From NCBI RefSeq assembly GCF_003236175.1, contig NZ_QKTW01000015.1, positions 124,001 through 188,000 on the forward strand: DNA of 64,000 bases, written 5' to 3'. The notes below the pieces were generated by a model that saw only the letters and a list, made by a program, of their open reading frames with translations, ran no database searches and was not told where the DNA came from. The first letter of the stretch is position 1, and each line of letters begins with the position of its first letter. The DNA comes from Taibaiella soli (GTDB taxonomy: Bacteria > Bacteroidota > Bacteroidia > Chitinophagales > Chitinophagaceae). Shown here one piece after another: positions 1-64,000 of the stretch. The position numbers were made by a program, and so were the translations under genes.

Positions 1-850
1 GGTAATTATCTGTTTGATTGTTATAGAACGAACCATCCGCCTTTTGTCCGAGCTCGTTGTATGTGCGGTTTGTAGCAAGCGAATCCTGCGGCACACCGTT
101 CCATGCCTGACCTGTCTTCTCCTTGCCAGTAAGCAACATAAAATGGAACGATGTTTTCTCACTGGCTTTCCAGCCCGCGAGAATCTGCAAAGACTTCAGA
201 TCACTGGCAGAACGGTCGATATATCCGTCGGAACTTATTTTAGACAATCGCACATCAAACTGCAGACCGTTAGATAACAATCCCGTTCCGGCACTTACTG
301 TATATTTCTGCGTATTAAAAGAGCCATAACTAAAATGGCCTTCCGCACCTGCTTCTTCACGCTGTCCCATAGTGCTTAAACTCATGGTGGCACCAAACGC
401 ACCGGGACCATTTGTAGAAGAACCTACACCGCGCTGGATTTGTATAGAACTTGTAGACGAAGCCACATCAGGGAGATCTACGAAGAATGCACCCTGAGAT
501 TCTGCATCATTCACTGGCACACCATTTAGCGTTACGTTGATCCGGGTATTATCCGTACCACGAATTCTCAAAGTAGTATAACCGACACCGGCACCAGCAT
601 CAGAGGTGGTCACCGCAGACGGCGTATACTGTAACAAATATGGCAAATCCTGTCCCAGATTGTTTTTTTGCAATTCCTTGCCCGAGATTTCCGTTTTGGC
701 GAATGGCGCATCGTTGCCGGCCCGCAAACCACGAACATCCACAGATTGGAGCTGTTGTGTTTTAGATAAAAAACTGGAGTCTGCCTGTTGTGCAAATATG
801 ACCGGAGCGCACAAAATGCCGACACTTGTTAGCAGTAAAATTTTATACAT
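1..850 (-). CDS. TonB-dependent receptor, N-terminal part (probable thiamine transporter)
   Basis: This gene runs off the left edge; about 283 N-terminal residues are visible and the frame is open to position 1. The translation starts MYKILLLTSVGILCAPVIFAQ, a signal peptide, followed by a TonB plug domain with typical stretches such as LRIRGTDNTRINVTLNGVPV and VQIQRGVGSSTNGPGAFG-like sequence. It would sit in the outer membrane and import a ligand using TonB energy. The upstream TPP riboswitch on the same strand points to thiamine or a derivative as substrate; TPP-controlled outer membrane receptors are known in Bacteroidota. The barrel and any downstream pnuT or thiamine kinase genes lie outside the window. 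The family is certain; the substrate is inferred from the riboswitch. Confidence 0.9.
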   Translation of the reverse strand, partial: MYKILLLTSVGILCAPVIFAQQADSSFLSKTQQLQSVDVRGLRAGNDAPFAKTEISGKELQKNNLGQDLPYLLQYTPSAVTTSDAGAGVGYTTLRIRGTDNTRINVTLNGVPVNDAESQGAFFVDLPDVASSTSSIQIQRGVGSSTNGPGAFGATMSLSTMGQREEAGAEGHFSYGSFNTQKYTVSAGTGLLSNGLQFDVRLSKISSDGYIDRSASDLKSLQILAGWKASEKTSFHFMLLTGKEKTGQAWNGVPQDSLATNRTYNELGQKADGSFYNNQTDNY

Positions 851-935
851 GATATTTTATATGAATACCTAAAAATATCAGGCTGCCTATCAAAAGCCAT
901 TACAGAAAGTGCATCGTCTCTAAAACCATTACCAT

Positions 936-965
936 CGGGGATTTTCAAAAAAAATAATTTCCCCG
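936..965 (-). other. Leader hairpin between riboswitch and TonB receptor
   Basis: On the minus strand CGGGGA and TCCCCG can pair around an A/T-rich loop containing a run of eight T. It lies about 85 nt upstream of the receptor start and about 95 nt downstream of the riboswitch. It could be part of the expression platform or simply a leader stem. It is not a classical terminator, because the T run is in the loop and not after the stem. Confidence 0.35.
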
Positions 966-1057
966 TAATGATTTTTTAATATCATGTTTCCCTAAATTGC
1001 AAGGGTTCGTATATATGCGAGTGATGTACTTTTTGAGATTTGAGCTGATTAATTTTA

Positions 1058-1130
1058 TTTCCTAACCAGCATTACCTGGTCAAGGTTCAGCGGGTATGAT
1101 CTCAGCCTGTACTTTATTAGGCACCCCGAA
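1058..1130 (-). promoter_or_regulatory. TPP riboswitch (THI element)
   Basis: Read on the minus strand, the segment has the hallmarks of the thiamine pyrophosphate aptamer in order: GGGGTGCC at the 5' side, the pyrimidine-sensor core CTGAGATCATACCC, then GAACCTGA-like CTGAACCTTGACCAGG, and a closing stem with TAATGCTGGTTAGGAA. It lies downstream of a good promoter and upstream of the TonB receptor, so it should reduce receptor expression when TPP is plentiful. About 207 nt of leader separate it from the start codon. Confidence 0.95.
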
Positions 1131-1160
1131 CAATTCTATTTTCCTATCCGAACTGTGACA

Positions 1161-1190
1161 CAAAGATAAGGACATAAGTCCTTACGACAA
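1161..1190 (-). promoter_or_regulatory. Promoter of the TPP riboswitch / TonB receptor transcript
   Basis: On the minus strand TTG, 19 nt, then TATCTTTG matches the Bacteroidota sigma consensus (TTTG about -33, TAnnTTTG about -7) with ideal spacing. The inferred transcription start near 1154 leaves about 20 nt before the riboswitch, as expected for a leader-embedded aptamer. Confidence 0.75.
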
Positions 1191-1206
1191 TTTTGTCTTG
1201 AAATCG

Positions 1207-1237
1207 TTTTGTTAATTTAAAATATTCGTTAATTTCG
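1207..1237 (+). promoter_or_regulatory. Promoter of the Omp28-like gene
   Basis: TTTTG (1207-1211), 18 nt, then TAATTTCG (1230-1237) is close to the Bacteroidota TTTG / TAnnTTTG pattern. It sits 36 nt upstream of the start codon at 1273 and is divergent from the riboswitch promoter. Confidence 0.55.
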
Positions 1238-1272
1238 GCAACCTTTAGTCAATCTAAAAAATAATAGAAACA

Positions 1273-3276
1273 ATGAAAAAAGTTTTATTCTCAATCGCCT
1301 CGCTGGCACTGGCAAGTTCAGTATTTGCACAGTCTCCAAGAATGCAGCTGCTTGAAGAGTTTACAGGCGAGACTTGCGGCCCATGCGCAGCAACAAACCC
1401 TGGCTTGAACGCGCTTCTGAACGCTAACAAAAGCAAAATTATCGCGGTTAAATTCCAAGTGCCTATTCCAACTACACCAAATGCTCAGTCTCTGTACGGC
1501 CAGGCTCAGGCATACATCATGCCGCGTGCGGCTTTTTACAATGTACCTTTCGCACCTTATGCTCGTCGCGACGGTATTGAAATCGCAGCACCAAGTGTAG
1601 GAAGCTACGGCCACCCTGCATATGTGACTCAGGCAATGATTGATCAGCACGCAGTAAGTGATGCGCCGTTCACAATGACAATGACGCACGCCCTGAATCC
1701 AACTCAGGATTCCATCACAGTTACTACTGTAATTAACTGTACAGGTCCTGTAAGTGCAGTAAACAACCAACTCCACCTCCGTCTGGCACTGATTGAAAAA
1801 GAAATCCACCTGGCGCAACAAACTGGTACCAACGGTGAAAAAGATTTCTACAACACCATGCGTAAAATGATGGGGGGTAACGACGGTCCTACTATTCAAC
1901 AAACATGGACTGTAGGTCAAACTCAAACTTATGTAGTAAAAGAAGCTATCCCTTCTTATATCTACAACAAACACGAACTGGCGGTTGTTGGTTACATCCA
2001 AAACGACGGTGATACTACTGGCTCACACACAAGTGGTGCAGTCGCTGGTAGCCAAACTGCAGTTTCTATAAAACAAGCAGCGATCAGTAACCCTGCAGAT
2101 TACGCTAGCATCATCGATATCTCTGGTGGTAGCTCTGCAGCTGTTCAATGTACTCCAAGCATCAACAACGTTGTAATCACCCTGCAAAACAGCGGTAACA
2201 ACACACTGACTAGCGCAACAATTAAATACTACTGGGATAATCCAGCTACAGCAGTGTCTATTCCATGGACTGGTTCACTGGCACCAAATGCAACAACAAC
2301 AATTTCAATCCCTGCATACACTGCTACTACTACTGGCACGCACGCGCTGTACGCGTTTGTTTCTCAGTCAAACGCCTACACATATCCAACCACTCAGCTC
2401 GCAAACTCTGAACTGAACGCTGGCGGATATATCGTGCTGGCTCCTGGTGCTGCTACTCCATTCGTTCAAAACTTCCAGACAGTTCCATTAGGTACACTTC
2501 CTGCTGCATGGACTGGTATTGGCTGGCAGAGCTACTATGCTACAACTGATACAACTACAAGAGCAATGGTATTCCCATTCTCAATAGCTTCTTCAGTAGG
2601 TTCTGTTTACCCAGTTTACATGGGTAGCTTCGACCTGTCTAGCATGACTACAAGCGGTGCAGCTTTCGATTTCGACAGAGCTTACACTACCTTCACTCAG
2701 GGTACTACAACTTTCTCTGACACAATCGGTGTTCAATTGTCTAGCGACTGCGGTACTACTTGGACAACTACATGGTGGAAAGGTGGTGATGATCTGAAAA
2801 CAGCACCTCAGGCTAATGGCGCTAACAATCAGGCATTCATTCCAAGTTCTACTTCTCAGTATGTTCATGATGGTTTCAATATCCCATCTGCGTTCCTGGG
2901 TCAAAACAGTGTACTTGTTCGTTTCCTGGCTAAAACTGGCTACGGTGACAACGGTTACATCGACAACATCAACCTGCACAGCGGCGTTACTACTAACGTA
3001 CCTACTGTAAACAATAGCATCTCTGGTATCTCTATCTATCCTAACCCTGCTACTGACGTTGCAACTGCAAAAATTACTCTTGCTGCTGCATCTCACGTAA
3101 GCATCCAACTGGTAGATATTGCTGGCCGTGTTATCGCTAACATCGCTGATCAAAATATGACTACTGGCGAACACACTGTAACTATCAACACTGCTAACGT
3201 AGCTGCTGGTCTTTACAACGTGAAATTTGTAACTGACAACGGTACTACTACTGAACGTCTGTCTGTAATCAAATAA
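1273..3276 (+). CDS. Omp28-like secreted protein with T9SS sorting domain
   Basis: The 667-aa product starts with a signal peptide (residues 1-19, cut before QSPRM) and then LLEEFTGETCGPC, the opening typical of Omp28-related outer membrane proteins. C35-G-P-C38 resembles a thioredoxin active site. The rest is Thr/Asn-rich beta-sandwich sequence with a jelly-roll-like stretch at about 400-560. The end (about 585-667) is a type A T9SS sorting domain with ISIYPNPATDVATAKI and GLYNVKF. It is expected to be exported by Sec, carried across the outer membrane by T9SS and anchored on the surface. A thiol redox role is possible but unproven. The gene stands alone between its promoter and a strong terminator. 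Confidence 0.88.
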   Translation: MKKVLFSIASLALASSVFAQSPRMQLLEEFTGETCGPCAATNPGLNALLNANKSKIIAVKFQVPIPTTPNAQSLYGQAQAYIMPRAAFYNVPFAPYARRDGIEIAAPSVGSYGHPAYVTQAMIDQHAVSDAPFTMTMTHALNPTQDSITVTTVINCTGPVSAVNNQLHLRLALIEKEIHLAQQTGTNGEKDFYNTMRKMMGGNDGPTIQQTWTVGQTQTYVVKEAIPSYIYNKHELAVVGYIQNDGDTTGSHTSGAVAGSQTAVSIKQAAISNPADYASIIDISGGSSAAVQCTPSINNVVITLQNSGNNTLTSATIKYYWDNPATAVSIPWTGSLAPNATTTISIPAYTATTTGTHALYAFVSQSNAYTYPTTQLANSELNAGGYIVLAPGAATPFVQNFQTVPLGTLPAAWTGIGWQSYYATTDTTTRAMVFPFSIASSVGSVYPVYMGSFDLSSMTTSGAAFDFDRAYTTFTQGTTTFSDTIGVQLSSDCGTTWTTTWWKGGDDLKTAPQANGANNQAFIPSSTSQYVHDGFNIPSAFLGQNSVLVRFLAKTGYGDNGYIDNINLHSGVTTNVPTVNNSISGISIYPNPATDVATAKITLAAASHVSIQLVDIAGRVIANIADQNMTTGEHTVTINTANVAAGLYNVKFVTDNGTTTERLSVIK

Positions 3277-3296
3277 TCCAACTACAGAATAAAATA

Positions 3297-3330
3297 AAAA
3301 TCCCCGCTCATCTGAGCGGGGATTTTTTTA
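3297..3330. terminator. Bidirectional intrinsic terminator
   Basis: The stem ATCCCCGCTC / GAGCGGGGAT has a tight loop, with a T run on the right and an A run on the left. It should stop transcripts from the Omp28-like gene and also the convergent minus-strand gene. Confidence 0.9.
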
Positions 3331-3359
3331 TTGCTGTACCGAAAGTGCGCAACAGAAAA

Positions 3360-3692
3360 CTATGCTTCTTCAAAATAATGAATGATGCAGGCCTTCAATA
3401 CTTCTTCCTGCTCCTTCATTCCCATTTTGGGCACCGGCTGCAATTCCGTATAATGTGGCCAGCCGTCTGCATCGATCCCTTCCAGTTCGTAATAATCAAG
3501 CTGACTAAGCAATTTACAGACTGCAATATGCATCAGGTCTTGCTTCTGCTCTTTACTGAATTTGCGGGGCGGCAGGTTTCCCAATTCGTTGATGCCTATT
3601 AAAAACAGGATTCCTTCCATATCGGGTACTTTCTCAAACCGTTCCTGTAGTTTATTTTCAACTTCTTTCCAGCGTTGTTCCAGATTTTCCAT
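3360..3692 (-). CDS. Conserved hypothetical protein
   Basis: The product is a 110-aa soluble, acidic, helical protein (MENLEQRWKEVENKLQERF...) without signal peptide or membrane segment. I do not recognise a characterised domain. Its composition and unbroken frame opposite a terminator look like a real gene of the kind widespread in Bacteroidota. Sequences such as FLIGINELGNLPPRKFSKEQ suggest a compact cytosolic protein. No operon partner is present: the upstream gap of about 200 bp separates it from the divergent moxR gene. Function unknown. Confidence 0.75.
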   Translation of the reverse strand: MENLEQRWKEVENKLQERFEKVPDMEGILFLIGINELGNLPPRKFSKEQKQDLMHIAVCKLLSQLDYYELEGIDADGWPHYTELQPVPKMGMKEQEEVLKACIIHYFEEA

Positions 3693-3865
3693 GCAAACAA
3701 AGTTAATGGTTGTTAAGTTGTTCTACTGTAAAGTTGTTTCGTTGTAAAATGGCGAAGTTTGTTTAATAACACGCCAACATTACGGTTTTACACCTTCATA
3801 CCTCCTCAAGTTTTTAAAAAAAGTTAAAACCAAGTTTGTATCGTTTCCAATTAATGCTTAGTTTT

Positions 3866-3873
3866 TACTTTTG
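3866..3873 (+). promoter_or_regulatory. Possible -7 element of moxR
   Basis: TACTTTTG matches TAnnTTTG exactly, 20 nt before the start codon. A clear TTTG at the usual 19-nt distance is absent (the nearest, 3835-3838, is 27 nt away), so the promoter is only partly supported. Confidence 0.4.
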
Positions 3874-3893
3874 AAGCCTAAAAACATAGAATC

Positions 3894-4901
3894 ATGGAGC
3901 ACAATGCTTCTTCGACCGATATCAGAGAATTAAACGAACGGATCCACCAACAAAGTGCTTTTATCGATCTCCTGCAAATGGAGCTGAATAAGGCCATTGT
4001 GGGACAGAAACACATGGTAGAACGCCTGATGATCGGCCTGCTGGCAAATGGTCATATTTTGCTGGAAGGTGTTCCCGGTCTGGCAAAAACACTGGCTATT
4101 AAATCGCTGGCCTCTGCCATTCACGCACGTTTTGCACGTATTCAGTTCACTCCGGATCTTCTGCCGGCCGATGTACTGGGTACTATGGTGTACAATCCGC
4201 AGGAACACGTTTTCGCTGTGCGCAAAGGTCCGATTTTCGCAAACTTCATTCTTGCAGATGAAATCAACCGCGCCCCGGCGAAAGTACAGAGCGCCTTGCT
4301 GGAGGCAATGCAGGAAAGGCAAGTAACCATTGGGGATACTACTTACAAGCTGGATGAACCATTTCTTGTATTGGCCACACAAAACCCAATTGAGCAGGAA
4401 GGTACTTATGAACTGCCGGAAGCTCAGGTAGACCGCTTTATGCTGAAAGTAGTCATCTCTTATCCAAAGAAAGAGGAAGAGCGCCATATCATCCGTCAAA
4501 ACCTGAACCCGCAAGGGGCTCAGAAGATCAATCCGGTAGTAACGCCGGAAGATATTCTCCGCGCGCGCCAGCTCGTTCGCGAAGTGTATATGGATGAAAA
4601 AATTGAACAGTACATTCTGGACATCGTTTTTGCAACGCGTTTCCCTGAAGAATATAAACTGAACAAGCTAAAACCATTGATCAACTACGGTGCATCGCCA
4701 CGTGCAAGTATCAGTCTGGCGCTGGCTGCAAAAGCTTATGCGTTTATCAAACGCCGCGGCTATGTGATTCCTGAAGATGTTCGTGCGGTTTGTCACGATG
4801 TAATGCGTCACAGAATTGGTATTACTTACGAAGCAGAAGCAGAAAATATCAATAGCGAACAAATCCTGAATGAGATCCTGAATGTGGTGGAAGTGCCATA
4901 G
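3894..4901 (+). CDS. MoxR family AAA+ ATPase
   Basis: The 335-aa product has the full MoxR layout: Walker A GVPGLAKT (59-66), Walker B FILADEINRAP (118-128, D122/E123), sensor-1 ATQNP (161-165), and the C-terminal lid domain with YGASPRASI. MoxR proteins are cytosolic chaperone-like ATPases that usually act with VWA-domain partners on metalloenzymes or envelope complexes. The usual DUF58 and VWA genes do not follow here; the next gene is serS behind a terminator-like hairpin and a 390-bp gap. The family is certain; the client is unknown. Confidence 0.93.
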   Translation: MEHNASSTDIRELNERIHQQSAFIDLLQMELNKAIVGQKHMVERLMIGLLANGHILLEGVPGLAKTLAIKSLASAIHARFARIQFTPDLLPADVLGTMVYNPQEHVFAVRKGPIFANFILADEINRAPAKVQSALLEAMQERQVTIGDTTYKLDEPFLVLATQNPIEQEGTYELPEAQVDRFMLKVVISYPKKEEERHIIRQNLNPQGAQKINPVVTPEDILRARQLVREVYMDEKIEQYILDIVFATRFPEEYKLNKLKPLINYGASPRASISLALAAKAYAFIKRRGYVIPEDVRAVCHDVMRHRIGITYEAEAENINSEQILNEILNVVEVP

Positions 4902-5240
4902 TCAACTCAAAAGTCAAAATTAAAAAGTCAAAAGCCCGACGCTTAAACCATAACTGATTTATAAGCAGGTTTACGAACAGATTTGAAGAGGTTGTCGTGA
5001 GGCGACCTCTTTTCGCTTTTACGACGTGGCAATCTAATACCTACTATTTTTCTATGGCAATGCCAGGCAAATCTATGCCGAACACCTTTACCCTTCCAAC
5101 CGCCATAATAGCTTTACGCTGTCTGCATTTCTTAACGCGTGCGTTACGTTAGGCCAGATGTGTTACGCAGGCTCAGGTTACGGCATTGACGTTTGACTTT
5201 TGACGTTTTCCCCATTCACCTTTGACCGTTCACCATTGCC
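4901..5240. repeat. Inverted pair of heptad repeats (GTCAAAA / TTTTGAC)
   Basis: The left arm (4901-4934) begins on the last base of the moxR stop and repeats AAAAGTC; the right arm (5185-5240) repeats TTTGAC in reverse sense ahead of serS. The arms share the core TTTGACTTTTGA-like sequence but are degenerate. The same architecture recurs at other junctions in the window. Confidence 0.6.
4986..5020 (+). terminator. Terminator-like hairpin downstream of moxR
   Basis: AAGAGGTTGTCG can pair imperfectly with CGACCTCTT, followed by TTTCGCTTTT. It lies about 85 nt after the moxR stop, inside the interval bracketed by inverted heptad repeats. Confidence 0.6.
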
Positions 5241-5263
5241 CATCCAGACATCAGCGATTTGGT

Positions 5264-5271
5264 TATATTTG
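5264..5271 (+). promoter_or_regulatory. -7 element of serS
   Basis: TATATTTG fits TAnnTTTG exactly, 20 nt before the start codon. The upstream -33 box is not clear. Confidence 0.5.
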
Positions 5272-5290
5272 TAGCGATTAAACCATTTTT

Positions 5291-6562
5291 ATGCTGCCAA
5301 TACATTTATTCAGGCAAAACAAAGAACTGATAGTAGACGGATTAAAGAAGAAGAATTTTAAAGAACTGGAACTCGTTGACACAATCATCTCGGTAGATGA
5401 AAAGCGTCGCCATTTACAGTCGGAAAGTGATAATCTTGCAGCATCGATCAATAGTGCATCGAAAAATATAGGCCAGTTAATGGCCAAAGGCAATAAAGAA
5501 GAAGCGGAAGCGCTGAAAGCAGAAGTAAGCAATCACCGCGATAAAACTAAATTACTCGCAGCGCAGCTCGCTGATATTGAAACAGAATTGCATGACCTGC
5601 TGGTTCGTATTCCAAATATGCCGCATAGCAGTGTGCCTTTCGGAAAAACACCGGAAGAAAATGAAGTAGTTCGTCAAGGCGGATCTACTCCGGATCTTAG
5701 CGCGCAAAAGTTGCCGCACTGGGATTTGACTGCAAAATATAAACTGATCGATTTTGAGCTCGGTACTAAAATCACCGGTTCTGGTTTTCCGGTTTATATT
5801 GACCAGGGCGCACGTCTGCAGCGTGCTTTGATTAGTTTCTTCCTGAACTATAATATCGACGGTGGCTACAAGGAATATTACCCGCCGTATATGGTAAACG
5901 AGGCTTCGGCTTATGGCACGGGTCAGCTGCCAGATAAAGAGGGTCAGATGTATCATGCCACAGCAGATAATTTCTACTTGATTCCAACGGCAGAAGTTCC
6001 ATTGACGAATATTTTCCGCGACGAAATCATCAGTGAACAGGAATTGCCGGTTAAAATGACGGCATATACTCCGTGTTTCCGTCGTGAAGCTGGTTCCTAC
6101 GGTAAAGATGTTCGTGGTTTGAACCGCCTGCACCAATTCGATAAAGTGGAGATCGTACAAATCGTGCATCCTGATAAAAGCTACGAAACGCTGGAAGAAA
6201 TGGCAGCGCACGTAGAGCACCTGCTGCAGCTGCTAGGCCTGCAATACCGTGTTTTGCGCCTCTGCGGTGGCGATATGAGCTTTACATCCGCACTTACCTA
6301 CGATTTCGAGGTATATAGTGCCGCGCAGGAACGCTGGCTGGAAGTGAGCTCTGTCAGCAATTTCGAAGTGTACCAGACAAACCGCATGAAGATCCGTTTT
6401 AAAGACGGTGGCAACAAAGCGCAGCTGGCACACTCACTCAACGGCAGCTCTCTGGCATTGCCAAGAATTATGGCCTGCTTACTGGAAAATAACCAAGCTC
6501 CGGAAGGCATTCATATTCCAGAGGTACTTCGCCCTTATTTCGGAAAAGCAATTATTAACTAA
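5291..6562 (+). CDS. serS: Seryl-tRNA synthetase
   Basis: The 423-aa product is a complete class II aminoacyl-tRNA synthetase that charges tRNA-Ser. Residues about 1-100 form the tRNA-binding coiled-coil arm (MLPIHLFRQNKELIVDGLKKKN... then alternating Glu/Lys/Leu). The catalytic core has TAEVPLTNIFRDEI, motif 2 around PCFRREAGSYGKDVRGLNRL with HQFDKVE, and motif 3 ALPRIMACLLENNQ near the end. Length and start match the family. It is monocistronic, with an intrinsic terminator directly after it. Confidence 0.98.
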   Translation: MLPIHLFRQNKELIVDGLKKKNFKELELVDTIISVDEKRRHLQSESDNLAASINSASKNIGQLMAKGNKEEAEALKAEVSNHRDKTKLLAAQLADIETELHDLLVRIPNMPHSSVPFGKTPEENEVVRQGGSTPDLSAQKLPHWDLTAKYKLIDFELGTKITGSGFPVYIDQGARLQRALISFFLNYNIDGGYKEYYPPYMVNEASAYGTGQLPDKEGQMYHATADNFYLIPTAEVPLTNIFRDEIISEQELPVKMTAYTPCFRREAGSYGKDVRGLNRLHQFDKVEIVQIVHPDKSYETLEEMAAHVEHLLQLLGLQYRVLRLCGGDMSFTSALTYDFEVYSAAQERWLEVSSVSNFEVYQTNRMKIRFKDGGNKAQLAHSLNGSSLALPRIMACLLENNQAPEGIHIPEVLRPYFGKAIIN

Positions 6563-6572
6563 ACATCAAATC

Positions 6573-6602
6573 AAAAAGCCTGATGCCATCGTCAGGCTTT
6601 TT
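6573..6602. terminator. Intrinsic terminator of serS
   Basis: AAAAAGCCTGA pairs with TCAGGCTTTTT around an 8-nt loop. Because the hairpin overlaps the first in-frame ATG of the next open frame (6583), that gene must start later. Confidence 0.93.
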
Positions 6603-6615
6603 TAAAATACTTACT

Positions 6616-7053
6616 ATGATACAAAGAATACAAACCGTTTGGCTGCTTCTGGCCATGCTCATCAACGCAGTGTTGTTCAGAATTGATCTATACACTGCAC
6701 ACATCATTCAAAATGGAACGGACACTACTACCGCCATCAATGTCACCAACTACTACCCTTTGCTGATTGTTGCGGCACTGATCACGATACTTCCGTTATT
6801 TGCCATTTTCCTGTTTAAGAATCGTAAACAGCAGAAAGGCTTAATAACACTCAGCGTTGTCGCTACGATCGGTTTCATTGCCTTAACTATTATGCGTGTC
6901 GGTAATCTGAACAATGCCACCCCACCTGCTACAGGCGGCGCTTATAGCGTACTGGCGGTATTACCGGTAATTTCCCTTATCTTCCTTTTCCTGGCGATGA
7001 AAGGCATCCGCAAAGATGAGAAGCTGGTGAAATCGCTCGATCGTCTGAGATAA
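6616..7053 (+). CDS. DUF4293 family membrane protein
   Basis: The 145-aa product begins MIQRIQTVWLLLAMLINAVLF, the characteristic opening of DUF4293 proteins, which are small four-helix inner membrane proteins limited to Bacteroidota. Hydrophobic segments lie at about 7-25, 46-66, 75-93 and 108-126. I chose the ATG at 6616 over 6583 because 6583 is inside the serS terminator and the family starts at MIQRIQ. Function unknown. Confidence 0.85.
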   Translation: MIQRIQTVWLLLAMLINAVLFRIDLYTAHIIQNGTDTTTAINVTNYYPLLIVAALITILPLFAIFLFKNRKQQKGLITLSVVATIGFIALTIMRVGNLNNATPPATGGAYSVLAVLPVISLIFLFLAMKGIRKDEKLVKSLDRLR

Positions 7054-7078
7054 AAAACAACTGCGATATTAAAAAGAA

Positions 7079-7110
7079 GAAAGGCTGAATTAAAAATTCA
7101 GCCTTTTTTA
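7079..7110. terminator. Bidirectional intrinsic terminator
   Basis: AAGGCTGAAT / ATTCAGCCTT with T run on the right and A/G-rich flank on the left, placed between the convergent DUF4293 gene and the minus-strand secreted protein gene. Confidence 0.9.
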
Positions 7111-7132
7111 TAGAAGAGATTCCATTGATCCA

Positions 7133-7648
7133 TCAGCAGTCATTTGCTGTATAAGTAATTTCCATTGCAGCGATAAAATGATCCACGAGCGTAAAGATGA
7201 TCTGAGTCCCGCTGTCGCAATCATATAGCGTAATATATTGTGTTCTTGAATTGGCAAAATCGTTATCATTTCTAATATCGAGATTCTGATAGTCATAGGC
7301 TGCCAGCAGCTGCGCTTTAGTACAACCAATACCAATACCGGCCGGTGTTTTCTGCTTCGTGTTATTTGAATAAATATTGCAGAGGTAGGCTATTGGTTTA
7401 TCCTGGTTAAAAGAATAAGAAAACAATAGCCGGTAATTTTCGCCATTACGTTTGATCGTAAGTGTGTCTTCGTAAGTGTAATCCGCGCGCCTTTTCTTTA
7501 AGCGAAGTTTTGTTTTGAGCGCAGCGGCAACCTCTTTGGGTGTAGCTCCCAGCTTTAACGGACCCATTCTAAGCGTAGAGATTCCTTGAGCATTCGTTTG
7601 AGAACAAACTCCAAAAATTACGGCTAACGAAAAGACAAATTTCTTCAT
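7133..7648 (-). CDS. Secreted hypothetical protein
   Basis: From the ATG at 7648 the product is 171 aa and begins with a clear signal peptide, MKKFVFSLAVIFGVCSQTNA, cut before QGIS. An ATG six codons upstream (7666) would put FVYKS before it and is less likely. The mature part is a mixed alpha/beta domain with the segment LRMGPLKLGATPKEVAAALK, which resembles the start of small periplasmic domains in which a threshold helix follows a short strand. No known family is assigned. It is transcribed in the same direction as pepP, but a terminator separates the two. Confidence 0.7.
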   Translation of the reverse strand: MKKFVFSLAVIFGVCSQTNAQGISTLRMGPLKLGATPKEVAAALKTKLRLKKRRADYTYEDTLTIKRNGENYRLLFSYSFNQDKPIAYLCNIYSNNTKQKTPAGIGIGCTKAQLLAAYDYQNLDIRNDNDFANSRTQYITLYDCDSGTQIIFTLVDHFIAAMEITYTANDC

Positions 7649-7723
7649 TGATTTATAGACAAACAAGTTGCTTGTTATAGATCAAATTCCATGCCAAACG
7701 AAAGGGAAAATTTCTTCTATAAA

Positions 7724-7762
7724 CAAAAGAGACTGCCTTAAAACAAGACAGTCCCTTTTGTT
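7724..7762 (-). terminator. Terminator of pepP
   Basis: On the minus strand GGGACTG and CAGTCTC pair around a 13-nt loop, followed by TTTTGTTT; it begins 13 nt past the pepP stop. Confidence 0.75.
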
Positions 7763-7775
7763 TATTTCGTTACGC

Positions 7776-9068
7776 TTATTTGCGTTTCATTGCAGCTTCA
7801 ATCTCTTCTACTGTCATCGGAATACCTTTGAACAAATCAATGTTTCCGGTCTTCGTAAGCCAGTAGTTATTTTCAATACGAATGCCCATTTGTTCTTCCT
7901 CAATGTAGATACCAGGCTCAATCGTAAATACCATCCCTTCTTTCACTGGCTGATTGCGTGTACCCAGATCATGTACATCCAAACCAAGATGATGGCCGAT
8001 TCCATGATAGAAATACTTGCGCCAGGCCGGATTTGCGGGATCCTGATTTTTGATATCTGCTTTAGAGATCAGACCGATTTTGATCAGTTGTTTCTCCATT
8101 TCAGCATTCACTTTGTTGATATAATCTGCGTAGTTGATGCTTGGTTTCAGGATAGATGCACAGTACATATGCACCGCCAGACAAGCGTTGTAGACTTCTT
8201 TCTGACGTTTGCTGAATTTACCATTTACTGGAATGGTGCGGGAAAGATCTGCATTGTAGTTGCCATATTCTGCGCCAAAATCCATCAAGATCAATTCGCC
8301 ATCTTTACATTCCTGGTTGTTGTCTACGTAATGCAGTACGCGCGCGCGATCGCCTGACGCGATGATGCAGCCGTATGCATGACGTGTAGCACGATTGCGC
8401 AGGAACTCATGTGTGATCTCTGCTTCAATCTCATATTCCATCACGCCCGGCTTGATGAATTTCATCACGCGATCAAACGCTTTGCCCGTAATGTCAATGG
8501 CCGTTTTTAATACCTCTACTTCTTCTTTCGTTTTAATCGCACGAACTTCTTTCATGATGCGCGCAGCACGATCGTATTGGTGCAATGGATAACGTTTCAT
8601 GAAATCGTGTACAAACAACAGATCCAAACGTGGATTCTCTGTATTCAGACGATCATTTTCATTGGTGTTCAGATAAACCGTATCCGCATGGTGCATCCAC
8701 ATATGCAGTTGCGCTTCGATACTGTCAACATACTGTACGTTCTGAATGCCAGAAATTGCAGTCGCTTCTTCTTTACGCAGCAAATGACCATTCCATTTTT
8801 CCAGCATTTCGTTCGGGCGCTGTACTACCAATACCTCACGTGAAGATGCGTCGGCATTATCCGGATACAGGATCACCATTGTTTTTTCCTGCACAATACC
8901 TGAAAGCCATACTACGTCAGAGTTTGCCTTGTAGTTGTAAACAGCATCACCGTTTTCCAGCAGTACAGGATTGGCTGGAAAAATGGCAATGGAATTCGGC
9001 TTCATTTTTTTGATGAAACGCTGACGATTTTGCGTGTATAACTTCGATGGTATTGGTAAGTATTTCAT
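7776..9068 (-). CDS. pepP: Xaa-Pro aminopeptidase (M24B metallopeptidase)
   Basis: The 430-aa cytosolic enzyme removes N-terminal residues that precede proline. Residues about 1-150 form the AMP_N (creatinase-like) domain, and about 170-425 the pita-bread catalytic domain. The five metal ligands are visible: D263 and D274 in MDFGAEYGNYNADLSRT, H359 in HGIGHHLGLDVHD, E384 in FTIEPGIY, and E399 in RIENNYW, so it should be active with two Mn ions. Length fits the family. Its own terminator follows it. Confidence 0.95.
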   Translation of the reverse strand: MKYLPIPSKLYTQNRQRFIKKMKPNSIAIFPANPVLLENGDAVYNYKANSDVVWLSGIVQEKTMVILYPDNADASSREVLVVQRPNEMLEKWNGHLLRKEEATAISGIQNVQYVDSIEAQLHMWMHHADTVYLNTNENDRLNTENPRLDLLFVHDFMKRYPLHQYDRAARIMKEVRAIKTKEEVEVLKTAIDITGKAFDRVMKFIKPGVMEYEIEAEITHEFLRNRATRHAYGCIIASGDRARVLHYVDNNQECKDGELILMDFGAEYGNYNADLSRTIPVNGKFSKRQKEVYNACLAVHMYCASILKPSINYADYINKVNAEMEKQLIKIGLISKADIKNQDPANPAWRKYFYHGIGHHLGLDVHDLGTRNQPVKEGMVFTIEPGIYIEEEQMGIRIENNYWLTKTGNIDLFKGIPMTVEEIEAAMKRK

Positions 9069-9143
9069 TTTATTAAAAAGGTTAGCATGAACTTGTTGAT
9101 TCGTAAAGATAAGGAGTAAGGCAGCAGAATAAATAAGCCGGAA

Positions 9144-9171
9144 ATAAAAATCCCCCTGTAAAAGGGGGATC
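9144..9171 (-). terminator. Terminator of ychF
   Basis: On the minus strand GATCCCCC TTTTACA GGGGGAT is followed by TTTTATTT, starting 8 nt after the ychF stop. Confidence 0.92.
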
Positions 9172-9178
9172 GTATCTT

Positions 9179-10276
9179 TTAAACATTAAAGCGGAAGTGG
9201 AGCACATCGCCGTCGGCCACTATGTATTCCTTTCCTTCAATCCGCAGCTTTCCGTTTTCGCGGGCAGCTGCTTCACTGCCATACTGTACATAATCATTGT
9301 AACCGATGGTTTCTGCTTTAATGAACCCTTTTTCAAAATCAGTGTGAATCACACTTGCCGCCTGTGGCGCTTTCCAGCCGCGGTGGATGGTCCACGCACG
9401 TACTTCCTGAACACCCGCAGTAAAGTAAGTGATCAGATTCAGCAATTGGTAAGCAGCGCGAATCAAACGGTTCAGACCTGGTTCTTCGAGGTTGTATTCT
9501 CCTAGGAACAGCGCTTTATCTTCTTCGCTTTCCATTTCAGAGATCTGCGCTTCGATAGAATTGTTCATTACAATTACCTTAGCACCCTCTTCTTCACCAG
9601 CTTTCACCAAAGCTTCTGAGTATTTGTTGCCTGTATGAATAGCAGATTCGTCTACGTTAGCAACATAAAGAACTGGTTTCTGCGTCAGCAAAAAGATATC
9701 AGCGATTGCTTCGAGATCTTCACCTTCGAGTTGCAGACCACGGATGTTTTTACCCTCACCCAAATGCGCCTGACAACGTTGCAATACTTCCAGATGACGT
9801 TTTGCTTTCGGATCGTTTTTCGCCATTTTCTCTACGCGCGCCATTTTCTTTTCTACACTGTCCAGATCTTTCAGCTGCAGTTCTGTATCGATGATTTCTT
9901 TATCGCTTACCGGATTGATGGCGCCTTCTTCACGAAGGATATTCTCATCTTCGAAGCAACGGATCACGTGTACGATTGCATCTACTTCGCGGATATTCGC
10001 CAGAAATTTATTTCCGAGACCTTCGCCTTTGCTGGCACCTTTTACCAGACCGGCGATGTCCACAAATTCAATTGTAGTTGGCACGATGCGTTGTGGCTGA
10101 ACGAGTTCTGCCAGTTTCGCGAGGCGTTCGTCCGGAACATCCACCTGCCCTACATTGGGTTCTATGGTACAAAAGCGATAGTTTGACGCCTGTGCTTTGG
10201 CGCTATTACTTACCGCATTAAAAAGCGTTGATTTTCCTACGTTTGGAAGTCCTACGATACCTACTTGTAAGGCCAT
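9179..10276 (-). CDS. ychF: Redox-regulated ATPase/GTPase YchF
   Basis: The 365-aa product is a full-length Obg-family P-loop protein. It has GLPNVGKS (9-16), the G3 region DIAGLVKGASKGEGLGN (from 73), and NVDE (207-210) where classical GTPases have NKxD, the signature that makes YchF prefer ATP. A TGS domain fills the C-terminus (about 280-365), ending DGDVLHFRFNV. YchF binds ribosomes and modulates stress-related translation. The ATG is immediately preceded by an AT-rich leader; an inverted repeat element lies between it and plsC. Confidence 0.97.
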   Translation of the reverse strand: MALQVGIVGLPNVGKSTLFNAVSNSAKAQASNYRFCTIEPNVGQVDVPDERLAKLAELVQPQRIVPTTIEFVDIAGLVKGASKGEGLGNKFLANIREVDAIVHVIRCFEDENILREEGAINPVSDKEIIDTELQLKDLDSVEKKMARVEKMAKNDPKAKRHLEVLQRCQAHLGEGKNIRGLQLEGEDLEAIADIFLLTQKPVLYVANVDESAIHTGNKYSEALVKAGEEEGAKVIVMNNSIEAQISEMESEEDKALFLGEYNLEEPGLNRLIRAAYQLLNLITYFTAGVQEVRAWTIHRGWKAPQAASVIHTDFEKGFIKAETIGYNDYVQYGSEAAARENGKLRIEGKEYIVADGDVLHFRFNV

Positions 10277-10312
10277 GAGTATTTATTAAAATTTGCGCGA
10301 ATTTACGCATTT

Positions 10313-10466
10313 ACGTTGATAGGTTGATACGTTGAAATGTTGACAGGCCCCGTCATTCTAATAAACTATTGTTTTACAAGGCTATACGACACTATTATTA
10401 AGAAGAAATCAGTGTATCGTTCCCACATTAGGTATCAACGTATAAACGTATCAACCTTTCAACCTC
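10313..10466. repeat. Inverted pair of octad repeats (GTTGATAC / GTATCAAC)
   Basis: The left arm (10313-10345) reads GTTGATAG-GTTGATAC-GTTGAAAT-GTTGACAG, an 8-nt period. The right arm (10431-10466) is the inverted version TATCAACG-TATAAACG-TATCAACC-TTTCAACC. Thirteen bases are perfectly inverted: 10321-10333 and 10445-10457. The right arm overlaps the end of plsC and supplies its last codons and stop. Confidence 0.75.
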
Positions 10467-11185
10467 ACCAGCTCCGCCGCCATCAATTGCTTTAAATGCT
10501 CTTTCAGAACGGGGATATCAGCGTGTGTATAGCCGTCTACCGAAATGGGATCCATATAAACGACACGGTTTTTGCCCGGCCAGAGTTTCCACCAGGCGCT
10601 GTAATGCCAGCGATCTACGGTATCGGGAAGCAGAATGGGTAATAATGATGTTTGTGCATTAATGGCGAGACGAAATGCGCCGTCGTAAAAGTCTTTGAGC
10701 GGTTCTTCGGTTTCGTTGAAAGTACCTTCCGGAAAAATGAGCACGCTACATTCGCGCTTCAGCGCGCGCCACATGAGACGCATACTTTTTGCACGACTAT
10801 ATGCACTACTTCTGTCTACCATCAATACAATCTGTTTGTAGATAAAACCAACGACCGGAATTTTCGAAAATTCCTTTTTACCTAATGCGCGGAAATAACC
10901 GGGAACTGCCGGGAAAATTACAATGGCATCGATATAAGAAATATGATTGGCAATGACCACATACTTTCCTGCCGGTGGCCGTTTCTTTGACCGGCGCATC
11001 GGCATACCGATCATCACTAACCAAAGCTTCGCCCAATTGCGGATGATCCACCAGATGGCTTTTCTTGCTTTGCTGTTGTTGCCGATAGCAATGAGTGCAA
11101 ACAGGGGAAATGCAAGAAGGACGCTCATCACAAAAGTAGAGAGCGCCCATATCGTATAAAAAGGTTGAACTATTTTACGGATCAT
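10451..11185 (-). CDS. plsC: 1-acyl-sn-glycerol-3-phosphate acyltransferase
   Basis: The 244-aa membrane-associated enzyme acylates lysophosphatidic acid in phospholipid synthesis. It has an N-terminal hydrophobic helix (about 10-35), the catalytic HX4D motif NHISYID (H81, D86), and the substrate-binding FPEGTF (151-156). The last residues, LVRLKG, come from DNA belonging to the right arm of an inverted repeat, so the C-terminus may have been altered by that element. The ATG overlaps the stop of the upstream membrane protein gene in the sequence ATGA, indicating translational coupling. Confidence 0.93.
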   Translation of the reverse strand: MIRKIVQPFYTIWALSTFVMSVLLAFPLFALIAIGNNSKARKAIWWIIRNWAKLWLVMIGMPMRRSKKRPPAGKYVVIANHISYIDAIVIFPAVPGYFRALGKKEFSKIPVVGFIYKQIVLMVDRSSAYSRAKSMRLMWRALKRECSVLIFPEGTFNETEEPLKDFYDGAFRLAINAQTSLLPILLPDTVDRWHYSAWWKLWPGKNRVVYMDPISVDGYTHADIPVLKEHLKQLMAAELVRLKG

Positions 11186-11655
11186 GCACCAACTGTCATG
11201 CCAGGAAACATCGGACGACCTATGGCTTCACGGGAAGGCCAAGGAATGGTAGCCATGATAATGATGAATGCGATGAGGGTAAACCAAAACATTTTTTTGA
11301 ATTTGGTTCCATCTGCAACATTCTTTTTCGTAGCAGCGTAGCCAATGTGTACTAAAACAATGGCGATAATCATACCGACTGCATGCTCCAATGCAAAGAA
11401 ACGCTGTGCCGGTAATTTCATGAATTCACTGCCGCTTGTCAACACATTAAACCAGCCTTTCATAAAATAAAGTGCCAGGCCGAGCAACAATTGGATATCA
11501 CAACTGATCATTAAAAACATTGCGGTTTTCTTATCGCCTGCGGTAAATGCTTTTTTGCCGCTCATGCCGCTGAAACCTTTTATCAATGTAAGCAGGGCGA
11601 AAATAAGTACGACCCAGCGCAGCAGATTGTGTAGATGTAATAATCCTGTTGCCAT
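11182..11655 (-). CDS. Four-helix membrane protein, cytochrome b-like
   Basis: The 157-aa product has four hydrophobic segments (about 8-25, 47-65, 88-108, 122-140). It carries histidines in or near the helices (HLHNLLRW at the start, LEHAVGM, VHIGYA), a pattern seen in small Bacteroidota proteins sometimes annotated as cytochrome B. Heme binding is plausible but not shown. The stop overlaps the plsC start by 4 nt. A heptad-repeat element lies upstream. Confidence 0.75.
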   Translation of the reverse strand: MATGLLHLHNLLRWVVLIFALLTLIKGFSGMSGKKAFTAGDKKTAMFLMISCDIQLLLGLALYFMKGWFNVLTSGSEFMKLPAQRFFALEHAVGMIIAIVLVHIGYAATKKNVADGTKFKKMFWFTLIAFIIIMATIPWPSREAIGRPMFPGMTVGA

Positions 11656-11686
11656 AATGTGTGTTTTGGACGGCTAAAGGTACACT

Positions 11687-11810
11687 AAAAGTCAAAAAAC
11701 CTTTAAGTCAAAATTAAAAAGTCAAAAGTCAAAAAACACACTGCAATGAAACCATGCACGAGTTGAAAGACACAATACATGTTTTGACTTTTGAATTTTG
11801 ATTTTTGAAT
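11687..11810. repeat. Inverted pair of heptad repeats (GTCAAAA / TTTTGAC)
   Basis: The left arm (11687-11737) is built of GTCAAAA words and the right arm (11781-11810) of TTTTGAC / TTTTGAA words. TCAAAAGTCAAAA (11722-11734) and TTTTGACTTTTGA (11782-11794) are perfectly inverted. The right arm ends exactly at the stop codon of the LTA-synthase-like gene (11811). About 45 bp of unique sequence lie between the arms. Confidence 0.75.
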
Positions 11811-13721
11811 TTATTGAACCCAGAGTTGGTTTCTGTTTAGTCCGTTGCGATAGCTTTGAATAAAGGCCTTGAGATAATCTAGCTGATGTTGCGTCATAGC
11901 TTGGTTGGCATGCAGTTGATTGTTTTGATAGAGACTGTCTTGCGGAAGCTCATACAAAGCCGTGGGATTGGTTTCTACTGATTGCAGCAAATAACCATCG
12001 CTCAGCCATTGATAAACCCCGTCTATGAAATTGATGGTATAACGATGCTGTGCCGGACGAAAAATGCTGTTGCCATAAGCGAAGAATTTTTTATCGTAAC
12101 CAAGATAATCCATCACCGAAGGGAAAATATCGATTTGCTGCGTGAGTGTATCTATGTGACCACGCAAAGAGCTATCACCAGGTGCGTAGAAAATAATCGG
12201 AATCTCATATTGCCCCATCCCTTTCTGGTGATCTGAGAATGCAGTTGTCGGCGAACAGTGATCAGCCGTGAAGACGAACAGCGTGTTATTGTACCATGGT
12301 TCTTTTGCGGCAGCTTCAAAAAACTTACGCAACGCCATATCAGTATAACCAATACACTGATGAATCGGAATGGACCCTTTCAGGAAAACATTTTTATACT
12401 GCGCCGGAATATTAAATGGCGGATGCGAGCTCAATGTAAAAACCGTTGCCATAAACGGCGGTTTCATTTTATTGATGCCGCGTTCAAAATATTGCAGAAA
12501 TGGTTCGTCCCAAATTCCCCAATTACCATCATAATCCTTTTCGTTATTGTACTCCGAGCGACCATAATATTTTTCATAACCCGCGGCTGCGCAAAACACA
12601 TCGAAACTCATGGTACCATTTGTTCCGCCATGATAAAATGCAGTATTGTAGCCTATTTCATGCAGGGTATTCGGCAAAGCCGTCAATCGGTTGGCACCAT
12701 AAACGGAAGTCGTGATTGATTCATCCATCAAAGAAGGCACGCCGGAAATCACTGCTGGCACGCCTTCGGCAGAATGTAATCCATTGGCATAAGCATTCAC
12801 ACAAACAAGTGAATGTTGCATAATGCTATCCAAGAACGGCGTGTAACTGGTATGGCCACCGATGCCTGTAAACTCTTTTGAAAAGCTCTCGAGAATGATC
12901 AGCACCACATTTTTTTGCTGCACCGGACGACCACCATACTGCTTTATCGGGTCAATATATTTAGACAATTCCTGATCAGGAAAGAAATGAACATCTGGCA
13001 ATTTATCGTTCTGAAACGTAGTAATAATGCTAAACGGAGTGTTCAACACTATCGGCGCATATTTACTTTCAGTTACCTGCACTGCATTGCGGACGCCAAT
13101 CGGCACGTACTGAAAACCACCACGGATTGCAACTACTGCAATTCCTGCAAAAAGTATCAAACGCACAAACTGCCAGAGCCCCATGATCCAGTACATGGAA
13201 AGATCAAACGATTTTTCGAGTGGCGTTTTCTTTACAATCTTTTTATTGAGTTTAATCAGAACAAACCATAGCCCTACCCAGGCCAGCGGCACATACCAAT
13301 AGTCAACCAGAAAACGTGGCAGCAGCGACCAGAAGTCACCTTTGCGTCCCACCATGTTGAGCACATCGGCAGTAGAACGTTTGAAGTTAAAAGGATAATA
13401 AGCCCAATCACTTAATTCAAAACCAAACGTCAATCCGTTTACAATGACGAATAACCACTGTGTGAATTTTTCCCATCGCGGCATTTTCCAGATTGGCACC
13501 GGCAAAAGAAAAAGCAGCATATACAATCCATTGACCGCAAAAATTGCAGACAAATCATAACGGATCCCATAAAACGCCAGTTCCAGAAAGCCCGAAAAGG
13601 AAAGGCCTCCGAAGTGTTTTATATTAACGAGCGTAAAAAAACAACGACTCAGAAAATAGCAGCACAAGAGTAAAATTATCTGCAACACCAGCCGCCGGAC
13701 AGGCGTAAATATCTGCCTCAT
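11811..13721 (-). CDS. LTA synthase-like sulfatase / phosphoglycerol transferase family membrane protein
   Basis: The 636-aa product has about five N-terminal transmembrane helices (roughly 10-30, 58-76, 88-104, 143-158, 180-200) and an extracytoplasmic alkaline-phosphatase-superfamily domain from about 268. Visible metal-site elements are NVVLIILESFSKEF (E278) and FVFTADHCSP. At the position of the LtaS nucleophile the sequence reads NGLHSAEGVPA, with Ser317 instead of the usual Thr. In Gram-negative Bacteroidota such proteins are thought to modify envelope glycans or lipids with phospho-groups, since no teichoic acid is made. Substrate unknown. It appears to head the run into the cytochrome b-like and plsC genes, although a repeat element intervenes. 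Confidence 0.88.
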   Translation of the reverse strand: MRQIFTPVRRLVLQIILLLCCYFLSRCFFTLVNIKHFGGLSFSGFLELAFYGIRYDLSAIFAVNGLYMLLFLLPVPIWKMPRWEKFTQWLFVIVNGLTFGFELSDWAYYPFNFKRSTADVLNMVGRKGDFWSLLPRFLVDYWYVPLAWVGLWFVLIKLNKKIVKKTPLEKSFDLSMYWIMGLWQFVRLILFAGIAVVAIRGGFQYVPIGVRNAVQVTESKYAPIVLNTPFSIITTFQNDKLPDVHFFPDQELSKYIDPIKQYGGRPVQQKNVVLIILESFSKEFTGIGGHTSYTPFLDSIMQHSLVCVNAYANGLHSAEGVPAVISGVPSLMDESITTSVYGANRLTALPNTLHEIGYNTAFYHGGTNGTMSFDVFCAAAGYEKYYGRSEYNNEKDYDGNWGIWDEPFLQYFERGINKMKPPFMATVFTLSSHPPFNIPAQYKNVFLKGSIPIHQCIGYTDMALRKFFEAAAKEPWYNNTLFVFTADHCSPTTAFSDHQKGMGQYEIPIIFYAPGDSSLRGHIDTLTQQIDIFPSVMDYLGYDKKFFAYGNSIFRPAQHRYTINFIDGVYQWLSDGYLLQSVETNPTALYELPQDSLYQNNQLHANQAMTQHQLDYLKAFIQSYRNGLNRNQLWVQ

Positions 13722-13797
13722 GAATGTTCTGCTTCAGTTAAAAAATCTTCGCGGTCATTCGCGATTCATCGCTCTTCTTGAGCTTTTGTTTTGGTAA

Positions 13798-13850
13798 GCG
13801 CGAAATCAGATTGCCACGTCGTCGTACTTCCTCCTCGCAATGACCCGCAT
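13798..13850 (-). repeat. Dispersed hairpin repeat, copy 1
   Basis: On the minus strand it starts ATGCGGGTCATTGCGAGGA and ends GACGTGGCAATCTGATTT plus CGCG. The same ends bound a 68-nt copy at 49952-50019. ATTGC and GCAAT can pair. The interior differs in length and sequence between copies. Confidence 0.75.
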
Positions 13851-13911
13851 TATGTATTACACAACGGCTGTATAACAGCGCGGGCAATTATCGAATTGTC
13901 TCATTATCGTA

Positions 13912-14451
13912 TTACCAATTATTCCGCTCCCGCATCTGGCGGATCTGTTCCATATGATGACGGCCATGCCATGCATACTGGCTGGTCATCTCCCATATTG
14001 GCACCAGTTTGTTCTGCTCCAGATGAAAAAACGAACGTTTCCAGTCATCTTCCTTCAGATTCTTCAATACCGCTACCCAACGGAGATGCAGTGCATGCAG
14101 CAATGTAATGGAAACATTTACCGGTACTCTATAAATATCCTGCAATTCAGCCCAAAGATCCTGATCATATGGTTTAATCACGGGATTTTCCTCAGTCAGC
14201 GCCAGCTTCAGCCGGATATAAGCATTCGCATGACTATCGGCCAGATGATGGATGATCTGAATACTGTTCCATCCTCCCAAGCGGTATGGTTGTTTCAGCT
14301 GCGCTTCGTCGAGATTTTCAATACAATAATCCAACCATTTAGGCAATGCTTCAATGGCTGAAATCCAAAAGTTCAACTGTTTTTCGTCGTAATTATCCGG
14401 CGCGGTATAGATACCAATCGGATATTGTAACTGTGAGAGATTTTCCTCCAT
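13912..14451 (-). CDS. DinB/YfiT family putative metal-dependent hydrolase or thiol transferase
   Basis: The 179-aa product is a four-helix DinB-fold protein matching the YfiT/BstA group. It has the expected three-histidine metal site: H68/H69 in IIHHLADSH, and H162 with H165/H166 in AWHGRHHMEQI. The opening QYPIGIYTAPDNY and RLGGWNSIQIIHHLADSH are typical of YfiT. The family includes bacillithiol S-transferases; the thiol used here is not known. It is transcribed alone. Confidence 0.88.
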   Translation of the reverse strand: MEENLSQLQYPIGIYTAPDNYDEKQLNFWISAIEALPKWLDYCIENLDEAQLKQPYRLGGWNSIQIIHHLADSHANAYIRLKLALTEENPVIKPYDQDLWAELQDIYRVPVNVSITLLHALHLRWVAVLKNLKEDDWKRSFFHLEQNKLVPIWEMTSQYAWHGRHHMEQIRQMRERNNW

Positions 14452-14599
14452 AAACGGAATAATTAATGCAAAAATAAGATTCCTGGCATTGAAGACGTTT
14501 TACTTTTTTATCGATAGAAAACAGCTGTACAGGAACTTATCGAAAGCTTTAACATTTTCGGTCCAACAAAATATTTGGAATTTGAAGAAACAAATAATT

Positions 14600-14616
14600 A
14601 CTTTGTATTTCAAAGT
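14600..14616. promoter_or_regulatory. Palindromic operator 1
   Basis: ACTTTGTATTTCAAAGT has 6-bp inverted arms (ACTTTG / CAAAGT) and ends 6 nt before the start codon at 14623. A nearly identical palindrome occurs before the DUF4173-like gene at 15638-15654, and similarity extends to the following CTTTT. The winged-helix regulator encoded between the two sites is the obvious candidate to bind both. Confidence 0.65.
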
Positions 14617-14622
14617 GCTTTT

Positions 14623-15270
14623 ATGTCGGAAGAACAAACACTCGATGCGTTAAAAGATATACGTACCATGATGGAGCGCAGCAGTCGCTTTATCAGCCTC
14701 AGCGGCTGGAGCGGTATAGCAGCGGGCGTTTGTGCGCTGGGCGGCGCAGCGGTAGCTTATCCTTATGTGAAAGGCGATTATCAGAACCTTGTGCCTTCTA
14801 ATGCTGCAACCGCGCAGATGGTCAACCGACATTCGATTTCCGGCATTATTTCGCACCCGTTGTTTTTGATTGCAGCCTGCACTTTTATCGCAGCGTTTAT
14901 TACCGCATTTATTTTTACCTATATCAAAAGTCAGAAAGAAAACATTCCTATCTGGGGTAAAACTTCTGCACGATTGCTCATCAATGGCGCAATTCCATTG
15001 GTAACCGGCGGGCTCTTCATCATCCGTTTGCTGCAGATGAGTTATTTCGGACTGGTGGCACCTGCCTGTCTTATTTTCTACGGATTATCTTTGCTCAACG
15101 CTTCCAAATATACTTACCGCGAAATCCGCTGGCTTGGCATCGCCCAACTGATACTTGGATTACTGAGCTGCTGGAATATCGGTTACGGAATTTATTTCTG
15201 GACCATCGGATTTGGTGTAATGCATATTGTGTACGGCGCCATTATGTGGTGGAAATACGATAGGAACTAA
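14623..15270 (+). CDS. Multi-pass membrane protein in a regulator operon
   Basis: The 215-aa product has a short cytosolic N-terminus (MSEEQTLDALKDIRTMMERSSRF) followed by about six hydrophobic segments and ends in WWKYDRN. I do not recognise a characterised family. I chose the ATG at 14623; an upstream TTG in frame would include the operator. It lies 43 nt ahead of the winged-helix regulator and is probably cotranscribed with it. Such membrane-protein/regulator pairs occur in Bacteroidota, but the role is unknown. Confidence 0.75.
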   Translation: MSEEQTLDALKDIRTMMERSSRFISLSGWSGIAAGVCALGGAAVAYPYVKGDYQNLVPSNAATAQMVNRHSISGIISHPLFLIAACTFIAAFITAFIFTYIKSQKENIPIWGKTSARLLINGAIPLVTGGLFIIRLLQMSYFGLVAPACLIFYGLSLLNASKYTYREIRWLGIAQLILGLLSCWNIGYGIYFWTIGFGVMHIVYGAIMWWKYDRN

Positions 15271-15313
15271 CCGACAAACCCTAATTTCTGAAACAAAAAT
15301 CCAGTGTAAGACG

Positions 15314-15619
15314 ATGGCCGGGAATGTTGACATTTCGAACCTTAATAAAATATTTGATAATCGGATCAGGCTCGGTATTATGAGCGTGCTGATGATCAAT
15401 GACGAGATCAGCTATAATGAGCTGAAAGAATTGCTGCAGGTAACGGACGGCAATCTGGCCAGTCACCTGAAAGGACTGGAAGAAAGCGGTTTTGTGAAAG
15501 TGCAGAAGGGATTCATCGGGCGTAAGACCAACACAACCTATAGTATTACCAAAGCTGGCGAAAAAGCATTCCGTCAGCACCTGGACGCATTGGAACAAAT
15601 GATCCGTAAAACGAAGTAA
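15314..15619 (+). CDS. Winged-helix transcriptional regulator
   Basis: The 101-aa product is a compact winged-helix DNA-binding protein (HTH_34-like, ArsR/MarR superfamily). It has the helix-turn-helix at about 33-59 (YNELKELLQVTDGNLASHLK) and a beta-wing at about 61-78, followed by a C-terminal dimerisation helix. I see no metal-binding cysteines. The ATG at 15314 is chosen because the longer frame overlaps the upstream gene. Identical-pattern palindromes at 14600-14616 and 15638-15654 flank its unit, so it probably represses both its own operon and the next gene. Confidence 0.88.
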   Translation: MAGNVDISNLNKIFDNRIRLGIMSVLMINDEISYNELKELLQVTDGNLASHLKGLEESGFVKVQKGFIGRKTNTTYSITKAGEKAFRQHLDALEQMIRKTK

Positions 15620-15637
15620 AATTTTTTTTGCCTTTAA

Positions 15638-15654
15638 ACTTTGAATTTCAAAGT
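15638..15654. promoter_or_regulatory. Palindromic operator 2
   Basis: ACTTTGAATTTCAAAGT is a perfect 7-bp inverted repeat around ATT, 20 nt before the start codon of the DUF4173-like gene. It differs from operator 1 at one base. Confidence 0.7.
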
Positions 15655-15673
15655 ACTTTTTAAACATAAAATC

Positions 15674-17191
15674 ATGAACATTTATTTGAAACGCCTTTTG
15701 CTGGTTATTACCGGCGCACTGACATTCAATATTGTCTTCTGGGATGAAAAATTAGCGCTGAATGCAGTTCTGTTTGATGCCGTTTTGCTGCCATCGTTAT
15801 TGATGCTTTATCCTGAAGCAATAAAAAAGAGAAATGTACAGGTGCTGCTATTAGGACATCTTATTTCGCTTGTAGCCATACTGTATCAAAATACGGACCT
15901 CAGTAAGATTACCTATTTCTTTACATTATTTTTACTGACGGCATTTGTGCAATACAACCACCGCTCAGCATGGTACGCAGCTGGCTCCTATCTTTTCAAT
16001 TTCGTATTCCTGCCCTTCAGTTTATATCTCGATTTCCGAACCATCCTGGAAGGAAGGAAAAAGAAGCCGATGAAGTCTCGTCTGCTCCGGATTATGAAAT
16101 TGTCAGTTATCCCTATTGCGCTGCTTATCATTTTTATCATGTTCTATACCGCTGCCAATCCCGTGTTTTCAGATTTGTGGAATAATCTTACTTACAAATT
16201 GCAAAGAGCACTCAATTACTTTTTTGAAATCATCAGCTTTGCGCGGATCTGCTTTTTTCTATGGGGCATGTATCTCACTGGTTCTATTCTGGAACGCGTG
16301 CAAAATCAATATTTCAGTAAAAAGGACATGGTCCAGGAAGATGTGCTGCAAAGAATCAGAAAACGTCACAAGGATATTTTTGGCGAACCATTAAAAAATC
16401 TCGCATTGAAAAATGCAAACACCATTGGCGTTTTAAGTCTCACGTTATTGAATGGATTGTTGTTTGTCGTGAATTGTATCGACATCGATTTTGTATGGCT
16501 GCATTATTCTTTCGACCCGAATAAACCACTTTACAAATTGGTACATGAAGGAACGGAAATGCTGATTCTTTCTATCTTCTGCGCGATCGCGATTTTACTG
16601 ATTTTCTTCAAAGGCAACCTCAATTTCTACAAGAAAAATAAATGGCTGAAATACGGAGCGTATGCGTGGATTATTCAAAACAGCATTCTTGTCATTTCTG
16701 TTTTGCTGCGCGATTATTACTACATCAAATATTATGGATTGGCCTACAAACGGATCGGCGTGTTGGTATTTCTTTTTATGGTGCTGGTAGGATTGATTAC
16801 GATGTTCTTAAAGATCTACAACAGAAAAAGCACCTACTATCTTTTCCGCGTGAATGCATGGGCCGGCGTTTGTCTGTTGGTGATCGCAAGTTGTATTCAT
16901 TGGGATGAAATGATTGCACGGTACAACATCAGGCATGCACATGAAGTAACACTCGATTACGCATTTCTGTTTAGTCTTTCGGATAAAGTATTGCCAACAC
17001 TTGAAGAGAATAGAACAACGCTGTTTGGAAACAATCCCAGCGATCAGGGCGACTGGCAGGGAATATTGCGTGTGAGAATAAGAGACTTCCAAACCCGTGA
17101 ACAAACTTATTCCTGGCTTTCCTGGAACTGCTCTGACGCCTATGTTTCCAATTATTTAAGCAAAATGAATCCAGCCCCTGTAAACCGTTAA
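15674..17191 (+). CDS. DUF4173/DUF4153-like multi-pass membrane protein
   Basis: The 505-aa product has about twelve hydrophobic segments starting at MNIYLKRLLLVITGALTFN and a soluble C-terminal tail of about 90 residues after the last helix. The cytoplasmic RKKKPMKSRLLR loop followed by FYTAANPVFSDLW is typical of DUF4173 proteins, which are often found beside small winged-helix regulators, as here. Transport or sensing is unknown. I start it at 15674, because the in-frame TTG at 15641 is inside the operator. A long hairpin follows it. Confidence 0.8.
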   Translation: MNIYLKRLLLVITGALTFNIVFWDEKLALNAVLFDAVLLPSLLMLYPEAIKKRNVQVLLLGHLISLVAILYQNTDLSKITYFFTLFLLTAFVQYNHRSAWYAAGSYLFNFVFLPFSLYLDFRTILEGRKKKPMKSRLLRIMKLSVIPIALLIIFIMFYTAANPVFSDLWNNLTYKLQRALNYFFEIISFARICFFLWGMYLTGSILERVQNQYFSKKDMVQEDVLQRIRKRHKDIFGEPLKNLALKNANTIGVLSLTLLNGLLFVVNCIDIDFVWLHYSFDPNKPLYKLVHEGTEMLILSIFCAIAILLIFFKGNLNFYKKNKWLKYGAYAWIIQNSILVISVLLRDYYYIKYYGLAYKRIGVLVFLFMVLVGLITMFLKIYNRKSTYYLFRVNAWAGVCLLVIASCIHWDEMIARYNIRHAHEVTLDYAFLFSLSDKVLPTLEENRTTLFGNNPSDQGDWQGILRVRIRDFQTREQTYSWLSWNCSDAYVSNYLSKMNPAPVNR

Positions 17192-17200
17192 TATCGTTGA

Positions 17201-17277
17201 TGTGAGTGGTGAGTGGTCAGTTGTGAGTTTCTTTGGGACTGTCGACAATACCGAGCACTCACAACTGACCACTCACA
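17201..17277. repeat. Long hairpin of heptad repeats between convergent genes
   Basis: GTGAGTGGTCAGTTGTGAGT (17209-17228) is perfectly inverted at 17257-17276 with a 28-nt spacer. The left side also repeats GTGAGTG with a 7-nt period. It fills almost the whole 87-bp gap between two stop codons and could act as a bidirectional transcript end. Confidence 0.85.
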
Positions 17278-17278
17278 C

Positions 17279-18445
17279 TTATAATTTCATCCGTTTCTTA
17301 AACTCCGGCTTTAATAAATTACTCAATTTCGAATACGGAATAAACAAGTCACTCTCACCAAAAGCATACGCTGCAATTTCGTACGGCACATAATGGAACG
17401 TAATGCCGGTGTTGGTGACGTATACATTTCCGTTAGCATCGATCTTGTCTACCAGCAAAGACTCGCCCAGCTTTTGCTTGGCAGGTATGTTAAACAATGA
17501 TCTTGCTTCGGTTTCGAGCAAAGCAGAAAGCGCTGCCGAATCAACAGTCATGATATCTTCCAGTTTCCATTCTTTCTTGTTGACAAGATCGAGATTGAGA
17601 TAAGAACTTCCGTAATTACCGTGTGCGCCTCCTTCATAACTGCTACTCGTGTTCTGCAATACCAGCCAGCCATCTTCATTAAAAATTACGTTGAATACTG
17701 AAGCACTGTAATAATTCAGGCTTGCATTTTCTGAAGTAGAATCATACAATTCACCGGCATCAGATCTGTAAGAACCTGCATATTCCTGAATTGATCTTTT
17801 GATGCAGGATTTTATATCTGTCTCATGCATTGAATCACAACCAAGCACGTTCAATAATGTCGTTTTTACAAACGCGGCATCTTCTTTATTAGCATCTTCA
17901 GCTGGCAGCAGCAGCGTAAAACTTATATCCGCTGATGGCGTTCCTTTTTTTCCGGGAAACAATGCTAATGAATCCCGATCGCTATACACTTCTAACGGCA
18001 TGCTTCCGGCCGGGAGTTCTGTTTTCAGATCTATATCATACGTTTTCTTTCCGTCCGCACTTAACCATTTCCCTTTTATAGCACCGTTTGTAATCGTTGC
18101 ATTCCAGTGTGCGTTTGCAACATCGCCCTTACCCACTTGTTCTTCAACCGTATAATTATTTGTTCCGGTTGAATCCTTGACCACATAGACATCAATAGAG
18201 CGACCTTGCTTCACATAATAATAGTTGCCCATAAACGAGCCGTTATCCATTTCCACAAGATGCATCACTACAGGCTGTCCTGCGATCGTTCCAGAAAAAC
18301 GTCTGTATGAATTAACTGGCATCGGCGCATCCGCATTTGTATTTTCTACTGCAGCGCTTTGCGTACCAGTGTTTCCTTTATGATTGTTATTACCGCAGCT
18401 TGCAAGCAGCATTCCCGCAAGCAGCAATGTCGTAATTCGATTCAT
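17279..18445 (-). CDS. Lipoprotein with DUF3298 domain
   Basis: The 388-aa product begins MNRITTLLLAGMLLASCGNN, a lipoprotein signal with lipobox LASC, so it should be anchored in the envelope. Residues about 45-150 form a first domain (FSGTIAGQPVVMHLVEM...) and about 165-380 a DUF4163/DUF3298 pair, as in the extracellular part of RsiV, with SSYEGGAHGNYGSSYLNLDL and the end region FHYVPYEIAAYAFGESDLFI. DUF3298 of RsiV binds lysozyme; whether this one does is not known. It is transcribed alone. Confidence 0.85.
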   Translation of the reverse strand: MNRITTLLLAGMLLASCGNNNHKGNTGTQSAAVENTNADAPMPVNSYRRFSGTIAGQPVVMHLVEMDNGSFMGNYYYVKQGRSIDVYVVKDSTGTNNYTVEEQVGKGDVANAHWNATITNGAIKGKWLSADGKKTYDIDLKTELPAGSMPLEVYSDRDSLALFPGKKGTPSADISFTLLLPAEDANKEDAAFVKTTLLNVLGCDSMHETDIKSCIKRSIQEYAGSYRSDAGELYDSTSENASLNYYSASVFNVIFNEDGWLVLQNTSSSYEGGAHGNYGSSYLNLDLVNKKEWKLEDIMTVDSAALSALLETEARSLFNIPAKQKLGESLLVDKIDANGNVYVTNTGITFHYVPYEIAAYAFGESDLFIPYSKLSNLLKPEFKKRMKL

Positions 18446-18467
18446 AGCTTGATTTTGTTTACAAAAT

Positions 18468-18495
18468 AAAACCTGGCAACAATTGTGCCAGGTTT
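18468..18495 (-). terminator. Terminator of nrdJ
   Basis: AACCTGGCA (18470-18478) and TGCCAGGTT (18486-18494) pair around a 7-nt loop, followed on the minus strand by TTATTTTG. Confidence 0.88.
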
Positions 18496-18517
18496 CAAAG
18501 TTCTGCTTTTTATTGGT

Positions 18518-21500
18518 TTAACTGCACCCGGTTGTAGTACCACAATTCGGACACATATAACAAGTACCATTTCGTAGCGTGATGTTTCCGCAGTTACGAC
18601 AAGCAGGAGCATCGGCACTGGTTCCCATCATTTTTTTGATATCGGCTGTATTCTGTGCAACGGTTACTGGTTTGGGAACCATTGATGTTTGCGGCGGTCT
18701 ATTTGCCGGTTGCGGAGCCGTCACTCTTACTTGCGACAATTGCTGCTGTGCGGCATTTTGAGTATCGCTTTCTCCCGTCTCATCCATTCTGTGCGGATCC
18801 GGAACATGCACCAGGTCTACCCTATCGAGATATTCGTAAGCGAGCACACGGAAAATATAGTCAAGTACGGAAGTCGCATTTTTGATGTTCGGATGTTCTA
18901 CAACCCCTGAAGGTTCAAAACGAGTGAAGATGAATTTATCAACATATTCTTCTAACGGCACCCCATATTGCAAACCTACCGAAACCGCTATAGCGAAGCT
19001 GTTTAGCAGACTTCTCATCGTAGCACCCTCTTTGGCCATATCAATAAATATTTCGCCGAGTGTAGCATCTCCATATTCACCGGTACGCAGGAATAGAGGT
19101 TGTCCGCCTACTTTTCCCTTGAACGTATATCCTCTGCGTTTCGCTGGCAATTGTTTGCGTTCTACAATACGGCTCAGCTGGCGTTTCAGTTGTGTATCCG
19201 GACTTTCCTGCACGCGTTTATTCACTTCCTCCAGTAATTCATCGATTGTGAGCTTGCCCATATCAACGATATTGCCCGCATTAATACTTACACTTTCTTC
19301 TTTCAATTCTTCGGAAGAAACATCTGATGTTTTCTTTTTCTTATCGCTTTTATTACTTAGCGGCTGACTCAATTTTGAACCATCACGATACAATGCACAG
19401 GCTTTCAAACCCAGCTGCCAGCTTAAATAATAGCAGTCCTTAATCTCATCCACCGAGGCTTCATTTGGCAGATTGATCGTTTTGGAAATCGCACCGCTGA
19501 TGAATGGCTGAACTGCACCCATCATACGAATATGGCCATGAGCATGAATGTATCGTTCTCCGTTTTTACCGCATTTATTGGCACAATCAAATACCGGCAA
19601 ATGTTCTTCTTTCAAATAGGGCGCGCCTTCTATCATCATGGTACCACACACATAATCGTTTGCCGCTTCTATTTCTTCGTCGGTAAATCCTAATTCATGC
19701 AGCAGCGAAAATTCCATATCATAATACTGTTCTGCTTTGAATCCCAGCCGTTGCAAACATTCTTCGCCGAGCGTATACACGTTAAAAACGAAACTCACTT
19801 CGAATGCGCTTTCTACAGCTGTGTCCAGTTTTTTTAGTTCTTCTGCGATAAATCCTTTTTCACTCAGACTCTGATGATTGATATAAGGCGCTCCGCCGAA
19901 GTTGCCGTTGCCTTTTGCATATTTCACAATCGCATCTGCTTCTTCGGGTTTGTAGCCCAGATTTTTCAATGCTAAAGGAATCGATTGATTGATGATCTTG
20001 AAATACCCGCCACCCGAAAGCTTTTTGAATTTCACCAACGCAAAATCAGGCTCAATGCCGGTTGTATCACAATCCATCACCAAACCTATCGTTCCCGTAG
20101 GCGCAATTACAGTTGCCTGCGCATTACGATAGCCAAATTGCTCACCAAGTTGCACCGCCTCATCCCAGGCTTTTGTGGCCGCTTTCAGCAAGTAAGTCGG
20201 ACAGTAACGTGCATTAATACCGTTTGGTTTTATCTCAAGATCTTCATACGCTTCTGTTGCGTCATAAGCCGCAGCTCTGTGATTGCGCATTACACGCAGC
20301 ATATGCTTTTTGTTTTCCTGATAACGCGGAAATGCCCCTAAACATTCCGCCATTTCAGCAGACGTTTTGTAGGCAACACCATTCATAATTGCTGTAATTG
20401 CTCCCGCAATCGCACGCGCTTCTTCACTGTCGTAAGGAATACCGCTTACCATCAGCATTGACCCAAGATTCGCAAAGCCTAAACCCAGCGTGCGGTAATC
20501 ATAGCTGAGCTGAGCCACTTCCGGTGATGGAAATTGCGCCATCAACACAGACACTTCCAGCACTACCGTCCAAAGACGTGTCATGTATTCAAAGCCTTCC
20601 ACATCAAAGCTGTTATCGCTTTCATTGAAGAAACGACGGAGATTGAGTGACGCCAGATTACAGGCTGTATTGTCGAGGAACATGTACTCTGAACATGGAT
20701 TAGAAGCGCGTATTTCGCCACCTTCCGGACAAGTATGCCATTCGTTGATTGTAGTGTTGTATTGTGTACCAGGATCCGCACAACGCCATGCGGCGTAGGC
20801 GATCTTTTCCCAAAGCTCTTTAGAAGCAATTTTACGCATCACACGGCCATCCGTGCGCGCCGTCATTTCCCATTCTTCATTATTTACAAGCCTGCGGAAA
20901 AACTCGTTTGGAATACGTACAGAGTTATTAGAATTCTGACCTGAAACTGTTTTGTACGCTTCTCCTTCATAATCGGAAGAATAGCCCGCGGCGATCAATG
21001 CAGCGACTTTCTTTTCTTCTTCTACTTTCCAGTCAATGAAATTGATCACTTCAGGATGATCAAGATCAAGGCAAACCATTTTTGCAGCACGACGTGTGGT
21101 ACCACCGCTTTTAATGGCACCAGCCGCACGATCTCCTATTTTCAGAAAACTCATCAACCCGCTGGAGGTACCGCCGCCACTCAGTTTTTCGCCTTCTGCG
21201 CGAAGGTTGGAATAATTGGTACCGACACCAGAACCGTATTTAAAAATCCGAGCTTCACGCACCCAGAGATCCATGATACCGCCATCGTTCACCAGATCGT
21301 CTTCTACACTCAAAATGAAACAAGCATGCGGCTGCGGACGTTCATAAGCGTTTTGTGAACGCTCCAGTTTACCACTTACCGGATCTACATAGTAATGACC
21401 TTGCGCTTTACCATCTATCCCGTAGCTATTGAAAAGGCCGGTATTAAACCATTGTGGCGAATTCGGTGCGCAGCTTTGATGAAGAATACTATACACGAGC

Positions 21501-21859
21501 TCATCATAAAAAATCATTGCATCCTGCTCGGTTGCAAAATAGCCATAACGGCTACCCCAGCTTTTCCAGCAATCTGCAAGGCGATGGGCTACTTGTTTGA
21601 TGGAAGTTTCACGGCCTAATGTTCCGTCTGGTTGTGGAACGCTGGCTTTACGGAAATATTTCTGCGCAAGTATATCTGTTGCAATTTGCGACCAATGACC
21701 CGGGACCTCCACGTTGGTCATCTCGAATACCTTTTCTCCGTTGGGATTTCGAATCACAGAGGTGCGGTAATCGTAAGTAAACATGTCATACGGACTGATG
21801 CCGTCGCTGGTATAGTGCCGCTGAAATGACAACCCTTTTTTGGAAGTATTTGCGCTCAT
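18518..21859 (-). CDS. nrdJ: Adenosylcobalamin-dependent (class II) ribonucleotide reductase
   Basis: The 1113-aa product reduces ribonucleotides to deoxyribonucleotides with coenzyme B12. The catalytic barrel occupies about 100-780, with HACFILSVEDDL, the active-site segment NPCSEYMFLDNTACNLASLNL and the product loop APTGTIGLVMDCDTTGIEPDF. A TSCPD domain follows (about 890-1000, RRGYTFKGKVGGQPLFLRTG), and the C-terminus has a zinc-ribbon-like end with CRNCGN and CYMCPNCGTTTGC, which probably includes the thiols that re-reduce the active site. It works with or without oxygen. I see no cobalamin riboswitch upstream. Confidence 0.96.
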   Translation of the reverse strand: MSANTSKKGLSFQRHYTSDGISPYDMFTYDYRTSVIRNPNGEKVFEMTNVEVPGHWSQIATDILAQKYFRKASVPQPDGTLGRETSIKQVAHRLADCWKSWGSRYGYFATEQDAMIFYDELVYSILHQSCAPNSPQWFNTGLFNSYGIDGKAQGHYYVDPVSGKLERSQNAYERPQPHACFILSVEDDLVNDGGIMDLWVREARIFKYGSGVGTNYSNLRAEGEKLSGGGTSSGLMSFLKIGDRAAGAIKSGGTTRRAAKMVCLDLDHPEVINFIDWKVEEEKKVAALIAAGYSSDYEGEAYKTVSGQNSNNSVRIPNEFFRRLVNNEEWEMTARTDGRVMRKIASKELWEKIAYAAWRCADPGTQYNTTINEWHTCPEGGEIRASNPCSEYMFLDNTACNLASLNLRRFFNESDNSFDVEGFEYMTRLWTVVLEVSVLMAQFPSPEVAQLSYDYRTLGLGFANLGSMLMVSGIPYDSEEARAIAGAITAIMNGVAYKTSAEMAECLGAFPRYQENKKHMLRVMRNHRAAAYDATEAYEDLEIKPNGINARYCPTYLLKAATKAWDEAVQLGEQFGYRNAQATVIAPTGTIGLVMDCDTTGIEPDFALVKFKKLSGGGYFKIINQSIPLALKNLGYKPEEADAIVKYAKGNGNFGGAPYINHQSLSEKGFIAEELKKLDTAVESAFEVSFVFNVYTLGEECLQRLGFKAEQYYDMEFSLLHELGFTDEEIEAANDYVCGTMMIEGAPYLKEEHLPVFDCANKCGKNGERYIHAHGHIRMMGAVQPFISGAISKTINLPNEASVDEIKDCYYLSWQLGLKACALYRDGSKLSQPLSNKSDKKKKTSDVSSEELKEESVSINAGNIVDMGKLTIDELLEEVNKRVQESPDTQLKRQLSRIVERKQLPAKRRGYTFKGKVGGQPLFLRTGEYGDATLGEIFIDMAKEGATMRSLLNSFAIAVSVGLQYGVPLEEYVDKFIFTRFEPSGVVEHPNIKNATSVLDYIFRVLAYEYLDRVDLVHVPDPHRMDETGESDTQNAAQQQLSQVRVTAPQPANRPPQTSMVPKPVTVAQNTADIKKMMGTSADAPACRNCGNITLRNGTCYMCPNCGTTTGCS

Positions 21860-21984
21860 GAAAATCGAATTTAGAAGTGGAAAATGTGGGCGATGTGTTC
21901 TCTACGAATTTATTCAAATCGTACATGAGTTCCTAGGAGAAGAAACTAACCGAGTGTGGATAACCTTGATAACTTATTATAATA

Positions 21985-21992
21985 CAAAGTTA
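21985..21992 (-). promoter_or_regulatory. Possible -7 element of nrdJ
   Basis: TAACTTTG on the minus strand matches TAnnTTTG, implying a leader of about 120 nt. The -33 box is unclear. Confidence 0.4.
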
Positions 21993-22132
21993 TGCCTATT
22001 ACTCTAGTTTTCCTCTTCCGAAAAGTTAAGATTGAAAACGCGTAATTAATTAATAAACAATTAATAACATCACGCTAGCGAATAAGAGTGATGATGCTTT
22101 GGCACAACTTAACGACTTAAAAAAATGCGCTT

Positions 22133-22717
22133 CTATGGCAACAAAACCGGGCCTAAAAAATGAAACCAAAACAGATAACCTGCGATTGAACCCAGCATTC
22201 CGAAGATGATAAACGAAAGGCGTTTTTCCTTTTCCAATAAACGGAAAACAGTTATGCCGCAAGCAAGCATTCCGATGACACCGAATAGTATTGAAAACAC
22301 AAACGGTTTATCAAATAACTGAAGAGATGCTCTTTCCTCGTCCGAAACAAAAGCATTTTTATACCAGTACGGTTTAATAAACAAATCTGCAACCCACACG
22401 ACAATTTCTCTGCTCCAGAAAAACGAAATAGCCGCGAGTAAAACTTCCTGATTACGAATTCCTCTTCTGCAATTGCGGGACAACAATACAAAGCCAACAC
22501 TTCCGATCAGGATATTGACAAACGGTCCGGCGAGACCTTTGATTAAATCCCAGGCTTCGCTGTTGTTCCGACAACGATAATAATTGGTCCAGCCATAGTG
22601 AATAATAGCCCCGCACCCAGCCATAATTGCGGCGAGTGCATGCCCGCATTCATGCAAGAAGGTGCCGACTGTTGTGAAACAAAAGAAAAGAAGGAAGGTT
22701 TGCTTTTTGATGTTCAT
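22133..22717 (-). CDS. Putative membrane zinc metalloprotease (M50-like)
   Basis: The 194-aa product has about four to five membrane segments. HECGH (H22-H26) near the end of the first helix fits the HExxH zinc site, and GLAGPFVNILIG (about 62-73) resembles the second conserved membrane motif of site-2-type peptidases. This is the layout of small M50-family integral membrane proteases, but I see no PDZ domain and the third metal ligand is not obvious. A non-proteolytic relative is possible. It stands alone between nrdJ and the giant T9SS genes. Confidence 0.65.
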   Translation of the reverse strand: MNIKKQTFLLFFCFTTVGTFLHECGHALAAIMAGCGAIIHYGWTNYYRCRNNSEAWDLIKGLAGPFVNILIGSVGFVLLSRNCRRGIRNQEVLLAAISFFWSREIVVWVADLFIKPYWYKNAFVSDEERASLQLFDKPFVFSILFGVIGMLACGITVFRLLEKEKRLSFIIFGMLGSIAGYLFWFHFLGPVLLP

Positions 22718-22782
22718 AAAGGCAACGCTTGCAGTAAATATCTTAAACCAGAATCAGTTCTCATAATTCAGCATACAACAAC

Positions 22783-22810
22783 AAAAAGGGAGCCATTCGG
22801 CTCCCTTTCA
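22783..22810 (-). terminator. Terminator of giant T9SS gene 1
   Basis: AAAGGGAGCC and GGCTCCCTTT pair around a 4-nt loop with a T-rich tail on the minus strand. Confidence 0.92.
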
Positions 22811-22836
22811 TTCATTACTATTTGGATGGTGAAAAA

Positions 22837-25800
22837 TTAACGCAATACCACTTTACGGATCGCTTTCTGACCATCTGCACGGATTTCTACGAAGTATACG
22901 CCGCGTGCCTGTTCCGTAAGATCAAAGTCTTTAACGAATGTATGACCTACATTGTTGAAGTTCTGACGAAGTACAGACTGACCAGTTACAGTAGTAACAT
23001 TGATCTCCATGTCCTTCACTGCAGTTTCAGCATTGAAGCTTACAGTAAAGCGACCGCCGGTCGGGTTTGGATACAATGAAAGGTCTTGTACATTGTTCAG
23101 AGTACCAATACCGGTTGGGTTTGCCTGACGGAAGATAACAGTGTAATCTTCTGTTTCACCTGAAGTATAAGGACCACATGCTTCATCAGAAGGAACGTTT
23201 GGACCTATGTTATTGTTCAGGATAATACGCATACCTGTTGGCACATTCGGAATCACTGCACTTGGAATAGTGATTGTGTTGATCACATACCAGCCACCAG
23301 CAGTACTGATGTTGTTGGTCAGGTTCACGCGTTCAGAAGGAATGTCATAAGCCAGGTTATTGTTGTAGTCAAGGAACATTGTGATACGAGCATCAGCATG
23401 TGTCTGTGATTTCATCGTATGGTAGATGTTCATTGTGTACGTGCTGTCAGCGTAAAGTTCTATCGGACCGAGGTCTGTATAATCTGTACGGCCTTTGTTT
23501 GCAATTGGATTGCGCAGGTGCGGACCACCAGTGTTGATTACAAAGTTTCCGATGCTGAATGCGCCGATATCTGATGTATCTGCAGCGCCGCCGTTAGCGA
23601 TGCTGTAACAGTAACATTTGTACGGAGGTTTACCATTTACAAACAGAACGTTTGAGTAAGTGATATCATTAGTAATGTTACATGTCATTTGCAAACGGTA
23701 AGATGATGGCTGCGTGAACAGTACATTTACCGTATCTCTGCCAGCAGAGTTTGGAATTGCAGACCAGGTGCTGCCGTTGTTGGTAGATACCTGCCACAAC
23801 CAGCTGATGCCGGAACGATGGTATTCATGTGTAGTATCAACAAGCTGGAAAGTATAACCAGCACACATTGACGTATCAGATGTATGTGCTACACCCGGAT
23901 TTGTTGGACCATCACAAGGCGGATATGCGATTTCTGCGAGATAATCTTCTGTTTCACCATAAGAATAGTTACCACATGGATTCATCGTCGCAGCAGATGT
24001 TTCGTCAAGGATAATACGCATACCAGTCAGACCAATTTTTGCGGAGTCAGGGACTGTAAATTGACCTGCCACCATCAATACCGGATTAGAGCCACTTACC
24101 GGAGCACCTACATACATAAGTTCAGTAGACTGGAATACACCGTCGCGGTTGAAGTCAACGAATACATATGCTCTTGTTGTGTAAACCGAAGTACTACTTT
24201 CTACTTGCTGAATGCTGATTGTATAAGTAGAATCTCTTACGATCTTAGGAGCCGGAACTGTTTGTCTGAAGTTAGAGTACATTGCAATTGGCGTAAAGTT
24301 GTACAATGGCAGACCAGGGCCATTATTCATCAATGTGTCACCAGTTGAAGTACGACGGAGTGTTACGCGGCCAATGTTGTCTGTTGCAGAGTTATACAAT
24401 GCAGTGCTGTTACAGTAACAATTATAGAATGGCGCAAGATTTACCAGATAAGCAGGCGTTGTATCTGACGCACTAGAGTTGGTACATGTTATAATACAAC
24501 GGAAATATGTAGCCATTGAGATGTTACCAGTAGCGATCATTGTAGCAGCATTGGTAATACCGCTCGCAGACCAGCCCGGAGAACCTGCTGTACTATCTTG
24601 CCATTGGTAAGTAATACCCGCAGCCTGAGAGTTATTCTGCAGTGTCAACTGGAAGTCAGCATTCGCACAAGGTGTAATAGGCGTTACATTACCAGCAGAA
24701 GGTGTTGCAGCACATGGAGGCAGCACACGAACATAGTCGATTGCGATGTCACCGTAGTATTGATAATCACTTCTTGCTTTGAAACGGATTACTGTAGTAG
24801 CGCTGTTAGAAGGAACAGTCAAAGTATTGAAATCCCAGGAGCCTGAACCCGGACCATAAGCGCCCAGTGTAGTGTATGTACTGCCGCCGTTGGTAGACAT
24901 CATTACAATTACAGAGTCATTTGGATAAGTAGTACCAGTTTGTGTTTTCAGATAGAACTGCAATTCTTTATTACCCGTAACAGTGCTACAGTTAACGAAC
25001 AGATCCAGCAGACCCGCGCCGGCAGCGCCAGTTGGAGCATAATAACCGTGGAAACGTGCAGAGTGTGCACCTACCGCAGATACAGGAGTGCTCAGACCAG
25101 TAGTGGCTGAAGTCCAGCTTGCACTTGCACCCTGATCATCGCGACGCCATGAGTTGTCGCCAGTTGCAGGATAGTTAGACCACATTGTGCCTGGAATATC
25201 TGTTGTATAACAACGGTTGCTCCAGCTTTCGAAATCTTCTACAAAAGGAACAGATGCATAAGTAGGACGCAGGATATTGATAGTTACTACAGGCGTTGTA
25301 TCAGTCAGGCTGCTGCCCAGACATTTTACCACCATACGGTAACTGATCGTATCGTACAGGTTTGGCGTTGTGAATGTACCGCCGTTATTTCCTACAGTAC
25401 CAACAGCAGTGCTCCAGGTAGTAGCACCGTTTGCTTTCTGAATCCATGTATAAGAAAGGTTACCCGCAAGTGTAGTACCCTGTGACGTAAATGTGTACAA
25501 AGAACCAGGGCAACCTGTGATCGGACCACCAGGAGTCAATATACCTGCAGATGGCTGACCAGAACAAGGAGTTGCTACGTAAACACTATCAACAAGGATA
25601 TCAGAGTAATCGTAGTTCGTAATTTTTCTACCCTGGAAACGCACAATTGTTTGGGCGGAAGAAGAAGCAATCGGAATTTGTTTACGAACCCATGCAGAAG
25701 ACGTATCAAATGCTGCAAGCGTTGTAAATGATATACCGCCGTTTGTTGACAGCAAGATAGAGAGTGAATCGTTATCATAGCCGTACTGCGCAAAGTTGTT

Positions 25801-27075
25801 GTACCAGAAATACAGATTTTTTGGAGCAGTAGACGCACTACAATCCAGATACAGGTCTAAGTTGCCCGGAGTAGTAACTGATGGTGTACCAAAACTTGCG
25901 CCATAGCTGTGGAAGCGTGCACTGTAGGTACCGCTTTTAGCAGCAGTGGGCGCATACATACCGCTTGTGCTGTACCAGGAAGCTGTAGATCCCTGATCGT
26001 TTCGACGCCAGGATGTATTACCAGTAGAAGGTTGGTTGGTCCAGTTATTAGACGGAACATCTGATGTACTGCAATAGTTCTGCCATGCTTCGAAATCCTG
26101 GAAATAAGGAATGGTTGAATAAGTAGGAGGAGCCGCAGTTACTTGCACACACGCACTGGTTGCAGTACCGCCGCCAGCATTACTACATGTAACACGTACA
26201 CGGTAAAATTTGTTACCTGTAACAGAGAATGAATAAGTGTTGCTTGTTGCACCAGAAATCGCACCCCAGGTACCCGCACAAGTAGATGCAGAATCCCATT
26301 GGTAAGTGAAACCACTTGTAGCCACTGGCACAACTGCAGTGAGAATCTGAGTAGCACCCGCACAGGACGCAATAGGACCTGCCGGACTTACAGAAATTGA
26401 TGGCGTACCGGTACAAGGGTTAAATCTTGTGAAACGAATATTAGGACGATTAGCATAAGTTGTAACCGCAGGAGACTGCGTACAGAAAGGCCCACCGGAA
26501 TCGGAATGGAAATCGATAGCACCGCCAGTAACCGCGCTATAATATACAGACGCATTTGAAGTATAAGTAGACGGACCATTCCAGAAACAGATCTCAACAA
26601 GAACATTGTCGGTACCGTTCCAGTTAAAAGGCGTAGCTAGAGGAAAGTCATTCCAGCCCAATACCGGCGTAACGCTAGGAGCGCTGAAATAATTGACCGT
26701 ACCGGTTTCCCACGTGCTCAACGCAGTGGTGGTTGTACCTTTCATATTAATGTTGTATGCCAGATGCGCTCCGGCAGTATTAAGACCACTCACGTTAAAA
26801 GACAACTGATGGATATTACCAGGAGTAGCTCCCGCTGCGGTAAGTTCTGCCGCAGTGTACAAAAACTGCGTCTTCATACCGGACCAATAGTTACCGAAAG
26901 GAGTCGGATAACCAGTACTTGAGTTACTGGAGGTCCCAGTGCCGATCGTCCACTGTTGTGCAGCGGCTGGCTCAATGAAACCAAACATCAACATAAGGGC
27001 CGCCAGGTACCATTTGAAGCCGCCTTTAAAACGACCGTCATGGATTGACGATGGATGTGTAATTTTTTGCATCAT
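22837..27075 (-). CDS. Giant secreted Ig/MAM/GEVED protein with T9SS sorting domain (array member 1, type A)
   Basis: From the ATG at 27075 the product is 1412 aa (another ATG lies 30 nt upstream). A signal peptide ends at PAAAQQW. Then come, at approximate positions: an N-terminal beta-domain (40-250, FLYTAAELTAAG... to VEICFWNG), Ig-like 1 (252-345), MAM/jelly-roll-like 1 (348-528, FQDFEAWQNYC, SWRRNDQG), Ig-like 2 (530-635), MAM-like 2 (635-805), Ig-like 3, GEVED 1 (905-1060, DFNRDGVF, GETEDY), Ig-like 4, GEVED 2 (1160-1325, DYNNNLAYDI, SGETEDY) and a type A sorting domain (last 80 aa, LSLYPNPTGGRF, GVYFVEI). It should be exported by T9SS to the cell surface, probably as an adhesin. Function unproven. 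It is followed by its own terminator. Confidence 0.87.
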   Translation of the reverse strand: MMQKITHPSSIHDGRFKGGFKWYLAALMLMFGFIEPAAAQQWTIGTGTSSNSSTGYPTPFGNYWSGMKTQFLYTAAELTAAGATPGNIHQLSFNVSGLNTAGAHLAYNINMKGTTTTALSTWETGTVNYFSAPSVTPVLGWNDFPLATPFNWNGTDNVLVEICFWNGPSTYTSNASVYYSAVTGGAIDFHSDSGGPFCTQSPAVTTYANRPNIRFTRFNPCTGTPSISVSPAGPIASCAGATQILTAVVPVATSGFTYQWDSASTCAGTWGAISGATSNTYSFSVTGNKFYRVRVTCSNAGGGTATSACVQVTAAPPTYSTIPYFQDFEAWQNYCSTSDVPSNNWTNQPSTGNTSWRRNDQGSTASWYSTSGMYAPTAAKSGTYSARFHSYGASFGTPSVTTPGNLDLYLDCSASTAPKNLYFWYNNFAQYGYDNDSLSILLSTNGGISFTTLAAFDTSSAWVRKQIPIASSSAQTIVRFQGRKITNYDYSDILVDSVYVATPCSGQPSAGILTPGGPITGCPGSLYTFTSQGTTLAGNLSYTWIQKANGATTWSTAVGTVGNNGGTFTTPNLYDTISYRMVVKCLGSSLTDTTPVVTINILRPTYASVPFVEDFESWSNRCYTTDIPGTMWSNYPATGDNSWRRDDQGASASWTSATTGLSTPVSAVGAHSARFHGYYAPTGAAGAGLLDLFVNCSTVTGNKELQFYLKTQTGTTYPNDSVIVMMSTNGGSTYTTLGAYGPGSGSWDFNTLTVPSNSATTVIRFKARSDYQYYGDIAIDYVRVLPPCAATPSAGNVTPITPCANADFQLTLQNNSQAAGITYQWQDSTAGSPGWSASGITNAATMIATGNISMATYFRCIITCTNSSASDTTPAYLVNLAPFYNCYCNSTALYNSATDNIGRVTLRRTSTGDTLMNNGPGLPLYNFTPIAMYSNFRQTVPAPKIVRDSTYTISIQQVESSTSVYTTRAYVFVDFNRDGVFQSTELMYVGAPVSGSNPVLMVAGQFTVPDSAKIGLTGMRIILDETSAATMNPCGNYSYGETEDYLAEIAYPPCDGPTNPGVAHTSDTSMCAGYTFQLVDTTHEYHRSGISWLWQVSTNNGSTWSAIPNSAGRDTVNVLFTQPSSYRLQMTCNITNDITYSNVLFVNGKPPYKCYCYSIANGGAADTSDIGAFSIGNFVINTGGPHLRNPIANKGRTDYTDLGPIELYADSTYTMNIYHTMKSQTHADARITMFLDYNNNLAYDIPSERVNLTNNISTAGGWYVINTITIPSAVIPNVPTGMRIILNNNIGPNVPSDEACGPYTSGETEDYTVIFRQANPTGIGTLNNVQDLSLYPNPTGGRFTVSFNAETAVKDMEINVTTVTGQSVLRQNFNNVGHTFVKDFDLTEQARGVYFVEIRADGQKAIRKVVLR

Positions 27076-27105
27076 ACACTTTCTACTTTTAATTGGGATT
27101 AACAA

Positions 27106-27690
27106 AACGTGTTTCGTAAGTTATCTATTTTTTAACAAAAAACTATGTTTTGGTTTAAAAATGAGTTCATTTATAAATATTTACAGAATTTATAATTACA
27201 AGTTGTTATAAATAAACAACGTAACCGGGAAGGGGAATAAAGAAAAAGAGTGGGAAATTAGGTAGCGTTCTTTCGGAGAGACATTACATCTCTTACACTA
27301 TAAATGACAAACTTAAGTTAGCAGAAGTTGGGGAGAATTTCACATAATTTTTTTAATACATCGTAATTGAAAAATTCATAACCACATCCATTCCAAGTCG
27401 TTTAGACATCATTTATTTTCTCAGAAATTTCGCATCTCAATTTTTACCTGATATAATCATATATAAATACCTCTTCTATCCATCCGGGATTAAACATTTT
27501 ACTATAAATTAATGAGTTAGAGAAAAATAACGACTGTTTATCCTCAAGAGCATCGATTTGAATATAAAAACGATGCAAAAAGGGCGAACCATTTGGTTCG
27601 CCCTTTGCTATTTTCCTATTTCGGTTTCCCGACTTAAAGCTCCAATTAAAAAATCAACGGGAACAGGAATATTCACCGTTAACACCTCAC
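27106..27690. other. 585-bp intergenic region between giant genes 1 and 2
   Basis: This AT-rich gap contains the terminator of gene 2 at its right side and TAAGTTTG on the minus strand (27308-27315), a good -7 box for gene 1 with a leader of about 230 nt. I see no gene, no tandem repeat and no heptad element in it. Confidence 0.6.
27577..27606 (-). terminator. Terminator of giant T9SS gene 2
   Basis: AAAGGGCGAACC and GGTTCGCCCTTT pair around ATTT; on the minus strand the tail is TTTTTGCATCG. Confidence 0.88.
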
Positions 27691-30600
27691 CTATCGAATC
27701 ACCACTTTTTCAATCGTTCTTACACCGTCAGCTTTGATCTCTACAAAGTAGACACCACGCGCTTGTTGCGACAGATCGAAATCTCTTGTGAACGTGGTAC
27801 CGGCGTTGCTGAAGTTTTCTTTCAGCAATTGCTGACCAGCAACATTGGTCACTGCAATCTGCAGATCACGGATTGCATTCTGCGATTTAAAGCTCAGTCT
27901 GAACTGGCCTTCATTCGGGTTTGGATACAATGCAAGCTGCTGGAGTTTACCGATACTGCCTACGCCAGTTGGATTTGCCTGACGGAAGATCACCGTAAAG
28001 TCAGCGGTTTCACCGGAAGTGTAAGGACCACATGCTTCGTCGGAAGGGATGTTCGGACCAACGTTATTGTTCAGGATTACGCGCATACCCGTAGGTACGT
28101 TTGGAATCACTGTTTTCGGAATGGTAATGTTATTGATCACATACCAGCCGTTTGCACTGCTGACGTCTGAAGTTAATACCACACGTTCGTCAGGGATATC
28201 ATAAGTCAGGTTATTATTGAAATCCATAAACATGGTCACACGTGCATCAGCGTGCACCTTGCCTCTGAGAATATGATACAGATCTACAGCATAAGTGCTG
28301 TCTACATACAATTCAATCGGACCAAGATCTGTAAAGTCACCACGGCCTTTAGTCGCCAGCGGATTCATAATATGCGGACCGCCGATGGTTACTACAAAAT
28401 TACCGATGCTGAATGCGCCGATATCGGACGTATCAGCCGCACCGCCTGTAGCAATGCTGTAACAGTAACATTTGTATGGTGGCTTTTCGTTGATCTTAAT
28501 AATGTTCGAATAAGTTGTGTCATGCGTAATGTCACAAATCATCTGTAAACGGTACCATGTAGTACCATTAAACATCTGAGTCAGGGTGTCTCTGTTTGCC
28601 GAACCTGCCACGTCTATCCATTGGCTGCCGAAGCTGTTTGACTGCTGCCATTTCCAACTGATGGACGAACGGTATTTTTCGTGTGTTGTATCTGTAAGCT
28701 GGAAATAATATCCGATACACATACTTGTATCACTCGTTTTAGCAATACCCGGATTGGATGGTCCATCGCAAGGCGGGTAACGCAGATCTACCAGATAGTC
28801 TTCTGTTTCACCGTAAGTATAGGTACCACAAGGATTAATTGTAGCGGATGTACCGTAAACCATAATCACGCGCATACCGGTAACACCGATTTTAGCATTA
28901 GATGGAATAGTGTACGGGCTTACCACATATGGAGTAGCGGAGGAAGTAACCAACTTAAACAATTGCTCTGAAGGATCAAAAACACCATTGCCGTCATAAT
29001 CAATATAAGTTGCAACAGTAGAACCCAGGAAGGTGGTTACATTGATCTGGCTTACTGTCATATTGTAAGTGCTGTCTCTGTACAAAACAGTTGGCACAAC
29101 ACTCGTTCTGAAATCCGTATAAAGATTAATCGCTGCAGGATTATTATTTACCGGTGTTGCTACACCATTATTCAGCAAGCTGTCTGTGTTGTTATTGTTG
29201 GTAATGGTCACATTTCCGATATCGCTGTAAGAATCGCCGGTAGCGGTAGATGCACAGTAACACATATAGAACGGTGCAATCTTCGCCAGATATGCAGGCG
29301 TTGTATCTGCCAGATTAGAGTTGGTACAAGTAACAATACAACGGAAATACGTGGCAGCAGAAATATTCGCTGTCGGAATCATCTGTGTTGCGTTGGTCAA
29401 ACCGGCACTCGTCCAGGTGGTACCATTAGTGCTCATTTGCCATTGGTACGAAAGACCCGCACTTTGAGAGTTATTCTGCAGTCCGATCTGGAAATCCGTA
29501 TTCGCGCAAGGAGTGGTCGGCTCTATATTGCCTGCTACCGGGTTACCGGCACATGGCGGCAACACGCGTACATAGTCCAGCCCAATATCTGTACTGCCAT
29601 AGTCCGCACGTGCAATAAAACGAATAACAGTCTGAGCAGAATTTGAGGCAACCGGCACAGCATACATTGTCCAGGAAGTCGCTACCGAATAAGCAGCAAG
29701 AGGAGTAAACGTAGCACCACCGTCGGTAGACAACTGTATTTTCAAAGAATCAGAACCAGAAGCATTGACGTAATAAAACTGAAGTTCTTTATTGCCCAAC
29801 ATCGTGCTACAGTCTACAAACAGATCCATCGTACCAGTAGTACCAGCAGAAGACCAGCCACTATGGAAACGAGCCGAGTAACTACCATGCTGCGCAGCCG
29901 GACTGTACAGATAAGAAGTTGGACTATTCCAGTTTGCGGAAGCTCCCTGATCGTGGCGACGCCATGATTGCGTACCAGTTGACGGATTCGTGCTCCAGTA
30001 CGGGGAAGGAATATCTGTAGGATAACAACGTGTACCCCAGCTTTCGAAATCCTCTACAAATGGAATGCTAGCGTATCTCGGACGATCTACATCGATCACC
30101 ATTACTGGTGTGGTATCGCGCAAGTTGCCGCCCAGACAGGTAACCACCATGCGGTACTCAATCGTATCGTTTAATACAGGAGTTGTATAGATAGTAGTTG
30201 TAGCACCAGAACCACCTACCGCATTTGTCCAGGTAGTGGCACCGTTTGCTTTCTGAATCCATTGGTAAGAAAGATTACCAGCAAGCGAAGTACCTGTTGC
30301 TGTCAATATAGTTGAGTAACCAGGGCAAGATGCCAGCGGACCTGCCGGTGTAATAACGCCAGCTGTCGGCAGACCATTACATGGCTCCGCAATATATACA
30401 CTGTCAATTCCAATGTTAGACAAATCGGTAATTGTTCTTTTTGCGCTAAAGCGAATCACTGTTTGTGCCGCGTTAGATGCAATCGGAACCATTTTCTGTA
30501 TCCAGGAGGTTGCCGTATCGAAAGTGCTTACGAGTGAAAATGTGGCACCACCGTCTGTAGAGACCAAAACACTCAATGTATCTCCTTTATAGGAATTGTA

Positions 30601-31893
30601 TTTATTGATGTAGTAGAAATAAAGCTCTTTCGGTCCCGTCGTTGCACTACAGTTTACGTACAAATCCAGATTACCTGGCGTAGTGAGCGCCGGCGTGCCG
30701 TTTTGTGTACCATAAGTATTGAAGCAGGCACTATAGGAACCACTATAAGCAGTTGGGCTATACATGCCCGATGCAGGAGAATACCAGCCCGCTGCTGTTG
30801 CCCCCTGGTCATTCCGGCGCCATGAAGTATTGCCTCTCGAAGGCTGGTTGGTCCAGTTACCAGAAGGAACGTCCAATGTATCACAATAGTTTTGCCAGTT
30901 TTCGAAATCCTGCACATAAGGAAGGTTTGCGTACGTTGGCGGCGTAGAAATAACCTGAATATCGCTGCCGGTCGTTGCATTACCACTCGCCGTACAAGTC
31001 ACCACTACATGGTAATAAGCATTGCCGGTTACGGAAAATGTATACGTCATACCTGTAGCGCCTGCGATCGGCGTCCACGGACCACCCGCTGCAGCTGCTT
31101 TTTCCCATTGGAAAGTATAACCATTGGCGTTCGCAACATTTACAAACAATGTTTGAGTAGCGCTTGCACAAGAGTTCATCGGGCTTGCTGTCTGGCTCGT
31201 AATAGACGGCGCACCTGTACATGCCGGATAGTTAGAGAAGTGCAGTTTGGTGTTGGGACGGTTGTATTGATTTGCAGTCGGAACCTGTCCGCAAGCCATC
31301 GTACCATCGCTCGTGTAAGATTTACCCATCACATTTGCATTGGTAGTATACTCTACCGTACCGGAGGAGTTGTAGGTAGGCATCACCTGACCGTAACAAA
31401 CTTCGATCACAATGTTATCTACGCCATTCCATGCAAATGAGTTCTGAAAGCCAATCATATTCCATGTATTGGCAACTGGCGCATAACCGGTATCTGTATA
31501 CACTGTGGTAAACGTGCCGGTATACTGTGATGCAAGCAGACTGGTCATGCTGGTACCGGCCATCTTCAATGAGAAGTCGGGCAGTTGATAAATCGGCGCA
31601 CCGATCACATTAAAACCGAGACTATCGATTATCTGTGGTCCGGTAATGCCAAGCGCATTGATCTCCGCAGCAGTAAAAAGATACTGCACGTGCATGTAGC
31701 GATAGTAAATATTCACCGGAGAAACGGAACTGGTGCCGGTAACGGAGGTGCCGGTACCAATTTGAATCGTCTGCGCCTTTACAGGTTGAACAAACGGTAA
31801 CATTAAAAGCATCAGGAAACTCAAAAGCCCTAGCTTCACGCGCCTGTAAGACTCAGCAGCAGGTTTGCCACCGGGTTGTACACTTGGTATCAT
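27691..31893 (-). CDS. Giant secreted Ig/MAM/GEVED protein with T9SS sorting domain (array member 2, type A)
   Basis: From the ATG at 31893 the product is 1400 aa (an in-frame ATG at 31932 is also possible). The signal segment LGLLSFLMLLMLPFVQPVKA precedes QTIQIG. The module order is the same as in member 1: N-terminal beta-domain (QYLFTAAEINALGITGPQ), Ig-like, MAM-like (VQDFENWQNYCDT), Ig-like, MAM-like (VEDFESWGTRCYP), Ig-like, GEVED (DYDGNGVFDPSEQ), Ig-like, GEVED (DFNNNLTYDIPDE) and sorting domain (LALYPNPNEGQF, GVYFVEI). Its N-domain is closer to member 3 than to member 1, while the GEVED 2 and sorting-domain regions are alike in all five. Surface exposure via T9SS is expected. Confidence 0.87.
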   Translation of the reverse strand: MIPSVQPGGKPAAESYRRVKLGLLSFLMLLMLPFVQPVKAQTIQIGTGTSVTGTSSVSPVNIYYRYMHVQYLFTAAEINALGITGPQIIDSLGFNVIGAPIYQLPDFSLKMAGTSMTSLLASQYTGTFTTVYTDTGYAPVANTWNMIGFQNSFAWNGVDNIVIEVCYGQVMPTYNSSGTVEYTTNANVMGKSYTSDGTMACGQVPTANQYNRPNTKLHFSNYPACTGAPSITSQTASPMNSCASATQTLFVNVANANGYTFQWEKAAAAGGPWTPIAGATGMTYTFSVTGNAYYHVVVTCTASGNATTGSDIQVISTPPTYANLPYVQDFENWQNYCDTLDVPSGNWTNQPSRGNTSWRRNDQGATAAGWYSPASGMYSPTAYSGSYSACFNTYGTQNGTPALTTPGNLDLYVNCSATTGPKELYFYYINKYNSYKGDTLSVLVSTDGGATFSLVSTFDTATSWIQKMVPIASNAAQTVIRFSAKRTITDLSNIGIDSVYIAEPCNGLPTAGVITPAGPLASCPGYSTILTATGTSLAGNLSYQWIQKANGATTWTNAVGGSGATTTIYTTPVLNDTIEYRMVVTCLGGNLRDTTPVMVIDVDRPRYASIPFVEDFESWGTRCYPTDIPSPYWSTNPSTGTQSWRRHDQGASANWNSPTSYLYSPAAQHGSYSARFHSGWSSAGTTGTMDLFVDCSTMLGNKELQFYYVNASGSDSLKIQLSTDGGATFTPLAAYSVATSWTMYAVPVASNSAQTVIRFIARADYGSTDIGLDYVRVLPPCAGNPVAGNIEPTTPCANTDFQIGLQNNSQSAGLSYQWQMSTNGTTWTSAGLTNATQMIPTANISAATYFRCIVTCTNSNLADTTPAYLAKIAPFYMCYCASTATGDSYSDIGNVTITNNNNTDSLLNNGVATPVNNNPAAINLYTDFRTSVVPTVLYRDSTYNMTVSQINVTTFLGSTVATYIDYDGNGVFDPSEQLFKLVTSSATPYVVSPYTIPSNAKIGVTGMRVIMVYGTSATINPCGTYTYGETEDYLVDLRYPPCDGPSNPGIAKTSDTSMCIGYYFQLTDTTHEKYRSSISWKWQQSNSFGSQWIDVAGSANRDTLTQMFNGTTWYRLQMICDITHDTTYSNIIKINEKPPYKCYCYSIATGGAADTSDIGAFSIGNFVVTIGGPHIMNPLATKGRGDFTDLGPIELYVDSTYAVDLYHILRGKVHADARVTMFMDFNNNLTYDIPDERVVLTSDVSSANGWYVINNITIPKTVIPNVPTGMRVILNNNVGPNIPSDEACGPYTSGETADFTVIFRQANPTGVGSIGKLQQLALYPNPNEGQFRLSFKSQNAIRDLQIAVTNVAGQQLLKENFSNAGTTFTRDFDLSQQARGVYFVEIKADGVRTIEKVVIR

Positions 31894-32104
31894 AGATTGT
31901 AATTTGAAATAAGACGCCTGTAAGTTAATCAATTTTGGGGAGGCACCCGCACAACATATTGATTTATAATGAATAAATCATACTCTCTTAATATTAACAA
32001 ATGCCCGTCAAGTTTTATTTGAACCTAAAATATGCGTAAGTAGCGCCATTTTTCAGGTTAGACATTTCGTTGTTTATAATAACACAAAACAGACGCATAT
32101 AAAA

Positions 32105-32128
32105 AAAGGGCTCCAATGGAGCCCTTTT
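32105..32128 (-). terminator. Terminator of giant T9SS gene 3
   Basis: AAAGGGCTCC and GGAGCCCTTT pair around AAT; on the minus strand a long T run follows. Confidence 0.93.
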
Positions 32129-32148
32129 TGACTTTTTTTACATCCAGA

Positions 32149-35100
32149 TTACCGAATTACAACTTTTTGGATTGTCCGTTCTCCGTCTGCAAGCAGCTCT
32201 ACAAAATAGATTCCACTCGCCTGTTGCGTCATATCAAATGACTGTGAAAAATTATTTCCAACATCGTTGAATGTTTTCTGCAACAGTTGTTGGCCGGCAA
32301 TATTTTTAATTGAAACCTGCAAAGCATGAATAGTATTAACAGCCTTAAAGCTCACTGTAAACTTGCCATTGTTTGGATTTGGATACAGCATCAGCTCGCC
32401 GATATTACTCAGACTTGCTACTGCCGTCGGTGTTGCACTGCGGAAGATCACTACAAAATCCGCGGTCTCACCTGAAGTATAAGCGCCGCATGCATCATCA
32501 GATGCTGTATTCGGAGCCACATCATTATTCAGAATTACACGCATACCGGTTGGAACATTCAATGTCACATTCTGCGGAATGGTGATATTGTCGATGAGGT
32601 ACCAGCCCGCAACTGTAGTGATATTGTTCTGCAAAGCAATACGTTCAACAGGCACATCATAAACCACGTTATTATTGAAATCCATGAACATGGTCACACG
32701 CGCGTTTGCGTGCTGCTTGCTGCTCATCGTATGGTACAGATTCATCGTATACGTGCTGTCCACATACAATTCGATCGGAGTGAGGTTTGTATAATCAACA
32801 CTACCATTATTCGCATGCGGATTAAGCTGGTGTGGTCCTCCGGTATTTACCGTGAAATTGGCAAAGCTGAATGCGCCGATATCCGAACTGTCTGCTGCAC
32901 CACCCGTAGCCACGCTATAACAATAGCATTTATAATAAGGCGTTTCATCAATCTTTACCACATTTGAATAAGTCGTATCATGAGTCATCAGGCAAACCAT
33001 TTGCAAACGATACCATATCGGACCGTTCATAGTTTGCGTCAACGTATCTGTTTCTGCAGAACCCGGCACATCGCCCCACATACTTCCATTGCTTGAAGAA
33101 TATTGCCAGTTCCAGGTTATATTGGATTGATTCTTTTGATGACTAGTATCTGTAAGCTTAAACGTATAGCCTTTACATGCATTCGGCACCGACGATGTCG
33201 CAACGCCCGGATTCGTCGGACCGTCACAGGTTGGATAATGTATGTCTACCAGATAGTCTTCCGTTTCCCCAAAACTATAAGTACCACAAGGATCCATAGT
33301 TGTCACCGGTCCGTCTATCAAAATAACACGCATACCAGTCACACCAATATTTGCATTGGCAGGAACTGTAAATGCATGCTGAACCAGCGGATTCGCAGCG
33401 GTGGTTCCTTGTTTAAAAAGTTGCTCCAATGGTTCAAACACGCCATTGCCATTATAATCTATATAAGCAGCGACGGTTGAAGCTGAGATATCCGTATCGG
33501 CGGTGACCTGCGATACGGTCATATTATAGAGACTGCTCCGGTACAATTGTACTGGCGGCACTGTCGCTCTGAAATCTGTGTACAGTTGGTTAGCGGTTGT
33601 ATTACCAGTAACCGGTATTGCAACGCCATTATTCAATACTGTATTTGAAAAATTACTGTTGGCAATAGTCACATTACCAATGTCGCCGCGCGTAGCATTA
33701 CCGGCTCCAGAGAGACAATAACACAAATAAGAAGGTGCCAGATTGGCCAGATAAACAGGGGTTGTATCTGACATGCCCGAAAGGCTACAAGTCACAATAC
33801 AACGGAAATACGTTGGCGCAGCAATATTGCCGGTTGCAATTGGCTGAGTTGCGTTGATAAGCACGTTTGTCCAGATACTACCATTCTGGCTTTGCTGCCA
33901 TTGGTAAGTAGTTCCTGAAATCTGCGAGTTATTCTGCAATGCAAGCGAGAAGTCTTTATTTGCACATGGCATTACCGGAGTGACATCACCGGCAACCGGA
34001 GTACCATTACAAAGCGGCAAGATCTGTACATAATCCAATCCGATGTCAGATGTAGAGCCTCCATTGTCTGCACGGCCCAGAAAACGAATTACTGTTTGCG
34101 CCGAATTCGAAGCAAACTGAACTGTATTGAGCGTCCAGGAGTTGGCAATCGTATAAATTCCCAGCGTGGTAAATGTAGCACCACCATTTGTAGAAAGCTG
34201 TACGGTCAGCGAATCGGTGCCGCTGGCGTTCAGAAAGTAAAACTGCAATTGCTGATTGCCGGTAGATGAGCTGCAATCCAGAAACAGACTCAAACTTCCT
34301 GTCAAACCAACAGTAGTACCATACGAATGAAAACGGGCACTATAGCTTCCATGCGGAGCCGCTGTAAAAGCTGTTGCATTGAGTGGACTCCAACTAGCCG
34401 AAGACCCCTGATCATTGCGGCGCCATGAGGTATTACCTGTGTTCGGATTATTTACCCAAAAGTTGGAAGGGTTATCATTTTGCGCGCAACGCATCATCCA
34501 GCTTTCAAAATCTTCTGTAAATGGAACGGTTGAATAAACCGGCTTTTGCACGTTGATTGAAACAGGAGCGGTAGTGTCCCGAAGGTTACTGCCAAGGCAG
34601 GTTACCACTAAACGATATTGAATGGTATCATATAACGCCGGTGATGTAAACTGGGTTGTATTCGCACCTGCACCCACAGCATTTGCCCATGAGGTTGTTC
34701 CGTTTGATTTTTGTATCCATTGATAAGAAAGATTACCGGCTAGCGTCGTTCCTGTTACCGTCAACATTTGACTATATCCGGCACACCCGATTATGGTACC
34801 TGATGGCAAGATATTCCCTGCCGTTGGCTGACCGTTACAAACATCAGCTACATATACACTATCTAAACCAATATTAGTCGCATCAATCGTATTTCTGTTT
34901 GCGCTAAAACGAATAATGGTTTGCGCAGATGACGATGGAATAGAAACCATTTTCCGGGTCCATGCAGTTGCGGTATCATATCCTGCCAGTCGGGTAAACG
35001 TATTGCCGCCGTCTATAGAAAGTAATATATTAAGGCTATCGCCCCGCTGTGAGGCAATCATCCCGTTAAACATGTAGAAGTATAACTGCTTAGGTGCTGC

Positions 35101-36348
35101 CGATCCGCTACAATTTACATATAGATCCAGATTGCCAGGCGCTGTTGTTGCTGGAAAACCTGCTGCCTGGGTACTTGCAGTACTAAAGCATGCACTATGT
35201 GCTCCACTTTTGAAAAGCGGATTATACATTCCATTGGTGGACGCCCATCCTGCAGTTACTCCCTGATCGTTACGACGCCAGGAATTGTTGCCGCGTGCTG
35301 GCTGACTAGCCCAATTGCCACCCGGCACATCCACTGTGTCACAATAGTTCTGCCAGTTTTCAAAATCCTGAACATACGGCAGTGCAGCATACAGCGGCGG
35401 ATTGCTCACTACTTGTATTGGTGCGCCAGATATCGTTTGCCCGCTACCGGCACAGGTAACCACGGCGTGATAATAACCGGGAGCGGCCGTAGGTGCACTG
35501 TAAAAAACATTGGTTGCACCAGTTATTGAAGTCCACGGAGTAGCGCCTGTAGCTGATTTTTCCCATTGGAAAGTGTAGCCGCTGGCTGTATCTGTTTTGA
35601 TAAAAAATGAAGGCGTACCGCCAGTACAAAGGTTTAAGGGGCTGGCAGTTTGTGCTATAATTGAGGGAACACCGTTACACATTGCATACGGCGTAAAATG
35701 AAATCTTGTATTGGGACGATTAAACGTTCCTGCTCCCAAAGTCGATCCACATGCTGATGAATTATCAAGAGCGTTATATCTGCCCAGATAATTTGGTGTT
35801 GCAGTATATTCTACTGTACCCGAAGCATTGTGCGCAAGTACCTGGTTAAAACAAATGTCAACAGCGATATTGTCAACACCGTTCCATGCAAAAACCGTGG
35901 AAAATCCGAACATGTTCCATGAACCTGCGACCGGAGCATAGTTTGCATTTTGATATACCTGCATAAAACTATCCGTACAGGCCACTGAAAGATCTGGAAT
36001 CTTCGTGGCAGCCATTTTGATAGTAAAGCCGGGCAAACTGTAAATAGGCGCACCAATCACATTGAATCCAAGGCTGTCTATCTTCTGTGGCCCAACAATG
36101 CCCATCGCATTTAGCTCTGCAGCCGTGAAAAGATACTGAACGCGTGCGGAGCGTGCGCTAATGTTTACCGGAGCCGGACCGGAAGACCCCGAGGTTACGG
36201 TAGTGCCGGTTCCAATCTGAAAAGTTTGTGCTTTCGTGTTTTTCCCTATAAGGAGCAGCGACAGGAGAAATAGACTGAAAAGTCTTTTGCTAACACATTT
36301 GCCATTCGCCCAGGCAAATCTACCCTGAGCTGATACACTTAAAATCAT
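32149..36348 (-). CDS. Giant secreted Ig/MAM/GEVED protein with T9SS sorting domain (array member 3, type A)
   Basis: From the ATG at 36348 the product is 1399 aa; a further ATG at 36408 would add 20 residues of implausible leader. The signal segment RLFSLFLLSLLLIGKNTKA precedes QTFQIG. The module order equals member 2: N-terminal beta-domain (QYLFTAAELNAMGIVGPQ), Ig-like, MAM-like with FENWQNYCDT, Ig-like, MAM-like with FESWMMRCAQ, Ig-like, GEVED (DYNGNGVFEPLEQ), Ig-like, GEVED (DFNNNVVYDVPVE) and sorting domain (LMLYPNPNNGKF, GIYFVEL). The two GEVED loops look like calcium-binding loops. It has its own terminator and a 216-bp gap to member 2. Confidence 0.87.
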   Translation of the reverse strand: MILSVSAQGRFAWANGKCVSKRLFSLFLLSLLLIGKNTKAQTFQIGTGTTVTSGSSGPAPVNISARSARVQYLFTAAELNAMGIVGPQKIDSLGFNVIGAPIYSLPGFTIKMAATKIPDLSVACTDSFMQVYQNANYAPVAGSWNMFGFSTVFAWNGVDNIAVDICFNQVLAHNASGTVEYTATPNYLGRYNALDNSSACGSTLGAGTFNRPNTRFHFTPYAMCNGVPSIIAQTASPLNLCTGGTPSFFIKTDTASGYTFQWEKSATGATPWTSITGATNVFYSAPTAAPGYYHAVVTCAGSGQTISGAPIQVVSNPPLYAALPYVQDFENWQNYCDTVDVPGGNWASQPARGNNSWRRNDQGVTAGWASTNGMYNPLFKSGAHSACFSTASTQAAGFPATTAPGNLDLYVNCSGSAAPKQLYFYMFNGMIASQRGDSLNILLSIDGGNTFTRLAGYDTATAWTRKMVSIPSSSAQTIIRFSANRNTIDATNIGLDSVYVADVCNGQPTAGNILPSGTIIGCAGYSQMLTVTGTTLAGNLSYQWIQKSNGTTSWANAVGAGANTTQFTSPALYDTIQYRLVVTCLGSNLRDTTAPVSINVQKPVYSTVPFTEDFESWMMRCAQNDNPSNFWVNNPNTGNTSWRRNDQGSSASWSPLNATAFTAAPHGSYSARFHSYGTTVGLTGSLSLFLDCSSSTGNQQLQFYFLNASGTDSLTVQLSTNGGATFTTLGIYTIANSWTLNTVQFASNSAQTVIRFLGRADNGGSTSDIGLDYVQILPLCNGTPVAGDVTPVMPCANKDFSLALQNNSQISGTTYQWQQSQNGSIWTNVLINATQPIATGNIAAPTYFRCIVTCSLSGMSDTTPVYLANLAPSYLCYCLSGAGNATRGDIGNVTIANSNFSNTVLNNGVAIPVTGNTTANQLYTDFRATVPPVQLYRSSLYNMTVSQVTADTDISASTVAAYIDYNGNGVFEPLEQLFKQGTTAANPLVQHAFTVPANANIGVTGMRVILIDGPVTTMDPCGTYSFGETEDYLVDIHYPTCDGPTNPGVATSSVPNACKGYTFKLTDTSHQKNQSNITWNWQYSSSNGSMWGDVPGSAETDTLTQTMNGPIWYRLQMVCLMTHDTTYSNVVKIDETPYYKCYCYSVATGGAADSSDIGAFSFANFTVNTGGPHQLNPHANNGSVDYTNLTPIELYVDSTYTMNLYHTMSSKQHANARVTMFMDFNNNVVYDVPVERIALQNNITTVAGWYLIDNITIPQNVTLNVPTGMRVILNNDVAPNTASDDACGAYTSGETADFVVIFRSATPTAVASLSNIGELMLYPNPNNGKFTVSFKAVNTIHALQVSIKNIAGQQLLQKTFNDVGNNFSQSFDMTQQASGIYFVELLADGERTIQKVVIR

Positions 36349-36560
36349 ACGCGGTGGAGCTGATAAAACCGGCAATATAAGGCATTCGCACCTCTTCAAA
36401 AATAACACAAAACAATGATTAACAATTAAATAGAATAAAGAATAAGTATATAATACATATATTTATTTCAAAATAGATGTTTATCGATATTTATTACCTC
36501 TGAAAATCTAAAAGAGAAACACTTTACGTAATTATTTTATTGGATAAAATAATCATACGG

Positions 36561-36590
36561 AATAGGGGCGCCCATTTGAGCGCCCCTATT
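36561..36590 (-). terminator. Terminator of giant T9SS gene 4
   Basis: AATAGGGGCGC and GCGCCCCTATT pair perfectly around an 8-nt loop, 25 nt beyond the stop of member 4. Confidence 0.85.
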
Positions 36591-36614
36591 CTATTTTATG
36601 ACATTACTATGATA

Positions 36615-39600
36615 CTACCTTACTACTAACTTACGGATCATTTTCTGTCCATCGGCAGTAAACTCTACAAAGTAGAGACCTCTTGCCTGTTCGGTCATAT
36701 CCAGCTCTTCGTGGAACTGTTTGATATTGTCGCCATAGTTGCGCAAGATAACCTGTTGTCCGGTAACATTGGTCACTTTGATCTGAAGATTGTGCAGCGT
36801 ACCATTTGCATTGAAGTTAATGGTAAACTTACCTGTAGTCGGGTTCGGATAAATGGTCAGATCTTTCAGGTTACTGATGTTGCCAACAGAAAGCGGATTT
36901 GCCTTACGGAAGATCACGGTATAGTCTTCTGTCTCACCTGAAGTATACGGTCCACAAGCGTCATCTGAAGGCACATTCGGAGCAACGTTATTATTGATAA
37001 TAATACGCATACCTGTTGGCACATCAGGAATCACTGCATCCGGAATCGTTACACTGTCGAGCATATACCAGTTACCACCGGTTGCAATATTATTCGCCAG
37101 CGTGATTCTTTCTGCAGGAATATCATACACAAGGTTGTTGTTAAAGTCCATAAACATGGTAACGCGACCATCGGCATCTTGTGACCCGTCTAATGTCTGA
37201 TAGAAACTCAATGCATAAGTTGTATCTGCATACAGCTCTATCGGGCCCAAATCAGTGTAATCAGTACGGCCACGCGTTGCACGTGGATTACGCAGGTGCG
37301 GACCACCGGTTGTCATTACAAAATCACCGATGGAGAATGCACCAAAGTCACAGGTATCTGTTGCATCACCGTTTGCCGTACTGTAGCAGTAACATTTGTA
37401 CGGAGGTTTTGTGTTTATGCTTACTGCATTTGAATAAGTGACATCGGATGTATTAGTACAAGTCATTTTCAAACGATAAGCAGAGGCACCGGAGAATATT
37501 TGCGTCAATGTATCGCGGCCTGTACTACCTGCGATATCAGACCAGGTGCTGCCATTATTAGTAGACTGTTGCCATACCCATACAATGCCTGATCTGAAGT
37601 GTTCATGTGTTGTATCAGACAGGAAGAATGGATATCCTGCACACATCGACGTATCACTACAAGATGCAAAACCAGGATTGGTAGGGCCATCACAAGGCGG
37701 CATATTGATATTTACCAGATAATCCTCGGTTTCACCATAATAGTAACCGTTAGAGCCGCAAGGATTAATAGAAGTGCTCGTTCCTTCATTAAGTATAATA
37801 CGGAAACCAGTAATACCGATCTGAGCCGTGTCAGGAACCGTAAAATTAGCACTCACCATCTGTGTGGCCGCACCGGTCACCTGCTGGAAGATATTTTCGG
37901 AAGTCTGGAAAATACCATCGCGGTTGTAATCGATAAATGCAAACGCGGTACAGGTATAGAAGTAATACTGATCAATCTGAGTTACGCTCAGGTTATATAC
38001 GGAGTCGCGGAATATCGGTACCGGCGGCACTGTGGTGCGGAAGTCTGTATAAGTATTGACAGAAGTTGAATTCGGTACCAGCGGACTGGCGACGCCATTG
38101 TTCAGCAGCGTGTCATTGGACGGCTGTGAAATCACAGTTACATTACCAATATCGTCATCATCAATATACGTAGCGCCAGAATTACAATAACACATGTAAA
38201 ACGGTGCAAGCTGTACTGCATAAGGCGCTGCGGTATCCGACAAACCCGAATTACTACAGGTAACAACGCAACGATAAATAGTCGGCGTACTAATATTCGC
38301 AGTAGCGACCATTGATGTGGAATTGGTGATACCAGATGTCGTCGGAACGTTATTCAGCATCTGCTGCCATTGATAAGTAAGTCCTGCTGATTGTGTCGTG
38401 TTTTGCAATGACAGGTTGAAATCAGTATTCGGACAAGGAGTGATCTGCGTTACCGTACCTGCTGTCGGCTTGCCGGAACATGGCGGCAGTACGCGCACAT
38501 AATCTATACCGATATCGGTAACACCATAATCTGATGTTGCATTAAATCGAATGATTGTCTTCGGAGAGTTAGAAACGATCGGTACGGTTTCAAATTCCCA
38601 GCCTGATGTCGTGTAATAGGTACCAAGCGTAGTAAATGTGGCACCGCTGTCTACAGACATACTAACCACGAGCGAATCGCTGCCATCAGTATTGATATAG
38701 TAGAACTGGAGTTCTTTATTACCAGTTACAGTTGAACAATTGAGGTATGCGCTGAAAGCGCCGCTGGAACCACTCTGTGCATCGTAAGTATGAAATCTTG
38801 CAGAGTAAGATCCATGCGCATACGGCGGTGTGTAGTTACCATAGTTCGACGACCAACCTGCTGTCGCTACACCCTGATCATTTCGCCTCCATGAATTATA
38901 TCCTGTCGATGGAATGTTTGTCCAGGCGTTACTAGGCACATCTGATGTAGCACATCTGTTGCTCCAGCTTTCAAAATCTTCAGCAAATGGAATAGCGGCA
39001 TAAGTGAGTCTCGGCACATTGATTTTAATCAACGGCGTAGAGTCGCTGAGCCCACTGGCAATACAGGTTACCTTCATGCGGTAGCTGATGGAATCAGTAA
39101 GTACCGGCGTAGTGAAATAAAGGCTGTTGGCTCCCGTACCCGCAGCAGGCACCGGTGTTGTGCTGCCGTTTGCGTACTGATACCACTGATAAGTAAGACC
39201 CGTAGCCGTCGTAGTACCTGAAGTAGTAATGAAATAAGAATTACCCGCACAACCGGAAATAGGACCAGCCGGCAGACCTGTGCCAGCAGTTGGCTGACCG
39301 GAACATGGTGGTAATGCAACGATATTGATATCATCCACACTTAAATACCATGGACCACCTGTGGCGTTACAATAAATGCCGAAATAATAAACGCCTGTTG
39401 TCGGAGCCGTGAACGTACCGACGTACTGCGAGTAAGTTGTGTTTGTAGCATTGCTTACAGTCACACCCACGGTACCTGTCTGCGCCGCAGCAGTAGGCGA
39501 AGTGCCATAAGTTGCTTTCAGCGTAGTCCATCCCGGATTACCATCTGTCACATACCAGAACGACATCTGATATACCTGCCCTGCTGTTAAACTGATGGCA

Positions 39601-40688
39601 GGTGTAAAGAAATAATCGTTACTCGAATATCTGAATGAAGCAAATTTGCTGCCGCCCGGAGTGTGGTTGGTTTGGTTATAACTACCCGTTGCTGCAGTGT
39701 ACGTGAAAGTTAGCGAACCCAAACTAGTTGCAGTCATACAAGACGGCAATGTATTATTAGCAGTGATACTTTCAAAAGTCTCCACGTAAGGAGGCAAGAT
39801 CGCAGCTGTTACGTTTACGGTTATTGGAGTTGAGGTTGCAGACGATGGTGTACCATTGGTACAAGTTACGATACAACGGTATTGCGTGCTTACTGACAGC
39901 GGACCTGTGCTGTAACCAGGAGAAATACTAGCAGTACCTACATTGCCCCAGGCGCTGGTAGTTGTATTAAAGGATTGCCATTGATAACTGAGCCCTGAAG
40001 CGACAGTCGCACCAGTCAACGACAACACAGAACCGTTATTGCTATAACAAAGGGTGGCAGGGCTGGCAGTGGCAGCACCCGCTGTTGGCGTACCGCTACA
40101 AGGTGTCGGTGACATGATTGTAATGGTATAATCTTCTGTTTCACCAGAACCAAAATTTGAACACGCATCCCCAGACCCGTTCGTATTACCATTACCGCGA
40201 CTACGAACGCGCATACCGGTTGTACCTACTGTTGCGCCGGCCGGCACGGTAAAGGAAACAGTCGCATTGCTTGCATTCGTACAGATCTGCACCCACTCTG
40301 AGCTTTCAAAAACACCATTCTGGTTGTAATCGATCCAGAGAGAAGCAATCGCTGTATTAGGCGAGCCATTAAAGGAAGCATATAAGGTGTACGTGGAACC
40401 GAGTAAAAGCGTGGCAGTGGTGTTCCCGGCAGCCGGATAGGCTGTGTAATAACTAGAAGCATACCCCGGCGAATAATTGGCGAGTGTAGTGCCGACAATC
40501 GAAATGCTATCGATGTCTGCATAACTACCGCCACCGAGGCCGGTGTTACAATAGGCTGATGCGTTCCGCGGAACTGCAAATCCTGCCAGCAGCAGGAAAA
40601 TCATCATCAGAGACCGGGCCCAGGACTGGGGTGTTCCTGTACGCCGAAATTGTCGTTGGGATAACGAATTGGTAAAGTTGAATCTCAT
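36615..40688 (-). CDS. Giant secreted GEVED/Ig/MAM protein with T9SS sorting domain (array member 4, type B)
   Basis: The 1357-aa product has a long basic leader then the signal segment SLMMIFLLLAGFAVPRNASA before YCNTGLGGG. In place of the type A N-domain it has an extra GEVED module (about 46-195, DYNQNGVFESSEW, SGETEDY). Then follow Ig-like, a jelly-roll-like domain (FESITANNTLPSCM), Ig-like, MAM-like (FESWSNRCAT), Ig-like, GEVED (DYNRDGIFQTSE), Ig-like, GEVED (DFNNNLVYDIPAE) and a sorting domain (LTIYPNPTTGKF, GLYFVEF). The C-terminal half is clearly homologous to members 1-3, so the two types differ by exchange of N-terminal modules. The protein is expected at the cell surface. Confidence 0.87.
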   Translation of the reverse strand: MRFNFTNSLSQRQFRRTGTPQSWARSLMMIFLLLAGFAVPRNASAYCNTGLGGGSYADIDSISIVGTTLANYSPGYASSYYTAYPAAGNTTATLLLGSTYTLYASFNGSPNTAIASLWIDYNQNGVFESSEWVQICTNASNATVSFTVPAGATVGTTGMRVRSRGNGNTNGSGDACSNFGSGETEDYTITIMSPTPCSGTPTAGAATASPATLCYSNNGSVLSLTGATVASGLSYQWQSFNTTTSAWGNVGTASISPGYSTGPLSVSTQYRCIVTCTNGTPSSATSTPITVNVTAAILPPYVETFESITANNTLPSCMTATSLGSLTFTYTAATGSYNQTNHTPGGSKFASFRYSSNDYFFTPAISLTAGQVYQMSFWYVTDGNPGWTTLKATYGTSPTAAAQTGTVGVTVSNATNTTYSQYVGTFTAPTTGVYYFGIYCNATGGPWYLSVDDINIVALPPCSGQPTAGTGLPAGPISGCAGNSYFITTSGTTTATGLTYQWYQYANGSTTPVPAAGTGANSLYFTTPVLTDSISYRMKVTCIASGLSDSTPLIKINVPRLTYAAIPFAEDFESWSNRCATSDVPSNAWTNIPSTGYNSWRRNDQGVATAGWSSNYGNYTPPYAHGSYSARFHTYDAQSGSSGAFSAYLNCSTVTGNKELQFYYINTDGSDSLVVSMSVDSGATFTTLGTYYTTSGWEFETVPIVSNSPKTIIRFNATSDYGVTDIGIDYVRVLPPCSGKPTAGTVTQITPCPNTDFNLSLQNTTQSAGLTYQWQQMLNNVPTTSGITNSTSMVATANISTPTIYRCVVTCSNSGLSDTAAPYAVQLAPFYMCYCNSGATYIDDDDIGNVTVISQPSNDTLLNNGVASPLVPNSTSVNTYTDFRTTVPPVPIFRDSVYNLSVTQIDQYYFYTCTAFAFIDYNRDGIFQTSENIFQQVTGAATQMVSANFTVPDTAQIGITGFRIILNEGTSTSINPCGSNGYYYGETEDYLVNINMPPCDGPTNPGFASCSDTSMCAGYPFFLSDTTHEHFRSGIVWVWQQSTNNGSTWSDIAGSTGRDTLTQIFSGASAYRLKMTCTNTSDVTYSNAVSINTKPPYKCYCYSTANGDATDTCDFGAFSIGDFVMTTGGPHLRNPRATRGRTDYTDLGPIELYADTTYALSFYQTLDGSQDADGRVTMFMDFNNNLVYDIPAERITLANNIATGGNWYMLDSVTIPDAVIPDVPTGMRIIINNNVAPNVPSDDACGPYTSGETEDYTVIFRKANPLSVGNISNLKDLTIYPNPTTGKFTINFNANGTLHNLQIKVTNVTGQQVILRNYGDNIKQFHEELDMTEQARGLYFVEFTADGQKMIRKLVVR

Positions 40689-41103
40689 AGGAAACTATTT
40701 AACTTTCAGAAAAAGCAATCTCAAATTGCTATGCATCTCAAGTTTTATTCCGCCTTATGACAATTCCAGAGTTTAACGAAGTCCAATTTTAAAAGAATCA
40801 CCAGATTTATAGTAACATAGCTTCAATCTTAAAGACTATTACACTAATAAAATGTTTAATCATGTATAAAAAACATTTTATCTCATCATTTTCAAACATG
40901 TAGGGTATCTAAAAAACAATTGGTTGCATAGGTATACGGCCGCGAAATCGTGGCATAAAATCTATTAGACATAAAGTTAATGTAGAATAGTTGGGATTTT
41001 TATAATTATTTTTTAACAAGAAAACCGTCGTTGTGCACTACATACGCTATACTAATGCTTCCGGAGAAAACCGTCAGGATGTGGTACGTCTACAACCGGG
41101 TGT

Positions 41104-41346
41104 CGGGTACTTCGGAAGTACCCGGCAAGTATTAAAGAAATAGTCGTCGGGTATTAAAGAAGTCATCAATACCTGTCAAAAAAGTCATCGCTGGGTATTA
41201 AAAAGGTCGTCACCGGGTACCAACTTAGTCCATGTTGGGTATTCTAAAAGTCATCGTTACCTGTCAAAAGAGTCATCGGAGGGCATTAAAAAAGTAGTCA
41301 CCGGGTACTAATTTAGTCATCGTTGCGTACTAAGATTATCCCCTGC
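41104..41346. repeat. Imperfect 22-nt tandem repeat array
   Basis: About ten degenerate units resemble GGGTATTAAAAAAGTCATC followed by three variable bases. Units starting at 41193, 41215, 41237, 41259, 41281, 41303 and 41325 are in exact 22-nt register; earlier ones are 21-23 nt. The first unit is replaced by a perfect hairpin, CGGGTACTT / AAGTACCCG (41104-41124). The units are too variable for a CRISPR and 22 is not a multiple of three, so no repeat protein is encoded. Confidence 0.85.
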
Positions 41347-41362
41347 AGGCAGCGGAAACAAA

Positions 41363-41392
41363 AAGCGCCTGCCACAAATGTGGCAGGCGCTT
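41363..41392 (-). terminator. Terminator of giant T9SS gene 5
   Basis: AAGCGCCTGCCA and TGGCAGGCGCTT pair perfectly around CAAATG; on the minus strand TTTTTGTTT follows. Confidence 0.95.
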
Positions 41393-41411
41393 GCAATATA
41401 AAATTAGTATC

Positions 41412-44400
41412 CTATCGCAATACAAGCTTATTGATCACTTTCTGACCATCTGCTTCGATTTCCACGAAGTAAACGCCGCGTGCATTGTCTCCGAGATCCA
41501 TCATTTCACTGAAACTGCTGGTAACGTTCTTGTAGTTGCGAACAATTACCTGCTGGCCAGTTACATTAGTAACGCGGATCTGCATTTTTTCAATGTTGCG
41601 GGTCGTATTGAAACGAACGCTGAACTTACCTGTAGTCGGGTTTGGATAGATATTAAGATCTTCCAGGTTATTGATACTGCCTACAGAAACCGGATTTGCC
41701 TTACGGAAAATCACATTATAATCTTCTGTTTCGCCCGATGTATAAGTACCACAAGCCTCATCGGAAGGAACATTCGGACCTACGTTATTGTTTATGATAA
41801 CGCGCAGACCTGTCGGTACATCCGGGATTACGTTTGACGGGATCGTCACATTGATCGTCTTATACCAATCGTTCGAAGTAGTATAGACAGTGAAAACTCG
41901 TTCATCCGGAATATCGTATGCCAGGTTGTTATTGTAATCCATGAACATGGTAATCTTAGCATCGGCATGCGTTGCAGAACGCAGAATCTGATATACGTCT
42001 ACTTCATAAGTAGTATCCACATACAGCTCGATCGTGCTCAGGTCCGTATTATCTGTACGTCCGCGAATAGCTTTGCCATTTTTCAGATGCGGGCCCGTTG
42101 TTGAAAACACATAATCTCCGAAACTGAATGCACCGATATCTGAACTATCCGCAGACAAGCCACCAACGGCAATACTGTGGCAGTAACATTTGTACGGAGG
42201 TTTCGTATGCACTTCTACAACGTTGGAGAATGTGCTGTCACCACTGTTACCACATACCATTTTCATACGGTACCAGGCCAGGCCAATGAATGTGTGTGTC
42301 AGCGTATCATGATAATCGGAATTCGGAATATCAGTCCAGTTGTTGCCATAGTCTGTTGATTCCTGCCATGACCAAACCATTCCGTTCATGTTCTTCTGAT
42401 GTGTTGTATCAGTGAGCATAAAATCATAATCAGGACACATGGAAGTATCACTTATGTGCGCAACACCCGGATTTGACGGACCGCCACAATTCGGGAAGAA
42501 GAGCTCTGCGAGGTAATCTTCTGTTTCACCATAATAATAGCTACCACATGGATTGATGGTTGTAGACCCTTCCTCCAGAATAAAACGCATACCTGTAATA
42601 CCCGTAGAATCGCCCAGCGGAACAGTGAAGTTTGCATTTACATCCTGATTAGGATAAGCCGTCATGCCAGAGAAAATCATTTCTGTCGATTGGAAAATAC
42701 CATCTCTGTTGTAGTCAATAAAGCCGGCAACAGAACAATCTGTAAAGCTATAAGAAGTGATTTCAGTAATGGATGCGTTGTAAGTGCTATCCATAAACAA
42801 CGGCACAGGTGAAATCGAAGTTCTGAAATCAGTGTACATATTTACAGCGTCGTTATTGTATTCCAGCGGACTTGCCACACCATTATCGAGCAATACCACA
42901 TTTGCAGGCTGTGTTTTGATTGTTACGTTGCCGATGTCTTCTGCATCACCATCCAATGCGGCAGAGTTGCAGTAACACATGTAAAAAGGAGCCAGTGTTG
43001 CCAGGTAAGAAGCAGTAGTATCAGACAGGCCACTGTTGGCACAAGTCACTATGCAACGGAAATAAGTTGCCACACTGATGTTTTCGGTTCCGTACATCTG
43101 GTTGCCATTCGGCACATTGAGATACGTAATGTCATCAGCGCTGTATTGCCATTGGTAAGTGATACCTGAAGCAAGCGGATAGTTGAGGAGTTCCAGTTGA
43201 AAATCGGTATTCACACAAGGTGTCACCGGTTTCATACTTCCTGCCATAGGCGCACCGCTACATGGTGGTACAATACGTACATAATCTAACCCCATATCAG
43301 TACCGCCCCAATCAGAAACAGCTTCAAAACGGATAACACATTTCGGATTATTTGAGTTAATCGGCAATACGACTTCATCCCATCCGGAACTGCTGGTAGA
43401 TACGTTGTAGGCACCAAGTTGTGTAAACGTGAACCCGGCATCTGTAGAGAGATAAACATTCAGGGAATCACTACCGCTATTATTGTTGAAATCAAAGATC
43501 AGATCTTTGTTGCCCGGCAAACTACTGCAATCTACATATACGTCAAGTGTGCCTTTTTGACCCGGCATTGCATTGGTTGAAGCAAACGTCGCCGAGTGCT
43601 GACCAATTACAGATACCGGAGAATAAGGCCCGTAAGGATACCAGCCAGCGGTACCACCCTGATCGTCTCTGCGCCATGAATTTTCACCTTCAGCAGGAAT
43701 ATTTGTCCAGTTTGAATCCGGATTATCTGCAGTAGCGCAATGGTCTGTCCAGTTTTCAAAACTTTCCAGATATGGCAATGCTGCATATTGCATACGTGGC
43801 ACATCTATTTCCAGTTCACCGGTAGTATCGCTGAGGCCGCTTGTCGTACAAGTCACCTTCAGACAATAGTGCATTGTGTCAGATAATGCTGCTGTCATAT
43901 ATTCGTCTGTTGTTCCGCCCGTAGCTACAGGCGTCCACGCCGTTGTGGTATTGTCATGTTGCAGCCACTGATAAGTAAGATTCGCAGCAATGCTTGTTCC
44001 GTCAGTGGTCAGATCAAAAGTAGATCCCGGACAACCGACAACTGGCCCGCCCGGATCGATACTACCTGCGGTTGGCTGACCAGAACATGGCAACATTTCC
44101 TCCACATGTATATCGTCAAATGACAATGCAGAAGGATACCAGGTGGCGTCGCAATAAATGCCGAAATAATAAGCACCAGTTGTAGTAGGTGTAAATATTG
44201 CCGTGTATTTTTTATACGTCTGATTTGCCGGGTTTGTTACCGGATTACCGATCAGCGTCATTGCGCTCGCCAGATTTTGCGTGCCTACTGCAGCCTGAAG
44301 CGTGTTCCATCCCTGATACCCGTCAGTCACGTACCAGAAGGAAATCTGATAGCTGGTATTTGCCGTGAGGTTCAGCGCATCTGTAAACATATAATCGCTG

Positions 44401-45449
44401 CAGCCGCTTTGGAACCAGGCGTACTTGCTGCCGTTCGGCGTGTGGTTATCCATGTTATTGTAACCGGTCGCAGAAATATAAGTGTTTACATAATAGCTGG
44501 TCGTTGTTACACAGCCGGGCAGATCTTCATCATTTACGATGCTTTCAAAATCTTCGGTGTAAGGCATCGCGCCGTAGGACGGAGCAACTGTCAAAGCGGA
44601 AGAATAAGAAGAATCCGGCGTAACGCTGTTACATTTCACCTTACAGCGATACTGCTCTGTAGTTGTCACCGGGTCTGTGATGTACTGACTGGTATTCGCG
44701 CCAGAGCCACCGGTTACGTCTACCCAGTTACCGCCCTGGAATGTCTGCCAACTGTAAGTGAGGCCACTTGCAATTGAGGAACCCGTAAGCCCCAGAATTG
44801 CCGCAGTATTGTAACAAGGCGAGTTTTGCAACACTGTAGTTCCGGCAACCGGTACACCGGTACACGGCGGAGCTGCCACTATGGTGAGCACATAATCCTC
44901 CGTTTCGCCGGAACCGAAATTCGTACAGGCATCGTTTGGACCATTCAGGTTACCTGTTGCGCGGCTGCGCACACGCATACCCACGGTACCGACAGCTGCA
45001 TTCAATGGTACGGTAAACTGCACATCATTTCCAGCTGTAGTGGTAGTAATCTGCACCCACTCAGAAGCATCAAAAGTGCCGCTGTTGTCATAATCGATCC
45101 ACAACGAACTGATAGCAGCTGTGCCAAACACGGCATGAAGTGTGTACGTCTGGCCCTGCATAATTGAAGCAGTCTGGTACGCCAGTGTGGACGAAGAATA
45201 GTCGGTGTAATAGCCGGTAGCAGCGCCTGGCGAACCGTTATTGAGCGTGGTGCCCAAAATAGCAATAGAATCGATGCTGTTTGAACTGCCACCACCAAGG
45301 CTGGTGTTACAGTAGGCGGAGGCTTTGTTGACGCCCATCGCCGCTGTGAAAAATAAAACTAAGGCTTGCCCCCATCTTCGGGATTTTTTGGCATTACCAT
45401 AGCGTTTGGGATTCTTGCGGGTACAAGGAAGTTCCATAGGAATGTACAT
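41412..45449 (-). CDS. Giant secreted GEVED/Ig/MAM protein with T9SS sorting domain (array member 5, type B)
   Basis: The 1345-aa product is the closest relative of member 4 and shares its plan. A leader with signal segment (ALVLFFTAAMGVNKASA) precedes YCNTSLGGG. Then come the N-terminal GEVED (DYDNSGTFDASEW, SGETEDY), Ig-like, jelly-roll-like (FESIVNDEDLPGCV), Ig-like, MAM-like (FENWTDHCAT), Ig-like, GEVED (DYNRDGIFQSTE), Ig-like, GEVED (DYNNNLAYDIPDE) and a sorting domain (LNIYPNPTTGKF, GVYFVEI). An ATG at 45437 (MELPCTRKN) is an alternative start. It is the most upstream member of the minus-strand array. Exported by T9SS; the binding partner is unknown. Confidence 0.87.
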   Translation of the reverse strand: MYIPMELPCTRKNPKRYGNAKKSRRWGQALVLFFTAAMGVNKASAYCNTSLGGGSSNSIDSIAILGTTLNNGSPGAATGYYTDYSSSTLAYQTASIMQGQTYTLHAVFGTAAISSLWIDYDNSGTFDASEWVQITTTTAGNDVQFTVPLNAAVGTVGMRVRSRATGNLNGPNDACTNFGSGETEDYVLTIVAAPPCTGVPVAGTTVLQNSPCYNTAAILGLTGSSIASGLTYSWQTFQGGNWVDVTGGSGANTSQYITDPVTTTEQYRCKVKCNSVTPDSSYSSALTVAPSYGAMPYTEDFESIVNDEDLPGCVTTTSYYVNTYISATGYNNMDNHTPNGSKYAWFQSGCSDYMFTDALNLTANTSYQISFWYVTDGYQGWNTLQAAVGTQNLASAMTLIGNPVTNPANQTYKKYTAIFTPTTTGAYYFGIYCDATWYPSALSFDDIHVEEMLPCSGQPTAGSIDPGGPVVGCPGSTFDLTTDGTSIAANLTYQWLQHDNTTTAWTPVATGGTTDEYMTAALSDTMHYCLKVTCTTSGLSDTTGELEIDVPRMQYAALPYLESFENWTDHCATADNPDSNWTNIPAEGENSWRRDDQGGTAGWYPYGPYSPVSVIGQHSATFASTNAMPGQKGTLDVYVDCSSLPGNKDLIFDFNNNSGSDSLNVYLSTDAGFTFTQLGAYNVSTSSSGWDEVVLPINSNNPKCVIRFEAVSDWGGTDMGLDYVRIVPPCSGAPMAGSMKPVTPCVNTDFQLELLNYPLASGITYQWQYSADDITYLNVPNGNQMYGTENISVATYFRCIVTCANSGLSDTTASYLATLAPFYMCYCNSAALDGDAEDIGNVTIKTQPANVVLLDNGVASPLEYNNDAVNMYTDFRTSISPVPLFMDSTYNASITEITSYSFTDCSVAGFIDYNRDGIFQSTEMIFSGMTAYPNQDVNANFTVPLGDSTGITGMRFILEEGSTTINPCGSYYYGETEDYLAELFFPNCGGPSNPGVAHISDTSMCPDYDFMLTDTTHQKNMNGMVWSWQESTDYGNNWTDIPNSDYHDTLTHTFIGLAWYRMKMVCGNSGDSTFSNVVEVHTKPPYKCYCHSIAVGGLSADSSDIGAFSFGDYVFSTTGPHLKNGKAIRGRTDNTDLSTIELYVDTTYEVDVYQILRSATHADAKITMFMDYNNNLAYDIPDERVFTVYTTSNDWYKTINVTIPSNVIPDVPTGLRVIINNNVGPNVPSDEACGTYTSGETEDYNVIFRKANPVSVGSINNLEDLNIYPNPTTGKFSVRFNTTRNIEKMQIRVTNVTGQQVIVRNYKNVTSSFSEMMDLGDNARGVYFVEIEADGQKVINKLVLR

Positions 45450-45824
45450 TTAACCTAAAACATTAATAAATAAAATGGGCATTTATCCTTGCAGTAAAGG
45501 ATTCAAATCAGTGTGACAATAAGAACGAGGTAGATCAGTTTGGTAGCAACATGGTATTGAGTGAATTTCAAGTAGTGGTCAAGTTACATAAGTGGATTTG
45601 AGGTATAAAAAAATGGATGCGAATCTCCTAACAATACATTAGAAAAACAAAAAAAGAGTGATTTTTCTTCATGGATAAAGGAACACAACATTAGTAAGAC
45701 GCCTTCCCAAATAAAATCGTTAGGTATCGGGGCCGGTTAAACGGTTAAAGGATGATTTAGATTCGTGCAATGCTGCTCTCCGGATACCCGTTTGACCATC
45801 CATCATTGATCAGGCAACGGCGAG

Positions 45825-45860
45825 GTTTGACTTTTCAGTTTGACTTTTTAGTTTTTAAGG
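45825..45860 (+). repeat. TTTGAC heptad run before gcvH
   Basis: GTTTGACTTTTCAGTTTGAC and the following TTTTTAGTTTTTAAGG repeat a TTTGACT word with a period near 7. It overlaps the -33 region of gcvH, as similar runs do before other plus-strand genes. Confidence 0.55.
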
Positions 45861-45878
45861 CAAAAACCACTACTTTTA
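45849..45878 (+). promoter_or_regulatory. Probable gcvH promoter
   Basis: TAG (part of TTTTTAG), 19 nt, then TACTTTTA is one mismatch from each consensus element. The start codon lies 16 nt beyond, giving a very short leader. Confidence 0.45.
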
Positions 45879-45894
45879 CGCGCAAACATTTTAT

Positions 45895-46275
45895 ATGCAG
45901 TTTCCAGATACACTGAAATACACTAAAGATCACGAGTGGATCAAAATTGAAGGCAACGTAGCTACAGTAGGTATTACAGAATTTGCACAACGCGAATTGG
46001 GTGATATCGTTTATGTAGAAATCGAAACTAAAGGCAAATCACTGGGTGAAAACGAAGTATTTGGCACTGTAGAAGCCGTAAAAACAGTATCTGACCTGTT
46101 CCTGCCTGTAAGTGGTACAATCACTGAGGTAAATGCTGCGCTCGAAGCTAACCCGGAATTTGTAAACCAGGACCCATACGGTCAGGGCTGGATGATCAAA
46201 ATGACTATCGATAACATGGGTGAAGTAGAGAACCTCATGGACGCTGCTGCTTACTCCGACCTGGTAGGCGCGTAA
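45895..46275 (+). CDS. gcvH: Glycine cleavage system H protein
   Basis: The 126-aa product is the lipoyl carrier that shuttles the aminomethyl group between the P, T and L proteins of glycine cleavage. The whole protein is the lipoyl fold, with HEWIKIEGNVATVGITEFAQ at the start and the lipoylation site K63 in GTVEAVKTVSDLF. Length is normal. The other cleavage genes are not nearby. VanZ follows after 4 nt, so the two are cotranscribed. Confidence 0.97.
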   Translation: MQFPDTLKYTKDHEWIKIEGNVATVGITEFAQRELGDIVYVEIETKGKSLGENEVFGTVEAVKTVSDLFLPVSGTITEVNAALEANPEFVNQDPYGQGWMIKMTIDNMGEVENLMDAAAYSDLVGA

Positions 46276-46279
46276 TCCG

Positions 46280-46711
46280 ATGTGGAAAGCATTCACAACA
46301 TCATCTCCTTATAAAAAAAGAGCAAGGCTACTGGCTACCCTGTGGACCTTGCTCATTTTTATTTTGTGCTTTATGCCCGCCAAAGATGTGCCAGACGTGG
46401 AATTTCCGCTGGCAGATAAATGGGTGCATTTTGTACTCTTTGGCACATTCGCCTTCCTATGGCTTTGCAGCTGGCCCGGCAAAAAAACAAATCGCCTGAT
46501 TGCGATGTTTATTTTTTCTGTCATTGTTGGCTGGCTCGTAGAAGAAATACAAGGCATGCTGCCTTCACTCGGCCGCAACAAAGACGTGATGGATATACTT
46601 GCAGACAGCATTGGCGGCATTCTTGGCATTGCGCTCTTCTATATTTGCAGTACTATTGCTGAAAGGAAGATTTCCCGCGCTTCTTCCAATACTCATACAA
46701 TTACCGACTAA
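46280..46711 (+). CDS. VanZ-like family membrane protein
   Basis: The 143-aa product has four hydrophobic segments and the family signature residues in DKWVHFVLFGTFAFLWLCS and GWLVEEIQGMLPSLGRNKDVMDILADSIGG, where the acidic DxxAxxxG segment is characteristic. VanZ proteins are small membrane proteins of unclear function, one of which gives teicoplanin resistance. It starts 4 nt after gcvH and its stop shares a base with the next start (TAATG). Confidence 0.88.
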   Translation: MWKAFTTSSPYKKRARLLATLWTLLIFILCFMPAKDVPDVEFPLADKWVHFVLFGTFAFLWLCSWPGKKTNRLIAMFIFSVIVGWLVEEIQGMLPSLGRNKDVMDILADSIGGILGIALFYICSTIAERKISRASSNTHTITD

Positions 46712-47736
46712 TGATTTACCGTAGCAAAGCACCCCTTCGTATCGGCCTGGCCGGTGGTGGCACTGATGTAAGCCCGTATTGCGATCTCTACGGCGGCGCC
46801 ATTCTCAATGCTACTATTTCACTTTATGCTTATGCTTCCATTGAGCCAATCAGCGAGCCAATTGCGGTAATTGAAACGGTGGACCGTGGTGAAAAAATCA
46901 CGCTTGATCTCGCTGCTTCATTTCCCATAGATGGCCATCTTGATCTGGCGAAAGGTATCTATAACCGTGTAGTACGTGAATTTGGTCCGGTACCTTCCGG
47001 CTTTAAGCTAACTACGTTTGTCGATGCCCCGGCAGGTTCTGGTCTTGGGACTTCCTCTACTCTGGTAGTGGCTATTCTGGGTGCCTTTGCCGAATGGCTC
47101 CGTTTACCGCTTGGCGAATATGACATGGCGCACATTGCCTACGAAATAGAACGTGAAGAGCTGGTAATGGCCGGAGGCAAACAAGATCAGTATGCGGCTA
47201 CTTTTGGCGGTGTCAACTTTATGGAGTTTTATGATAAAAACACGGTCATTGTAAATCCGCTACGTATCAAACCGCAGTATTTATACGAACTGGAAAACAA
47301 CCTGCTGCTGTACTTTACCGCAACAAGCCGTTTGTCTTCGACTATTATTGAAGCGCAGACGCAGAATGTAAAAGACAACAACCAGCAATCTATCGAAGCG
47401 ATGCACCACTTGAAGGAACAGGCGCGTATGATGAAAGAAGCATTGCTGAAAGGAAAAATACATGAGATCGGTTCTATCCTCGACTTCGGATTTCAGTATA
47501 AAAAACAAATGGCGCAAGGGATTTCCAACAGCCGGATGGATGAAATCTATGACACGGCTTTAAAGGCCGGCGCAACAGGAGGCAAAATAACTGGTGCCGG
47601 CGGCGGTGGCTTCATGATGTTCTACTGTCCGGGCAATAGCCGCTATAACGTACAGCAGGCGCTGAAAAATTTTGGTGGTGATTTTCGTCCCTATCAATTT
47701 ACAGAAAGAGGCCTTTTTACGTGGGCAATTAAATAA
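46711..47736 (+). CDS. hddA: GHMP kinase, probable D-glycero-D-manno-heptose 7-phosphate kinase
   Basis: The 341-aa product is a GHMP-superfamily kinase with the N-terminal substrate motif KAPLRIGLAGGGTDVSPYC (6-24), the ATP loop PAGSGLGTSST (107-117) and the C-terminal motif GGKITGAGGGGFMMFYC. This combination matches HddA-type sugar kinases, which phosphorylate heptose 7-phosphate at C1 on the route to GDP-heptose. The next gene is a nucleotidyltransferase of the matching step, which supports this reading. The isomerase and phosphatase (GmhA, GmhB) are not in the window. A fucose-type kinase is an alternative. Confidence 0.85.
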   Translation: MIYRSKAPLRIGLAGGGTDVSPYCDLYGGAILNATISLYAYASIEPISEPIAVIETVDRGEKITLDLAASFPIDGHLDLAKGIYNRVVREFGPVPSGFKLTTFVDAPAGSGLGTSSTLVVAILGAFAEWLRLPLGEYDMAHIAYEIEREELVMAGGKQDQYAATFGGVNFMEFYDKNTVIVNPLRIKPQYLYELENNLLLYFTATSRLSSTIIEAQTQNVKDNNQQSIEAMHHLKEQARMMKEALLKGKIHEIGSILDFGFQYKKQMAQGISNSRMDEIYDTALKAGATGGKITGAGGGGFMMFYCPGNSRYNVQQALKNFGGDFRPYQFTERGLFTWAIK

Positions 47737-47741
47737 AGCCT

Positions 47742-47840
47742 CCTCCAGCTCCTCCAAAAGAAGGAGGACTCCAAACCGTGCTTCGCCCATTAAATAATAG
47801 CTTAATTGTCCATTATCAATTGTCAATTGAAACGTTTTTT
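47742..47840 (+). repeat. Dispersed composite repeat, copy 1
   Basis: A C/T-rich stem, CTCCTCC with GGAGGA, is followed by CCAAACCGTGCTTCGCCCAT and by AATTGTC/CAATTG heptads. The same order of blocks occurs at 51232-51356. It sits between two genes of one pathway, so it could act as an attenuating stem. Confidence 0.6.
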
Positions 47841-47875
47841 TGACTTTTTGCTTTTGACTTTTGACTTTTGACTTG
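47841..47875 (+). repeat. TTTTGAC heptad run before hddC
   Basis: TTGACTT is repeated five times (one variant) with exact 7-nt steps, ending just before the start codon at 47879. Confidence 0.8.
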
Positions 47876-47878
47876 AAT

Positions 47879-48580
47879 ATGGAATGTATCGTTTTAGCTG
47901 GTGGTCTTGGAACCCGCTTACAAGGCGTAATTGGCGCTTATCCTAAATGTATGGCGCCGGTAAATGGCTTGCCATTTCTGCATTATCTGTTTGTATACCT
48001 CGAAAAGCAGCAATGCAACCGCGTCATTTTATCATTAGGATTCAAACATGAAGTAATTACACAATGGCTTGACACGCAAGACTGGCCTTTTGAGATTGAT
48101 TACGTCATTGAAGTAGAACCATTGGGAACAGGTGGCGGCATCCAGCTGGCACTCGAACAAGCAGCCGAAAACGATGTGCTGGTGCTCAACGGCGATACTA
48201 TGTTTATGGTAGACCTGGCGGCGATGCTGACTTTTCACCGTGAACAAAAAGCGGAAACAACATTGGCTTTAAAAGAAATGCACGCATTCGATCGCTATGG
48301 CATTGTGCATACTGACGACGCCGGTCAGATCATTTCTTTCGAAGAGAAAAAATACATGGAGAGCGGCCTGATCAACGGCGGCATTTATACGATTAACAAA
48401 ATGGCATTCTTCGGCAAAGAACTGCTAAAACGTTTCTCTTTCGAAAAGCAATACCTCGAACTATTCGTTGCCGAAAAACAGTTTTACGGCTACCGCAGCG
48501 AAAGTTATTTTATAGATATCGGCATTCCGGAAGATTACCACAGAGCGCAACAGGATTTTAAAACAATTTTTGAAGATTAA
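47879..48580 (+). CDS. hddC: Sugar nucleotidyltransferase, probable heptose-1-phosphate guanylyltransferase
   Basis: From the ATG at 47879 the product is 233 aa, with the nucleotide-binding signature LAGGLGTRLQG (6-16) and the metal site in VLVLNGDTMFMVDL. It matches HddC-type NDP-sugar pyrophosphorylases that activate D-glycero-D-manno-heptose 1-phosphate, consistent with the kinase upstream. In-frame sequence before 47879 is only the heptad repeat, so I reject the longer start. It is 3 nt from the glycosyltransferase, so the genes are coupled. Confidence 0.85.
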   Translation: MECIVLAGGLGTRLQGVIGAYPKCMAPVNGLPFLHYLFVYLEKQQCNRVILSLGFKHEVITQWLDTQDWPFEIDYVIEVEPLGTGGGIQLALEQAAENDVLVLNGDTMFMVDLAAMLTFHREQKAETTLALKEMHAFDRYGIVHTDDAGQIISFEEKKYMESGLINGGIYTINKMAFFGKELLKRFSFEKQYLELFVAEKQFYGYRSESYFIDIGIPEDYHRAQQDFKTIFED

Positions 48581-48583
48581 GAG

Positions 48584-49708
48584 ATGAAAATAGCAATTAT
48601 CGGATCTGCACACCCACTTCGCGGCGGCGGCATCGCCACTTTCAATGAACGTATGGCTTATGCGCTGCAGGAAGAAGGCCACCAGGTAGCTATTTACTCG
48701 TTTTCTCTGCAATACCCCAATTTTCTTTTCCCGGGCAAATCGCAATTTACTGATGAGCCTGCGCCGAAAGGATTGAAGATTCACAGCATTATTAATTCCA
48801 TCAATCCGCTGAATTGGTTGTCTGTTGGCCGTCGTATTAAAAAGGAAAAACCGGATTTGGTCATCGTACGTTACTGGTTGCCATTTATGGGGCCATGCCT
48901 TGGTACCATTCTGCGCATTGTTCGAAAAAATAAACATACACGTATTCTCTGTATCGCCGATAATGTGATTCCGCATGAGAAACGTCCGGGTGATGTACAG
49001 TTTACGAAATACTTCATCAAGCCGGTTGATGCGTTCATCACAATGAGCCGTGATGTGCTGAAAGACCTGCAGACTTTTACCAATAAACCATCTTTGTACA
49101 CACCGCATCCGTTGTATGATAATTACGGCGATGCTGTTCCTATGGCGGAGGCACGAAAAAAGCTGAATCTGGATCCGCATGGTAGATACCTTTTGTTCTT
49201 CGGTTTTATCCGCAAATACAAAGGGCTCGATATTTTGCTGGAAGCAATGAATGATGAACGTATTAAAGCCGCGGGAATAGAATTAATTATTGCGGGCGAA
49301 TACTACGAAGATAAAGCACCGTACGAGCAGCAGATGGCTGACTACGGGCTCAAAAGCCTGCATCTGTTTACAGACTTCATTCCAAACGATGAGGTAAAAT
49401 ATTATTTCAGCGCTGCGGATTTGGTGACATTACCTTACCGTGACGCAACACAAAGCGGCATTACGCAAGTAGCGTATCATTTCGAAAAACCGATGATCGT
49501 GACCAATGTCGGCGGTATTGCAGAAGGTGTTCCAGATGGGAAAGTAGGCTACATAGCAGCGCCAGATGCAAAATCAGTTGCGGATAATATTTTGAAATTC
49601 TTTACGCCGGGCGCAATTCCAAACCTGCATGAAAACATCATTCAGGAAAAACAGAAATATAGCTGGGGCGTATTTTTGGAAAGGCTGTTTAAAACAATAA
49701 ACCTCTGA
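48584..49708 (+). CDS. Glycosyltransferase family 4 protein
   Basis: The 374-aa product has the two-Rossmann GT-B fold. GSAHPLRGGGIATFNERMA near the N-terminus fits the acceptor side, and LLFFGFIRKYKGLDILLEAM plus LPYRDATQSGITQVAYHFEKPMIVT is the GT4 donor site (E-x7-E replaced by a GIT-type loop). Acceptor and sugar are unknown, but placement behind hddA and hddC suggests use of an activated heptose in a surface polysaccharide. Its stop overlaps a TCTGATCGCTGAT repeat that also occurs at 61881. Confidence 0.88.
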   Translation: MKIAIIGSAHPLRGGGIATFNERMAYALQEEGHQVAIYSFSLQYPNFLFPGKSQFTDEPAPKGLKIHSIINSINPLNWLSVGRRIKKEKPDLVIVRYWLPFMGPCLGTILRIVRKNKHTRILCIADNVIPHEKRPGDVQFTKYFIKPVDAFITMSRDVLKDLQTFTNKPSLYTPHPLYDNYGDAVPMAEARKKLNLDPHGRYLLFFGFIRKYKGLDILLEAMNDERIKAAGIELIIAGEYYEDKAPYEQQMADYGLKSLHLFTDFIPNDEVKYYFSAADLVTLPYRDATQSGITQVAYHFEKPMIVTNVGGIAEGVPDGKVGYIAAPDAKSVADNILKFFTPGAIPNLHENIIQEKQKYSWGVFLERLFKTINL

Positions 49709-49732
49709 TCGCTGATTTTCAGATGTCTGATG
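49707..49732 (+). repeat. GATCGCTGAT heptad arm at a stop codon
   Basis: TCTGATCGCTGAT overlaps the TGA of the glycosyltransferase gene and is followed by GTCTGATG. The same 13 bases overlap the TGA of the ATPase gene at 61881-61893. I do not find an inverted partner here. Confidence 0.65.
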
Positions 49733-50183
49733 TTAAGTTGTGGGCAGTGTTCCTCATGATGTGAGCCCGTTTTATCGCGGGACCCTTCCTGCGTCAGGGT
49801 GACATTATGGTTATACGCCTGTTCCGCAAAATCTACCGACTTTGTTGCAACGGCAACCGGTTTCATGACCGGAATAAAATAATCTTAATCGAAAACTAGT
49901 CCGGTCAGGAGACCTCATCCGCACGAACGAAGTCTGAGACTTCGCTCAACCATGCGGGTCTTTGCGAGGAATTCCCAAACAGCAGAGCTGTGGGGATGAC
50001 GTCGCAATCTGATTTCGCGACGGAAAAATTATTCTCTGATGTCTCATTTGCCCGTTGTAAACTAAAAAGTGCTTCACAACATATCACATGACAGTAGGAT
50101 TATACGTCCAGAATTTAAGTTGACAACACACAGGTTATCGGTTATTATGTGCCAATTGCAAATCTTCAATCACAAATCTCAAA
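49709..50183. other. 475-bp intergenic region, glycosyltransferase / ruvB (convergent)
   Basis: It holds the GATCGCTGAT arm at the left, a CCTGCGTCAGGGTGACA stretch (49791-49807) of a kind often dispersed in such genomes, the 68-nt dispersed repeat copy 2, and near-tandem CAAATCT words close to the ruvB end. I see no gene and no clear U-tailed terminator. Confidence 0.6.
49952..50019 (+). repeat. Dispersed hairpin repeat, copy 2
   Basis: Begins ATGCGGGTCTTTGCGAGGA and ends GACGTCGCAATCTGATTT plus CGCG, matching copy 1 at 13798-13850 on the other strand. TTGCGA and TCGCAA pair, and an inner stem CAGC-AGA-GCTG fills the centre, which copy 1 lacks. Confidence 0.78.
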
Positions 50184-51212
50184 TTAGAAAAGCGTATGGT
50201 CTCCGCCGCCACGCCAGCCTTTTCTATCTAGATGACGATAGGCTTTTTCGGTGGCTTCACGACCACGCGGTGTACGGATGATAAACCCTTCCTGAATCAG
50301 GAATGGCTCGTAAACTTCTTCAATCGTTCCCGCTTCTTCACTTACGGCCGTCGCAATATTATTGATACCCGTCGGACCGCCTTTAAATTTATCGATCAGC
50401 GTAGACAAAATACGGTTGTCCATATCGTCCAGACCATGTTTGTCAACGTTCAGCGCGCGTAACCCATGTTCTGCAATCGCCATATCGATCACACCATTGC
50501 CCAGCACCTGTGCAAAATCACGCATACGGCGCAACAGGCCATTAGCGATACGCGGTGTACCGCGACTTCTGCCTGCTATTTCAAGTGCAGCGTCTGAAGT
50601 GATTTTTACATTCAGCAAATTGCCCGAACGCATGATAATACGCTGCAATACTTCCTTATTATAGTAATCGAGTCTTGACTTGATACCAAAACGGGAAAGT
50701 AACGGGGCCGTCAGCAAACCAGAGCGGGTTGTAGCACCAACCAGTGTAAACGGATTCAGATTAATCTGTATACTTCGTGCAGAAGGTCCACTATCGATCA
50801 TGATATCGATTTTGAAGTCTTCCATAGCGGCGTACATGTATTCTTCTACCACCGTACTAAGGCGGTGAATTTCATCGATAAAAAGTACATCGCGCGGTTC
50901 CAGGCTCGTCAATAAACCTGCAAGGTCGGCTGGTTTTTCGATGACTGGTCCGCTGGTTTCTTTGATATTTACGCCCAACTCATTGGCCACGATGCGCGAC
51001 AGCGTCGTCTTTCCCAGCCCGGGAGGACCGTGAAACAACACATGATCTAAAGCTTCACCGCGTAAATTGGCGGCTTTGATAAAGATGCGGAGGTTTTCTA
51101 TGAGTTGCGGCTGACCGGAAAAATCCTCAATCGATTGCGGGCGGATACTGTTTTCGTATTCCTTCTCCTGCATATTCAGATCATTCGTCGGCCGCACATT
51201 GGATTTTTCCAT
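50184..51212 (-). CDS. ruvB: Holliday junction branch migration helicase RuvB
   Basis: The 342-aa product is the hexameric motor that drives branch migration with RuvA in recombination repair. It contains Walker A GPPGLGKT (62-69), Walker [12 protein letters not shown], the sensor [20 protein letters not shown], and the C-terminal winged helix with DNA-contacting [16 protein letters not shown]. The start at 51212 gives a slightly extended N-terminus; [13 protein letters not shown] (14 codons in) is an alternative. It is transcribed alone. Confidence 0.97.
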
Positions 51213-51231
51213 GCGCTAAAGATAATCATTT

Positions 51232-51356
51232 ACCTCCGCTAACTCCTCCTGAAGGGGGAGACCCCCCAACACGTCCTTCGCCGGTCATTATGTAGAGACG
51301 TAGCATGCTGCGTCTCTACAATTGTCAACTGTCAATTGTTAACTGTGAACTGAAGA
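51232..51356 (+). repeat. Dispersed composite repeat, copy 2
   Basis: It parallels 47742-47840: CTCCTCC / GGGGGAG stem, CCCAACACGTCCTTCGCC, then ATTGTCA-ACTGTCA-ATTGTTA-ACTGTGA heptads (51321-51348). Between the two blocks this copy carries an additional 30-bp palindrome. Confidence 0.65.
51291..51320. repeat. 30-bp near-perfect palindrome
   Basis: TGTAGAGACG and CGTCTCTACA bracket TAGCATGCTG; only one mismatched pair in the whole 30 bp. Palindromes with GTAGAGACG ends are dispersed in several bacterial groups. Confidence 0.88.
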
Positions 51357-51360
51357 ATGC

Positions 51361-51368
51361 TACCTTTG
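51361..51368 (+). promoter_or_regulatory. -7 element of the Cys/Met PLP enzyme gene
   Basis: TACCTTTG matches TAnnTTTG, 23 nt before the start codon. The heptad run lies where the -33 box should be. Confidence 0.55.
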
Positions 51369-51391
51369 TTCCGTTTCAAAAATTCTGAATC

Positions 51392-52543
51392 ATGGCAGAT
51401 AAACATAAACTGGCCACTCGCCTCATTCACGCAGGCGTTCACCCCGATCCAACCACGGGTGCCATTATGACTCCGATTTACCAAACTTCTACTTATGTAC
51501 AAGCAGCTCCCGGCGATCACAAAGGCTATGAGTATGCCCGTACACAAAACCCAACCCGCACAGCGTTGCAAGACGCACTGGCCAGCATTGAGAACGGTCA
51601 GTACGGCCTTTGCTTCGGCAGCGGTATGGCAGCGACAGACGCAGTAGCAAAGTTGCTCCAACCGGGTGATGAAGTGATTGTTTCCAATGATCTTTACGGC
51701 GGTACTTATCGCATTTTCACCAAAGTATTTGCCAACTACGGCATTAAGTTTCATTTCATTGATATGAGCGATGCGCAAAACATCCGCAATTATATCAATG
51801 GCAATACCAAAATGGTTTGGGTAGAAACGCCAACTAATCCACTGCTCAATATCATCGATATTGAAGCGGCAGCAAAAATCAGCAAAGAGCACAAACTGCT
51901 GCTGGTGGTTGATAACACGTTCGCTTCTCCATACCTCCAGAATCCGCTCGATTTTGGCGCTGATATCGTATTGCATTCTGCAACTAAATATCTCGGTGGC
52001 CATAGCGATGTGGTGCATGGCGCGCTCATCATGAATGACGCTGCACTGGAAGAAAAACTCCGCTTTATCCAAAACAGCTGTGGCGCAGTTCCCGGTCCAC
52101 ACGACTGCTGGCTGGTACTGCGCGGTATCAAAACATTGCATGTTCGTATGCAACGCCATTGCGAAAACGGTAAAAAAATTGCTGAATATCTGCGCAGCCA
52201 TCCGAAAGTAGGCAAAACGATCTGGTGTGGTTTTGAAGATCATCCAAACCACGCAATCGCGAAGAAACAAATGCGCGACTTTGGTGGTATGATCTCTTTT
52301 ACGCTGAAAGATGATAACATCAACGCGGCGCTGGAAGTACTGAAGAAAACGAAACTCTTCTCGCTTGCTGAATCACTCGGTGGTGTAGAATCACTGATCG
52401 GTCACCCGGCCACAATGACACATGCGTCTATCCCACAGGAAGATCGCATTGCCCGCGGTCTCTCCGATTCTCTCATCCGGCTCAGCGTAGGTATTGAGGA
52501 TATAGATGATCTGATCGAAGATCTGAAACAGGCTATAGGATAA
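51392..52543 (+). CDS. Cys/Met metabolism PLP-dependent enzyme (cystathionine gamma-synthase or lyase type)
   Basis: The 383-aa product is a fold-type I PLP enzyme of trans-sulfuration. It has the PLP phosphate-binding GSGMAATDA (76-84), the cofactor-holding D174 in VVDNTFASPYLQNP and the Schiff-base lysine K199 in HSATKYLGGHSD. The region YEYARTQNPTR (46-56) is the substrate-side loop. Sequence alone does not separate cystathionine gamma-synthase from gamma-lyase in this group. It precedes scoA after a heptad-repeat junction but is probably not in the same pathway. Confidence 0.92.
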   Translation: MADKHKLATRLIHAGVHPDPTTGAIMTPIYQTSTYVQAAPGDHKGYEYARTQNPTRTALQDALASIENGQYGLCFGSGMAATDAVAKLLQPGDEVIVSNDLYGGTYRIFTKVFANYGIKFHFIDMSDAQNIRNYINGNTKMVWVETPTNPLLNIIDIEAAAKISKEHKLLLVVDNTFASPYLQNPLDFGADIVLHSATKYLGGHSDVVHGALIMNDAALEEKLRFIQNSCGAVPGPHDCWLVLRGIKTLHVRMQRHCENGKKIAEYLRSHPKVGKTIWCGFEDHPNHAIAKKQMRDFGGMISFTLKDDNINAALEVLKKTKLFSLAESLGGVESLIGHPATMTHASIPQEDRIARGLSDSLIRLSVGIEDIDDLIEDLKQAIG

Positions 52544-52636
52544 TTGGTCAATTAGTTAATGAGGCAATTCGGCAATTAAGTCGAAACGTACTCGCGACCA
52601 CTTAACCTTTTAACTTTTTAACGAATTAACTAATCA
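52544..52636. repeat. Inverted heptad/octad repeat pair before scoA
   Basis: The left arm starts right after the upstream stop (GGTCAATT-AGTTAATG-AGGCAATT-CGGCAATT, 8-nt period); the right arm (TTAACCTTTTAACTTTTTAA and ATTAACTAAT) ends 3 nt before the scoA ATG. ATTAGTTAAT (52551-52560) is perfectly inverted at 52625-52634. Confidence 0.75.
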
Positions 52637-52639
52637 GAA

Positions 52640-53341
52640 ATGGGTTTAAATAAAGTTGTTACAAACGCGGACGAGGCAATTAAAGACATTCAGTCGGGTG
52701 CGACTTTGATGCTTGGTGGCTTTGGTCTTTGCGGCATTCCGGAAAATTGTATTTCCGCACTCGTTCGCAAGGGCGTTAATGAACTGACTTGTATTTCTAA
52801 CAACGCCGGTGTAGACGATTTCGGCATTGGTCTGCTGTTGCAGAAAAGACAAGTAAAGAAAATGATTGCGTCTTATGTTGGCGAAAACGCAGAGTTTGAG
52901 CGTCAGCTGCTCAGCGGCGAACTGGAAGTAGAATTGATTCCGCAAGGCACACTGGCTACACGTTGTATGGCGGCTGGCTATGGCATGCCTGCAGTTTTTG
53001 TACTGGCTGGTGTTGGTACGGAAGTGGCGGAAGGTAAGGAAACACGCACTTTCGACGGTAAAGAATACTTGATGGAATATGCGTTCAATTCTGATTTCGC
53101 CATCGTAAAAGCATGGAAAGGTGATACGCAAGGCAACCTGATCTTCAGAGATACTGCCCGCAACTTCAACCCAATGATGGCAATGGCTGGCAAAATCACC
53201 ATCGCTGAAGTAGAAGAACTGGTACAACCCGGCGAACTGGATCCAAACTTCATCCACGTTCCAGGTATCTATGTTCACCGCATTTTTCAGGGAACAGACT
53301 ATGAGAAACGGATTGAGCAACGTACTACACGTAAAAAATAG
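52640..53341 (+). CDS. scoA: 3-oxoacid CoA-transferase subunit A
   Basis: The 233-aa product is the alpha subunit of succinyl-CoA:3-ketoacid CoA-transferase, used for acetoacetate and related ketoacids. It has the CoA-transferase family I signature GGFGLCGIPENCISAL (29-44) and GVGTEVAEGKETRTFDGKEYLMEY. It needs subunit B, which is 488 bp downstream instead of adjacent, because a four-helix-bundle gene separates them. Confidence 0.96.
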   Translation: MGLNKVVTNADEAIKDIQSGATLMLGGFGLCGIPENCISALVRKGVNELTCISNNAGVDDFGIGLLLQKRQVKKMIASYVGENAEFERQLLSGELEVELIPQGTLATRCMAAGYGMPAVFVLAGVGTEVAEGKETRTFDGKEYLMEYAFNSDFAIVKAWKGDTQGNLIFRDTARNFNPMMAMAGKITIAEVEELVQPGELDPNFIHVPGIYVHRIFQGTDYEKRIEQRTTRKK

Positions 53342-53352
53342 TCGGCAAAACG

Positions 53353-53827
53353 ATAATTGGTTAAAGGGTTAAAACGTCGTTGCGTGGAAACATTCAAAAC
53401 ATACAAAAGCTTTACAGAATTGGAAGTTTGGCAACAGGCGAGAAATTTCAAAATTGATCTGTATGAATTGATACAAAGTTTTCCGACCGGGGAAAAATAC
53501 AGTTTGACAGATCAAATCAAAAGAGCATCGAGGTCAATTGCGAGTAATATAGCAGAGGGATACGGTCGCTTTTCATACAAAGATCAAATGCATTTCTGCA
53601 TACTGGCTCGCGGTTCTCTTTTTGAATGTCAAAACCATATCATTGATGCACACGATTGCCAATATATTTCGGACGACGCTAAAAAAATCTTTCTGGAAAA
53701 ATCAAATAATCTAAGTAGAATTCTCAACGGTTATATTTCCTGGCTAAAGACAATGGCGAACAAATAATGGGCGGCAGACGCTGACTTGTTTAACCATTTA
53801 CCTTTTTTAACCATTTAACTAACTAAA
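53353..53827. repeat. Inverted heptad repeats flanking the four-helix-bundle gene
   Basis: The left arm (53353-53375, ATTGGTTAAAGGGTTAAAAC) follows the scoA stop; the right arm (53788-53827, TTTAACC / TTTACC / TTAACC / TTTAAC words) ends directly at the scoB ATG. TGGTTAAA (53358-53365) is inverted at 53789-53796. The right arm is also similar, in the same orientation, to the arm before scoA. Confidence 0.7.
53384..53767 (+). CDS. Four-helix-bundle protein (23S rRNA intervening-sequence protein family)
   Basis: From the GTG at 53384 the product is 127 aa (METFKTYKSFTELEVWQQARNF...) and matches the TIGR02436-type four-helix-bundle proteins: FTELEVWQQAR, then SLTDQIKRASRSIASNIAEGYGRFS, and a final helix ending GYISWLKTMANK. 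Relatives are encoded by intervening sequences in 23S rRNA genes and by accessory genes of diversity-generating retroelements; the biochemical role is unclear. There is no ATG. A TTG at 53357 would add residues encoded by the left repeat arm. Its place inside scoA-scoB, bracketed by inverted repeats, suggests insertion. Confidence 0.85.
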   Translation: METFKTYKSFTELEVWQQARNFKIDLYELIQSFPTGEKYSLTDQIKRASRSIASNIAEGYGRFSYKDQMHFCILARGSLFECQNHIIDAHDCQYISDDAKKIFLEKSNNLSRILNGYISWLKTMANK

Positions 53828-53828
53828 A

Positions 53829-54485
53829 ATGGCACTTAATAAAGAACAAATTGCTCAACGAATAGCTAAAGAACTAAAAGACGGCTATTACGTAAATCTG
53901 GGTATCGGAATACCGACATTGGTGGCCAACTACATTCCGGAAGGCGTGGAAGTGGTACTGCAAAGTGAGAATGGGTTGCTGGGTATGGGTCCTTTTCCTT
54001 TTGAGGGAGATGAAGATCCGGATCTGATCAACGCTGGTAAACAAACTATCACAACTTTACCAGGCTCGTCAATCTTCGACAGCGCTATGAGCTTCGGGAT
54101 GATCCGTGGTGGCAAAGTAGACCTTACCGTTCTCGGTGCTATGGAAGTAGCAGACAATGGCGATATCGCCAACTGGAAAATTCCGGGTAAAATGGTAAAA
54201 GGTATGGGCGGCGCGATGGACCTCGTTGCAGCTGCAAAAAATATCATTGTGGCGATGCAGCATACCAATCCGAAAGGAGAAAGTAAACTGTTGCCTAAAT
54301 GTACTTTGCCACTCACAGGCGTGCACTGCGTGAAAAAAATCGTTACAGATCTCGGCGTTTTCGAAGTAACAGAAGAAGGCTTCCGCTGTCTGGAATATGC
54401 GCCGGGCGTCACTATTGAAGAGATCAAAGCAAAAACAGCTGGACGTCTCGTAATTGCCGATGATGTAAAAGAAATGGCTGTTTAA
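53829..54485 (+). CDS. scoB: 3-oxoacid CoA-transferase subunit B
   Basis: The 218-aa beta subunit carries the catalytic glutamate E47 in LQSENGLLGMGPFP and the GIGIPTLVANYIP motif (25-37). With subunit A it transfers CoA from succinyl-CoA to acetoacetate. The start codon directly abuts a TTTAACC repeat arm. The ArsC-like gene follows after 12 nt. Confidence 0.96.
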   Translation: MALNKEQIAQRIAKELKDGYYVNLGIGIPTLVANYIPEGVEVVLQSENGLLGMGPFPFEGDEDPDLINAGKQTITTLPGSSIFDSAMSFGMIRGGKVDLTVLGAMEVADNGDIANWKIPGKMVKGMGGAMDLVAAAKNIIVAMQHTNPKGESKLLPKCTLPLTGVHCVKKIVTDLGVFEVTEEGFRCLEYAPGVTIEEIKAKTAGRLVIADDVKEMAV

Positions 54486-54497
54486 AAAACATTCATC

Positions 54498-54845
54498 ATG
54501 TCAGAGATCATTATTTACCACAACGGACGCTGCAGCAAAAGCCGCGGTGCTTTAGAAATTCTCCAGGAAAAAGGAGTACCGCATGAAGTGCGCTACTACC
54601 TGATGGAACCACTTTCCAAAGCCGAACTGAAAAGACTGCTTAAGAAACTGGGCATGAAAGCGGAAGAGATCGTACGAAAATCAGAGACGCTTTATAAAGA
54701 AGAATATAAAGACAAAAAACTTACCAATGAAGAATGGATTGCGGTATTGGCCGAACATCCGATTCTCATTGAGCGACCAATTGTCGAAAATGGAGACAAA
54801 GCTGTAGTGGCGAGGCCACCAGAAAAAGTATTGGAAATCCTCTAA
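54498..54845 (+). CDS. ArsC-family protein (arsenate reductase-like)
   Basis: The 115-aa product is a thioredoxin-fold ArsC protein. Catalytic C12 lies in YHNGRCSKSRGALEIL, and an arginine-containing IERPIVENGDKAVVARPPEKV matches the substrate-site arginines of glutaredoxin-linked arsenate reductases. No ars regulator or efflux gene is nearby; its place 12 nt after scoB suggests operon expression. True arsenate activity versus a general Spx/ArsC role cannot be decided. Confidence 0.9.
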   Translation: MSEIIIYHNGRCSKSRGALEILQEKGVPHEVRYYLMEPLSKAELKRLLKKLGMKAEEIVRKSETLYKEEYKDKKLTNEEWIAVLAEHPILIERPIVENGDKAVVARPPEKVLEIL

Positions 54846-54874
54846 GCTTTTTAAGTTCCTCAAATAGTTTAACG

Positions 54875-54908
54875 ATCCCAACCGAGCACTCGGTTGGGAT
54901 TTTTTTAA
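54875..54908 (+). terminator. Terminator of the sco-arsC operon
   Basis: ATCCCAACCGAG and CTCGGTTGGGAT pair around CA with a following run of seven T. Confidence 0.96.
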
Positions 54909-54971
54909 TACGTAAAATCATTTATATAACTTGGTAGAAAATTCCGGAGCTCTATTTAAAATTATTATTAA

Positions 54972-55379
54972 ATGAAAAGACTCTTCCTTCTTGCTATTTC
55001 ATGTGCTATTACATTTCAGCTTTCAGCCCAACAGAAAAATTCCGAAAAAGAATATGCGCATAAACCTTTGTGGATCGGGATGATGGACGATACAACTGCA
55101 AACTTCTTTGAGGTGGAAAAAGCCTACAACACTTATTGGGCACACCACGAAAAGCCGGAAGGCGAAGACGATGTGATCGGCGAGCACAAAGAGCGCGAAA
55201 AAATCCCTTCAAAACGCAAGCAGAAAAAAATCTGGTCAGAGAATGACCTTCGCATGGCGGTTAAAAAATATGAACGCTGGCACGAAAGTACGCTGCCATG
55301 GGTCCGCGACGACGGCCGCATTCTTACACCGAACGAACGGCTTGCTATATGGAAAGCGCAGCAAAATACCAGTAAATAA
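54972..55379 (+). CDS. Small secreted hypothetical protein
   Basis: The 135-aa product has a signal peptide (MKRLFLLAISCAITFQLSAQ) and a charged mature part with the segment REKIPSKRKQKKIWSENDLR and YERWHESTLPWVRDDGRILT. I do not recognise it from a characterised family. It ends 28 nt before the start of the large T9SS propeller gene, so the two are probably cotranscribed and may function together at the cell surface. Confidence 0.75.
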   Translation: MKRLFLLAISCAITFQLSAQQKNSEKEYAHKPLWIGMMDDTTANFFEVEKAYNTYWAHHEKPEGEDDVIGEHKEREKIPSKRKQKKIWSENDLRMAVKKYERWHESTLPWVRDDGRILTPNERLAIWKAQQNTSK

Positions 55380-55407
55380 CCACATCTCTCATTTGCAAGC
55401 AGCAGTT

Positions 55408-58400
55408 ATGAAATCATTTTTACTCGCTTTTTCCCTACTCGTCGGTTCAGTTTACATAAGCACTGCACAACAGGCAATGGGCCCCTGGAGCAATACCGGA
55501 CCAATTAATTTTCCTATAAATGTTAGCGGTCAGGTAGATGGCATTGGTCGCGTCAGCCAGATTAAATTCCACCCGACAAACAACCAGAAAATATATGCAG
55601 TAAGCGCATCTGGCGGATTATATATTTCGTCGAACAACGGACAAACCTGGGCGCCTACGATTGGCACCGAGACTTTGCCGGCAACGTCTTGTTCCGCAGT
55701 TTGCGTTGACTATACCAACGATCAGATTATTTACCTGTGTCTTGGTGATGCCAATTACTACAGCAATAACTACGGCATTTATAAAAGTACTGACGGCGGC
55801 ATTACCTGGAACGCATCCAATAGCGGCATTGGCGCCAACATGGCGGTAGAGATTCTGATGGACCCTGCCAATCACAATAACATCGTTGCAGCAACTAAAG
55901 GCGGTATATGGAAAACCACAAATGCCGGCGCTTCCTGGACATTAAAAGCATCCGGACAATTCCGCGATATGAAAGCGGCTCCGGCGAGCAGCACAAAACT
56001 CTATGCAGCAACAGCAACACAGTTCTTCGTCAGTAATGATTTTGGTGATACCTGGACACAAATCACCAGCGGCATTGTTGTTCCATCCGGTAACGGAGGT
56101 ATGCGCATTGCTGTGAGTGCGGCAGATCCTTCACGTGTATATTTGGCGACCACGGGCAGCAACGGCGTTATTATGCGTTCGGCAAACGGAGGTACAAGTT
56201 TTACTACCACTTACAGCAGCTCATCGCAATGCCTTGTTTGCTATGATGCCAATCCCTCTTCGGGCTCACAGGGAGACTATAATCTCGATTTAACCTGTAA
56301 TCCGCAAAACGCCAATGAAGTGATACTGATTGCGCACAATGTATGGCGTTCCACTGATGGTGGCGTGAACTGGAGCAAACGCACCAGCTGGTACAACGAA
56401 GTGCATACGGATATGCATCACATTGAATTTAATCCCTACAACAACGCGCAGCTGTTTAATGCGAATGACGGTGGCGTATGGCTTTCTACAGATACTTTAG
56501 CGACTGCATGGTCACCGAGAAGCGACGGACTCGCAGCTACCGAAATATACCATGCCGCTCAAAGCCCTCAGGTGCGCCAGATGGTAAGCATCGGTACGCA
56601 AGACAACGGTGAACTTTATTTTAGCAACAACTGGAAATGTAATCGCGGTGGCGACTGGAGCGCAAAATGCAGATTCGATTATGCGACACCCGCCACAGTA
56701 TACTATCTGGGTAACGGCAAACGCCGAAATCTTTTGCCATTAGGCGGTGAGCAAACTTATAATTGCCCGTTTGATCCAACCAATAATGCAACGCTGGAGT
56801 TCTTGCCTTCAATGACGAACGTTGCGTTCATTGCCAAAGACAGCATCTGGTGCAGCACGAATATTAATACAAGCAATCCGATTTGGTCGCTCATCCGCAG
56901 TGCTACTGAAACAATCAGAGATATTGCTTCGTGCCGGGCAGACAGCAATATCCTCTATTATGTGACATCCGCAGGACATATTTTCCGCAGCGACAATGCA
57001 CTGGCAACAGCTCCGGTATTTACGCAGCTCAACACGCCGGGCAGCACCTCCGCTACTGCTAGTATTACAACCAACAAGAACAATGCAAATGTGGTATTTC
57101 TATCCTGCAATGCGGGTATTTACCGCTCTGCCGACAAAGGTGTTACCTGGACAAATATCACTGGCACCGGGCTTTCGGGCGCCAACATCCGCAAGATTAT
57201 CCACGACGATAACTCAACCAATGAACGCCTGTTTGTAAACGCTGCAAACTTTGTGCATTACAAAGACAACACAACGGCAAGCTGGACCAATCACAGCACC
57301 AATCAAGGATTGCCATCTGTTTGTAACGTCACCGATATGATGATTTACAACCCAGGCAATGCATCTTCCATCTTGCGTCTTTCTACCTATGGGCGCGGCG
57401 TTTGGGAATGCGATATCAATGATAACCTGCCACCGTTTGTTGATTTTATTGCAGACAAACAACAAGTATGTCCGGGAGATACCGTTCGCTTTTACAAGAC
57501 TGTTTATGGAAATGCAACCTCTTTCAGCTGGACGTTTCCCGGTGGCACGCCAGCCACGTCTACGCTAGATTCTCCTGTGGTCGTATACAATACTGTAGAC
57601 ACGGTTGATGTAACACTTACCGCTGCAAGCCCGGGAGGCACTACAGCCAATACAAAAACCGCTTATATCCGCATCACCAACGGACAGACTACGCCGCTGG
57701 CGGAAGGCTTTGAAGGTGCAACTTACCCGCCTGCAAACTGGCAATTACTATCAAACAGCGGTAACGCATGGCAGCAAACCAGTACTGTTGGCGGCTTTGG
57801 CGCCAGCGCACATGCCATCACATTTGACAATTATGATAATGACGCCGGTGGCATGCACGATATTATTTTTACACCAACGGTAGATCTCACGGGCACAACA
57901 AAGGCCAGGTTAACCTTTGACGTGGCCTATGCTCCTTATAGCTCTGCTTATCCCGACAGCCTGATGGTACAGATATCTACTGACTGCGGAAAACATTATA
58001 TCCCGATTTACATAAAGAGCGGAAATACACTTGCCACCGCACCAGCCTACACAAGTTCAACTTTTGTTCCGACAGCAGCCCAGTGGCGCAAAGACACTAT
58101 TTCGCTCAATTCATATACCGGTGGCAGCATAAAATTATCCTTTGAAAATATCGGATACTACGGACAAGCAATTTACCTGGACAATATCAATATTGAGAGG
58201 TCACCGTCTGCTGATTTTTACACGAACGACACAGCCACTTGTATCAACAACGTTGTGCACTTCATTGATTCATCAACAAATGCTACTTCTTTACTGTGGT
58301 CTTTTCCTGGCGGCACGCCATCTAGTTCTACGCAACAACAGCCTTCTGTAACATACGCCAGCGCTGGCTTTTATAGTGTTACGCTTAAAGCCATTAATGG

Positions 58401-58923
58401 TTATGGTGTCGATACCGAAGTAAAAACCAGTTATATCAACGTTCATCCGTTACCAACGGTATCAATCGTAAATACAAACAACATCCTGACAACCACCGGC
58501 ACCAGCGGAACCTACCAATGGTATCTCAATGGCAACCTCATCAGCGGTGCAACTAATAACAGCTATCAGCCCACACAAGCCGGCAACTATACAGTAAACG
58601 TTGCAGATGCAGCGGGCTGCAGTGCCACCTCCGTGGCATATACTTATCTCAGCGTTAACAACGTAAAAAGCGGCGCAACAAAAATATATCCGAATCCTAC
58701 TTCTGGCATATTGAATATAAGTGTTGCCGAGCTTCACGGAGCAAGCGCTATCATCAGATGTTACAATGCTGCGGGCGTAATGGTAAAAGAAATGACCACG
58801 GCAATCATAAATAGCAAATTGCAATGCCAGCTGAATCTGGAAACATTGCCACGCGGCATTTATAGTCTGCGCATCTCATCAAATGAAGGACAGCAAATCC
58901 GTCAGAATATTGTACTGAAATAG
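55408..58923 (+). CDS. Secreted beta-propeller/PKD protein with T9SS sorting domain
   Basis: From the ATG at 55408 the product is 1171 aa with signal peptide MKSFLLAFSLLVGSVYISTA. Residues about 35-670 form a propeller with repeated Asp-box/VPS10-like motifs (STDGGITWNAS, TTNAGASWTLK, SNDFGDTWTQI, SADKGVTWTNI). Two PKD domains follow (FIADKQQVCPGDTV... with SFSWTFPGGTPA; and DFYTNDTATCINNVV... with LLWSFPGGTPS), separated by a MAM-like region (GFEGATYPPANWQL), and the end is a sorting domain (KIYPNPTSGILNIS, GIYSLRI). It would be surface-exposed. I reject the in-frame start at 55243 because it overlaps the preceding gene. Confidence 0.87.
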   Translation: MKSFLLAFSLLVGSVYISTAQQAMGPWSNTGPINFPINVSGQVDGIGRVSQIKFHPTNNQKIYAVSASGGLYISSNNGQTWAPTIGTETLPATSCSAVCVDYTNDQIIYLCLGDANYYSNNYGIYKSTDGGITWNASNSGIGANMAVEILMDPANHNNIVAATKGGIWKTTNAGASWTLKASGQFRDMKAAPASSTKLYAATATQFFVSNDFGDTWTQITSGIVVPSGNGGMRIAVSAADPSRVYLATTGSNGVIMRSANGGTSFTTTYSSSSQCLVCYDANPSSGSQGDYNLDLTCNPQNANEVILIAHNVWRSTDGGVNWSKRTSWYNEVHTDMHHIEFNPYNNAQLFNANDGGVWLSTDTLATAWSPRSDGLAATEIYHAAQSPQVRQMVSIGTQDNGELYFSNNWKCNRGGDWSAKCRFDYATPATVYYLGNGKRRNLLPLGGEQTYNCPFDPTNNATLEFLPSMTNVAFIAKDSIWCSTNINTSNPIWSLIRSATETIRDIASCRADSNILYYVTSAGHIFRSDNALATAPVFTQLNTPGSTSATASITTNKNNANVVFLSCNAGIYRSADKGVTWTNITGTGLSGANIRKIIHDDNSTNERLFVNAANFVHYKDNTTASWTNHSTNQGLPSVCNVTDMMIYNPGNASSILRLSTYGRGVWECDINDNLPPFVDFIADKQQVCPGDTVRFYKTVYGNATSFSWTFPGGTPATSTLDSPVVVYNTVDTVDVTLTAASPGGTTANTKTAYIRITNGQTTPLAEGFEGATYPPANWQLLSNSGNAWQQTSTVGGFGASAHAITFDNYDNDAGGMHDIIFTPTVDLTGTTKARLTFDVAYAPYSSAYPDSLMVQISTDCGKHYIPIYIKSGNTLATAPAYTSSTFVPTAAQWRKDTISLNSYTGGSIKLSFENIGYYGQAIYLDNINIERSPSADFYTNDTATCINNVVHFIDSSTNATSLLWSFPGGTPSSSTQQQPSVTYASAGFYSVTLKAINGYGVDTEVKTSYINVHPLPTVSIVNTNNILTTTGTSGTYQWYLNGNLISGATNNSYQPTQAGNYTVNVADAAGCSATSVAYTYLSVNNVKSGATKIYPNPTSGILNISVAELHGASAIIRCYNAAGVMVKEMTTAIINSKLQCQLNLETLPRGIYSLRISSNEGQQIRQNIVLK

Positions 58924-58973
58924 CATTTCTTTTAAATCGCTGATACAAAGCGAAAATCATATCATTTTTACTC

Positions 58974-59000
58974 AAAGGCTCTTTAAATGGAGCCTTTTTT
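58974..59000 (+). terminator. Terminator of the propeller gene
   Basis: AAAGGCTC and GAGCCTTT pair around TTTAAATG with a T run after. An ATG in frame at 58987 lies inside it, which argues for the later start of the next gene. Confidence 0.88.
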
Positions 59001-59043
59001 ACTATATATTTTTTATCTTAGGAGTTTGTGTAACCCCAAACAA

Positions 59044-60090
59044 ATGCTCTTTAGCAGAAAAATAAATTTGCTGTTCTGGCTGCTGCTTTTCTCGCTGCCG
59101 GTGATGGCGCGTGAACATGGTAAGAAAAGTCCTACTGAACAAGATATGGTCAGCGAGATTGTTTCCTGCCTTAGAGCAAAAGACGGTTATGCCTACATCA
59201 AACTTTTCCCGCCCAGCGACAGTATGGCTTCGTGGATTGTACAGAGCGCCGATCAGCAAAGCAAACTCTACGCAGAAATGGTGAATCAATTGCAGAACCC
59301 GGAAATCGGGATGCATACAGACTCTATGATTGACGCACTTGCCAAGGGCAGTTTCGACTCTGTGATTACCAAAGGTGAAAACATGGGCATTCATTGGAGT
59401 GCCATTGTGCAGGTTCGCTACGAACTGATAAAAATGAAAGAAACCCGCGATAGAGTTTACGAAAAAGTAGCGCCCACACGGTTTCTGGGATTCATCTTCT
59501 TTCGTGATATGCTGACGCGAAAAACATATGGCGTTTCGGTCAATGATATCATGCAAATACGCGGCGACTGGTATGGTGGTCAGATCAAAGGATTATTTCT
59601 TGCATCCACAACGGATGAATATCTGGCTGCGCTGAAAAAGAAGAAAAAGAAAAATACTGACTCGCTAAAAACGGCAGCAGCAACAGAGTCTGCAGATGCA
59701 CCTACAACCGGCCCACAAAAAATCATCGTAGAGCGCAAGCTTTATTCCGGCATGTTTGATAATCAGATTCCCGTTCAGCTTTACATCCGTTATCTCAAGG
59801 GGAATTGCCCCGAAGTAACCTGCATATGGGAGGCTTTCTACAAATTCGGCGATCAGGATGATTATATAAAACTGGATGTTTCTAAGAACCCCGACGGCAA
59901 ATGGGTTTTTACCGAAAATCCCGCTCAAGGCAGTATGGAGTTAACCTTAGACAAAGATAAATATACAGGCACCTGGCTTTCTTCCGACAACCAGACAGGC
60001 TACGATGTAAAACTCACAGAAATCCCCGCCACTCCTAAAAAGATTGAAAGAATGGATGAGGTGTTTGAGAAAGAACTTTTTTCTAAGTAA
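59044..60090 (+). CDS. Secreted protein of unknown function
   Basis: From the ATG at 59044 the product is 348 aa. A signal peptide (MLFSRKINLLFWLLLFSLPVMA) precedes REHGKK. The region 30-190 is helical and includes the lysine-rich linker KKKKKKNTDSLK at about 198-210; 220-330 is predicted beta-rich (LYSGMFDNQIPVQLYIRYL... GTWLSSDNQTGYDV), resembling a small ligand-binding domain of the kind also seen in the DUF3298 lipoprotein N-terminus (similar GKWLSADGKKTYDIDL). No family recognised. No T9SS domain. Both are guesses from composition. Confidence 0.7.
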   Translation: MLFSRKINLLFWLLLFSLPVMAREHGKKSPTEQDMVSEIVSCLRAKDGYAYIKLFPPSDSMASWIVQSADQQSKLYAEMVNQLQNPEIGMHTDSMIDALAKGSFDSVITKGENMGIHWSAIVQVRYELIKMKETRDRVYEKVAPTRFLGFIFFRDMLTRKTYGVSVNDIMQIRGDWYGGQIKGLFLASTTDEYLAALKKKKKKNTDSLKTAAATESADAPTTGPQKIIVERKLYSGMFDNQIPVQLYIRYLKGNCPEVTCIWEAFYKFGDQDDYIKLDVSKNPDGKWVFTENPAQGSMELTLDKDKYTGTWLSSDNQTGYDVKLTEIPATPKKIERMDEVFEKELFSK

Positions 60091-60302
60091 TGTGGAGCAT
60101 GTGTTTTTAATCTGAGGGAATATGCTTGTCAATTCTCTTGAACCGGCAGATAGGAAATATATTCTAGTGCCTCGGAGATTAAACACACAGACACATCTGT
60201 CACATCCAAACAAATTCACACATTTCAGCGAACTATCGAATTAACCAATTGACCGATTGATCCGACAGCAGAATCGACGAGCCGTAGACTGAGATTGTTC
60301 CG

Positions 60303-60310
60303 TAACTTTA
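60303..60310 (+). promoter_or_regulatory. Possible -7 element of the Mg-chelatase-like gene
   Basis: TAACTTTA is one base from TAnnTTTG and ends directly before an upstream ATG that it would exclude from the transcript. -33 box unclear. Confidence 0.35.
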
Positions 60311-60352
60311 ATGAACGCAGGCAGCCGGCAAAACCGGCATGTTATTCATTTT

Positions 60353-61885
60353 ATGCAACAACCAACAATAAGAACACTCGGCGAACTGAAGCAATCGAAC
60401 TACCAACCGAAATCGGTGAAAGAAGAAATTCGCCAGAATCTCATAAAAAGCATTCAGCAGAAACAACATCCATTCAATGGCATTATCGGCTATGAAGACA
60501 GCGTCATTCCGGATGTAGAACGTGCATTATTATCACGCCACAACATATTGTTTCTCGGGCTCCGCGGACAGGCAAAAACGCGTATGGCCCGTGAAATGGT
60601 GCAGCTGCTCGATGAATGGATCCCATATGTCGCGGGCAGTGATATCAACGACGATCCGTTTGCGCCAATCTCCTACCACGCGCGTAAAACCGTTGAAGAA
60701 ATGGGCGACGCTACGCCAATTGAATGGCTGCACAGAAGCGAACGCTACGGCGAAAAGCTGGCAACACCAGATGTGTCGGTTGCCGACCTTATCGGTGATG
60801 TGGATCCAATCAAAGCTGCGAACATGCGCTTGAGTTTCGCGGATGAAAATGTCATTCACTATGGTATCATTCCACGCTCGCACCGCGGCATTTTTGTGAT
60901 CAACGAATTACCAGATCTTCAGGCACGCATTCAGGTTTCACTGTTTAATATTCTGCAGGAAGGCGATATTCAGATACGTGGTTTCAAATTGCGTTTGCCA
61001 TTGGATATATTGTTTGTCTTCACTGCAAATCCCGAAGACTATACGAACCGCGGCAGCATTGTAACACCGCTCAAAGACCGTATCGAAAGCCAGATCATTA
61101 CGCACTATCCGAAAACGGTAGAGATCTCGCAATTGATCACGTCTCAGGAAGCTAACGTACTCGAGGACCAGACGAATCTGGTAACAGTTCCCGACCTCTG
61201 CAAAATTTTGATTGAAGAGATTGCCATGGAGGCACGCAAAAGCGAATATGTAGATCAGAAAAGTGGCGTAAGTGCGCGTCTTACAATCTCTGCTTATGAA
61301 AACCTGGTGAGCACTGCAGAACGACGTGCTTTACGCGAAGGCCACGGACATAAAACAACCACACGCATCGCTGATTTTATTGGTGTGATTCCTTCTATTA
61401 CCGGAAAAATTGAATTGGTGTATGAAGGTGAAATTGAAGGGCCTGCGAATGTGGCCTATCGATTAATGGGACAAGCAATACGCGCTGTGTTCCTGCGTTA
61501 TTTCCCAGATCCTTCTTCTTTCAAAAAATCTGGTGGTAATTCCCGCGAGCAGGCAAAAGCGAAAGGCAAGCCAAATCCATATCAACCCGTAATCGACTGG
61601 TTTGGAAAAGGTAATGAACTCATTATGTTGCAGGACGAATCTGATGCAGCACATACGGAGAGACTGTATCAGGTAGACGGATTGTATAGCGCCGTAAAAC
61701 AGTTTTATGCGAATGAAAGCGAACAGCAAACTGTGCTTTTAATGGAACTAATGCTGCATGGCCTTTCTGAATTTTCGCTCATCAGCAAAAAAGGCGTAGA
61801 AAGCGGTGGATACAGCTTTGGCGATATTCTGGGCAGCATGCTCAATTTTAATCTTGGTGGTGAAGACGAGGAAGAGGACGTCTGA
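60353..61885 (+). CDS. Magnesium-chelatase-like AAA+ ATPase (MoxR/ChlI type)
   Basis: The product is 510 aa from the ATG at 60353 (MQQPTIRTLGELKQ). It has a non-standard Walker A GLRGQAKT (69-76), a Walker B HRGIFVINELPDL, an inserted HARK-containing loop, sensor VFTANPEDYTNRG and arginine-finger-type PLKDRIESQI. This is the ATPase half of a ChlI/MoxR-type pair. A VWA-domain partner normally follows but none does; the next gene on this strand is absent and a terminator follows. An ATG at 60311 overlaps a TAACTTTA -7 box, so I prefer the later start. Confidence 0.88.
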   Translation: MQQPTIRTLGELKQSNYQPKSVKEEIRQNLIKSIQQKQHPFNGIIGYEDSVIPDVERALLSRHNILFLGLRGQAKTRMAREMVQLLDEWIPYVAGSDINDDPFAPISYHARKTVEEMGDATPIEWLHRSERYGEKLATPDVSVADLIGDVDPIKAANMRLSFADENVIHYGIIPRSHRGIFVINELPDLQARIQVSLFNILQEGDIQIRGFKLRLPLDILFVFTANPEDYTNRGSIVTPLKDRIESQIITHYPKTVEISQLITSQEANVLEDQTNLVTVPDLCKILIEEIAMEARKSEYVDQKSGVSARLTISAYENLVSTAERRALREGHGHKTTTRIADFIGVIPSITGKIELVYEGEIEGPANVAYRLMGQAIRAVFLRYFPDPSSFKKSGGNSREQAKAKGKPNPYQPVIDWFGKGNELIMLQDESDAAHTERLYQVDGLYSAVKQFYANESEQQTVLLMELMLHGLSEFSLISKKGVESGGYSFGDILGSMLNFNLGGEDEEEDV

Positions 61886-62052
61886 TCGCTGATGTCTGAT
61901 TTTGCTCGTCATGAATAATAGCTTTAAATGTAAAGAGGTCAACGCTGTTGACCTCTTTTTTGTGTAACAAGCGCATTTACATTTTACCTTTTTCATTTCA
62001 CTTGTCACGCAACATATTAAATCAGCCGTCAGAGATCAGCCATCAGCGATCT
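61881..62052. repeat. Inverted GATCGCTGAT repeat pair between convergent genes
   Basis: GATCGCTGATG (61884-61894) is perfectly inverted at 62041-62051. The left arm overlaps the ATPase stop and the right arm overlaps the T9SS gene stop; a terminator lies between. The right arm also has CTGATGG/CTGACGG-like heptads. Confidence 0.8.
61933..61957 (+). terminator. Terminator of the Mg-chelatase-like gene
   Basis: AAGAGGTCAAC and GTTGACCTCTT pair perfectly around GCT, followed by a T run. Confidence 0.9.
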
Positions 62053-63647
62053 TTAACGAACTTCGTTTGATATACCTCATCATCCTTAGACATCAGACGA
62101 ATTAAATACAAACCCGGCGGAAGCAAAGCAACGTTCAATTCATTTTTTCCAGACGTCAACGATTGATTGATCACTACGCTCCCATCCATTGCGTAGACTG
62201 TTGCACTTTTTAGTTTATCAAAAACATCATCTACAAAAACCTTGCTGGTTGCGGGATTAGGATATACATTGAAACGATCACGGATAACGGGCTGTGTTGT
62301 ATTTGACACTCCAAGCGAACCGGTGCTGTCAATGTAGTATGCCAATGGATCCCATCGTACCGAGTTTACACCACAAAGCACAATGCCGCTTCGCTGGTAT
62401 GCAGACACTACATAATTTACAAACGAACAAGAATTGCTGCCCGAATAAATGTACTTAGTCCATTTATGATTCAGGTTGGTATCGGCACAAATAATCTGCA
62501 GGTAATTATCTGGTGTAAGGCAGGTGTTCTCTAAATAATCTGAATGCGTGTTATTAGCATAATAAATATTGCCATCAAATGCATTGTAGGTTATTGTTTG
62601 CCAGCCCGGGAATTGCCCACCGTGGTACTTATCAAGACTATCCTTACCAGACACTATCAGATATTTATCTATCTGGAAAGGATAATCTAAACTGCGGCGT
62701 GAGATTACAGATTGTACCGTGTAATGATTAACTGGAGTATTATACGCGCAATGCCCCTGTATCAAAGTACCGGAAGGAAGCAGCATGGAAGTTGTATTAG
62801 CTTCCCAATAACTAAATACATTAGGCAGTCCGTTGAAATCCCCTGAACGAAATGTATCAATAACGGAAAATGTAGTATCCAATACCGTAATAGAATAATC
62901 TTGAGCAAAGGGACCGACAGGTAAGAAACCTTCCCCCCAGACCGCTATTCTGTTTTTGCTGGTGCAAAGGTTCGCCACATAATGTTCACCTGGAGATGTT
63001 ACCACCACTGCCGTTTTATCCCCTAAAGTATCATGCCGGAGTATATTTACCTGCCCATCCAGCTCCATAAATTTAGACATCGTAATTCCATCATACTGCA
63101 AAGTGTCATAAAGTGTATAAGTAACAACCGGCTTATTCCCTACAAAAGCCAGCTCCTGCAGAGCAGGGTTAAAGAATTGCTCGGTTCCGTCGGTCATCAC
63201 TAATCTTTTATCAGAAACAATTTGCTGCAGCGAGGTATCAAATACCGTACAGTAAATGCAACATTTAAACTGTTGGTATTGTGGTAAGTTAAAATTCTGT
63301 GCTATAAATTTATGATAGAAGAGATAGATATGTCCATCCGACGATATTTTCATTAGTGATTGTAGATTCACCAAACTATCCACCTGCAGCGTATCGCCCG
63401 CTGCAATAGTTACCCCAATCTCTGCATTGGTATATTTATTCACTTTATGAAGTAGGTACTGATGCGGATGATCATAATAAATATCCTGAGCCGCAAGAGA
63501 GGTATCATAACTGAGAAAATAGTAGGCGCCGCCATATTCCTGAAAAACGTTAGGTAAAATATGCTGCACCCCTGTTTGCGGCAAAATATTGATCTGTGCT
63601 TTGCTTAGTAAAGGCAGCAGGAAAAGAAAGAACAATAGCTTTTTCAT
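62043..63647 (-). CDS. Secreted T9SS-sorted protein (tandem paralog 1)
   Basis: The 534-aa product has a signal peptide (MKKLLFFLFLLPLLSKA) before QINILPQTG, a central region with no recognised domain, rich in aromatic and Asp/Ser residues and suggestive of a beta-propeller (repeated strand pattern at about 80-430), and a type A sorting domain (about 455-534, FNVYPNPATSKVFVDD, GLYLIRL). The last 60 bases of its coding strand are nearly identical to the next copy, which lies 10 nt upstream. Its stop is overlapped by a heptad arm. Confidence 0.85.
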   Translation of the reverse strand: MKKLLFFLFLLPLLSKAQINILPQTGVQHILPNVFQEYGGAYYFLSYDTSLAAQDIYYDHPHQYLLHKVNKYTNAEIGVTIAAGDTLQVDSLVNLQSLMKISSDGHIYLFYHKFIAQNFNLPQYQQFKCCIYCTVFDTSLQQIVSDKRLVMTDGTEQFFNPALQELAFVGNKPVVTYTLYDTLQYDGITMSKFMELDGQVNILRHDTLGDKTAVVVTSPGEHYVANLCTSKNRIAVWGEGFLPVGPFAQDYSITVLDTTFSVIDTFRSGDFNGLPNVFSYWEANTTSMLLPSGTLIQGHCAYNTPVNHYTVQSVISRRSLDYPFQIDKYLIVSGKDSLDKYHGGQFPGWQTITYNAFDGNIYYANNTHSDYLENTCLTPDNYLQIICADTNLNHKWTKYIYSGSNSCSFVNYVVSAYQRSGIVLCGVNSVRWDPLAYYIDSTGSLGVSNTTQPVIRDRFNVYPNPATSKVFVDDVFDKLKSATVYAMDGSVVINQSLTSGKNELNVALLPPGLYLIRLMSKDDEVYQTKFVKDR

Positions 63648-63657
63648 AAGGAATATG

Positions 63658-64000
63658 TTACTCTTTTATAAACTTCGTTTGATATACCTCATCGTCCTTA
63701 GACATCAGACGAATTAAATACAAACCCGGCGGCAGCGTCATGATATTCATTTCGTTTTTCCCAGCTGCCAATGATTGATTAATGACTACCCGGCCATCCA
63801 TTGCATATACAGTTGCGCATTTTAAATTATCAAACACATCGTCCACAAAAATCTTGCTAATAGCGGGATTGGGATATATGCGAAAACGATCTCGGATGAA
63901 AGTGTTGGGGGTGTTGGGAACGCTGAGAGATCCGGAGCTGTCGATGTAATAAGCGAATTGGTCTGTTTGGCCGTTATACGGCATGTAGTGGTTTGAACCA
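63658..64000 (-). CDS. Secreted T9SS-sorted protein, C-terminal part (tandem paralog 2)
   Basis: The frame is open to the right edge; about 114 C-terminal residues are visible and are a close paralog of the preceding gene (AYYIDSSGSLSVPN versus AYYIDSTGSLGVSN; RFRIYPNPAISKIFVDDVFD versus RFNVYPNPATSKVFVDDVFD). It ends FIKE and has the type A sorting domain. The gap to the next gene is 10 nt, so the copies are cotranscribed. The start and N-terminal domains are outside the window. Confidence 0.9.
   Translation of the reverse strand, partial: GSNHYMPYNGQTDQFAYYIDSSGSLSVPNTPNTFIRDRFRIYPNPAISKIFVDDVFDNLKCATVYAMDGRVVINQSLAAGKNEMNIMTLPPGLYLIRLMSKDDEVYQTKFIKE

Follow-up and report, generated by a model that had tools for sequence, protein, structure and literature searches.

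An IVP/S23 gene, a member of the 23S rRNA intervening-sequence (IVS) protein family, lies between scoA and scoB of Taibaiella soli and is bracketed at both ends by inverted arms built of short degenerate words. We read this locus as a small selfish element of the IVS type in which the arms would be the cognate sites of the element's own protein, a reading in which we infer binding, RNA processing and mobility and to which we give a probability of about 0.55. Among related loci, the arms are nested inverted repeats that share one word, and the gene is usually co-directional with its two neighbours. The word differs between loci and tracks the protein more than the insertion site, and copies sit in intergenic gaps and, mostly outside the phylum of the window, in-frame inside genes. 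The locus-specific word that follows the protein, the presence of the design in other phyla and the frame-preserving copies inside genes go beyond the preliminary description of this DNA. Throughout, the window denotes the whole 64,000-nucleotide stretch that was analyzed (assembly GCF_003236175.1, contig NZ_QKTW01000015.1, positions 124,001 to 188,000), and coordinates are counted from its first letter.

An armed IVP gene at the scoA-scoB junction

The features of the locus, and two gene-less repeat pairs of the window, are as follows.

52541..52637, unstranded: candidate inverted repeat without a gene, preceding scoA and built of words of the same family; weakly supported as a pair (P 0.14)
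52640..53341, + strand: scoA, 3-oxoacid CoA-transferase subunit A, the upstream gene (TIGR02429, 3.8e-77)
53354..53374, + strand: left arm of two GGTTAAA-type words at a spacing of 8 bp, with the G-rich strand reading inward (18/21 against the right arm, shuffle P 0.0026)
53384..53767, + strand: IVP/S23 four-helix-bundle gene, likely GTG start (PF05635, 9.2e-35; TIGR02436, 2.4e-32; AF2 model)
53789..53825, + strand: right arm of TTAAC words, in which the 21 nt matching the left arm are 53805-53825 (repeat search, predicted RNA fold)
53829..54485, + strand: scoB, 3-oxoacid CoA-transferase subunit B, the downstream gene (TIGR02428, 6.8e-100)
10296..10477, unstranded: gene-less inverted pair, GTTGA/TCAAC, arms 10296-10345 and 10426-10477 (score 21, 0/2000 shuffles)

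The preliminary description had recognized a gene of the 23S rRNA intervening-sequence family between scoA and scoB, and profile searches agree on all three genes; the IVP gene scores 119.5 bits against a curated cut-off of 33.8 for PF05635, its sole Pfam match, and 111.4 bits against 24 for TIGR02436. It is the one open reading frame within an element of ~490 bp, which thus encodes no recombinase. As also described, the frame reaches into the left arm and offers TTG or GTG starts: it is open from a TTG at 53357, within the arm, and the GTG at 53384 is the probable start, judging from translations, because a protein beginning there (METFKTYKSFTEL...) reaches the first motif after as many residues as does paralogue L007 of the same genome, which starts with ATG (MEEIKHKDFRDL...).

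An AF2 model of the IVP monomer (pLDDT 92.9) consists of four helices, and the nearest solved folds are 2gsc_B (E 6e-7) and 2rld_B (6e-5), both of the S23 family, followed by Avd of diversity-generating retroelements (4dwl/8ub7, E 0.02-0.08). On this model, the protein is predicted to have the four-helix-bundle fold of 2gsc and 2rld. According to the accessible part of PMC4990558, a homopentamer has been reported for the Xanthomonas IVP protein, the relative 2gsc, and S23/IVP proteins have no known function.

The inverted TTAAC-word repeats claimed for both ends of the gene are present. A repeat search pairs 53354-53374 with 53805-53825 (21 nt, 86% complementary), and in the tight flanks the arms agree at 18/21 positions (P = 0.0026 in 5000 dinucleotide shuffles). 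Their placement was somewhat misjudged in the preliminary description, which had the left arm touch scoA and the right arm end exactly at the scoB start; the former begins 12 bp past the scoA stop (53341) and the latter stops 3 bp short of the scoB ATG. The heptad spacing assigned to the locus does not hold either: the TTAAC-type words follow one another at 8 bp with one step of 17, which rules out an exact heptad period here, and a spacing of 7 dominates family-wide. Taken alone, the window locus, whose arms are short, makes a modest case, because in a cruder 150-bp test it scores 15, under the 95th percentile of different-genome pairs (16), and because its arms are matched equally well by 0.6% of the right and 12% of the left flanks of foreign loci.

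In the predicted RNA fold of 53341-53829, the two arms pair and the stem closes the element, and an Rfam search of the window gave no match, so that the arms are not a known RNA family. The element lies outside 23S rRNA, between scoA and scoB, and thus lacks the location of an rRNA IVS; it has the closing stem of one, with inverted ends agreeing at 18/21 positions and paired in the predicted fold. A Y1 transposase gene with palindromic repeats, as in REP/RAYT systems, is absent from the locus.

Patchy occurrence among relatives

A scoB gene was present in 50/59 genomes searched, that of the window included, and the scoA-scoB site was surveyed at 30 loci, namely the window's own and those of 29 relatives from the same family or order. 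In 25 of the 29, scoA lies directly upstream of scoB, and none of these 25 carries an IVP gene between the two; the gap measures 8-173 bp in 24 of them, one of these gaps containing undetermined bases and being too short for the gene, and in the remaining relative, L042, a different gene occupies a gap of 775 bp. Inspected by eye, the gap of L039 contains inverted arms that enclose no gene and are built of another word, GTTGA.

The genome of the window has nine PF05635 genes. Six of them, L004-L009, show inverted word arms by reading (arm scores, in order, 32, 15, 23, 31, 18 and 22), with words of their own: of the GTTGTACG type at L004, TTAAC at L005, AAGCTT at L006 and L008, GTTGA at L007 and GTCAAAC at L009. 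The three weakest members of the family (L010-L012, 52-79 bits) score 13, 14 and 9 and are without inverted arms. The preliminary picture of a small element that resembles an rRNA IVS and has inserted between two protein genes, leaving both intact, is supported by these surveys: it had been staked on two observations, and neither a shared scoA-gene-scoB order without repeats in close relatives (the gene is absent there in 25/25 relatives of the same family or order) nor a lack of inverted flanks at the other four-helix genes of the genome (six have them, three do not) was found in full.

More widely, PF05635 occurs in 112/147 genomes of the family, 100/119 of the order and 232/296 of the phylum, the latter being apparently Bacteroidota in the GTDB sense, as it includes genome G429, whose matching region is identical to that of a Chlorobiota record.

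Inverted arms accompany IVP genes in Bacteroidota

From 104 genomes, 178 IVP loci were gathered, two of which were dropped for short flanks, leaving 176 loci from 102 genomes; these are top-ranked matches plus picks from match lists and thus a non-random sample. The arm score is that of a local alignment between the left 150 bp and the reverse complement of the right 150 bp. Its median was 18 within a locus, against 11 when the two flanks came from different genomes and 10 when they came from different loci of one genome. Of the 176 loci, 124 in inverted and 20 in direct orientation reached the 95th percentile of between-genome pairs, the other 52 falling under it in the inverted test, and 74 and 10, respectively, reached the 99th percentile. 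Among 680 control genes in ~804 kb of the window's genome, the median was 10; 13 genes reached 18 and eight reached 21, three of the latter being IVP genes themselves. With 97/176 IVP loci at 18 or more (and 66/176 at 21 or more) against 13/680 control genes, inverted arms are a trait of IVP genes that other genes rarely share. Strong terminator-like inverted flanks were also noticed in the window's genome at neighbouring similar genes of ~470 aa (MKTILSILL... and MRPILSILL..., C22:229533-232535).

Both neighbours are co-directional with the IVP gene at 145/176 loci, both are opposite at 13 and the arrangement is mixed at 18, where the direction of a neighbour is crudely taken as that of the longest open frame within 1.4 kb. 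By their neighbours, the 176 loci group into 80 site clusters; these join loci with homologous neighbours, and paralogous sites can merge, as reading of L009 showed. Several sites resemble argD, leuB and rpoB-rpoC junctions in the translations read.

One alternative makes the IVP a non-selfish operon gene, whose resident product binds arrays before the start codons of the downstream gene and of others and tunes translation. Such a regulator would suit the right arm that ends 3 bp before the scoB ATG and the median of 47 bp from IVP stop to next ATG over the 176 loci; likewise, TAACTGA heptamers of Beggiatoaceae, found just upstream of start codons, are proposed in the accessible part of PMC4679880 as sites for an unknown post-transcriptional regulator. 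It fits poorly with the patchiness at scoA-scoB, the one site followed (0/25 relatives), with 80 site clusters of neighbours, with left flanks as periodic as right ones and with the copies inside coding sequence described below, and we regard it as distinctly unlikely.

At one intergenic site in one genus (L316-L335), 20 gaps were fetched, 17 of which could be placed on both sides, one of these 17 being unreadable. No target-site duplication or strain-level jump was seen; the gaps without IVP, here as between scoA and scoB, vary too much for a duplication to be read, and several at the one-genus site have hairpins or heptads of other words. By eye, that site when without IVP often contains gene-less hairpins or heptad pairs of various words.

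One word, nested and polarized, that follows the protein

In the flanks of the 176 loci, autocorrelation at lag 7 was 0.391/0.375, compared with 0.26 in control stretches, and it was also raised at lag 14 (0.36/0.35 vs 0.26) and lag 8 (0.31 vs 0.25), with the remaining lags differing from control by at most ~0.04; left flanks were as periodic as right flanks. When the units of the right flank were permuted, the arm match fell from 19.05 to 12.9, and it was 10.5 when the bases were shuffled, the observed value being the higher at 162/176 loci; for pairs from different loci, the corresponding values were 11.1, 10.7 and 10.2. Because permuting the units lowers the match, the arms are nested copies of each other, beyond being two arrays of one word. 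They are also polarized: on the sense strand of the IVP gene, the left arm is G-rich at 111 and C-rich at 10 of the 124 loci scoring 16 or more, and this holds for every arrangement of neighbours.

Nested order of this kind would follow if the arms did nothing but pair: the resulting RNA stem would be a substrate for RNase III, as it is in 23S rRNA IVSs, and the word, unread by the protein, would be a by-product of complementarity. The stem that closes the predicted fold of 53341-53829 and the bias toward the direction of the neighbours (145:13) point the same way, and RNase III is described in PMC4990558, as far as its accessible text goes, as excising an rRNA IVS with terminal inverted repeats. 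Pairing does not demand tandem words of 7/8 bp or a left arm that is G-rich at 111:10, and, with two further observations given below, we consider it unlikely that pairing is all there is.

For loci at different sites in different genomes, mean composition-corrected word similarity was 0.3-0.7 below 50% protein identity; at different sites it rose to 1.54 at 50-60% identity and 4.35 at 60-80% (87 pairs), and in a Mantel test of word against protein similarity (rho 0.099), 0/500 permutations were as high. Between loci of the same site, similarity was only 1.31 at 40-50% protein identity. At equal identity, same-site pairs were somewhat higher than different-site pairs (2.14 vs 1.54 at 50-60% and 6.10 vs 4.35 at 60-80%), so that site or kinship adds something. 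Inside the three largest site clusters, among proteins 35-55% identical, the arm match was 11.6-12.4 between loci and 16.8-26.2 within a locus; as the latter exceeds the former, the two arms change together. The protein column most correlated with the word is the residue after the NIAEG motif, a nominal result uncorrected for multiple testing.

Arms and gene are thereby one evolving unit, which alone does not prove recognition; the link between word and protein could also arise with no recognition, if gene and arms were inherited together as a block. Mutation is a further candidate for the origin of the words, in that slippage of the polymerase and correction templated by hairpins would produce the 7/8-bp arrays, which IVP genes would tolerate or in which they would land. 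Among long simple repeats (5-11 nt), heptanucleotides are reported to be the most frequent in the majority of genomes, and polymerase slippage has been held responsible (Mrazek 2007, as cited in the available portion of PMC4679880). Mutation by itself leaves unaccounted for that inverted arms accompany IVP genes and rarely others, that the word tracks the protein across sites and genomes and that polarity is constant with respect to the IVP gene in every arrangement of neighbours; as the whole explanation, it seems rather improbable.

Word arrays away from IVP genes

In 464 kb of the window's genome, non-coding degenerate tandem arrays had periods of 7 (16 arrays), 8 (5) and 14 (6), and periods 5, 6 and 9-13 together accounted for one array. 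The arrays tested for a partner numbered 26, including two artefacts caused by undetermined bases; for 3/26, an inverted partner that exceeded the 95th percentile of controls lay within 600 bp, and most gene-less arrays are therefore single. That such arrays are common in this genome, mostly without inverted partner, is the other observation in favor of a mutational origin.

The words of these arrays resemble those of the resident IVP loci. With 32 arrays, obtained at a slightly laxer cut, and foreign IVPs filtered for arms, the six resident armed IVPs reached a mean best score of 17.9, compared with 14.2 (sd 1.0) for six foreign IVPs drawn within the same family and 13.7 for six drawn from all, and all nine own IVPs reached 19.3, compared with 14.8 and 14.3, with 0/2000 draws as high in each case. 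Against foreign IVPs unfiltered for arms, the six were equaled in 1/2000 same-family draws, from a pool that included three loci of another family, and in 0/2000 of all draws. A match between gene-less arrays and the resident IVP word is not demanded by pairing alone.

The gene-less arm pairs that the preliminary description saw elsewhere in the window fared unequally. The pair at 10296-10345/10426-10477 stands, with a score of 21 that none of 2000 shuffles reached, and shares its word with the IVP locus L007 of the same genome; the one at 52541-52637 is weak as a pair (P = 0.14), and its right half matches the L005 arms with a score of 22 compared with 12.8 at random.

A census of other genomes weakens any general claim about arrays. 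In 100 kb each of four other IVP-rich genomes, there were no period-7/8 arrays in G230, G353 and G267 and two, of period 7, in G453; as these genomes nearly lack it, the gene-less spread is a feature of some genomes. No non-coding period-7/8 arrays were found in 400 kb from four IVP-less genomes, one of which contributed only 0.7 kb of non-coding sequence.

Gene-less copies are also MITE-like, and a foreign transposase, for example a RAYT, could move the arrays as REP/MITE-like elements with the IVP as cargo; the window's genome has four RAYT-type PF01797 matches. At the three PF01797 loci examined, no 7/8-bp word arrays were seen by reading, the third having an inverted score of 10; in the loci gathered, it is the IVP gene that recurs with the arms, and IVP similarity predicts the word, which leaves this explanation very improbable. 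Two of the PF01797 loci, L336 and L337 (Y1-type transposase), have palindrome-like inverted flanks with scores of 55 and 38 and constitute a separate repeat system of the window's genome.

Copies in other phyla and inside genes

A scan of named genomes with one IVP query yielded 80 loci, 78 with usable flanks and 74, judging by their titles, outside the window's phylum; L274, L279, L284, L286, L299 and the Chlorobiota record L232 belong to that phylum. The same design was evident in this set. Lag-7 autocorrelation was 0.437/0.430 vs 0.257, and the inverted arm score had a median of 21 vs 12, with 32/78 loci at or above the 95th percentile (5/78 in direct orientation), a percentile that is high because related elements share an AGTGG/CCACT word. 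At least three AGTGG words on the left and CCACT words on the right were present at 50/78 named loci and 5/176 Bacteroidota loci. Permuting the units lowered the match from 21.8 to 14.5, and the left arm was G-rich at 43 vs 6 (n = 51).

At 17/78 loci a frame other than that of the IVP is open through the whole element, and dropping L255, a contig-end artefact, leaves 16 (L232-L234, L238, L239, L242, L245, L247-L249, L251, L256, L257, L261, L262 and L266), 15 of them outside the window's phylum. The query IVP (L073, the same as L232) itself lies within a methylase gene, so that 16/78 inside genes is not a rate, the loci having been drawn by similarity to a gene-internal IVP. At L247, from Oligosphaera ethanolica DSM 24202, the upstream part is PglX/BrxX (8c45, E 1.6e-114), and the host coding sequence resumes past the element in the same frame. 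Translations of other frame-open copies show matching motifs at two places in methylase genes; the PglX host was compared with a solved structure for L247 alone and elsewhere recognized from motifs, with no host assigned to L251 and L257.

The open host frame is always +2 relative to the IVP. In the 15 testable copies, this frame contains no stops, compared with a mean of 2.65 expected from synonymous shuffling; the summed log10 P of -23 overstates the case because these 15 copies are related. Elsewhere, stops in the +2 frame, observed vs shuffled, numbered 4.5 vs 5.8 at 60 named loci (four with none), 10.7 vs 12.3 at 173 Bacteroidota loci and 8 vs 12.3 in the gene of the window. Within the Bacteroidota set, an open host frame is confined to L073 and L079; L104, a candidate third, was discounted because its translations were empty. 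The frame kept open through gene-internal copies suggests that the RNA of the element need not be excised. By the same token, these copies behave as if they were often left unexcised, which counts against a stem that serves only to be cut.

Among 42 plasmid records with an IVP relative, ten were read, all of them cyanobacterial. At eight of these loci the inverted score is 15-36, and GGGAGTA and GGGAACA are examples of their heptads; the two without an inverted match are L359, with a long word array in direct orientation, and L361, which is armless. Across the flanks of all ten, one lone copy of TAACTGA was seen, alongside heptads of other words. On the plasmids of Anabaena sp. 90 (L357) and Pseudanabaena galeata CCNP1313 (L359), the IVP gene lies between cas6 and cas4, and at L357 cas1d of a type I-D CRISPR system comes next.

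Proposed mechanism

Under the reading preferred here, the IVP protein would recognize its own word, either on DNA at both ends of the element or on the RNA stem that the arms may form, and recognition would mark the element for RNA processing, for copying by host enzymes or for both. Any movement would have to borrow host enzymes, as the element's one gene is the IVP and no recombinase is encoded. RNA is suggested as a substrate by the sense orientation and the nested stem. Drift in the specificity of the protein would pull both arms along, giving each lineage a private word and, in some genomes, gene-less arrays made of resident words. Private words, concerted change of the arms, fixed polarity and resident-word arrays fit recognition better than pairing alone or slippage alone.

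More tentatively, and at odds somewhat short of even, IVPs may in general be word-specific readers of 7/8-bp arrays, with the word of each lineage in both ends of the element and in the gene-less arrays of some genomes, forming a two-part selfish system across many phyla. If so, this would be a previously unrecognized system of which rRNA IVSs are only the best-known case, some copies of which encode the IVP in one frame and keep the frame of a host protein open in another; it could explain the TAACTGA heptamers of Beggiatoaceae and, as a further case, the STRR heptamers of cyanobacteria. For a mobile element, sparing a host gene by preserving its frame through gene-internal copies would be unusual. 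With IVP genes and tandem heptamers found together and the word tracking the protein, both the function of IVPs and the binder of the heptamers become directly testable.

Comparison with known systems

REP/RAYT systems likewise combine a gene flanked by inverted repeats with further repeats of that type that lie, without a gene, at other places in the genome. The elements described here differ from them in having no transposase domain, a four-helix bundle in place of a Y1 enzyme and tandem degenerate words in place of palindromes. The likeness of the window's IVP to Avd (4dwl, 8ub7) is one of fold, with a TM score (query) of 0.68-0.77 over 109-117 columns, Foldseek E of 0.02-0.08 and only 10-14% identity.

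In the open-licence literature, no report was found that links IVP/S23 genes to heptad arrays or to pglX. The part of PMC5524665 available tabulates a Bacteroidetes four helix bundle gene between guanylate kinase and nucleotide adenylyltransferase genes. TAACTGA repeats, documented in Beggiatoaceae, Cyanobacteria and Bacteroidetes with their binder and route of transfer left open (MacGregor 2015, PMC4679880, accessible text), resemble the IVP arms in being intergenic tandem heptamers, mostly just upstream of start codons, with a patchy distribution over distant phyla. That study treats one exact word, and S23, 23S rRNA and four helix bundle are unmentioned in its accessible text.

The closest counterpart is the 23S rRNA IVS. 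That of Coxiella, as given in the accessible part of PMC4990558, is 428 nt long, has inverted ends that form a 28-bp stem, is excised by RNase III and contains an S23p ORF with tandem heptamers by the ORF start; in the same source, as in the window, a small element carries a sense IVP/S23 gene within stem-capable inverted ends. The elements described here differ in lying between or inside protein-coding genes and in occurring in several copies per genome, and their arms consist of tandem copies of a degenerate 7/8-bp word that each locus or protein lineage has to itself. The element of the window thus resembles an IVS in layout and is not an rRNA IVS.
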